From Sideroxydans lithotrophicus (GTDB taxonomy: Bacteria > Pseudomonadota > Gammaproteobacteria > Burkholderiales > Gallionellaceae): DNA of 44,535 nt. This document shows, piece by piece, positions 1-44,535 of the stretch (position 1 is its first letter; every line of letters begins with the position of its first letter). Under the pieces are notes generated by a model. The model saw only the letters and a program-made list of their open reading frames with translations. It searched no databases and had not been told where the DNA came from. The position numbers and the translations under genes are program-made. The stretch lies in contig DYJI01000011.1 of assembly GCA_020723185.1 (NCBI GenBank), positions 1-44,535 of the forward strand, given 5' to 3'.

Positions 1-88
1 ACGATTTAACCAACTTGTTGCGTCGACGGATTGAATCCGCAGGCCATAAGAGACATCGGCGGATTGCTGAAATGATTGCCCGAGCAGG

Positions 89-184
89 CTGAGGAGATGT
101 CCGCTTAACGCACAACAGCGGCCGTTCAAAACTGCGAGTTGGATGATGCTCGACCGTCGCTTGCTTAACCCATAGCGGTCGTTA
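89..184 (-). repeat. Inverted repeat copy A, left edge of accessory island
   Basis: Read on the minus strand, this stretch aligns over about 95 bases with 3998-4092 on the plus strand. Shared blocks include GACCGCTA, GGGTTA, GCAAGCGACGGT, AGTTTTGA, CCGCTGT and AAGCGGACA, separated by short substitutions and 1-base gaps. The copies face each other across a lower-GC segment of about 3.8 kb. This may be a dispersed intergenic repeat or the edge of a mobile segment; no transposase is present. The rest of 1-255 shows no convincing gene. Confidence 0.7.
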
Positions 185-255
185 CGGTTAGCTCACATCA
201 AATGCGATGCTGACCCATTTAACTCGCAGGCAATCGTCATGGATCTCTCCCAATA

Positions 256-1371
256 TCACTTTGCGGATTTGTTGAATTTGAAACGACAAACGGCTGAGGT
301 CTTTCCTTGGGCAATGTTATATACAGTCAATGCCGCAAAATCAGGCTGATGCGCTTGCGACGAATAATATCCAAGCCTGTTGTATATCCACTCATCTTCC
401 CAGCGGTCGAAATATGTGCTGCCTCCATAGCTGAATACATCAAACGCTTCCAGACGAAACGAATGCATGTCTTTGTGTCGCGAATTTAGCTCTGCGGGGA
501 ATACAGATACGCCAAGCATCCACTCCGTCTTCTCGGAAAGATGCTCACCCGACTCATCCAGCACCATCACTGGGAGCATCCACTGCGGCGGTTTGGATGT
601 CAGAATATTGCACCGCCCTTTCGCCATCTTGAGCAGTTTCTCAGGATGCCCCGTATTCCCTATGTCTGCCTCACTTACCCACATCACCACCCCCTTGTAG
701 GTATGACCTATCGCTATCCATCCCCACGATTTCTGAAATTCACTATCTGATAGTTTTTGAGTCGCTTTCCACGGCAGCGACCAAGGTAAATGATTTGTCA
801 TGTAATGCATCGCCTCAACTGCAAGCGCCTTGTGTTCCTCTGGCTCGATCTCCGTCCACTTCACCGGCGAGAATTCCGGGTAGTCCTCGCCGAAGGAACG
901 GCGGCACATGACTGGGTAATCCCACTTCCCGTGCTTTGCCGTTTCCTGTACGAGATAGTGTTTGTATGCATCGCATAAAGCCTTGTCTTTGGATAGCACT
1001 GTCAGGAATCTTTCCCGTTCCTGCTTTGGCTTCAATTCATCGATACGGCTGCGGTAGGATATTTCTATGCACTCGGCATCAGTGCAATAACTGCGCTCTT
1101 TCATCCATTGCTTCTGTTCCCGCTTGATCGTATTTGCCTTCGGTTGGTCTTGCAGCGCTGTCTTGTATGTCTGCGCCATTTCATCATCCAGCTTCGAGAT
1201 TTCCGGGTTATCGCAGATGATGTGCTCGACCTTCATTGTGGCCTTTGCACAATCAAAACTCGCCGCATGTGCAGACTGCACGATGGCAAGCATGCTGCTC
1301 AAGCAATATGCGATCAGCATTCTCGAAATCAAAGTGGGAAGCATCGAATTATTCTTTGGTTTGTTTCTCAT
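256..1371 (-). CDS. Secreted protein with N-terminal LprI (DUF1311) domain
   Basis: The ATG at 1371 gives 371 aa. A longer reading frame would start at a TTG (1431) inside a sequence block shared with 15107-15128, so I reject it; ATG 1344 is another possible start. A hydrophobic stretch (about residues 11-35) ending in SAHA/AS is a probable signal peptide, so the protein should be periplasmic. Residues about 39-112 match the LprI/DUF1311 pattern: a paired-Cys start (C41, C53), the segment LDDEMAQTYKTAL, a QKQWMKERSYC block and a C101 element before a YRSRIDEL ending. LprI-type domains are known from lysozyme inhibitors and many uncharacterised secreted proteins. The C-terminal 250 residues are Trp- and Tyr-rich and I do not recognise them. 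The gene stands alone, has no clear Shine-Dalgarno and is less GC-rich than the core genes, so transfer is plausible. Confidence 0.7.
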   Translation of the reverse strand: MRNKPKNNSMLPTLISRMLIAYCLSSMLAIVQSAHAASFDCAKATMKVEHIICDNPEISKLDDEMAQTYKTALQDQPKANTIKREQKQWMKERSYCTDAECIEISYRSRIDELKPKQERERFLTVLSKDKALCDAYKHYLVQETAKHGKWDYPVMCRRSFGEDYPEFSPVKWTEIEPEEHKALAVEAMHYMTNHLPWSLPWKATQKLSDSEFQKSWGWIAIGHTYKGVVMWVSEADIGNTGHPEKLLKMAKGRCNILTSKPPQWMLPVMVLDESGEHLSEKTEWMLGVSVFPAELNSRHKDMHSFRLEAFDVFSYGGSTYFDRWEDEWIYNRLGYYSSQAHQPDFAALTVYNIAQGKTSAVCRFKFNKSAK

Positions 1372-1426
1372 AGAAGGTGCCAGCCAGATTGGTGATGGCA
1401 GAAACCTATTTCTCCATTGCAGAAGG

Positions 1427-1448
1427 GTCAATATGCCATTTGGCCTAT
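1427..1448 (-). promoter_or_regulatory. 22-bp element identical to 15107-15128
   Basis: Read on the minus strand, these 22 bases are identical to plus-strand 15107-15128. The core GGCCAAATGGCATATTGAC contains the small palindrome GCCA-AA-TGGC. Here it lies about 55 bases upstream of the ATG of the LprI-domain gene and in the same orientation relative to the downstream gene as the other copy. A regulator site or a fragment of a dispersed repeat are both possible. The rest of 1372-1699 holds one further repeat copy and no gene. Confidence 0.4.
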
Positions 1449-1452
1449 ATAT

Positions 1453-1479
1453 ATGAACGACCGCTTCTGGCCGATCTCG
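1453..1479 (+). repeat. Dispersed GACCGCT-type intergenic repeat
   Basis: The block CGACCGCTTCTGGCCGATCT also occurs, inverted and with one change, at 3183-3206. The same GACCGCT core appears in the island-flanking repeats and in the hairpin after the recombinase gene. The family is confined to the first 4.1 kb of the window. Confidence 0.55.
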
Positions 1480-1699
1480 AACCGTGTACTCCTAGACGGC
1501 AAACGACTGTTCTCGAGTTCGAAGTCGACATTCCATGGGGCATCGTGCTTGAAAATTCCCGACCGGGCAACCACTAAGAATATATAGACCGTATCTATAC
1601 CTCCCCCCTCAGCCAGATAATCATTCGAATTCAATCCCATCTTGATTCCGATCTGTCCAGGCGCGCACAGTGGTGATCCTTCTTCATAAGGAGATCATC

Positions 1700-2323
1700 A
1701 TGGAACCGAATACCGGAATTCAACATCGTGAACCCTGGAACAAAGGGAAACTGACCGGCCAGAAAGCACCGCTCAGGTTGAGAGATATCTGGGCGATCAG
1801 AGTCTGGCTACAGTTGAGCAGTAAACCCCGCAATCTTGCACTGTTCAATCTGGCCATCGACAGCAAGCTTCGCGCATGCGATCTCGTCAAACTGAAAGTA
1901 CGAGACATCTCCCACGGCGAGCATGTCGCATCACGGGCAACCGTCATGCAACAGAAGACCCAAAGACCGGTGCAGTTTGAAATCACCGAACAAACCAGAG
2001 ATGCGCTGCTCAAGTGGATAGCTACTGCGAATCTGAAACCGGAGGATTATCTATTTCAAAGTCGCATCGGCAGCTCACATCATCTGTCTACACGGCAATA
2101 TGCGCGGATCGTGCATAGATGGGTTGAGCATATCGGGCTGGACACCACCTGTTATGGCACACACACTATGCGACGAACCAAGCCAACACTCATCTACAAG
2201 CGGACAAAGAACCTGAGGGCAGTCCAGTTGCTCCTTGGGCATTCCAAGATAGAGAGCACCGTGCGCTATCTGGGTATCGAAGTGGACGATGCTCTGGAGA
2301 TGGCGGAACAGACTGAAGTTTGA
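1700..2323 (+). CDS. Short tyrosine-type site-specific recombinase
   Basis: The ATG at 1700 follows a strong AAGGAG (1688-1693, spacing 6), so it is preferred to the upstream GTG at 1670. The 207-aa protein is shorter than typical phage integrases (300-400 aa) and has almost no N-terminal core-binding domain. The catalytic fold of the tyrosine recombinase family is complete: R58 (LRACDLVKL), K86 (QQKTQRP), H155-x-x-R158 (HTMRRT), H181 (LLLGHSK) and nucleophile Y190 (VRYLG). It belongs to a widespread family of small integrases with a characteristic WNKGKL start and DDALEMAEQTEV end. DNA strand cutting and joining is expected; its target site is unknown. It lies inside the repeat-bounded island, and its stop codon is the first base triplet of a large bulged hairpin. 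Confidence 0.88.
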   Translation: MEPNTGIQHREPWNKGKLTGQKAPLRLRDIWAIRVWLQLSSKPRNLALFNLAIDSKLRACDLVKLKVRDISHGEHVASRATVMQQKTQRPVQFEITEQTRDALLKWIATANLKPEDYLFQSRIGSSHHLSTRQYARIVHRWVEHIGLDTTCYGTHTMRRTKPTLIYKRTKNLRAVQLLLGHSKIESTVRYLGIEVDDALEMAEQTEV

Positions 2324-2374
2324 CCATTCTGCAATGGATAGCGGTTATCAGTGTGACCGCTATCCAAATGGTCA
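2321..2374 (+). repeat. Long bulged hairpin at the recombinase 3' end
   Basis: An 8-bp outer stem (TGACCATT 2321-2328 with AATGGTCA 2367-2374) encloses an 11-bp inner stem (TGGATAGCGGT 2335-2345 with ACCGCTATCCA 2356-2366). The left arm carries a 6-base one-sided bulge (2329-2334) and the loop is 10 bases. No T tract follows, so it is not a standard terminator. The outer arm includes the TGA stop of the recombinase. Its architecture, two stems with one-sided extrahelical bases, recalls folded recombination sites, but that function is only inferred. Confidence 0.6.
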
Positions 2375-2384
2375 GAAAAAGGGG

Positions 2385-2413
2385 TTGAGGATGGTAGCAC
2401 TCGGTGCTACCAT
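2385..2413 (+). promoter_or_regulatory. Toxin-antitoxin promoter and palindromic operator
   Basis: A perfect palindrome, ATGGTAGCAC (2391-2400), TCG, GTGCTACCAT (2404-2413), lies just before the toxin start. A -35 candidate TTGAGG (2385-2390) and a -10 candidate TACCAT (2408-2413) are exactly 17 bases apart, so the palindrome fills the spacer and -10. Binding of the XRE antitoxin here would block RNA polymerase, the usual autoregulation of type II modules. The predicted transcript start falls about at the ATG at 2419, so the message may be leaderless. Confidence 0.65.
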
Positions 2414-2418
2414 TTGCC

Positions 2419-2796
2419 ATGACCAAAAAGTCTCCAATCACAGTTCGAGCATTTAAGACGGCGTGGTTTGCCAAAGAAGCTTGCAAGGCGAAGATATCCG
2501 ATGGAGATCTGTGTCGAGCCATTCGGCAAGTCATCCAAGGACAGGCTGATGATCTTGGTGGTGGGGTGTTCAAGAAACGCCTGAACGACAACATGCACCG
2601 ATCGATCATTCTGGCCAAGGCAGGTAAGCATTGGATATATGCCTACCTCTTTGCGAAGAAGGACCGAGAGAACATCACGCCGAATGAATTGACAGCCTTC
2701 AAGAAATTGGCGAAAGACTATGCAAGTGCCGGGGAAGACAAGATTGCCGCACTGTTGAGAGACGAAGAATTACTGGAGATATGCCATGACGACTAA
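2419..2796 (+). CDS. RelE-family toxin of a type II toxin-antitoxin system
   Basis: The 125-aa product starts at ATG 2419; the upstream GTG at 2404 lies inside the operator palindrome and is rejected. It has the hallmarks of the RelE-like family PF06296/COG4737: AFKTAWFAKEA at the N-terminus, the block DDLGGGVFKKR near the middle, then an IYAYLFAKKDREN strand and a C-terminal ELTAFKKLAKDY helix. Relatives are mRNA-cleaving or growth-inhibiting toxins with the toxin gene first, as in HigBA-like modules. The antitoxin gene overlaps its last 11 bases, so translation is coupled. No catalytic residue is certain in this family, so activity is inferred from family and context. Confidence 0.85.
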   Translation: MTKKSPITVRAFKTAWFAKEACKAKISDGDLCRAIRQVIQGQADDLGGGVFKKRLNDNMHRSIILAKAGKHWIYAYLFAKKDRENITPNELTAFKKLAKDYASAGEDKIAALLRDEELLEICHDD

Positions 2797-3118
2797 AACC
2801 ACTACAGCAAAACCCAAGAGCGATGCATTCGCAGCCATCCACAGCGCAGCGCAAGGATTGCACCGTGCGGGCGCCATCACCAAGACAACGCTGCGTGAAT
2901 ACGACGCGCTCTGCCTGGATTCGGTCCCGGAATTCAATGCCAAGGACATCAAACGCATTCGTGAGCATGCTCACGTCAGCCAGCCCGTATTTGCGCGCTA
3001 CTTGAATACCAGCGAGTCCACAGTCCAAAAGTGGGAAACTGGCCAGAAGCGCCCAAGTGGAATGGCGCTTCGGTTATTGAGTGTGGTTGAAAAGCACGGT
3101 TTGGAAGTGCTCGTCTGA
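2786..3118 (+). CDS. XRE-family antitoxin
   Basis: This 110-aa DNA-binding protein starts at ATG 2786, inside the toxin gene, behind TGGAG (2774-2778). Residues about 50-105 form an XRE/Cro-type helix-turn-helix: DIKRIREHAHVSQPVFARYL, then STVQKWETGQKRPSG and a final LRLLSVVEKHGLEVL helix. This is typical of antitoxins partnered with PF06296 toxins (YiaG/NadS-like). The N-terminal 45 residues, rich in Thr, Lys and Ala, probably make the toxin-neutralising segment. It should bind its toxin and repress the operon through the palindrome at 2391-2413. Confidence 0.87.
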   Translation: MTTKTTTAKPKSDAFAAIHSAAQGLHRAGAITKTTLREYDALCLDSVPEFNAKDIKRIREHAHVSQPVFARYLNTSESTVQKWETGQKRPSGMALRLLSVVEKHGLEVLV

Positions 3119-3206
3119 GTATTGCCGATTGATGGTCGCTTCCAAGCAGTTGCGGTCATGCTGCCTGATGGATGCATTACGACGGAGATCGGCCAGTAGC
3201 GGTCAT
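3119..3206 (-). repeat. Dispersed GACCGCT-type repeat, composite copy
   Basis: On the minus strand this contains ATGACCGCTACTGGCCGATC (within 3183-3206, matching 1453-1479) and, next to it, a second degenerate unit beginning ATGACCGCAACTGC. It fills most of the gap between the antitoxin gene and the NYN gene; nothing else is seen there. Confidence 0.5.
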
Positions 3207-3271
3207 AGGGGCTTTGCTCAATTCCACACTCTCGTGCTAGCCTCCAACCTCCCAAATAAAGTCCAATACTG

Positions 3272-3988
3272 ATGTCAGAAAATTCCACAGAAGACCGAGT
3301 AGCCGTCCTCGTAGATTGTGACAATACTTCCCCTGAGATACTTGAGTATGCTCTTCGTGTTGTTGCTCAGTTTGGAAGAGTGGTTGTTAGACGTGGATAC
3401 GGTAACCATTCGACACTTGCCAATAAATGGCAGGAAGCTCTTGTTCGATTGGCTTTTACTCCTTGCCTCCAATATCAGTATGCATCTGGAAAGAACACTT
3501 CAGACATCGCACTAGCTCTTGATGCTATCGAGGATTTATTTGATAAACGAGCTGATACGTATTGCTTAGTAACAAGCGACTCTGATTTTGCATATCTCTG
3601 TCGAAAGCTGCGAGAGCGCGGAGCTATGGTGTGCATCGTTGGTGAGGAAAAAACTCCAGACGCTTTGCGTAATGCAAGTGATCAATTCTTTGAGTTCCAA
3701 CCCCCCGAATCTGAGTCCATTAAAGAACAACCCAAGCCTGTTCCAAAGAAGCGTCCCAAGTCGATTCTTTCTGCTGTTTCCTTGCTTGCATCGGATGCTT
3801 CTGAAGGAAGGGTCGGTCTGGGTGCCCTAGGACAATACATGCGGCGAAGTGACCCTGGTTTCTCTCCAAAAAAGTACGGCCATTCCGGGTTGCTGGATAT
3901 GGTCCAAACTTATCCCGAACTTGAAACTCGCAAGGATGGTGGTGGACATTGGGTACAGCCAAAAGGCGTCTCTCCTAAAGCCCAATAA
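3272..3988 (+). CDS. NYN-domain putative ribonuclease with OST-HTH/LOTUS domain
   Basis: This 238-aa cytoplasmic protein has an N-terminal NYN (PIN-like nuclease) domain at residues about 9-142. The acidic set expected for metal-dependent RNA cleavage is visible: D15 and D17 in VLVDCDN, D78 in TSDIALALD, and D103 and D105 in LVTSDSDFAYL. A Pro/Lys-rich linker (145-163) leads to a C-terminal OST-HTH/LOTUS-like winged helix (about 163-230), a module known to bind RNA, including G-rich or structured forms. NYN-OST-HTH proteins are common in bacteria but mostly without a known substrate. Base composition is clearly lower in GC than the core genes. No good Shine-Dalgarno precedes ATG 3272. It sits beside a toxin-antitoxin pair in a repeat-bounded island, so a defence or RNA-control role is possible but unproven. 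Confidence 0.85.
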   Translation: MSENSTEDRVAVLVDCDNTSPEILEYALRVVAQFGRVVVRRGYGNHSTLANKWQEALVRLAFTPCLQYQYASGKNTSDIALALDAIEDLFDKRADTYCLVTSDSDFAYLCRKLRERGAMVCIVGEEKTPDALRNASDQFFEFQPPESESIKEQPKPVPKKRPKSILSAVSLLASDASEGRVGLGALGQYMRRSDPGFSPKKYGHSGLLDMVQTYPELETRKDGGGHWVQPKGVSPKAQ

Positions 3989-3997
3989 CAGCAGGTT

Positions 3998-4092
3998 GAA
4001 TGACCGCTACGGGTTAGCAAGCGACGGTAGATCACCACCAAGCTCTTAGTTTTGAGCGACCGCTGTCGGATGTGAAGCGGACAGCCCTTCAG
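3998..4092 (+). repeat. Inverted repeat copy B, right edge of accessory island
   Basis: This is the partner of 89-184 in opposite orientation, with alignable blocks GACCGCTA, GGGTTAGCAAGCGACGGT, AGTTTTGA, CCGCTGT and AAGCGGACA. It lies just after the NYN gene. Beyond it, base composition and gene content become those of the core chromosome. Confidence 0.7.
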
Positions 4093-4140
4093 AACATTCA
4101 ATCAGCCTTTTCAGCAATTCCCCACTGTCTCTTATGGCCG

Positions 4141-4162
4141 AAAAATGGCCCCCTCAGGGGCC
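4141..4162 (-). terminator. Rho-independent terminator after the FecR-domain gene
   Basis: On the minus strand the hairpin GGCCCC-TGAG-GGGGCC is followed by ATTTTT. It begins 54 bases beyond the stop codon of the FecR-domain gene. Confidence 0.65.
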
Positions 4163-4216
4163 CGTTCTCATTAATTCCCAACAACCTCGGCCTGCTCTGC
4201 ACAGAAGCACGCCGGG

Positions 4217-4885
4217 TCAGTATGCAGATAACCCCAGCCCATAGAACGGCGGCCGGCGCCGATGCAGCCACTCCAGCATGATGAGCTCGGCGTCGGTGTG
4301 GTTGGCGACCGTGGTGTTGGCCATCGAGGGCATGCCTTGGTCGTGGTGGATGAAGATGGGATGGTCGTGGTGTTCGGTGACGATGCGCTCCACCCTGCCC
4401 GGCTCCGCATTCGGTTCCACCAGGGCAGTGCCGTAGCAGAGACAGAAATACACCTGCTTCGGTTCGGCCTCGATGTAGCACGCAGTGCCGCGGATGCCGA
4501 TGGCGGCGGTGGGCACCACCAGCCGTTTCTCGCCATGCTCGAACACCGACAGGATCTTCCCGCTGACCACGCGCATGAACTCTTTGGCCGCATCCTTGCT
4601 GAAACTCACTGTGCTGTTACTGCGTTGCAGGAAGGCATTTCGGTCGATGACGTAGATGGCCTCACTGTCCGCACCGGTGGTGACCTTGTCGCCCGGTAGC
4701 ACGGGCTGCCCCTCCTTCGCCGCTTTGCCATTGATGCGCACGTCGCCTTTGATCTTGTGCATGCCTTGCACGGATGGATAGTTGCCCGCCGCGAGCGCAT
4801 CGCGTATCAGGCCGGGGATGCCCGCCCCGGACAGCAGCCCCAGTGCGGCCAGTTGTTGCAGCAGACGACGGCGTGATCTGTTCAT
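4217..4885 (-). CDS. Tat-exported FecR-domain protein
   Basis: ATG 4885 sits 7 bases after GGGAGG, so it is chosen over the in-frame TTG at 4891. The 222-aa protein begins with an Arg-rich segment (NRSRRRLLQQLAALGLLSGA) like a twin-arginine signal, ending near the Ala-rich ALAAG site, so the mature protein should be periplasmic. Residues about 40-150 resemble the FecR domain: KIKGDVRINGK, a VLPGDKVTTGADS turn, FLQRSNSTVSF, then VSGKILSVFEHGEKRLVVPTAAIGIRGT, the typical 'T-P-x-A-x-I-G-I-R-G-T' block. The C-terminus has a His-rich stretch (EHHDHPIFIHHD) that could bind metal. It is not next to a sigma factor or siderophore receptor, so it is unlikely to be a classical FecIR sensor. Its partner is unknown. 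Confidence 0.8.
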   Translation of the reverse strand: MNRSRRRLLQQLAALGLLSGAGIPGLIRDALAAGNYPSVQGMHKIKGDVRINGKAAKEGQPVLPGDKVTTGADSEAIYVIDRNAFLQRSNSTVSFSKDAAKEFMRVVSGKILSVFEHGEKRLVVPTAAIGIRGTACYIEAEPKQVYFCLCYGTALVEPNAEPGRVERIVTEHHDHPIFIHHDQGMPSMANTTVANHTDAELIMLEWLHRRRPPFYGLGLSAY

Positions 4886-4984
4886 TCTCAATCCTCCCGT
4901 TCATAGCCCACAGGGCCGTTATCAGCGATGTTAGAGCAAAATCGAGGCAGCTTCGCAATTCATTTAAGGATATCGCCGATCATT

Positions 4985-5013
4985 CGTCACACCGGCGAAA
5001 TCCGGTGCCCAGT
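4985..5013 (+). repeat. REP-like hairpin element, copy 1
   Basis: The pattern CGTCA, CACCGG, CGAAAT, CCGGTG, CCCAGT forms a hairpin. It matches copy 2 (5056-5084, opposite strand) at the ends, while the stem bases differ in a compensating way. The gap 4886-5113 holds only these two elements. Confidence 0.55.
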
Positions 5014-5055
5014 AATGATTAACGCACTGACATAACTGCATTGTTAACTAAAACC

Positions 5056-5084
5056 ACTGGATTCCGGCCTTCGCCGGAATGACG
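5056..5084 (-). repeat. REP-like hairpin element, copy 2
   Basis: On the minus strand it reads CGTCATTCCGGCGAAGG then CCGGAATCCAGT, a hairpin with an ATTCCGG/CCGGAAT stem. This form is very common as a repetitive extragenic element in proteobacterial genomes. With copy 1 it makes an inverted pair between the htpG terminator and the FecR-domain gene. Confidence 0.65.
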
Positions 5085-5114
5085 GTATTGGAATCTTTCC
5101 GATTCCCTTAAACG

Positions 5115-5143
5115 AAAAAAACGGGCATCCGAAAATGCCCGTT
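5115..5143 (-). terminator. htpG rho-independent terminator
   Basis: On the minus strand the 9-bp stem AACGGGCAT / ATGCCCGTT with a 6-base loop is followed by a run of T. It begins 27 bases after the htpG stop codon. Confidence 0.9.
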
Positions 5144-5170
5144 CTTGTTTGAAACATAACGACCGGTTGC

Positions 5171-7072
<1,902 letters not shown>

Positions 7073-7131
7073 GTTTTCTCCGTATGTATCGTTGAACAGG
7101 AATCAAGGGGTGCCAAATAGGACGCCACCCT

Positions 7132-7158
7132 ACTTGGGGACGGTGCGGGGGATTTCAA
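7132..7158 (-). promoter_or_regulatory. Sigma32 (heat-shock)-type promoter of htpG
   Basis: On the minus strand TTGAAA (7153-7158) is followed after exactly 13 bases by CCCCAAGT (7132-7139). The RpoH consensus is CTTGAAA, 11-16 bases, CCCCATnT. Only one consensus position in the -10 differs. The -35 overlaps the last codons of the upstream diguanylate cyclase gene. Confidence 0.72.
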
Positions 7159-8873
7159 GCGTGCTTTTGCAGAGGCGGGCGCGGCTCAAGATAGCGCACC
7201 TGGTTGCGCCCGCCTTGCTTGGCCTGATACATGGCGTCGTCCGCCAGCCGCAGCAGGTCCTCGCTGGAGGAACAGTGCCGGTCGAACAGCACCACGCCCA
7301 GGCTGGCCGTGCAGCGATGCTCGACCATGAGCGGCTCGCCCCGCTCGCGCGCCACACCCAGCTGATACGGCTCGCCCAGCCGCTGCCGTATCTTTTCGGC
7401 GATGTCCGAGGCGCGTTGCATGGAGACTTCCCGGTCGGTGCTGAGTTCGTTCAGCATCACCACGAACTCGTCGCCGCCGAAGCGCGCCACGGTATCGACC
7501 TCGCGCACGCAGTCGGACATGCGCTGCGCGACCTCGACCAGCAACAGGTCGCCCACATCGTGACCGTGCTCGTCGTTGAGCGGCTTGAAGTTATCGAGGT
7601 CGATGAACATCAGCGCCGCATAGCGCTTGCTGCGTTTGCACGCCGCGATGACCAGCCCGAAACGGTCCAGCAGCAGGCGGCGGTTGGGTAATTGAGTCAG
7701 GGGGTCATAGAAGGCCAGATTACGGATCTGCTCCTCGGCTTTCTTGCGTTCGCTGATGTCGCGTGTCAAGCCGAGCACGATCAGATCGCCTTGCAAGTTG
7801 TAGGCGAAATGGGCAGTGATCTCGGTCCACACCGTGCTGCCGTCGCGCCGTATCTGCTCGATCTCCTCCGTATAGTTCACCGAGCTTTGTTCTGCCAGGA
7901 AAGCCTGGCTGCGCTCCTCGATCCACTGCCGGACTTTCTCAAGGGAGGCAGGTGCCAGGGTCTTTTCCAGCGGCATCGGCATCACTTCTTCCGCGCTATA
8001 GCCGAGCAGCTTGTGGACCGACGGACTCATGTATTCCCAGTGATTGGTGCGCAGGTTCAGCACCCAGATCACATCCGAGATGTTGTCGGCGAGGAAACGG
8101 TATTTCGCCTCGCTCTCGCTGAGCTGCTTCCGCTGCCGCTCGATGCTATCCAGCATGCGGTCCAGTTGTCGGGCCAACGTGCCGATCTCGTCGCGGCGCC
8201 CGACATCGGCGCGTCGCTTGATTTTGCCGTGCTCGACCTCCGACGCGATGGAGATCAGGTGATGCAATCCTTTGGTGAGGCGGCGCGCCAGCACCAGCGC
8301 GACCAGCGACACCAGCACCACCGCGATGGCACCCAAGCCGAGCCAGGTGCGGGTCAGCTCATCCAGATTGACGTTCACCGCATCGCGCGTCATCTCCACC
8401 CGCACCCAGCCCAGATGACGACCGCTGTAGATCACCGGATGCGCGACCACGAGTTGCTCTGGCCGATCCACCAGCACCAGCTGGTCGCGCGACGTCGAGG
8501 CGAGCATGTCGCGGCTCAGCGGATCGGTGATGAAAAAACCTATCTCTTCCCGCGCAGTCGAGGCCAGCACCTCGCCCTGCGGGCTGACAAAGAAAGCGCG
8601 ATGCAAGTCGGCGGTCCGCGCGAACCCTCGCACCACTTCCTGCAAGCCGGCCAGGTCGTTCGCCAGCACCCAGGACGTGCTGCTGATGGACAGGGCATGC
8701 GCCAGCGAGGTGGCGCGTTCGGTCGAGGACCGGTAGTGCGCATCGCGCTGCTGCACATGGATCAGATAACCGAACAGCATCATCAGCAGCAGCGAAGACA
8801 CGGCAAAGCCCATAACCAGTTGCCGGCGGATGGATGCGCGCCACAGCGCGGTGATGAAGTTGCGTTTTTTCAT
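7155..8873 (-). CDS. Membrane PAS-domain diguanylate cyclase
   Basis: This 572-aa inner-membrane enzyme should make c-di-GMP from two GTP. The order is TM helix (about 18-40), a periplasmic sensory domain (41-176), TM helix (177-197), HAMP (198-250), PAS (255-378, ending RDISERKKAEEQI) and GGDEF (383-555). The active-site motif GGDEF is intact at 466-470, with the RxxD inhibitory site R457-EV-D460 exactly five residues before it, so product inhibition is expected. Substrate segments MFIDLDNFKPLND and HGHDVGD are present. Its ATG lies 5 bases after the stop of the PhnD-like lipoprotein gene, so the two form an operon. The lipoprotein probably feeds a ligand signal to the periplasmic domain. 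Confidence 0.93.
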   Translation of the reverse strand: MKKRNFITALWRASIRRQLVMGFAVSSLLLMMLFGYLIHVQQRDAHYRSSTERATSLAHALSISSTSWVLANDLAGLQEVVRGFARTADLHRAFFVSPQGEVLASTAREEIGFFITDPLSRDMLASTSRDQLVLVDRPEQLVVAHPVIYSGRHLGWVRVEMTRDAVNVNLDELTRTWLGLGAIAVVLVSLVALVLARRLTKGLHHLISIASEVEHGKIKRRADVGRRDEIGTLARQLDRMLDSIERQRKQLSESEAKYRFLADNISDVIWVLNLRTNHWEYMSPSVHKLLGYSAEEVMPMPLEKTLAPASLEKVRQWIEERSQAFLAEQSSVNYTEEIEQIRRDGSTVWTEITAHFAYNLQGDLIVLGLTRDISERKKAEEQIRNLAFYDPLTQLPNRRLLLDRFGLVIAACKRSKRYAALMFIDLDNFKPLNDEHGHDVGDLLLVEVAQRMSDCVREVDTVARFGGDEFVVMLNELSTDREVSMQRASDIAEKIRQRLGEPYQLGVARERGEPLMVEHRCTASLGVVLFDRHCSSSEDLLRLADDAMYQAKQGGRNQVRYLEPRPPLQKHA

Positions 8874-8878
8874 GGCGA

Positions 8879-9787
8879 TCAGTATTCGATATGGCGCACG
8901 GCCTCGGAGAAGCGGTCCAGATAGCGCCGTACCTGCGCGTAGATATCGTCGTTCGCGGCTTCGAAGCGGGTGATGCCCAGTCTTTTCAGAATGTCGCGCC
9001 CCGCTTCGGTGTCCGCCAGGCCGACCAGCGCATCGCCGACCGCAACCGCCAGTTCAGGCGGCACATCCTTGCGCACCACCCAACCGTTGTTGGGCAGCGT
9101 CTCGGTCTGCCACTTCACTTCCAGTTGTGCCGCCAGTTCGGGATGCTCCTGCTGGAAGGTGATCCACGGTACCGGCCAGGTCGCACCGGCGGCGACGTGG
9201 CCGCGCAATACGTTCAGGATGGAAGACTCCTGCGAGCCGACATAGAGGTTCTCGATGTCGCGGTTCACGTCCAGCCCGTGCGTGTGCAGGTAGTATTGCG
9301 GCATCATGGTCGCCGCCAGCGCGGTGAGCGCGGGGTAGGAGACTTTCTTGCCCTTGAGGTCGGCCACCTCACGGATACCGCTGTCGCGCCGCACCAGGAT
9401 GATGCCGCGGAACAGTTCGTCGTCGCCCATCTTGCCGAACACGCGGTAGCCGTGTTCGAGCGAGCGCAACGTCTGGTAGGGATTGGGCATGGCGAAGTCG
9501 AAATAGCCGCCGAGCAACTTCTTGTCGAACTCCTCGTAGTTGCGCGAGGCTTCCAGCCGGAAGTGCGCCTGCGGGATACTGGCATTGAGATGGTCGACGA
9601 CCGGGCCGTACACTTCAACCAGCCGCTTGGGATTGTGCAGCGGATGGATGCCGACCACATATTCCTTGCGCGCGCCTTCGCCGGCCTGCGAACTGAAGGC
9701 AGGTTCGTAGGCTTCATCCTGCTTCCCGCAAGCGGCCAGCCACAGCGCGAGCGCAAGCATCGCCAATCGCTTCAGCATCCTCCCCAT
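8879..9787 (-). CDS. PhnD-type periplasmic binding lipoprotein
   Basis: ATG 9787 is chosen: GGAG lies 8 bases upstream, and a GTG at 9796 is the alternative. The 302-aa protein starts with a lipoprotein signal (LALWLAAC, lipidated Cys20). The rest has the PhnD/phosphonate-binding fold: the strand YVVGIHPLHNPKRL, a DHLNASIPQAHF helix region, FDFAMPNPYQTLRSLEHGYRVF, and the hinge segment ADLKGKKVSYPALTALAATMMPQYYL. No ABC permease or ATPase lies nearby. Instead it heads an operon with a membrane diguanylate cyclase, as seen for other PhnD-like proteins that act as signal-input subunits. The ligand cannot be told from sequence. Confidence 0.88.
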   Translation of the reverse strand: MGRMLKRLAMLALALWLAACGKQDEAYEPAFSSQAGEGARKEYVVGIHPLHNPKRLVEVYGPVVDHLNASIPQAHFRLEASRNYEEFDKKLLGGYFDFAMPNPYQTLRSLEHGYRVFGKMGDDELFRGIILVRRDSGIREVADLKGKKVSYPALTALAATMMPQYYLHTHGLDVNRDIENLYVGSQESSILNVLRGHVAAGATWPVPWITFQQEHPELAAQLEVKWQTETLPNNGWVVRKDVPPELAVAVGDALVGLADTEAGRDILKRLGITRFEAANDDIYAQVRRYLDRFSEAVRHIEY

Positions 9788-9837
9788 GGAACTCACTCCG
9801 TATCCTTCCCAGTATCCGGCCCGATACTAACCCAGCC

Positions 9838-9862
9838 GGCGGGCTATTGTCCTTAGCCCGCC
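9838..9862. other. Intergenic hairpin between divergent genes
   Basis: A perfect 9-bp stem, GGCGGGCTA / TAGCCCGCC, with a 7-base loop. It has no T tract on either strand, so it is not a terminator. It lies between the PhnD-like gene start and the helicase promoter and could be a protein-binding or folded RNA site. Confidence 0.4.
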
Positions 9863-9893
9863 AAAATTTCGCTGGCTATTCCGGCTTGCATCC

Positions 9894-9899
9894 GTATAA
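9894..9899 (+). promoter_or_regulatory. Helicase promoter -10 and long 5' leader
   Basis: A perfect TATAAT occurs about 200 bases before the helicase ATG; no good -35 is seen. If used, it gives an untranslated leader of about 195 bases. Long leaders are common on cold-induced DEAD-box helicase messages. Apart from this and the hairpin at 9838-9862, the gap 9788-10102 shows no gene. Confidence 0.45.
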
Positions 9900-10102
9900 T
9901 GCGCGCCTTGCCGCTTCAGAGGCGGCATCGAGTCCATCGTTTCCTGACCCTCTGCATCCCGTACTTTTTGGATGCGCCAAGCTTCACCGGTTAGCGACGA
10001 TGTTTGTTTGCGCCGGTAGAGGTTTAAATATCCCCCTACTGATTTCCATTGTGTGGCCCGTGGCCACGCATGCGCTGTGTCTTATAAAAATCAAGGAACA
10101 AC

Positions 10103-11647
<1,545 letters not shown>

Positions 11648-11664
11648 GACTGTCTGATGCACTC

Positions 11665-11694
11665 AAAAAGGCACGCCACGGCGTGCCTTTTTTG
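11665..11694 (+). terminator. Helicase rho-independent terminator
   Basis: AAAAA, then GGCACGC / GCGTGCC as the stem, then TTTTTT. The A and T runs on both sides could make it bidirectional; it separates the helicase from map. Confidence 0.9.
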
Positions 11695-11752
11695 TTGTGC
11701 TGGACATGGCTATCTAATATCCTCGCACCCCATCAATATCAGAGCATGCATC

Positions 11753-12544
11753 ATGCCCATCAGCATCAAGACCGCAGAAGAGATCGAAAAGATGCGCATC
11801 GCCGGGCGCCTGGCCGGCGAGGTGCTGGACTACATCGCGCCATTCGTGCAACCCGGCGTCACCACCGAGGCGCTGGACAAGCTGTGCCACGACTACATGG
11901 TCGACGTGCAAGGCTGCATCCCCGCGCCGCTGAACTATGCACCGGGCGGCCACACGCCGTATCCTAAATCCATCTGCACCTCGATCAACCATCAGGTGTG
12001 CCACGGCGTGCCCAGCGACAAGAAACTGAAGAACGGTGACATCGTCAATCTCGACATCACCACCATCAAGGACGGTTTCCACGGTGACACCAGCCGTATG
12101 TACTACGTGGGCGAGCCTTCCATCCAGGCCAGGCGCCTGTGTGAGAAGACCTATGAAGCGATGTGGCACGGCATCCGCCAGGTGCGCGCCGGTGCGCATC
12201 TGGGCGACATCGGTCACGCCATCCAGTCCTTCGCCGAAGGACTGGGCTACAGCGTGGTGCGCGAGTTCTGCGGCCACGGCATCGGTCGCAAGTTCCACGA
12301 GGAGCCGCAGGTGCTGCACTACGGCAAGGCCGGTACCGGCGTGAAGCTGGAAGCGGGCATGATCTTCACCATCGAGCCGATGATCAATGCCGGCAAGAAA
12401 GACATCAAGCAACTGGGCGACGGCTGGAGCATCGTCACCAAGGACCACAGTCTGTCCGCACAATGGGAACACACCATACTGGTCACCGAGACCGGCTATG
12501 AAGTGCTGACGCTTTCCGCCGGATCGCCCGCCATCCCCGCCTGA
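11753..12544 (+). CDS. map: Type I methionine aminopeptidase
   Basis: Map removes the initiator Met from nascent cytoplasmic proteins. The protein is 263 aa, starting at ATG 11753 (MPISIKTAEEIEKMR); the frame stays open upstream but without homology. The pita-bread fold metal ligands are in place: the CHGVPSDK histidine, the two Asp of NLDITTIKDGFHGDTSRMY, the His of FCGHGIGRKFHEEP, the Glu of FTIEPMIN and the Glu of WEHTILVTETGYE. The last base of its TGA is the first base of the glnD ATG (TGATG), so translation is coupled. The map-glnD order is common in proteobacteria. Confidence 0.97.
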   Translation: MPISIKTAEEIEKMRIAGRLAGEVLDYIAPFVQPGVTTEALDKLCHDYMVDVQGCIPAPLNYAPGGHTPYPKSICTSINHQVCHGVPSDKKLKNGDIVNLDITTIKDGFHGDTSRMYYVGEPSIQARRLCEKTYEAMWHGIRQVRAGAHLGDIGHAIQSFAEGLGYSVVREFCGHGIGRKFHEEPQVLHYGKAGTGVKLEAGMIFTIEPMINAGKKDIKQLGDGWSIVTKDHSLSAQWEHTILVTETGYEVLTLSAGSPAIPA

Positions 12545-15078
12545 TGCCCGTACACGCCGTCCGCAACAGCCTGCGTGCCGCGCGACTCGCGCTCAAACAG
12601 GCCTATGCGGAATCACCCCAACCCGCCCGCTACCTGCGCGACCATACACAGGTCGTGGACGAACATCTGCAACAAGTGTGGCGCGCGTCCGACATCCCGC
12701 CCGGGCTGGCGCTGGTCGCCGTGGGCGGCTACGGCCGTGGCGAGCTCTATCCCAGATCGGACATCGACCTGCTGATCCTGCTGCCACAGGAAGCGGATGA
12801 AGCGCTGCAAAGCCGACTGCAAGCGCTGGTCGGCCTGTGGTGGGACATGGGTCTGGAGATCGGCCACAGTGTGCGCACGGTGGATGAATGCCTGGATGCC
12901 AGCAGCGACATCACCGTGCAGACCAACCTGCTCGAGGCACGCCTGCTGGACGGCGATGCCGCACTGTTCGCGACACTGCAACAGCGGCTGCACGAGCACC
13001 TCGATCCTTGCGCGTTCTATCAGGCCAAGAGTCTGGAACAACAGCAGCGCCACACCCGTTACGTGGACACAGACTTCAATCTGGAACCGAACCTGAAGGA
13101 AAGTCCCGGCGGATTGCGCGACCTGCACAATGTGCTGTGGATCGCGCGGGCCGCCGGTTTCGGCGATACCTGGCAGGCGCTGGCGCGTAACGGCTTGCTG
13201 ACCATGACCGAAGCGCGGCAAGTGGTGCGTCACCAGCAGCTGCTGCAGGATATGCGCATCCGTCTGCACGAACTGTGCGGCCGCCACGACGACCGGCTGG
13301 TATTCGACTACCAGCAGCCGCTGGCCGAACAGCTGGGTATGACCGCCACGCCGCAGTTGCGCGCCAGCGAGCGCATGATGCGCCAGTATTACCGCACCAA
13401 GCGCGCGGTACTGCAACTGAACAGCGTGTTGCTGCAGACCATGCGCGCGCGCCTGTTCACCGTCAGTACGACGCGCCCCCTCAATCCGCGCTTCATCGCG
13501 CGCGACGATACGCTGGAAGCCTGCGACGACGGGCTGTTCGAACGCGAGCCGTCCGCCATCCTGGAATGCTTCCTGTTGCTGCAACAACATCCCGAGTTGA
13601 ACGGTTTTTCTGCCGCGACGCTGCGCGCCCTGTGGCGCGCACGCCGTCTGGTCGGCCCGGCGTTCCGGCGCGACCCGCATAACCGCGAGCTGTTCATGCA
13701 GATCTTCCGCCAGCCGCAGGGATTGACCCACGCGCTGCGCCGCATGAACCAGCAGGACATCCTGGGACGCTACCTGCCGGCCTTCGGACGCGTGGTGGGC
13801 CAGATGCAGCACGACCTGTTCCATGTCTATACCGTGGACGAACATATCTTGATGGTGTTGCGCAACCTGCGCCGCGCCACACTGGAGCAGTACGCGCATG
13901 AATTCCCGTTGAGCAGCCGGCTGATCCGCGACTTCGAGCGGCCCGAGGTGCTGTATATCGGCGCGCTGTTCCACGACATCGCAAAAGGGCGCGGCGGTGA
14001 CCATTCCCTGCTGGGACGCACCGATGCGCGCCGCTTCTGCAGGATGCACGGCATCCCGCCGGAGGACAGCGAGCTCGTGGTGTGGCTGGTGAAGCACCAT
14101 CTGCGCATGTCGGCCACGGCGCAGAAACAGGACCTGAGCGACCAGGATGTGATCGCCGCCTTCGCGGCGGACGTGCCGGACGAGCGCCACCTGACGGCCC
14201 TGTATCTGCTGACCGTCGCCGATGTGCGCGGCACCAGTCCCAAGGTATGGAACGCCTGGAAAGGGAAGCTGCTGGAAGACCTGTACCACGCCACTTTGCA
14301 CTATCTGAACTACGGCAAGATCGCCGACCAGATCGGCCAGACGCAGCGCGAGGCAGCCGCCACGCTCAATCTGTACGCGATCGCGCCGGAGACCTATCTG
14401 CCGCTGTGGGCGAAACTGGACGACGAATACTTCATCCGCCACGAGGCGCACGAGATCGCCTGGCACACGCGGGCGCTGACCCAGCGCCCGGACATCAAGA
14501 CGCCCATCATCAAGACACGCCTCTCGCGCATCGGCGAAGGCATGCAGGTGCTGGTCTACCAGCGCGACCAGCCCTACCTGTTCGCGCGCATCTGCAATTT
14601 CTTCGCGCGCATGAACTACAACATCATGGAAGCCAAGGTGCACACCACCGAACACGGCTACGCGCTGGACAGCTTCCTGGTGATGGATGCGAGCCAGGAC
14701 AAGACTGCCTACCGCGATGTGATGAACTATGTCGAATACGCGCTGGCCGAGGAGATAGGCGGCGACGCCGTCTCCATCCCCGAGCCGGCCTTCGGGCGCC
14801 GCAGCCGCCAGTTGAAACATTTCCCCATCGCGCCCCAGGTCGAGCTGCGGCGCGACGAGAAGGGACGCTACAACCTGTCGCTGGTGGCCGGCGACCGTCC
14901 CGGCCTGCTGGCGCGCATCGCCTACATCCTCACCCGTCACAAGGTGCTGATCCGCAGCGCGAAGATCAACACGCTGGGCGCGCGGGCCGAAGATACTTTC
15001 TGGATAGACGGCGAAGCATTGAACGATGCGCATGCCCGCGAGGCACTGCGCGAGGTCCTCGTCTCGCAGCTCGCCTGA
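12544..15078 (+). CDS. glnD: PII uridylyltransferase / uridylyl-removing enzyme
   Basis: GlnD is the primary nitrogen sensor: it adds UMP to PII proteins when glutamine is low and removes it when glutamine is high. The 844-aa protein has the nucleotidyltransferase motif GGYGRGELYPRSDIDLL (about 61-77), a PLNPRFIARDDTL linker, the HD hydrolase site LFHDIAKGRGGDHS (the His-Asp metal pair) and two C-terminal ACT domains, one beginning VLVYQRDQPYLFARICNFFARMNYNI and one beginning SLVAGDRPGLLARIAYIL, which sense glutamine. Both activities therefore look intact. The length is close to the usual 850-900 aa. Confidence 0.97.
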   Translation: MPVHAVRNSLRAARLALKQAYAESPQPARYLRDHTQVVDEHLQQVWRASDIPPGLALVAVGGYGRGELYPRSDIDLLILLPQEADEALQSRLQALVGLWWDMGLEIGHSVRTVDECLDASSDITVQTNLLEARLLDGDAALFATLQQRLHEHLDPCAFYQAKSLEQQQRHTRYVDTDFNLEPNLKESPGGLRDLHNVLWIARAAGFGDTWQALARNGLLTMTEARQVVRHQQLLQDMRIRLHELCGRHDDRLVFDYQQPLAEQLGMTATPQLRASERMMRQYYRTKRAVLQLNSVLLQTMRARLFTVSTTRPLNPRFIARDDTLEACDDGLFEREPSAILECFLLLQQHPELNGFSAATLRALWRARRLVGPAFRRDPHNRELFMQIFRQPQGLTHALRRMNQQDILGRYLPAFGRVVGQMQHDLFHVYTVDEHILMVLRNLRRATLEQYAHEFPLSSRLIRDFERPEVLYIGALFHDIAKGRGGDHSLLGRTDARRFCRMHGIPPEDSELVVWLVKHHLRMSATAQKQDLSDQDVIAAFAADVPDERHLTALYLLTVADVRGTSPKVWNAWKGKLLEDLYHATLHYLNYGKIADQIGQTQREAAATLNLYAIAPETYLPLWAKLDDEYFIRHEAHEIAWHTRALTQRPDIKTPIIKTRLSRIGEGMQVLVYQRDQPYLFARICNFFARMNYNIMEAKVHTTEHGYALDSFLVMDASQDKTAYRDVMNYVEYALAEEIGGDAVSIPEPAFGRRSRQLKHFPIAPQVELRRDEKGRYNLSLVAGDRPGLLARIAYILTRHKVLIRSAKINTLGARAEDTFWIDGEALNDAHAREALREVLVSQLA

Positions 15079-15106
15079 GCGCGACCCTTGAAAAAAAAGT
15101 TGAAAA

Positions 15107-15128
15107 ATAGGCCAAATGGCATATTGAC
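15107..15128 (+). promoter_or_regulatory. 22-bp element identical to 1427-1448
   Basis: Core GGCCAAATGGCATATTGAC, followed by an AT-rich stretch. It lies in the 379-base gap between glnD and exbB, about 330 bases before exbB. The gap also holds runs of A/T, an imperfect inverted repeat around 15187-15240, and TGTGAATAA near 15333, but no gene or RNA I recognise. Confidence 0.4.
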
Positions 15129-15457
15129 AAACGCGGACAATCCACACCCACCCTGCCAACTTGCCCCTCTTGACAAGCTCCCCTGTCGAAAAAACAACGA
15201 CTTATTGCATCGCATTGTTTTTATTATTGTTTTTTGTCGTATATTTTTTATGCAACGATTCAGCAATGCCCGAAATGACGGTCTTTTGCGCTCGCTGAAA
15301 GTGATCCTTCCACAAAGTTATCCCCAGCTTTTGTGAATAAACGATAAAAAGCTTTTCGCTCCGTCAGTTAGCTTGAAACTGCCAACTTGCCTTGCCGTGG
15401 ACGGGCCTTACAGGCTACAGTTCGCGCCTTGGAATTTTCGCCATTGGGAGTCGTTGC

Positions 15458-16063
15458 GTGTTCAATCTCATCGAAGCGGCCGGCTGGCCGATCTGGTTTC
15501 TGATCATCTGTTCTCTGGTTGCCGTCACCCTCATCGTCGAACGTGCGATCTATCTGCGCGGCAAGAATGTGAACCCGCCCGGCCTGCTGGACGAAGTGGT
15601 GAACGAACTGAAACAGCGCGGCGTCAGCCCGGCCATGCTGGACCGTCTGAGTGCAGGTTCGCCGCTGGGCAAGGTGTTCGCCGCCGGGCTGAAGAACATC
15701 AAGAGCCCGCCGCAGGTGATGAAGGAAGCCATCGAAGAGACCGGCCGCGCCGCCAGTCACGAGATGGAGCGCTTCCTGACCACACTCGGCACCATCGCCT
15801 CCATCAGCCCCCTGCTCGGCCTGTTCGGCACACTGGTCGGCATGATCGAGATCTTCGGCTCGCAGAACGCGGGCGGCGCCGCCCCGGCCGAACTGGCGCA
15901 CGGCATCTCGGTGGCTTTGTACAACACCGCCTTCGGCCTGATCGTGGCAGTGCCCAGCATGATCGCTTATCGCCACTTCCGCGCCCAGGTGGACAGCCTC
16001 ACCATCGAGATGGAACAGCAGGCCATCAAACTGGTGGAGATCGTGCACGGGGAACGCAAATGA
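15458..16063 (+). CDS. exbB: MotA/TolQ/ExbB proton channel family protein
   Basis: ExbB with ExbD uses the proton-motive force to energise TonB and outer-membrane transport. The start is GTG 15458, with GGGAG 7 bases upstream; the open frame further upstream (from 15392) has no homology. The 201-aa protein has an N-terminal TM helix (WPIWFLIICSLVAVTLIVERAIYL), a cytoplasmic domain, and two TM helices that contain the family signature TLGTIASISPLLGLFGTLVGMIEIF and GISVALYNTAFGLIVAVPSMIAYRHF. The exbD ATG overlaps its stop (ATGA). No tonB is in the operon; a TonB-dependent receptor lies at 32304-34364. Confidence 0.93.
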   Translation: MFNLIEAAGWPIWFLIICSLVAVTLIVERAIYLRGKNVNPPGLLDEVVNELKQRGVSPAMLDRLSAGSPLGKVFAAGLKNIKSPPQVMKEAIEETGRAASHEMERFLTTLGTIASISPLLGLFGTLVGMIEIFGSQNAGGAAPAELAHGISVALYNTAFGLIVAVPSMIAYRHFRAQVDSLTIEMEQQAIKLVEIVHGERK

Positions 16064-16482
16064 ATTTCCAGCGGGGCCGCGATCGCGAGACACCGGAGAT
16101 CAACCTGATCGCGATGATCGATGTGTTGCTGGTGATCCTGATCTTCCTGATGGTCACCACCAGCTACGGCAAGTTCTCCGAACTGCAGATCAACCTGCCG
16201 CAGGCCGGCGGTGCCGACAGCACGGTGCCGGTCAGCAAACCCATCGTGGTGGCTGTGGATGCTTCCGAGCACTATGCGATCAACGGCGCGCGTACCGATT
16301 TCAAGAACCTGGGCGAATTCTCGCAGGCCCTGCGCAAGGCGGCCGGCAAGCAGGACGACCCGGTGATCGTGATCAATGCCGACGCCAAGGCGGCGCACCA
16401 GTCGGTGATCACCATCATGGAAGCGGCGCGTGAAGCCGGTTACGGCCGCATCACCTTCACCACACGCACCCCCGCCAAATAA
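16060..16482 (+). CDS. exbD: ExbD/TolR biopolymer transport protein
   Basis: This is the partner of ExbB in the inner-membrane proton-driven motor. The 140-aa protein has one TM helix (about 17-35) with the proton-carrying Asp in INLIAMIDVLLVILIFLMV, then a periplasmic domain that ends with VITIMEAAREAGYGRITFTT, typical of ExbD/TolR. It overlaps exbB by 4 bases (ATGA) and lies 9 bases before lpxK, so the motor genes and the lipid A kinase share a transcript, an arrangement seen in many beta- and gammaproteobacteria. Confidence 0.93.
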   Translation: MNFQRGRDRETPEINLIAMIDVLLVILIFLMVTTSYGKFSELQINLPQAGGADSTVPVSKPIVVAVDASEHYAINGARTDFKNLGEFSQALRKAAGKQDDPVIVINADAKAAHQSVITIMEAAREAGYGRITFTTRTPAK

Positions 16483-16491
16483 CCTGCAGAC

Positions 16492-17478
16492 ATGGAACGT
16501 CTGCAACAGCACTGGTATCGCCTCTCCCCGCTCCATCTGCTGCTGTATCCGCTCAGCCTGCTGTTCCGCCTGCTGGTGGCACTGCGCCGCTTGCTGTTCC
16601 GCGTCGGCCTGCTCGCCTCGGTGAAGTTGCCCGTGCCGGTGATCGTGGTGGGCAATGTCACGGTGGGCGGCACCGGCAAGACACCGCTCACACTGTGGCT
16701 GGCGCAGCGCTTGATCGAGGCCGGTTGGCATCCCGCCATCATCAGCCGCGGTTACCGCAGCGAGGGTGACGCATCCGCTCGCGAAGTGCGCAAGGACGAT
16801 AGCGCGCGCACGGTCGGCGACGAACCACTGCTGATGGCGCGCCGCGCACTGTGCCCGGTCTGGGTGGGGCGCAACCGCCCCTCCGTTGCCCAAGCGCTGC
16901 TGCAGGCCCATCCCGAATGCGACATCCTCATCAGCGACGATGGCTTGCAGCACTATCGTCTGCAGCGCGACATCGAGATCGCCGTGATCGATGGTGTGCG
17001 CCGTTTCGGCAACGGCCTGCTGCTGCCCGCCGGCCCGCTGCGCGAGCCATTGTCGCGACTGCGCGAGGTCGATGCACTGGTGTTCAATGGCGGGACGCCC
17101 GATATTGCGGAAGGCTTCACGATGTCGCTGCAGGGCACGCGCTTCCACAACCTGCTCGACCCGACCCTGACGCGTTCGGCTGCCGACTTTGAAGGCCTGA
17201 AAGTGCATGCGCTCGCCGGCATCGGCCATCCGCAACGCTTCTTCCGCCATCTGCAACAGCTCGGCCTGCAGCCCGACACGCACGCCTTTCCCGACCATCA
17301 CCATTACAGCGGCGACGAGATCAATCCCAAGGATGCGGACGCGATACTCATGACGGAAAAAGATGCGGTAAAATGCGCGGCGTTCGCCTCCCCCAGACAC
17401 TGGGTGCTGCAAGTGGATGCGCAAGTCGCCCCGCCGCTGTTCAACCTCATCACGGAAAAACTATCTCATGGACGCTAA
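16492..17478 (+). CDS. lpxK: Tetraacyldisaccharide 4'-kinase
   Basis: LpxK adds the 4'-phosphate to the lipid A precursor at the inner membrane, step six of the Raetz pathway. The 328-aa protein has an N-terminal membrane-associated helix (about 12-42), the Walker A loop [11 protein letters not shown] (54-64), the SRGYRS block after it, [19 protein letters not shown] with the catalytic Asp-Asp-Gly, and a C-terminal MTEKDAVKC signature. The next gene starts 11 bases inside its 3' end, giving tight coupling. Confidence 0.96.
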
Positions 17479-17653
17479 ACTGCTCGACATCCTGGTCTGT
17501 CCGCTGTGCAAATCACCGCTGGTCTATCGCAAGGCCGAGCAGGAACTGGTGTGCAAAGCCGACCGGCTGGCCTATCCGATCCAGGATGACATCCCGGTGA
17601 TGCTGGCCGACGAGGCACGCACGCTCACCGCCGAGGAAGTCGAAAAGCTCTGA
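17468..17653 (+). CDS. Trm112 family protein (YcaR-like)
   Basis: This is a 61-aa protein with the family fold: [16 protein letters not shown] at the N-terminus and [21 protein letters not shown] at the C-terminus. Trm112-like proteins in eukaryotes and archaea activate methyltransferases. The bacterial YcaR/UPF0434 members lie almost always between lpxK and kdsB, as here, and their role is not settled. Only the CPLC pair and one further Cys are present. The gene overlaps lpxK by 11 bases and kdsB by 1 base. Confidence 0.9.
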
Positions 17654-18414
17654 TGCTTTCCTTCAAAGTCGTCATCCCCGCGCGCTTCGCTTCCACGCGC
17701 CTGCCGGGCAAACCCCTGCTGGACATCGGCGGCAAGCCGATGGTGATACGTGTCGCGGAACAGGCCGCCAGCAGCGGCGCGCAGCAGATCATCATCGCCA
17801 CCGACCACGCCCCCATCGTCGAGGCTGCCGGCGCGAACGGATTCGAGGCCTGCATGACCCGCACCGACCATGTCAGCGGCACCGACCGCATCGCGGAAGT
17901 TTGCATGCAACAGGGCTGGCCGGATGACACCATCGTGGTGAACGTGCAGGGGGACGAGCCCTTGATCCCGCCGCAACTGATCGCGGCTGTCGCGCGACAT
18001 CTGCACGAACACACCGACTGTGCCATCGCCACCGCCTGCCACCCCGTGCACGATGAAGCATCGATGCGCAACCCGAACATCGTCAAGGCGGTGCTCGACA
18101 AACACGGCAATGCGCTGTACTTCAGCCGCGCCCCCATCCCGTGGCCGCGCGACGCCTACGCCAAAGGCGAACCCCTGCCGGGCGAGGTCACTGTGCTGCG
18201 ACATATCGGCATCTATGCCTACCGCGCTTCGTTCCTGAAAGCATACGGCCAGCTCGCCCCTGCCCCCATCGAACTGGCGGAATCCCTTGAACAACTGCGT
18301 GCGCTGTATCATGGCTACCGGATCGGCGTGACCGTCACGCATGACGCGCCTCCCAGCGGCGTGGACACCGAGCAGGACCTGCTGAACGCACGGCGCATTT
18401 TCGAATCACGATAA
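17653..18414 (+). CDS. kdsB: CMP-KDO synthetase
   Basis: KdsB (3-deoxy-manno-octulosonate cytidylyltransferase) activates KDO with CTP for lipopolysaccharide inner-core synthesis. The 253-aa protein shows the CTP-binding start [25 protein letters not shown], the THD-like [12 protein letters not shown] block, [10 protein letters not shown] with the metal-binding Asp, and the late [11 protein letters not shown] and [18 protein letters not shown] segments. Its ATG shares a base with the stop of the Trm112-like gene (TGATG). The KDO-forming enzyme KdsA is encoded at 41865-42716. Confidence 0.97.
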
Positions 18415-19089
<675 letters not shown>

Positions 19090-19091
19090 AC

Positions 19092-19490
19092 ATGGCGAGC
19101 AAACCGGTATTGACGCTGGAGGATGCCAAGCGTGTCGCTGCTGCCGCCGAGGCCGAGGCGCGCGCCAATGACTGGAAAGTGTCCATCGTAGTCGTCGACG
19201 ACGGCGGCCACATGCTGTACATGCAGCGCAGTCACGATACGCGCTTCGGCAGCGTCGAGACTGCCACCGCCAAAGCCCACATGGCGGCGGCGCTGCATAT
19301 GCCCTCCAAGGCTTCCGAAGATGCCGTGATGGGCGGCCGGCTGATCCATCTCGCCCTGCCCGGTGTGATCCCGGCCGAAGGCGGCGTGCCGCTGCTGCGC
19401 GACGGTGTCGTGGTCGGGGCGATCGGTATCAGCGGGGTGCGTTCGGCCCAAGACGGGCAGATCGCGGCGGCCGGAGCAGCCGCTCTCTAG
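19092..19490 (+). CDS. GlcG/HbpS family protein
   Basis: This 132-aa protein of the DUF336 (GlcG/HbpS) family has the start LTLEDAKRVAAAAEAEARAN, the core VSIVVVDDGGHMLYMQR and the C-terminal GGVPLLRDGVVVGAIGISG strand-turn. HbpS is a heme-binding regulator in Streptomyces; GlcG lies in the glycolate oxidase locus of E. coli. No signal peptide is seen, so it should be cytoplasmic. It follows adk by only 2 bases with a GGGAG ribosome site, but no functional link to adenylate kinase is known. Heme or small-ligand binding is a guess. Confidence 0.85.
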   Translation: MASKPVLTLEDAKRVAAAAEAEARANDWKVSIVVVDDGGHMLYMQRSHDTRFGSVETATAKAHMAAALHMPSKASEDAVMGGRLIHLALPGVIPAEGGVPLLRDGVVVGAIGISGVRSAQDGQIAAAGAAAL

Positions 19491-19498
19491 GGGATTTA

Positions 19499-19523
19499 AC
19501 TGCGCCGGATGTTCCGGCGCAGT
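19499..19523. terminator. Hairpin between convergent genes, likely bidirectional terminator
   Basis: A perfect 10-bp stem, ACTGCGCCGG / CCGGCGCAGT, with a 5-base loop, between the stop codons of the GlcG-like gene and the convergent MBL-fold gene. The T content after it is poor on both strands, so its efficiency is doubtful. Confidence 0.5.
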
Positions 19524-19529
19524 CTCGCC

Positions 19530-20303
19530 TTACCTAGGCTCGCGGTACTGGTCCTGCGTCATCAGGTCGATACCGCACGGCAATGTCTCGATCCAGTTCA
19601 GGAACTCGTTCACCATCTTCTTGCCTTTGAACATGCGGCCGTGCTGCGGCACGATCATCTCCACATCCATGCCGCGCACCATGTTCACCCAGTAACGGCA
19701 GATCTTGTTGGAGATCATATAGCGCTTGTGGAAGCCTTCCATGTACTGGATATGCGACTTGAAGTCCTCCACCGGCGTGTCGACTGCGGTGTGCGGCACG
19801 ATGGAGGCACCCATGTCGCCGGTGAAAAGGATCTTGCTGACCGGATCGTAGAACTGAAAGTTGCCCTCGGAGTGCATGAAGTGCGCCGGGATCGCCTTGA
19901 TGACGGAGTTACCCAGCGGCAGCACCATCCCTTCGTCGGGAATGCCTTCCACCCGCCCGGCCGAGTTGCCCACACTGCAGAAGTGCGGCACGAAACGTGC
20001 CCACAGTTTGGAGATCATCACCTTGCATTCGGAGTGGATCATCCACTTGTTGACCGAGGCGATGATGTCCGGGTCGGCATGCGATGCCAGGATGTAATCC
20101 AGGTTCTTCGGCGCGAAATAGTTGTGCATCTCCATCAACAGGCCGTTGTAGGTCATGTTGCCACCCGGATCGAGCAATGCACCATGTTCGTGGTCGATGA
20201 TCAGGAACTGGTTGGCTTGCACCGCCTCGCCCATCGAGTCATCCACCAGGTCATCAAATATCAGGCACAGGTGCTTGCCGTTATTGAACAGTTCGATCGC
20301 CAT
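19530..20303 (-). CDS. MBL-fold oxygen-binding di-iron protein (ODP-like)
   Basis: This 257-aa soluble protein has the metallo-beta-lactamase fold of flavodiiron proteins without the flavodoxin domain. The di-metal ligands are visible: H75-x-D77-x-D79 (ASHADPDI), a His of HFMHSEGNF, the bridging D163 (LFTGDMGAS) and the His of VPQHGRMF. Relatives bind O2 at a di-iron centre and act as oxygen sensors or reductases; hydrolase activity is less likely. GGAG precedes ATG 20303. A consensus FNR box sits exactly where a class II activator should be relative to a TAGAAT -10 (20345-20350), so low-oxygen induction is likely. Confidence 0.85.
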   Translation of the reverse strand: MAIELFNNGKHLCLIFDDLVDDSMGEAVQANQFLIIDHEHGALLDPGGNMTYNGLLMEMHNYFAPKNLDYILASHADPDIIASVNKWMIHSECKVMISKLWARFVPHFCSVGNSAGRVEGIPDEGMVLPLGNSVIKAIPAHFMHSEGNFQFYDPVSKILFTGDMGASIVPHTAVDTPVEDFKSHIQYMEGFHKRYMISNKICRYWVNMVRGMDVEMIVPQHGRMFKGKKMVNEFLNWIETLPCGIDLMTQDQYREPR

Positions 20304-20344
20304 TCCACTCTCCAGAGATAATCGTTTTTATAAACAGGTCGCGC

Positions 20345-20415
20345 ATTCTAGCGAAACATGTCTTGCGTGAATTTGATGAAAATCAATTCTGCCGCCTCGA
20401 CCGCCGAAATAAAAT
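20345..20415. promoter_or_regulatory. Shared FNR box with divergent class II promoters
   Basis: TTGATGAAAATCAA (20373-20386) matches the FNR/Anr consensus TTGAT-N4-ATCAA at every fixed base. Leftwards, 22 bases separate it from TAGAAT (20345-20350) serving the di-iron protein gene. Rightwards, 23 bases separate it from TAAAAT (20410-20415) serving the PPi-phosphofructokinase gene. In class II FNR promoters the box centre is at -41.5, which needs a 22-base gap. One site may therefore activate both genes when oxygen is low. Confidence 0.75.
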
Positions 20416-20463
20416 CGGCGTAAGATGGGCATAGTCTTCATCAACCTGCGGGGGAAGCATAAC

Positions 20464-21717
20464 ATGGCAAAAAAGAACGCGTTCTATGCGCAATCCGGCG
20501 GCGTCACTGCCGTCATCAACGCCTCAGCCTGCGGTGTCATCGAGACCGCCCGCAAGCACAAAGACAAGATCGGAAAAGTCTACGCGGGGCGCAACGGAAT
20601 CATCGGTGCCCTCACCGAAGAACTGATCGACACCTCCAAAGAATCCGCCAAAGCCATCGCCGCCCTGCGCAATACGCCTTCCGGCGCCTTCGGCTCCTGC
20701 CGCTTCAAACTCAAGGGGCTGGAAGAGAACCAGCGCGAATACCAGCGCCTGATAGAAGTGTTCAAGGCACACAACATCGGTTACTTCTTCTATAACGGCG
20801 GCGGCGACTCAGCCGACACCTGCTACAAGGTGTCCCAACTCTCCGAGAAGATGGGTTATCCGGTGCAGGCCATCCACGTGCCCAAGACCGTGGACAACGA
20901 CCTGCCCATCACCGACTGCTGTCCCGGCTTCGGCTCGGTCGCCAAATACATCGCCGTCTCCACGCTGGAAGCCAGCTACGACGTGCGCTCCATGGCCAAG
21001 ACCTCGACCAAGGTGTTCGTGCTGGAAGTGATGGGCCGCCACGCGGGCTGGATCGCCGCTGCAGGCGGTCTCGCCGAGGCGCAAGGCATCCCGGTGGTCA
21101 TCCTGTTCCCCGAGATCGAATTCGACCAGAAGAAATTCCTCGCGAAGGTCGATGCCATGGTGAAGAAGCACGGCTACTGCACGGTGGTCGTATCCGAAGG
21201 CTGCCACTATCCGGACGGCAAGTTCATCGCCGAGCAGGGTACGAAGGACGCGTTCGGCCACGCACAACTCGGCGGCGCCGCGCCGGTCATCGCCAACATG
21301 GTGAAGGAAGCGTTCGGCTACAAGTTCCACTGGGCGGTGGCCGACTACCTGCAACGCGCCGCGCGCCACATCGCGTCGAAGACCGACGTGGAACAGGCTT
21401 ACGCGCTGGGCAAGGCAGCCGTCGAGCTGGCGCTCAAGGGCGAGAACTCGGTGATGCCCGCCATCCTGCGCACCTCAGACAAACCCTATAAATGGAAGAT
21501 CGGCGTCGCGCCGCTGTCCAAGGTCGCCAATGTGGAGAAGTTCATGCCGCGCGACTTCATCACACGGGACGGCTTCGGCATCACGGACAAATGCCGCGCC
21601 TATCTGACACCACTGATCAAGGGCGAAGACTATCCGGCCTACAAGGATGGCTTGCCGCAATATGTGCAACTGAAGAATGTGGCAGTGCCCGCCAAACTGC
21701 CGAAGTTCAAGATCTGA
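20464..21717 (+). CDS. pfp: Pyrophosphate-dependent 6-phosphofructokinase
   Basis: This enzyme phosphorylates fructose 6-phosphate with PPi, reversibly, so it serves both glycolysis and gluconeogenesis in the cytoplasm. The 417-aa protein starts at ATG 20464 behind GGGGGAAG; the frame from 20425 is rejected. PFK-family motifs are clear: AQSGGVTAVINAS at the phosphate-binding start, NGGGDSADT (about 111-119) in place of the GGDGS of ATP enzymes, PKTVDNDLP with the PPi-type Lys (about 140-147), and MGRHAGWIAA. The hppA gene for a proton-pumping pyrophosphatase follows after 48 bases; the pfp-hppA pairing is known in methanotrophs. A weak terminator-like hairpin lies between them. Confidence 0.93.
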   Translation: MAKKNAFYAQSGGVTAVINASACGVIETARKHKDKIGKVYAGRNGIIGALTEELIDTSKESAKAIAALRNTPSGAFGSCRFKLKGLEENQREYQRLIEVFKAHNIGYFFYNGGGDSADTCYKVSQLSEKMGYPVQAIHVPKTVDNDLPITDCCPGFGSVAKYIAVSTLEASYDVRSMAKTSTKVFVLEVMGRHAGWIAAAGGLAEAQGIPVVILFPEIEFDQKKFLAKVDAMVKKHGYCTVVVSEGCHYPDGKFIAEQGTKDAFGHAQLGGAAPVIANMVKEAFGYKFHWAVADYLQRAARHIASKTDVEQAYALGKAAVELALKGENSVMPAILRTSDKPYKWKIGVAPLSKVANVEKFMPRDFITRDGFGITDKCRAYLTPLIKGEDYPAYKDGLPQYVQLKNVAVPAKLPKFKI

Positions 21718-21726
21718 AACTCAACG

Positions 21727-21748
21727 CCGCTCCGCAAGGGGCGGTTTT
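21727..21748 (+). terminator. Weak hairpin with TTTT between pfp and hppA
   Basis: The stem CCGCTCC / GGGGCGG (one G-T pair), loop GCAA, then TTTT. It could reduce but not abolish read-through from pfp into hppA. Confidence 0.45.
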
Positions 21749-21765
21749 AACTTGGGGAGGGAACG

Positions 21766-23802
21766 ATGTCATCTGCTCTTGGTTTCGCCTTGTTGTGCGC
21801 CATCGCCGCATTGCTCTATGGCGGCATTTCGATCAAATGGATACTGGGCCTGCCGACCGGCAACGACCGCATGCGCGAGATCGCGGCGGCGGTACAGGAA
21901 GGCGCGCAGGCCTATCTGAACCGGCAATACAGCACCATCGCACTGGTCGGCACCATCCTGCTGGTGGCGATCTTCGTCGCGCTGGGCTGGCAGACGGCGG
22001 TCGGGTTCCTGCTCGGCGCAACATTGTCCGGCCTGACCGGCTACATCGGCATGAACGTCTCGGTGCGCGCCAACATCCGTACCGCACAAGCAGCCAATGA
22101 CGGGCTGAACGCCGCACTGAACGTGGCCTTCAAGGGCGGCGCGATCACCGGCCTGCTGGTGGTCGGACTGGGACTGCTGGGCGTGGCCGGTTACTACGCC
22201 TTCCTCACCATCACGATGGGGGCCAGTACCAGCGAAGCGACCCATGCGCTGGTCGGTCTGGCGTTCGGCGGATCGCTGATTTCCATCTTCGCCCGTCTGG
22301 GCGGCGGCATCTTCACCAAGGGCGCCGACGTCGGCGCCGACCTGGTCGGCAAGGTCGAAGCCGGTATTCCGGAAGACGATCCGCGCAACCCGGCGGTGAT
22401 CGCGGACAACGTGGGTGACAATGTGGGCGATTGTGCCGGCATGGCGGCCGACCTGTTCGAGACCTATGCGGTGACCATCATCGCAACCATGGTGCTGGGC
22501 GGCCTGCTCATCACCGGTTCGCCCGAAGCGGTGATCTACCCGCTGGTGCTGGGCGGCGTGTCCATCATCGCATCCATCGTCGGCACCTTCTTCGTCAAGG
22601 CACATGAAGGCGGCAAGATCATGAACGCACTCTATCGCGGCTTGCTGGTCTCCGGTGCACTGGCCGTGGCAGCGTTCTATCCGGTGACCACCTGGATACT
22701 GGGCGACGGCGTGATGATAGACGGGAGGCTCGTGTCGTCCATGGATCTCTATCTCGCCTCGCTGATCGGTCTGGCACTGACCGCCGCGATGGTATGGATC
22801 ACAGAGTATTACACCGCCACCAATTTCAGCCCGGTGCAGCATATCGCGCACGCCTCGACTACCGGCCACGGCACCAACATCATCGCCGGCCTGGGCGTGT
22901 CGATGAAATCCACCGCACTGCCGGTGATCGCCGTCTGCCTGTCGATTTGGGGCGCGTTCGAACTGGGCGGCCTGTACGGCATCGCCATCGCCGCGACCTC
23001 CATGCTGTCGATGGCCGGCATCATCGTGGCACTGGACGCCTACGGCCCGATCACCGACAACGCGGGCGGCATCGCCGAGATGGCCGGTCTCGACGAAAAG
23101 ATCCGCAACATCACCGACCCGCTGGACGCGGTGGGCAACACCACCAAGGCGGTGACCAAGGGTTACGCCATCGGCTCTGCCGGACTGGCGGCACTGGTGC
23201 TGTTCGCCGACTACACCCACGCGCTGGCGACGCACGGCGGCCCGGCGCTGACCTTCGACCTGTCCAACCACATGGTCATCATCGGCCTGTTCATCGGCGG
23301 CATGGTGCCTTATCTGTTCGGCGCGATGGGCATGGAGGCGGTCGGCCGCGCGGCCGGCTCGGTGGTGATTGAAGTGCGCCGTCAATTCAAAGATATCCCA
23401 GGCATCATGGCAGGCACGGCCAAGCCGGAATACGGCACCTGCGTCGACATGCTGACCCGCGCGGCGATCAAGGAGATGATCGTGCCCTCGCTGCTGCCGG
23501 TCGCGGTGCCGCTGATCGTCGGCCTGCTGCTCGGCCCGCAGGCGCTGGGCGGCGTGCTGGTCGGCACCATCATCACCGGCATCTTCGTCGCCATCTCGAT
23601 GACCACCGGCGGCGGCGCGTGGGACAACGCGAAGAAATACATCGAGGAAGGTCACGACGGCGGCAAAGGCTCGGAAGCCCACAAGGCGGCGGTGACCGGC
23701 GACACGGTGGGCGACCCCTACAAGGACACCGCCGGTCCAGCCGTGAATCCGCTGATCAAGATCATCAACATCGTGGCGCTGATGATCGTGCCGCTGCTGT
23801 AA
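21766..23802 (+). CDS. hppA: K+-independent H+-translocating pyrophosphatase
   Basis: This integral inner-membrane pump couples PPi hydrolysis to proton export. The 678-aa protein has about 15-16 predicted TM helices. The catalytic loop [41 protein letters not shown] has the DDPRNPA and DNVGDNVGD Mg-PPi ligands. The late cytoplasmic loop includes [15 protein letters not shown] and the Lys- and Asp-rich [22 protein letters not shown]. In [10 protein letters not shown] the Lys after GNTT and the following Thr are the marks of K+-independent enzymes (K+-dependent forms have Ala and Gly), so H+ pumping without K+ is predicted. GGAGGG precedes ATG 21766. It pairs with pfp, which uses the same phosphate currency. 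Confidence 0.96.
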
Positions 23803-23822
23803 GCGTTACATATCTGCCATAC

Positions 23823-23851
23823 AAAAAGGCCGACACATCGTCGGCCTTTTT
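23823..23851. terminator. hppA rho-independent terminator, bidirectional
   Basis: AAAAA, the stem GGCCGAC / GTCGGCC with a 5-base loop, then TTTTT. It lies between convergent hppA and the bacteriohemerythrin gene and can serve both. Confidence 0.92.
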
Positions 23852-23880
23852 CGTCATTGCCTCTCAAGGGAATATGCTCG

Positions 23881-24384
23881 TCATGCAGCTTTCCACACCT
23901 CCCACCACTTCCTGGAAGCAGACATGCGGGCGAATTCGGCAGTCGCTTCCCGTTCCCACGTTGCGACGGAAAAGCCTGATTGCTGCAAAGCGGCACTGTA
24001 TTGGGTATCCACCCCCTGGATGTGCTCCCTCAGCCACGTCTTGAGAAAGCTCAACATCTCGAAATAGATCGGCTTCTCTTCCATCAAGTGCTTGTTGCAT
24101 AACTCATCAAGTTGCGCGATCAGCTTCCGGTGCTCTTCCATATGCGGCACCAGATCTTTGTATCTTGCTTCGCGCATCAAACGTTCCTCCAGCGCGAAAT
24201 GTGTCCTGGTATAGCTGGTCAGCGCATCCAGTATCCCCGCGATGGCTTTGTCCCCTTCCCGCCTGGATACCGCAACAAAAAGGCGATTCAGGATATTGAC
24301 CAGTTCCTGATGTTGGTCATCGATAGTTTTGATATTGACGCTGTAATCGGGCAGCCACTTGAAGAAAACCTCATCACTTGTCAT
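23881..24384 (-). CDS. Bacteriohemerythrin
   Basis: This is a 167-aa O2-binding protein of the hemerythrin fold, probably cytoplasmic. ATG 24384 follows GGAGGTGCAA; an upstream GTG (24396) overlaps the ribosome site and is rejected. All seven iron ligands of the family are present: H25 (DDQHQEL), H62 and E66 (THFALEERLM), H81 and H85 (HMEEHRKL), H121 and D126 (REHIQGVD). It can store, carry or sense oxygen for respiration or for methane- and iron-oxidising metabolism. A c-di-GMP-I riboswitch occupies its 5' leader, so expression should respond to c-di-GMP. Its divergent neighbour is a GGDEF-EAL protein. Confidence 0.93.
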   Translation of the reverse strand: MTSDEVFFKWLPDYSVNIKTIDDQHQELVNILNRLFVAVSRREGDKAIAGILDALTSYTRTHFALEERLMREARYKDLVPHMEEHRKLIAQLDELCNKHLMEEKPIYFEMLSFLKTWLREHIQGVDTQYSAALQQSGFSVATWEREATAEFARMSASRKWWEVWKAA

Positions 24385-24524
24385 TTGCACCTCCACTGAA
24401 AGACACGTTGCTCACCACCCTCCTCGGACACGCGCAGACGAACTGGCATGCAGGAAGGCAACGATCTCTGCGGTTTCGGGAAGACAGGAAGCGATGCACA
24501 ACGGTCACAGGACTGATTCGTCTC

Positions 24525-24600
24525 TGTGGCGGTCCCGCTACCATAGTTTCCCTTAGGCCGGAGACTTTGCGCCCATACCTTTCGATATGTTTGCCAAGTG
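24525..24600 (-). ncRNA. c-di-GMP-I (GEMM) riboswitch in the bacteriohemerythrin leader
   Basis: On the minus strand the aptamer reads CACTTGGCAAAC, then the P1b hairpin CATATC-GAAA-GGTATG, then GGCGCAAAG, CTCCGGCCTAAGG, TATGGTAGCGGGACCGCC. These are the conserved blocks of the GEMM-I family in the right order. The GAAA tetraloop has its classic 11-base receptor (CCTAAG with TATGG) in the second stem, as in the Vibrio Vc2 RNA. The G that pairs with the ligand appears to be kept, which favours c-di-GMP over cGAMP. About 140 bases separate it from the ATG; I see no terminator in that stretch, so control may be at translation. Confidence 0.93.
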
Positions 24601-24606
24601 GGATGG

Positions 24607-24635
24607 ATATTAACCACTATCTTGCACATGGACAA
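24607..24635 (-). promoter_or_regulatory. Promoter of the riboswitch-bacteriohemerythrin transcript
   Basis: TTGTCC (24630-24635) and TAATAT (24607-24612) on the minus strand are exactly 17 bases apart. The predicted start at about 24600 coincides with the first base of the riboswitch aptamer. No other element is seen up to the divergent gene at 24786. Confidence 0.65.
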
Positions 24636-24785
24636 TGTGTTTTTCTTTTCCCCAGCCCCCGCTCAAGGCAACCCGGCCGGACAGTTCTCACCCGGCGCTC
24701 AATTCCGCTCTGCAGACAGGTCCATTTGGTTTATCCTTGCCGTCCTCAAGTTGTTGCACAGAACCCAGACACTGCATCCCGCTAA

Positions 24786-26078
24786 ATGAATAGCGTCGAT
24801 TCTCTTACAGGATTCCTGAATCGCTTCGGCTGCTTCCACACAGCCATGCGATTGGCTGCCGAAGCGAGCGGCAGTCGGCAGACTTTCGCCGTGATCTGGC
24901 TCGATCTCGACCGCTTCAAACAGATCAACGAGTCGTTCGGCCATCTGGTCGGTGACGAGGTGATCGAGAACCTGGCCACCCGTTTCCGGCCGTGCGTGTT
25001 GGGCCGCGCCGAGATCTCGCGGGTAGGCGGTGACGAATTCGTGCTGCTGGCCCCGGGATTCAACCGCGAGCAGGCATTCCTGTTCGCCGTCGAGCTGGCA
25101 AGCATCGTGCAAGAACCACTCCATATCGGCAGTCTGACCCTGCGCCCGACCGCCAGCATCGGCGTCGCGGTCCACGAACCGAATGAAGATCCGCTCACGC
25201 TGCTTGAGCGTGCCGACCATGCCATGTTCGCGGCCAAATCCAAGGGCGGCAACAGCATCGTCTGCTCGGGGGACGAGCCCATCCCGGGACGCATGGGCGT
25301 CACCCTTGCCCGCGAAGAGCTCGCCATCGAAAGCACCCTGCATGAAGCGCTGGAAACGGGCGGCTTCTGCCTGCACTACCAGCCCATCATCCGCTCCGAC
25401 GGGAAGGTCGAGGCTGTCGAGGCCCTGATGCGCTGCAATCTGAACGGCGAGAACATCTCCCCGATGCGGTTCATCCCGGTCGCGGAGAAGACCGGCCTCA
25501 TCACCCGTCTCGGCGAACTCAGCCTGATGCAGGGGGCGATGCAGGCACGCGCCCTGCAGGACGCCGGCTTCAAGACCAAGGTCGCCATCAATGTCTCCCG
25601 TGCGCAATTGATCTCTGCGGAATTCACCCATGCGATGCACGCGGCGCTGGTCTGTTCCAATGCCAGCCCCGAACTGATCGAACTTGAATTGACCGAATCG
25701 CTGTTCATGGACATCTCGGATACGGTCCAGCAGAACCTGAAGGAGATCATTGCCGCCGGCGTGAATCTGTCCATCGACGATTTCGGCACCGGCTATTCCT
25801 GCCTGGCCAGCCTGAAAGACCTGCCGGCGGGGAAGCTCAAGCTGGACCGTGCATTCGTGACTGTCTTGCCGGACGATAGACGCGCATTGTCCGTGGTCAA
25901 TGCAGTGACCCGACTCGGGCACGAACTGGGCATGACCATCGTGGCCGAGGGATGCGAGAACCAGCAACAGATCGATGTCTTGCTTGAGGCCGGTGTGGAT
26001 GCCATACAGGGCTTCTTTTACGCGAAACCCATGCCGGAAGCAGAACTGCTGAACTGGCTTAAAGCACGGAGCACATGA
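24786..26078 (+). CDS. Cytosolic GGDEF-EAL c-di-GMP enzyme
   Basis: This 430-aa soluble protein has no TM helix or sensory domain: GGDEF (about 5-165) then EAL (about 178-428). The GGDEF motif (81-85) is intact, but no RxxD inhibitory site lies five residues before it. In the EAL half the catalytic set is present: E212-A-L, the LELTES Glu, DDFGTGYS, the KLKLDRAF Lys, VAEGCEN and the QGFFYAKPM loop. Both synthesis and hydrolysis of c-di-GMP are thus possible; net activity cannot be predicted. No clear ribosome site precedes the ATG. The next gene, encoding an HDOD protein, overlaps its stop (ATGA). Confidence 0.93.
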   Translation: MNSVDSLTGFLNRFGCFHTAMRLAAEASGSRQTFAVIWLDLDRFKQINESFGHLVGDEVIENLATRFRPCVLGRAEISRVGGDEFVLLAPGFNREQAFLFAVELASIVQEPLHIGSLTLRPTASIGVAVHEPNEDPLTLLERADHAMFAAKSKGGNSIVCSGDEPIPGRMGVTLAREELAIESTLHEALETGGFCLHYQPIIRSDGKVEAVEALMRCNLNGENISPMRFIPVAEKTGLITRLGELSLMQGAMQARALQDAGFKTKVAINVSRAQLISAEFTHAMHAALVCSNASPELIELELTESLFMDISDTVQQNLKEIIAAGVNLSIDDFGTGYSCLASLKDLPAGKLKLDRAFVTVLPDDRRALSVVNAVTRLGHELGMTIVAEGCENQQQIDVLLEAGVDAIQGFFYAKPMPEAELLNWLKARST

Positions 26079-26953
26079 TTTTGGACCTGCAGACCCCCAG
26101 CCCGACCCCATTGGACCGCATGGTCGAACAAACGGTGATCGACCTCGGCATCCCGCCCTGTCCGGCCATCCTGAGGCGGTTCATGGTCGAAGCGGAAAAG
26201 GACGAGCCGGATTACCATCGACTGGCCAGCATCATCTGCTCCGACGTCAGCCTGTCCGCCAGTCTGATCAAGACCGCGAACTCCCCGTATTTCGGGGTCC
26301 GGCAACGGGTGCGTTCCGTCAACGAGGCACTGGTCATACTCGGCCTGAACACCGCCAGCCGTGCTGTGGCCGGTATCATCCTGCGCAAATCGTTCCCCAC
26401 CGTTCCGAACCTGGAGCGATTCTGGGATGCCTCCTCGCGTTTCGCACGCCTGTCCGGATGGCTTGCGCAGCAGTTGAACGACCTGAGGATCCCGCCCGAG
26501 GACGCCTATACTTTCGGCCTGTTCCGGGATTGCGGCATACCGGTCTTGCTCAAACGTCTGCCCAGCTACGAATCGGTGTTGCAATCGGCCAACAACGAAG
26601 CCGAGCTGGGATTCACAATGGTCGAGGATGACGTGTTGCCGACCAATCACGCCATCGTGGGCTGCGTGCTGGCCCAGAGCTGGTGGTTGCCGGAAGAGAT
26701 CTGCCTGTCCATACGCCACCATCACGACCAGCCGGTGCTGGCCGCCACCAGCTCCCCGCCGCCCCTGATCACCCGCAAACTCATCGCCGTCACCCAGCTG
26801 GCGGAACATCTCGTGCAACAGCAGCTCGGTCTCAGTCTCACCCATGAATGGGACAAGCTGGGCGCGACCTGCCTGAAACTGCTGGATATCGACCAAGCCA
26901 GGCTGGAAGCCTTGGCGCTCGAGGCCGCTCCGGTCATTGCCGCCAACGAATAG
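26075..26953 (+). CDS. HDOD-domain signalling protein
   Basis: This is a 292-aa protein of the HDOD family (PF08668), an HD-like fold without full catalytic residues, found in signal transduction. Visible are [49 protein letters not shown], the family's N-terminal signature, [18 protein letters not shown], and a late [16 protein letters not shown] with the HD position degenerated to Arg-Asp, then SIRHHHDQP. Phosphodiesterase activity is unlikely. Four-base overlap with the upstream GGDEF-EAL gene means they are made together and probably act in one pathway. Confidence 0.9.
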
Positions 26954-26959
26954 GCAGTA

Positions 26960-26988
26960 TTGGGCATAGCCCGGCCCGGTGGTACAAT
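26960..26988 (+). promoter_or_regulatory. ppa promoter
   Basis: TTGGGC (26960-26965) and TACAAT (26983-26988) with a 17-base spacer. The predicted start is about 30 bases before the ppa ATG. Confidence 0.6.
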
Positions 26989-27024
26989 CCGCGCCTTCAT
27001 TTTTTATGGCAAAGGCGACGCATC

Positions 27025-27573
27025 ATGGGTTTGAACAAGGTACCTTCCGGCAACAACCTCCCCGACGATTTCAACGTCATCATCGAGATCCCGCAACACG
27101 GCGAGCCGGTCAAGTATGAAGTCGACAAGGATTCCGGCGCGATCTTCGTCGACCGCTTCATGAACACCGCGATGCACTACCCCTGCAACTACGGTTATAT
27201 CCCGCACACCCTGTCCGATGACGGTGATCCGGTCGACGTGCTGGTCATCACCCCGGTCCCTTTGAATAGTGGTGTGGTGGTGCGCTGCCGTCCGCTGGCC
27301 GTGCTGAAGATGGAAGACGAATCCGGTTTCGATGCCAAGGTTCTGGCAGTGCCGGTGGACAAGCTTTCCACCCTGTATCGCGGCCTGAAGAGCTACAGCG
27401 AGTTGCCCGAGATCATCCTCAAGCAGATCGAACACTTCTTCGCCCACTACAAGGATCTGGAGCCCAACAAGTGGGTCAAGATCGGCGGCTGGGAAGGTAT
27501 CGAAGAAGCACGCAAAGAGATCATGGCCGGCGTTGATAACTACAACAACGCCAAAGTAAAACCCGAGTTCTGA
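27025..27573 (+). CDS. ppa: Inorganic pyrophosphatase, soluble family I
   Basis: Ppa hydrolyses cytoplasmic PPi to drive biosynthesis. ATG 27025 ([11 protein letters not shown]) gives 182 aa, the usual bacterial size, behind AAAGG. Active-site elements are present: [30 protein letters not shown], the metal-binding [10 protein letters not shown], and late [15 protein letters not shown]. Its presence alongside a PPi-using phosphofructokinase and a PPi-driven proton pump means the cell must prevent wasteful PPi loss, perhaps by different expression conditions. folD follows after 14 bases, so co-transcription is likely. Confidence 0.96.
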
Positions 27574-27587
27574 TCAGGAGCACAGAG

Positions 27588-28439
27588 ATGACCGCACGCA
27601 TCATCGACGGTAAAGCCATCGCGCAGGAAGTACGTGCCGAATGGAAGGTTCGCGCCGACGCGCTGAAGGCGCGCGGCATCACGCCGGGCCTGGCGGTCAT
27701 CATCGTCGGCGAAGACCCGGCCTCCAAGGTCTATGTCGCCAACAAGGTGAAAGCCTGCGCCGAACTGGGTCTGCATTCAGAGCACATCGCCCTGCCTGCA
27801 GACACCAGCGAAGCCGCCTTGCTGGCACAGATCGATGCGCTGAACAAGGATCCGAAGATCCACGGCATCCTGGTGCAATTGCCGGTGCCCAAGCACATAG
27901 ACAGCGACAAGGTGCTGAACGCCATCGATCCCGAGAAGGATGTCGACGGCTTCCATCCTGTCAACGTCGGCGCGCTGGCCACCGGCAACATGCGCTTCGC
28001 GCCCTGCACGCCCTACGGTTCGCTGGTGCTGTTGCAGAAGAGCGGTGTCTCCATCGAGGGCAAGCACGCCGTGGTGGTGGGCCGCAGCAACATCGTGGGC
28101 AAACCGATGGCGCTGTTGCTGCTGCAGCACAACGCCACGGTCACCATCTGCACTTCGAAGACGCAGGACCTGGCCAAGCACACGCGCGACGCCGACATCC
28201 TGGTGGTCGCCACCGGAAGGCCGAAGATGATCACCGGCGACATGATCAAGCCCGGCGCGGCCGTGATCGACGTAGGCATCAACCGGCTGCCGGACGGAAA
28301 ACTGTGCGGCGACGTGGATTTCGAATCCGCCAAGGAAGTGGCCGGCTGCATCACCCCGGTACCGGGCGGCGTGGGCCCGATGACCATCACCATGCTGGTG
28401 GCGAACACGGTGCAGTCCGCGGAACGCGCGGCCCGATAA
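27588..28439 (+). CDS. folD: Methylene-THF dehydrogenase / cyclohydrolase
   Basis: FolD interconverts 5,10-methylene-, methenyl- and 10-formyl-tetrahydrofolate in the cytoplasm, supplying one-carbon units for purines and fMet. The 283-aa protein has the substrate motif [17 protein letters not shown] with the catalytic Lys, [33 protein letters not shown], the NADP-binding [17 protein letters not shown] and the C-terminal [24 protein letters not shown] precedes ATG 27588. A strong terminator follows. Confidence 0.97.
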
Positions 28440-28441
28440 GA

Positions 28442-28466
28442 ACCGGCCCTTGCGGCCGGTTTTTTT
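28442..28466 (+). terminator. folD rho-independent terminator
   Basis: The stem ACCGGCC / GGCCGGT with a 5-base loop, then six T. It ends just before the convergent PAS-GGDEF-EAL gene. Confidence 0.92.
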
Positions 28467-28473
28467 CACCTCT

Positions 28474-30927
28474 TCACTGCGCCAACAAACGGCTGAACGC
28501 CTCCAGCGGCATCGGCCTTCCGAACAGGTATCCCTGAAACAGCTTGCATCCGTTCCACTCCAGGAAATCGCGTTGCGCCTGCGTTTCAACGCCCTCCGCG
28601 ATCACCTCCATGCCCAGGTTGTTCGCCATACCGATGATGGTCTGGATGATGGCGGCGTCGGATGATTTGCTGCCGATGTGCTGCACGAAGGACTGGTCGA
28701 TCTTGAGCTGGTTCAGCGGCAACTGCGTGAGGTAGGCCAGCGACGAATAGCCCGTGCCGAAATCATCCATGGCGAAACTGAGACCGAGTTCGTTCAGCGC
28801 CTGCATCTTGGCGATGCTGTCGCCGACATCGTCAAGCACGATGCTCTCGGTCAATTCCAGCTTGAGGCGGCTCGGGTCTATCCCGCTAACTTCAAGCACA
28901 TCCCTGATCTGCGAGACGAAGTCCGCCTGACGGAACTGTCGCGCACTGACATTGACGGCGAGCAGCAATTCGCGCGTGGCCGCATCGTGCGACCAGAGGG
29001 CGATCTGGTGGCAGGCAGTTTCCAGCACCCATTTTCCGATGGGAAGGATCAGGCCGTTCTCCTCCGCCAGCGGTATGAACTGCAGCGGCGGGATCAGACC
29101 GCGTTCGGGGTGTATCCAGCGCAGCAACACCTCTGCACCGATGACGCGCCCCTGCACATCGACCTGCGGCTGGTAGTACAGTTCGAACTCGTTCAACCGC
29201 AATGCCTCACGCAAGCCGACCTCGGTCTGCGCCCGCGCCTCGAGTTCGTGTTGCATGGCAGGATCGAAGAAGCGCAGCGTGTCGCGGCCGGATTTCTTCG
29301 CTTCGTACATGGCCGTATCCGCCTGCTTGAGCAGCTCGTCCATCGTGTCCTTGTAATTGATGAACAGCGTGATGCCCATGCTGGAAGAACTGTGGAATTC
29401 AGCCCCCTCGAGCTGGTAGGGTTCACTGAGCGATGCCAGCACCTTCTCTCCCACCGCCCGCGCCTGCACGGCGGCATGCGCACTATCCTCGCTCAACCCC
29501 TCCAGCAACAGCACGAACTCGTCACCACCGAAGCGCGCCACGGTATCGCCCTCGCGCACGGCCGCCTGCAAACGGCGCGAGACCTCGATCAGCAGCAGGT
29601 CGCCGATGCCGTGCCCCTTGGTGTCGTTCAAAGTCTTGAAATTATCCAGGTCGATGAACATGAGTGCACCGCCGGTACGGTTGCGCGCGCCGCTGGCGAT
29701 AGCCTGCCGCAAGCGATCCAGCAACAGGCGGCGGTTGGGCAACTGGCTGAGCGGGTCGTAGAAGGCAAGATGATGGATCTCGTTCTCGGCTTTCTTGCGC
29801 TCGGTGAAGTCGACATAGGCACCGACGTAGTTCGTCACGCGGCCTTCCTTGTCCACCACGGCCGTGATACTCAGCCAGGCGGGGAATATCTCGCCGTTCT
29901 TGCGGCGGTTCCATATCTCACCCTGCCAGCTGTAGTCGCGTTGCAGACTGGCCCACATCCGCTCGAAGAACACCCCGCTCTGGCGATCCGACCTCAGGAT
30001 GGCCGGACTCTTCCCTATGACCTCAGCGGCCGTATAACCTGTCAGATCGGTGAAAGCCTGGTTGATCTGGATGATGTTCGCCTGTGCATCGGTGACCATC
30101 ATCCCTTCTTCCGTCTCGAATGCCGTCGCCGCGATGCGCAAGGCGGCCTCGCGCTCTTCCAGCTCCGCCATCATGCGATTGAACGCATGCGCCATGCGCG
30201 CGATGTCGCGCGGGCCGCCCGGTTGCGCGCGCACGCCTATCTCGCCGCGCTGGGCGCGGGCCATGCTCTCGGAGAGTTGGTCCAGCGGGCGAGACAGGTT
30301 GCGCGTCAGCTTGCCGATCAGCAACAGGAACAGCAAGGCAAAGGAGAATGAGGTCAGCAGATTGGTGATGAAGATATTGGAGGTCGTCTGTGCCAGCGCC
30401 GATTTGCTCATCACAACGGAAACATACCCGAGCAACTCCGGTTTGCCCGCATCGCCGAACGGGGATTCCTCCGCCGGTTGAGAGAACACCGGCGCAGAAA
30501 AATGCCAGGCCTTGCTGCTTTCCGCATTGAGCATGGAATCCGCCTGCAGCCCCCCCGTCTCCTGTTTCCGCATGAACTGTGCCAGATCGACATTGCCCTG
30601 CGCCAGCAACAGATCACCGTTGGCATGTCTGATCTCCATGCCGATCACACCGGGGAAGGACATGGTTGCATGCATCACTTCGTTGGCGTTCTCTGCCGAC
30701 GAATAGATCAGCGCCAGCGTACTCTGCCGGGCCAGATTGTCGGTGATGCGCCGCCCCTGCGAGATCATGTCCTCGCGCACATGCTCGTTCACCTGCCATG
30801 ATCCCGCGATCGATGCGAACAACGACAGGAACAGGATCCCAAGTGTGATGGAGATTCCGATCTGCCGTTTGAAAGTGAACCGCTGGAGGAAGGCGCTGAA
30901 ATGCTGTCTCATCTCTTCGCGCCTCAT
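28474..30927 (-). CDS. Membrane HAMP-PAS-GGDEF-EAL c-di-GMP enzyme
   Basis: ATG 30927 overlaps the stop of the upstream binding-protein gene (ATGA), giving 817 aa; ATG 30912 is the alternative, and the open frame further upstream is the wrong-frame shadow of that gene. Order: TM helix (about 23-44), periplasmic sensor, TM helix (about 190-215), HAMP, PAS (ending DFTERKKAENEI), GGDEF and EAL. GGDEF is intact with an RxxD site (REGD) five residues before it. In the EAL part the motif reads EVL, while LELTES, DDFGTGYSSL, KIDQSF, AEGVETQ and QGYLFGRPM are kept, so hydrolysis remains possible. It most likely turns ligand binding by the partner protein into a c-di-GMP change. Confidence 0.93.
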   Translation of the reverse strand: MRREEMRQHFSAFLQRFTFKRQIGISITLGILFLSLFASIAGSWQVNEHVREDMISQGRRITDNLARQSTLALIYSSAENANEVMHATMSFPGVIGMEIRHANGDLLLAQGNVDLAQFMRKQETGGLQADSMLNAESSKAWHFSAPVFSQPAEESPFGDAGKPELLGYVSVVMSKSALAQTTSNIFITNLLTSFSFALLFLLLIGKLTRNLSRPLDQLSESMARAQRGEIGVRAQPGGPRDIARMAHAFNRMMAELEEREAALRIAATAFETEEGMMVTDAQANIIQINQAFTDLTGYTAAEVIGKSPAILRSDRQSGVFFERMWASLQRDYSWQGEIWNRRKNGEIFPAWLSITAVVDKEGRVTNYVGAYVDFTERKKAENEIHHLAFYDPLSQLPNRRLLLDRLRQAIASGARNRTGGALMFIDLDNFKTLNDTKGHGIGDLLLIEVSRRLQAAVREGDTVARFGGDEFVLLLEGLSEDSAHAAVQARAVGEKVLASLSEPYQLEGAEFHSSSSMGITLFINYKDTMDELLKQADTAMYEAKKSGRDTLRFFDPAMQHELEARAQTEVGLREALRLNEFELYYQPQVDVQGRVIGAEVLLRWIHPERGLIPPLQFIPLAEENGLILPIGKWVLETACHQIALWSHDAATRELLLAVNVSARQFRQADFVSQIRDVLEVSGIDPSRLKLELTESIVLDDVGDSIAKMQALNELGLSFAMDDFGTGYSSLAYLTQLPLNQLKIDQSFVQHIGSKSSDAAIIQTIIGMANNLGMEVIAEGVETQAQRDFLEWNGCKLFQGYLFGRPMPLEAFSRLLAQ

Positions 30928-32063
30928 TGCTCGGGGAATGCCATATCGAAGCTCTGTAGCCGGCTGGTATTGACCCCCAGATGGCGGGCGGTACGCAGAT
31001 TGACCGCCATCAGCACTTCGCGCAGGGGCACCAGCCCCGAGCCATTGCCACCGGATGCCAACAGGCTCAACGCCGAGCCCGCCAGACTGCGCCCCAGATC
31101 CACATTGTCCGGATAGAGCGAGAACAGGACACCGCGTCGCACATGGCTGAAACTGCTGGAGAACACCGTCAGATTGCGCGCCCAGGATTCCTGCAACAGC
31201 AAGGGCATCACCGTGCTGTCTTCCACCGTGGTCGAATCCTGCGGCAACCACAGCGCGTCCTTTTCCACATCCGCTTTGGCCAGTATCTCCTGATAGGCGC
31301 GCATGGCAGCACGCAGATCCTGCGCCGGGTAAGTCACCAGCTCTATGCCCTGCTCACGCGCCGCCTCTGTCGCCAGCCGCATCAGCCATTCGTTCTGGCG
31401 TGGATCGTAGACGGTGAAGATGCGCCTGGCCTTGGGCATCATGCTCTTCAGGCGCGAGAACAACAGCGCTGGATCGGGAGAGAGACTGTTCACCAGCGAG
31501 GATCGCACCTCCTCTTCCGAAGCCGACAACACGCCACCCACGACCACACCGAGATCGTTTTCCAGCGAGCGGGCGACCTTCATGCCCTGGCGACCGAGCG
31601 CGATCACCACCCTGGCATCCTCGCGGCGCAGACTGTCCTGCAGCGCCTTGACGTCGACATTGGGACCGACCGGGAAATTGCTGACCCGGCCTTTGGCCTT
31701 GTCCGCGATACCATCGATGATCTGGGTGAACACACTGCGATAGGGCTCGCCGATATCCGGGTAGATCACGGCGATCCCGCCCGCATCACCGGCCTGCGCC
31801 ACCTTGTTGGAAAGCCGCCTGCCGGTCGCCACCGCAACGGCGGGGCCGGCGACACGCACCGGGATCACCATGACTTCCTGGAAGGCACCGAAGGTATCGG
31901 CGTCACGCGCAACCTCGTCAGCCCAGGAGCTATGCTGCGGGAAATCTTCCGGGATCTTGGAGAACGCCCATGAACCGGGCGCACAAGCCAGCAGCAAAAC
32001 TGCGATGGAAAGGCTGCCGCAGGTCGATCTTGCTGCCGCTGATGCTGGCTTCCACACAGTCAT
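30924..32063 (-). CDS. ABC-type substrate-binding protein (TrpX/PF04392-like)
   Basis: This is a 379-aa periplasmic protein with a signal peptide ending around PGSWA (residues about 1-33). After a variable N-terminal region it shows the ABC_sub_bind pattern: IAVIYPDIGEPYRSVFTQIIDGIAD, VVIALGRQGMKVARSL, VVVGGVLSASEEE, the RIFTVYDPRQNEWLMRLATEAAREQGIELV segment and a C-terminal YPDNVDLGRSLAGSALSLLA. No permease or ATPase genes are near. It heads an operon with a membrane PAS-GGDEF-EAL protein and is divergent from a TonB receptor gene. The ligand is unknown; sensing rather than transport is likely. AGGAG precedes ATG 32063. Confidence 0.87.
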   Translation of the reverse strand: MTVWKPASAAARSTCGSLSIAVLLLACAPGSWAFSKIPEDFPQHSSWADEVARDADTFGAFQEVMVIPVRVAGPAVAVATGRRLSNKVAQAGDAGGIAVIYPDIGEPYRSVFTQIIDGIADKAKGRVSNFPVGPNVDVKALQDSLRREDARVVIALGRQGMKVARSLENDLGVVVGGVLSASEEEVRSSLVNSLSPDPALLFSRLKSMMPKARRIFTVYDPRQNEWLMRLATEAAREQGIELVTYPAQDLRAAMRAYQEILAKADVEKDALWLPQDSTTVEDSTVMPLLLQESWARNLTVFSSSFSHVRRGVLFSLYPDNVDLGRSLAGSALSLLASGGNGSGLVPLREVLMAVNLRTARHLGVNTSRLQSFDMAFPEQ

Positions 32064-32303
32064 GCTCTCCTATGCATACGGACCATTCGGCACTCAAAGG
32101 CGGAGGCTATCTGCCTGGCATTCGCCTCTGCTACCGTTTGCAGTCTCTTGAGCGAAATAATATCAGGCTTTAAACTTCCCACACGACAAATATGGTTTAC
32201 TGTCGGACAGCGATAAACAACTGCCGCAGTCAACAATGCAAGCGCAAAAACCGAGTGTGTCCGGCCATCACACGGGCAGCTTGAGGAACGGGAGGATCAT
32301 GTC

Positions 32304-34364
32304 ATGCCGTCACTGAAACGCAGCATACTCGGCGCAATGCTCGCCCTCTCAGTCCCCCTTTCCGCAAGCGCCCAATCGTTCGAAGAAGATGAACTGGCGC
32401 TGGCCTACGGCGACAAAGCAAACATCAGCATCGCCACCGGCAGCCAGCAACCCATCAGCCGCGCCCCCGCCGTTTCCACCGTGATCACGGCTGGCGACAT
32501 CATAGCGATGGGGGTCACCAACCTCGACCAAGCCTTGGAGAGTGTACCGGGACTGCATGTGTCTCTTAACAATATCGCACAGCATCCTATCTACGGTTTT
32601 CGCGGTATCGCCACCCTGAATAACCCGCAAGTGCTGATGCTGGTGAATGGCATCCCGATCACCAACGTGTTCTGGGGGGACCGCAGTCAGATTTGGGGCG
32701 GCATGCCGCTGGAGAATGTAGCGCGCATCGAAGTGATCCGCGGCCCCGGCTCGGCACTCTACGGTGCAGATGCTTTCTCCGGCGTGATCAACATCATCAC
32801 CAAGACGGCAGCCGACTTCCAGGGCACGGAAGTCGGCATGCGTGCCGGCAGCTTCAACACCCGCGATGCATGGCTGCAACATGGCGGCACGATGGGGGCA
32901 TTGGATGCAGCCTTCTACCTGCGCGTCGGCAATACTGACGGACACCGAGGCATCATCCAGCAGGATGCGCAAACAACAAAGGATGCCGAGTACAGTACCA
33001 ATGCGTCGCTCGCCCCAGGCTCACTGAATAACGAAGTGAAAGCGATCGATGCGCGCACGGACTTGGCCTTGGATGCTTGGCGATTCCGCGCTGCCTACCA
33101 GAACAGAGAAATGGGTGTCGGCGCTTTGGGTGGCAGCATCGACCCGAACGGCCGTGGCACCGCATCGAGACTATATCTCGACCTGAATTACGAGCAAGCC
33201 AACTGGGCACAAGGTTGGGATGTTTCCGGGGTCTTCGGATTTTTCGACATCAAGGAGAGGCCCATCGGCCACTACACACTTTTCCCGGCCGGTGCCTTCG
33301 GTGGAGCCTTCCCCAACGGCATGCTCGCAGGTCCCGGACATTCCGAGCGACATGGACTCGCCAGCGTTTCTGCCGTACACACCGGCTTCGACCAGCATCG
33401 CATCCGCATAGGAGGCGGCTACCGCGTGGAAGACCTGTATGAAGTCACGGAGACCAAGAACTTCGACGCAACGTTCGCCCCGCTACCCGGCGGCTTGGTC
33501 GATGCAACAGGCAACCCGAATTTGGTCTACTTGCTGCCACACAAACGCAATCTGACTTATGCCTTTGTGCAGGATGAATGGGAGTTCGCCTCAGACTGGG
33601 CACTGACTGCGGGTATCCGGCACGACAACTATTCCGATTTCGGCGGCACCACCAACCCGCGTATTGCGCTGGTATGGGATGCCGCCTACAACCTGGTGGT
33701 CAAGGCCATGCACGGTACGGCCTTCCGAGCCCCCTCATTCTCCGAACAATACTCAATCAACAATCCGGTCGTCCATGGCAGCCAGAACATCCGGCCAGAG
33801 ACCATCACCACAGATGAACTTGCATTCGCTTGGCAAGCCACGTCCGCGCTGCAAAACAACCTCAACTTCTTCCATTACCGCATGCGGGGCATCATCCTGC
33901 CCAGTGGCACCACTTACCAGAACACGGGAGGACAGACCGGGCGCGGACTGGAGCTGGAATCGACTTACGACGCCACCAACAACCTGCGCCTGAGCGGCAG
34001 CTACTCCTTGCAGCATTCAACCAACACAGCTACCGGGCAGGATGCCGGCATGACACCGCACCGCCGCGTGTTCGCGCGCGCCGAATGGCGTTTCGCCCCG
34101 CGCTGGCATCTGAACACGAAGATCAACTACGTAGCGGAACGCATGCGCGAATCGGGCGACACGCGTGCCCGAGTGCCCGACTATGCACTGGTGGATCTGA
34201 CATTGCGTCGCGAAGAATTCGCCGGTGATTGGGAATTCAGTGCCATGGTGACCAATCTGTTCGACCGCAAAGCATGGGAGCCGACCTTCAAGTCAGCCGG
34301 CATGCCCTCAGATCTGCCGCTGCCCGGCCGCGCGCTCTACCTGCAACTCGAGTACAACTACTAG
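32304..34364 (+). CDS. TonB-dependent outer-membrane receptor
   Basis: This 686-aa outer-membrane protein has a signal peptide ending SASA/QS (about residue 24). The plug domain (about 50-165) shows VSTVITAGDIIAMGVTNLDQALESVPGLHV, IYGFRGI, and NVARIEVIRGPGSALYGADAFSGVINIITK. The 22-strand barrel follows, ending with LYLQLEYNY and an aromatic last residue, as needed for assembly. GGGAGG precedes ATG 32304. Substrate could be a siderophore, cobalamin-like compound or other scarce solute; no iron box or cobalamin riboswitch is apparent upstream. It is divergent from the binding-protein/c-di-GMP operon, with which it may form one import-and-sense unit. ExbB and ExbD (15458-16482) would energise it. 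Confidence 0.93.
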   Translation: MPSLKRSILGAMLALSVPLSASAQSFEEDELALAYGDKANISIATGSQQPISRAPAVSTVITAGDIIAMGVTNLDQALESVPGLHVSLNNIAQHPIYGFRGIATLNNPQVLMLVNGIPITNVFWGDRSQIWGGMPLENVARIEVIRGPGSALYGADAFSGVINIITKTAADFQGTEVGMRAGSFNTRDAWLQHGGTMGALDAAFYLRVGNTDGHRGIIQQDAQTTKDAEYSTNASLAPGSLNNEVKAIDARTDLALDAWRFRAAYQNREMGVGALGGSIDPNGRGTASRLYLDLNYEQANWAQGWDVSGVFGFFDIKERPIGHYTLFPAGAFGGAFPNGMLAGPGHSERHGLASVSAVHTGFDQHRIRIGGGYRVEDLYEVTETKNFDATFAPLPGGLVDATGNPNLVYLLPHKRNLTYAFVQDEWEFASDWALTAGIRHDNYSDFGGTTNPRIALVWDAAYNLVVKAMHGTAFRAPSFSEQYSINNPVVHGSQNIRPETITTDELAFAWQATSALQNNLNFFHYRMRGIILPSGTTYQNTGGQTGRGLELESTYDATNNLRLSGSYSLQHSTNTATGQDAGMTPHRRVFARAEWRFAPRWHLNTKINYVAERMRESGDTRARVPDYALVDLTLRREEFAGDWEFSAMVTNLFDRKAWEPTFKSAGMPSDLPLPGRALYLQLEYNY

Positions 34365-34424
34365 CCACGTTGCACTGTCGCTTGTTGCCAAGGCGAGTCT
34401 GTATCACCGCCCTGCGCTATCCGT

Positions 34425-34691
34425 TCACCGGCACACCTTGTTGCCGAACGGATCGATTCCGCAGCGGATCTTTTCGCGGATCTCCTCGCGCCGTTGCAGC
34501 TCTGTATCCGATACAGCCGACGCGCCGCTCACACCCTCTTCTTGCAATAAGTCCCGGGACACATTGAACAGGACGCCGTCCTTGTCCATGCACACGATAT
34601 TGCCGAACGGATCGGTGCCGCAGCGGCTCTTGTCGACGGCAATAGCCTCGACAGATAGCGTCAGCGCAAACAGCAACATGAAAACTCTCAT
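34425..34691 (-). CDS. Small secreted protein with two CGxDPFGNxVC repeats
   Basis: ATG 34691 gives 88 aa; the frame further upstream is rejected because the signal peptide starts here (MRVFMLLFALTLSVEAIA). The mature part has two copies of an 11-residue motif: RCGTDPFGNIVC (23-34) near the N-terminus and RCGIDPFGNKVC (76-87) at the very end, with a charged helix-like linker. Each motif has two Cys ten residues apart and may form a disulfide loop in the periplasm. The repeat is also clear in DNA (34441-34472 and 34600-34631). I do not know a function. It lies 37 bases after the stop of the EamA permease gene, so they may be co-transcribed. Confidence 0.72.
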   Translation of the reverse strand: MRVFMLLFALTLSVEAIAVDKSRCGTDPFGNIVCMDKDGVLFNVSRDLLQEEGVSGASAVSDTELQRREEIREKIRCGIDPFGNKVCR

Positions 34692-34728
34692 CACCTTCTC
34701 TTTTGGGTAGCTCGATCCATATCGCACA

Positions 34729-35658
34729 TTATGCCCTCACCTTCTTGCTGTTCAGGCTGATGATCAGCACGCCCGACAACACCAGCACAGAACCGATGAT
34801 CTGCAGCAGCGAGACGCCCTCTCCCAGAAACACATACGCCATATAGATCGTGCTGACCGGCCCCACCGTGCCGATCAGCGAGGCACTGCCCGAGCCGATG
34901 CGATGGATGGCGAAGGACAGCAGGAATACCGGCAACACCGTGGAGAATATCGCCATCGCCAAGGCGTATTGGTACACCTGCAATGGCAGATCCAGCGAAC
35001 TCCACGGGCGCATCACCAAGAACTGCAGCACGCAGGCGGCGCTGGCGACCAGCGAGGCATAGGCGGTGAAACGCAACGCGCCGATGCGCGCGATGGCATG
35101 CCCCGCACCGACCAGATAGATGGCGTAAGACAAGGTGCTGGCGAACACCAGCGCTGCGCCCATCAGCACCGCATCGCCCTGGCTCACGCCCACGTCATGC
35201 AGGAACACCAGCGCGATACCGGCATAGCTCAAGGCCATCGCCGCCATCACTTTCAACGTGATACGTTGCTTGAACAACACTGCGGCGAGTATCACCGTCA
35301 TGGTCGGATAGAGGAACAGGATCAGCCGTTCCAGCCCGGCGGTGATGTATTGCAGGCCAAGGAAATCCAGATAACTGGACAGGTAATAGCCGACCAGCCC
35401 CAGCCCGACCACCAGCAGGCGGTCATGCCTGTCCATCGGCACCGCATGACGTCTATGCGCCCAGACCGCCACGCCCAGGAAGAACGGGGCAGCGAACACC
35501 ATGCGCAATGCCAGCAGTGTCACCGCATCCACGCTGCCCAGATAGGCCAGCTTCACCAGGATGGCCTTGGCCGAGAAGCCGACTGCGGCCAGCAGCGCGA
35601 ATACGACACCGAGCAAAACATCCCGTTGGGCGAAGGTGCTGCGAGTTTGACTTGTCAT
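34729..35658 (-). CDS. EamA/DMT-family permease
   Basis: This is a 309-aa inner-membrane transporter of the drug/metabolite superfamily with two EamA repeats and about ten TM helices (first LLGVVFALLAAVGFSAKAILVKLAYL, last LLQIIGSVLVLSGVLIISL). The first-repeat signature FLGLQYITAGLERLILFLYPTMTVILAAVLF and the second-repeat GSGSASLIGTVGPVSTIYMAYVFLGE are typical. Such proteins export amino acids, nucleosides or other small metabolites; the substrate is not predictable. AAGGG lies 9 bases before ATG 35658. The leader contains a pseudoknot-like structure that could hide or free that ribosome site. Confidence 0.9.
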   Translation of the reverse strand: MTSQTRSTFAQRDVLLGVVFALLAAVGFSAKAILVKLAYLGSVDAVTLLALRMVFAAPFFLGVAVWAHRRHAVPMDRHDRLLVVGLGLVGYYLSSYLDFLGLQYITAGLERLILFLYPTMTVILAAVLFKQRITLKVMAAMALSYAGIALVFLHDVGVSQGDAVLMGAALVFASTLSYAIYLVGAGHAIARIGALRFTAYASLVASAACVLQFLVMRPWSSLDLPLQVYQYALAMAIFSTVLPVFLLSFAIHRIGSGSASLIGTVGPVSTIYMAYVFLGEGVSLLQIIGSVLVLSGVLIISLNSKKVRA

Positions 35659-35663
35659 GTTGT

Positions 35664-35728
35664 AAGACCCTTGAGTATCAGCTGGGCGGGTCTTGGATCA
35701 AGGCAACGACGGAAGACCCGCTGTTGCC
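35664..35728 (-). ncRNA. Putative pseudoknot / translational switch in the EamA leader
   Basis: In transcript order the segments are GGCAAC (35728-35723), GCGGGTCTT (35721-35713), GTTGCC (35707-35702), AAGACCCGC (35694-35686) and GGGTCTT (35670-35664), the last overlapping the AAGGG ribosome site. The first pairs with the third and the second with the fourth (9 bp), which interleaves as an H-type pseudoknot. The fourth can instead pair with the fifth (7 bp) and mask the ribosome site. I do not recognise a known riboswitch class. A second hairpin lies further 5' (about 35766-35791). Confidence 0.4.
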
Positions 35729-35867
35729 CGTTTGGAAAAATCGTTAAAACAGGAATGCACGGCGGCTGTGGGCTGGCATGGCTAGCCACAGTCGCTTGGC
35801 GTGAATGGATTTTGTGAATATCGATTGCATGGGCTGGAATATACGTTGCCGCCTCGGCGCGGGTCAA

Positions 35868-36572
35868 CTAACCCGCCAAGCCGACATAGACGTTCTGCAC
35901 ATCGTCATCCCCATCCATCGCTTCGAGAAAGGCTTCCACCTCCTCACGTTCTTCATCGGTGCTCAGGCTAACCGGGTTCTTCGGACGATAGCCGAGTTGT
36001 GCCGAGACGACGGTGAAGCCTTGCGCGGGCAATGCCTTGCACACGGCATCCAGATCGGTGGTGTCGGTGATGAACAGGGTCGCGCCTTCCTCGGAGGGTT
36101 CCAGGTCTTGCGCGCCCGCTTCGATAGCGGCGACTTCCGGGTCGGCATCCTTGCTGTTCGGCGTGGCTTCGATCATGCCGACATAGTCGAAATCCCATGA
36201 GACGGAACCTTCCGTACCGAGCTGGCCTTTGCGGAACAGCACGTTCATGCTGGACTTGGTGCGGTTGATGTTGTCGGACAGACATTCGACGATGACCGGC
36301 ACGCGATGCGGCGCGAAACCTTCGTACACCAGGCGCTCCAGTTGCGCGCCGCCATCCAGCAGACCCGCACCTTTCTTGATGGCGCGATCCAGGGTGTCCT
36401 TGGGCATGGAGGCTTTCTTGGCTTGCTCCACCACCAGACGCAGGCGCGAATTGGTGTCGGGATCGGCACCGCCTTTGGCGGCGACCATGATCTCCTTGGC
36501 GAGCTTGCCGAAGATCTTGCCCTTGGCGTTCGCTGCGACTTCCTTATGTCTGGCTTTCCACTGTGCACCCAT
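35868..36572 (-). CDS. YebC/PmpR-family translation/regulatory protein
   Basis: This 234-aa cytoplasmic protein of the YebC/TACO1 family has the start [78 protein letters not shown], and FDYVGMIEA. The family was first described as transcriptional regulators; later work shows roles in easing ribosome stalling at proline-rich stretches. Here the usual 'GHSKW' start is replaced by GAQWKA, the variant found in YeeN-type paralogues. A short hairpin separates it from recQ upstream. Confidence 0.93.
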
Positions 36573-36656
36573 GTCAGTTCTCTTTTGTTGGTTGATACGA
36601 ATTCATCAGGGCACGCATCTTGCCCTATCCGGGGGCGGGCTTCAATGCCGCGAGCC

Positions 36657-38495
36657 TCATCTGCCGTTTGCAATATCCTCCACCACCTGCAAGAAGGCAT
36701 CGCCATACTTCGCCAGCTTGGCCTGGCCGATACCGCTGATGCGCCCCATCGCGTCCAGCGTCTGTGGCTTCTGGTTGAGTATCTCCAGCAAGGTGCTGTC
36801 GTGGAAGATGACGTATGGAGGCACACCCTGCTCGCGCGCGAGTTCCATGCGTTTTGATTTGAGCGCTTGCCACAAGGGATCGTCGTTGGCCCCGGCGAAA
36901 GCTTCGCGCAGGCGCGAGCCGCGTTCGGCTTTGCTGGAGGTGCGCTTGGCGGGTTCGGCATCGCGGCGCAGCCAGACTTCCTGTTCGCCACGCAGTATGG
37001 GGCGCGCCGCCTCCGCCAGGCGCAAACCGCCATAGCCTTCGATGTCCACATCGATGAATCCACCCGCAGTCAACTGACGGTAAACACTGCTCCACTGCTG
37101 TTGTGCCAACTCCTTGCCGATACCGAAGGTGCTGAGTTGCTGATGATGGAATTGTTCGACCTTGGGCGTCGCTTTCCCCAGCAACACGTCGATCAGATGC
37201 GCCACACCGAAACGCTGGCCCGTGCGGTAGATACAGGACAGCGCCATCTGCGCAGCCTGCGTCGCGTTCCAGGTATCCACCGGCGTCAGGCAGTTGTCGC
37301 ACTGCCCGCAATCGCCGGGATGCTCCTCGCCAAAGTAGCGCAGGATGGTCTGGTGGCGGCATTCGGTGGATTCGCAGAAGCCGAGCAACGCGTCGAGTTT
37401 TTGCAATTCGACGCGCTTGCGCTCTTCCGGCGCATCGCCGGACAGCAGCATCTGCCGCATGGACACCACATCACCGACGCCATAGGCCATCCACGCATTG
37501 GCAGGCAGACCGTCGCGCCCGGCACGACCGGTTTCCTGATAGTAACCTTCCATGCTCTTGGGCAGGTCGAGGTGGGCGACGAAGCGCACGTTGGGTTTGT
37601 CGATGCCCATGCCGAAGGCGACGGTGGCGACCATGATGACGCCTTCTTCGCGCAGGAAGCGTTTCTGGTTCGCATTGCGCACGCTGCTATCCAGTCCGGC
37701 ATGATACGGCAGGGCATCCCAGCCCTGCTCTTTCAGCCAGGCAGCGGTCTCTTCGACCTTCTTGCGCGACAGGCAATACACGATGCCCGCGTCGTTTGGG
37801 TGTTCGGTTTCAAGGAAGGTCTGCAACTGCTTGCGTGCGTTGTCCTTGAGCGTGACGCGATAGCGGATGTTGGGACGGTCGAAGCTGGAAACAAACTGCT
37901 GCGCCCCGCCCAGCGCCAGCCGCTCGATGATCTCGCCGCGTGTCGGCGCATCGGCCGTGGCGGTCAATGCGATGCGCGGCACATCCGGGTAGCGCTCGTG
38001 CAGGATAGTGAGCTGGCGGTATTCGGGACGGAAATCGTGCCCCCATTGCGAGACGCAATGCGCCTCGTCGATGGCGAACAGGCCAATGCCGCCTTCCTGC
38101 CGGATGCGTTCCAGCAGATTCAGGAACCCTTCCGTCATCAAGCGTTCGGGCGCGACATAGAGCAACTTCAATTCTCCGCGCATCAACTGCCGCGACACCT
38201 CGCGCGCGGTATCCGCATCCAGACTGGAATTCAAAAAGGCGGCGGATACACCGAGCTGCTTGAGCGCGTCCACCTGGTCTTGCATCAGCGCGATCAGCGG
38301 CGACACCACGATGCCGACACCGTCGCGCATCAGCGCGGGGATCTGGTAACACAGCGACTTGCCGCCGCCCGTCGGCATCAGAACCAGCGCATCGCCACCG
38401 TTCGCCACATGTTCGACGATGGCCTGCTGCGCGCCGCGGAAAGCGCTGTAGCCGAAGGTATCGTTGAGTATCTGATGGGCGCGATCGGATTTCAT
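36657..38495 (-). CDS. recQ: ATP-dependent DNA helicase RecQ
   Basis: RecQ unwinds DNA 3'-5' in recombination and fork repair. I choose ATG 38495 (612 aa): it places the conserved [14 protein letters not shown] segment as near the N-terminus as in other RecQ proteins, and longer starts (38552, 38573) would run into the divergent pgm promoter; no start has a clear ribosome site. Motifs: Walker [18 protein letters not shown], Ia [11 protein letters not shown], the DEAH box [59 protein letters not shown] and [10 protein letters not shown]. The RQC zinc cluster (C-E-S-T-E-C, then C-G-Q-C-D-N-C) and winged helix follow, and a C-terminal HRDC domain ends the protein. Confidence 0.95.
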
Positions 38496-38558
38496 GGAAG
38501 CGGCTGGAATGACGAGTGTCCGATTATCGCGCACATCCCCTGTTGAGGACATGGGCGA

Positions 38559-44396
<5,838 letters not shown>

Positions 44397-44444
44397 AAGA
44401 AGAAGCGGCTTCACAAGTACGTTTCTTTTGTTTCGAATGGCAAT

Positions 44445-44475
44445 AAAAAAGCCCAACTTGTTGTTGGGCTTTTTT
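44445..44475 (-). terminator. rRNA operon terminator
   Basis: The stem GCCCAAC / GTTGGGC with a 5-base loop is flanked by A and T runs, so it can work on both strands. It directly follows the 5S rRNA 3' end. Confidence 0.92.
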
Positions 44476-44484
44476 ATTTGTAAG

Positions 44485-44535
44485 GAGTCTGACGATGACC
44501 TACTTTCACATGGGTAATCCACACTATCATTGGCG
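44485..44535 (-). rRNA. rrf: 5S ribosomal RNA, 3' part (cut by window edge)
   Basis: On the minus strand the sequence ending GATAGTGTGG, ATTACCCATGTGAAAGTAGG, TCATCGTCAGACTCC is the conserved 3' half of proteobacterial 5S rRNA, including loop E and the closing helix. The 5' part lies beyond the window. It is the last gene of an rRNA operon running towards pyrG. Confidence 0.93.

Follow-up and report, generated by a model that had tools for sequence, protein, structure and literature searches.

Among the c-di-GMP-I (GEMM-I) riboswitches, the closest described relatives of the RNA considered here are Vc2 of Vibrio cholerae and Cd1 of Clostridioides difficile. The part of PMC9262584 that deals with them describes Vc2 as a translational OFF switch that needs helix P1 for binding, and Cd1 as an RNA that binds c-di-GMP though no P1 helix was detected and whose HP1 stem is formed in the full-length molecule. 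Hemerythrin and c-di-GMP have themselves been connected in proteins. In Bhr-DGC of V. cholerae and Bhr-HD-GYP of Ferrovum, as given in PMC9388753, the redox state of a hemerythrin domain sets c-di-GMP synthesis or breakdown, whereas at the locus described here it is c-di-GMP that would set the amount of a hemerythrin, through RNA. Sideroxydans ES-1 has 14 hemerythrin genes and 43 genes in the GGDEF/EAL COGs in a genome of 3.00 Mb, and PMC3770913 calls its hemerythrins unusually numerous, for a reason said to be unknown. We found no report of a c-di-GMP riboswitch on a hemerythrin in the open-licence literature searched, a scope outside which the founding GEMM papers lie. There was none in the accessible portions of PMC2996986, PMC10101095, PMC9549626 and PMC10333796, and term searches in the available text of the Gallionellaceae papers PMC8788666, PMC10734462 and PMC12016527 returned neither riboswitch nor hemerythrin terms.

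The window, i.e. the whole 44.5-kb stretch of Sideroxydans lithotrophicus DNA that was analysed, has a GEMM-I aptamer and a hemerythrin gene on its minus strand. The features of the locus, with the evidence for each in brackets, are as follows:

24786..26078, plus strand: divergent gene for a GGDEF-EAL protein of 430 aa, with no further Pfam domain matched (Pfam)
24607..24635, minus strand: candidate sigma-70-type promoter TTGTCC-17-TAATAT, with TTGTCC at 24635-24630 and TAATAT at 24612-24607 (sequence, and geometry in relatives)
24525..24605, minus strand: c-di-GMP-I (GEMM-I) aptamer, compact 81-nt subtype (RF01051 at 64.2 bits, and subtype features)
24599-24596, minus strand: 5' ACUU of the aptamer (sequence)
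24595, minus strand: G, the base equivalent to G20 of Vc2 (sequence)
24506..24528, minus strand: hairpin directly 3' of the aptamer, CACAG(A)GAC-gaauca-GUCCUGUG, 8 pairs and one bulge (fold of -11.0 kcal/mol, and covariation)
24385..24524, minus strand: presumed expression platform, the 140-nt leader from aptamer to ATG (sequence; no terminator found)
24389..24394, minus strand: Shine-Dalgarno (SD) sequence GGAGGU (sequence)
23881..24384, minus strand: single-domain bacteriohemerythrin of 167 aa with a Trp-rich conserved C-terminal tail (PF01814)

A sequence-only reading of this DNA had placed a GEMM-I aptamer upstream of a bacteriohemerythrin gene on the minus strand and had proposed a covariance search with RF01051 as its check. 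That search gave a significant match to the full model at 24605..24525 of the minus strand (64.2 bits against a gathering score of 35, E 2e-10, model positions 1-87 of 87), and RF01051 was the only Rfam family to reach its gathering score within the window. The GAAA tetraloop (24583-24580) and the receptor that the reading had pointed out are both there in the sequence, the latter as the strands CCUAAG (24557-24552) and UAUGG (24545-24541), which together we take to be the canonical 11-nt tetraloop receptor. We likewise take G24595 to stand at the position numbered G20 in Vc2. The base at G20 has a role in the choice between c-di-GMP and cGAMP, as PMC10333796 and PMC9262584 describe it, and the G at 24595 thus predicts c-di-GMP rather than cGAMP as the ligand. 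A G is found at the equivalent position in all 57 rows of the compact class described below. Elsewhere in the family, the aptamer of L005 (1501-1589, genome G031) has an A there, the cGAMP-type base. The likeness to Vc2 lies in the aptamer core, the tetraloop with its receptor and G20, and also in a leader in which no terminator was found and whose ribosome binding site (RBS) is far from the aptamer; Vc2 itself was reportedly found, by Inuzuka in 2018, to mask an RBS far from its aptamer. The RNA of the window differs from Vc2 in that its inferred transcript is without the 5' strand of P1, in the hairpin that abuts the aptamer on its 3' side, and in its hemerythrin target.

While the earlier reading was right in calling a GEMM-I aptamer, it missed that this one is of a compact subtype with an appended hairpin. 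We surveyed 158 genomes of Gallionellaceae, 106 of which have a GEMM-I match. The matches listed, together with L057 and L065, which came to light only via hemerythrin loci, make up a set of 153 GEMM-I loci from which weaker aptamers are missing. Aptamers of 81-82 nt account for 57 of these 153, that of the window included. Directly before the G20 equivalent, 51 of the 57 compact members have the four bases ACUU (three have GCUU, three something else), while none of the 96 other aptamers does, 91 of them read by script and 5 from the printed sequence. Of 64 short aptamers, a set made up of the short class plus seven of 76-79 nt, 30 (47%, against 5% of shuffles) have a promoter-like pair with a score of 9 of 12 or better immediately upstream, and in 28 of these the -10 box stops 0-2 bases short of the aptamer; among 84 long aptamers such a pair was found in 15%, against 4% of shuffles. 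A hairpin that starts in the last aptamer bases and scores at least 5 is present in 52 of 56 81-nt members, whereas the rate is 13% in single-base shuffles and 5 of 85 among long aptamers, and the hairpin of the window scores only 2.5 in this class scan because of its bulge. With all 56 members set in one fixed register, 73% of the cells pair. For the 26 distinct hairpins that fit the register (31 of the 56 members) pairing reaches 96%, as against 16-57% when the register is slid, but this subset was chosen because it pairs, which inflates the 96% and not the G-C/A-T exchanges seen at several positions among the 26. Of 399 genomes drawn from the order, 4 have the aptamer part of the subtype pattern, and these four all belong to the 13 family members in that draw. 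As judged from these sequence comparisons, there is good support for the compact aptamer as a variant of a known riboswitch class, and among the genomes sampled it has so far been seen in this family only.

The promoter of the window scores 8 of 12 and is weak by itself, and a strict consensus scan found no promoter. What makes it credible is that the 13 hemerythrin leaders, read by eye, all show one arrangement: TTGWCY, 17 nt and a hexamer that ends 0 or 1 base before the aptamer. The reading had let a promoter with 17-bp spacing start transcription at the first base of the aptamer; the promoter is present, but normal spacing would put the start at 24600/24599, 5 or 6 bases inside the Rfam model, and the mRNA should then have four or five bases ahead of the G that contacts the ligand. 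Since the promoter abuts the aptamer, such a transcript would have no 5' strand left for helix P1, and with no room for P1 the 3' hairpin may take its place under the ligand site. Binding without P1 is not new in itself, as Cd1 provides a precedent. The two RNAs share a GEMM-I aptamer, but Cd1 acts on transcription, as an OFF switch that has a terminator, and none was found in the leader of the window. The compact subtype bears on the question, taken up in the part of PMC9262584 cited above, of whether GEMM-I RNAs need P1 for binding and switching. An early alternative fold in which the 5' ACUU pairs with AAGU was considered and rejected. Its mean probability across 52 leaders drops from 0.64 in the short transcript to 0.09 once the hairpin is present (0.28 with 100 nt more); both strands are nearly invariant, so covariation is uninformative on their pairing.

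The hemerythrin gene has its ATG at 24384, and its stop ends at 23881. PF01814 matches the 167-aa product at 52.5 bits (cut-off 25.3, E 9.1e-14). All seven iron ligands had been claimed for it, and H25, H62, E66, H81, H85, H121 and D126 (five His, one Glu, one Asp) are indeed invariant across 16 aligned sequences and align with those of the DcrH hemerythrin domain 2avk. By sequence, the nearest solved relatives are this domain (E 1.1e-17) and the bacteriohemerythrin 4xpx (E 1.5e-13). From its domain and ligands the protein is a putative diiron O2-binding protein. Unlike 2avk and 4xpx, it is a free-standing single domain, and past the matched stretch it runs on into a conserved C-terminal tail that ends WW(E/K)xWK. 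This tail after the diiron domain (23884-23967, minus strand) ends KWWE(V/L)WKAA in most of the 16 sequences and is predicted, with low to moderate confidence, to be helical; the protein as a whole is likewise predicted as helical with moderate confidence (mean pLDDT 67).

At a threshold of E <= 1e-20, a hemerythrin orthologue occurs in 25 of the 158 genomes. The best relatives are mostly labelled Sideroxydans, Sideroxyarcus, Gallionella or Gallionellaceae, and a few carry broader or doubtful labels. Rfam was run on 30 of the 33 hemerythrin matches listed, three copies being unscanned, and a same-strand GEMM-I aptamer lies directly upstream in 12 of the 30 scanned loci, i.e. in 12 of the 25 genomes (in G124 the pair is at 1575153-1575864); in the other 13 genomes the aptamer is upstream of no scanned copy. 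A 13th locus (L089, genome G129) has the aptamer, the leader and 14 alignable codons, after which the frame breaks near the contig end. In 12 loci that keep the aptamer, the proteins are 61-89% identical to the hemerythrin of the window. Across the 13 leaders, 101-147 nt separate the aptamer from the ATG that aligns with the window's own start, while L065 also has an ATG 15 nt earlier with a better SD in front of it. On the protein tree, 4 changes are enough to explain the aptamer label, whereas shuffled labels take 9.7 and none of 500 shuffles came as low. Support is good for 8 of the 27 inner branches, a weak resolution, and the pair may have had one origin followed by losses, or several gains. 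A second contig set gave 11 loci, of which 10 were scanned and 6 have the aptamer; as these are the same records as several of the family genomes, they were left out as independent cases. Counted from the side of the aptamers, 13 of the 153 listed GEMM-I loci lead into this hemerythrin, 11 of them in one cluster, plus L057 and L089. The aptamers of L101 and L151 lead into other hemerythrins, which do not cluster with that of the window (PF01814 at 31.6 and 24.3 bits, the latter just under the cut-off of 25.3); L101 is a long-class aptamer with a short reading frame between it and the hemerythrin. Across the relatives compared, the presence of a c-di-GMP-I aptamer before the bacteriohemerythrin holds as real and conserved. 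The retention of the pair in roughly a dozen relatives suggests that c-di-GMP sets the amount of hemerythrin. Of the earlier proposal that an O2-binding protein is linked to c-di-GMP through RNA, it is thus the conserved association of aptamer and gene that stood up, while the control itself is what we infer.

The divergent neighbour had been put forward as an enzyme that makes or degrades c-di-GMP. Its GGDEF and EAL domains are real, but we rejected the gene as a conserved part of the unit, since it is common to only 5 of the 13 loci, that of the window counted, and the genome is rich in GGDEF. An orthologue with 87-89% identity occupies the same place in G131, G144, G147 and G129 (via L043), and the 1.1-3 kb flanks of the other eight loci lack it, with a 35% relative in L050/L036 as the one exception. 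Adjacency means little here because the 2.6-Mb genome of the window has 50 GGDEF and 24 EAL matches. Elsewhere in this genome GGDEF and hemerythrin matches share one open frame of 907 aa (G000:C12:61436-62320), and at G000 C2:139812-140675 they are adjacent on opposite strands, which points to possible O2-to-c-di-GMP links in this genome as well.

In the account that we prefer, the hemerythrin mRNA would start at, or a few bases into, the c-di-GMP-I aptamer, the cellular level of c-di-GMP would set the amount of hemerythrin made, the control would act on translation initiation some 140 nt downstream of the aptamer, and binding of the ligand would favour masking of the RBS, so that ligand means OFF. 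As a whole, from the transcript start through translational control to the OFF direction, we consider this account equally likely to hold or to fail. The site of control is probably translation. The segment between aptamer and ATG, earlier given as roughly 140 bases without a terminator, is 140 nt long, and the 24300-24800 region has no terminator-like site, although shuffles, too, average only 0.6. The direction is the weakest step; OFF, which we judge little better than even, is favoured because Vc2 is described as a translational OFF switch.

For the 47 of 57 compact leaders with a scripted start, opening the SD costs a mean of 6.1 kcal/mol against 4.4 kcal/mol for shuffles, with p < 0.1 in 26%, a comparison made with shuffles only and with starts that were picked automatically. 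This class-wide masking is driven by other target genes; in 12 of the 13 hemerythrin leaders the masking is not clearly above that of shuffles (p 0.17-0.67), and L065 is without an SD by the rule of the script. Compact leaders of cluster 1 (for example L123, L127, L155 and L166), in which upstream sequence masks the SD strongly and its opening costs 9.3-12.2 kcal/mol against 3.6-5.4 kcal/mol for shuffles, speak for RBS control more cleanly than the hemerythrin leaders do. When the aptamer was forced to form, the SD opening cost rose by 5.3 kcal/mol in L069, 3.0 in L089 and 1.3 in L054, rises that were reached by 0, 4 and 6 of 40 shuffles, respectively. Of the remaining leaders, three gave +0.4 to +0.6 kcal/mol, four stayed near 0, and three, among them that of the window at -0.7 kcal/mol, fell by 0.7 to 1.0; the run on L065 used a stand-in hexamer, its true SD not being found. 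In 7 of the 13 hemerythrin leaders, then, the forced aptamer hardly altered the cost of opening the SD or even reduced it, and with such mixed signs a uniform masking of the SD upon aptamer formation was discarded. An anti-aptamer model, which may yet hold, was set aside as well; in it, the 3' half of the aptamer would pair with a GUC..ACC strand downstream, and this strand contains the anti-SD too. This pairing is attractive in the folds of L049, L050 and L054, and across 53 leaders it is not above shuffles, the complementarity of the aptamer 3' half to downstream sequence being at chance (KS p 0.17).

The opposite sign, by which c-di-GMP would turn hemerythrin translation ON, seems to us rather unlikely. 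Here the CUCCGG strand of the free aptamer would pair with the SD, and the ligand would free the SD. It stays on as a rival on account of the SD-complementary strand, which no hemerythrin aptamer lacks: GUCUCCGG stands there in 13 of 13, against 7 of the 44 other short ones, and the SD core complementary to it is GGAG, or CGGAG in several orthologues. Descent alone may account for a CUCCGG common to the hemerythrin aptamers, however, and although L061, in its free MFE fold, has five SD bases paired to this strand, no SD base is so paired in the MFE folds of the other 12 leaders, that of the window included, which slightly lowers the standing of this alternative. Control above translation, with the ligand acting along the long leader as a gate on Rho-dependent termination or on decay of the mRNA, is unlikely too. 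The length of the leader, the lack of an intrinsic terminator found in it and a pyrimidine content of 50-61% across the 13 leaders speak for such control, but C does not exceed G in the leader of the window (0.26 vs 0.31). A relic aptamer, or one whose binding leaves the hemerythrin unregulated, would suit the 13 of 25 genomes with no aptamer upstream of a scanned copy (3 of 33 copies being unscanned) and is very improbable nonetheless, the aptamer core, promoter geometry and leader layout persisting in 12 loci at 61-89% protein identity.

The Gallionellaceae are iron oxidisers of oxic-anoxic boundaries. There, a conserved c-di-GMP riboswitch on one hemerythrin would be a direct and testable link from the motile/sessile signal to O2 handling. 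A wider scenario, tentative and to our minds somewhat doubtful, is that a compact, promoter-fused subtype evolved in the family, in which the mRNA would begin with the aptamer, its 5' ACUU beside the G that contacts the ligand, P1 would be dispensed with and the 3' hairpin would serve in its stead as a stacking platform. The module would have been reused before many genes, at least two separate hemerythrin groups would have come under c-di-GMP, and a loop would be closed in which hemerythrin+GGDEF proteins sense O2 while c-di-GMP for its part sets the supply of hemerythrin.

A downstream reading frame was picked by script for 148 of the 153 GEMM-I loci. The second GEMM-I aptamer of the genome (L002, 1501-1860; G000:C8:225052-225132, plus strand) is also of the compact subtype and precedes a small Cys-rich protein. 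A protein of this kind, with the motif PTCxNCxHT..VVCVPHL..MP, follows GEMM-I in 6 of the 153 listed loci by one motif scan, plus L188 (L002, L010, L090, L094, L095, L097 and L188), and the two copies tested had no Pfam match. The GEMM-I targets of the family are diverse; besides one cluster of 25 members they include proteins that, by eye only, were named as PstS-like, HlyD-like, MotB-like, PilZ-like, subtilisin-like and sensor proteins.
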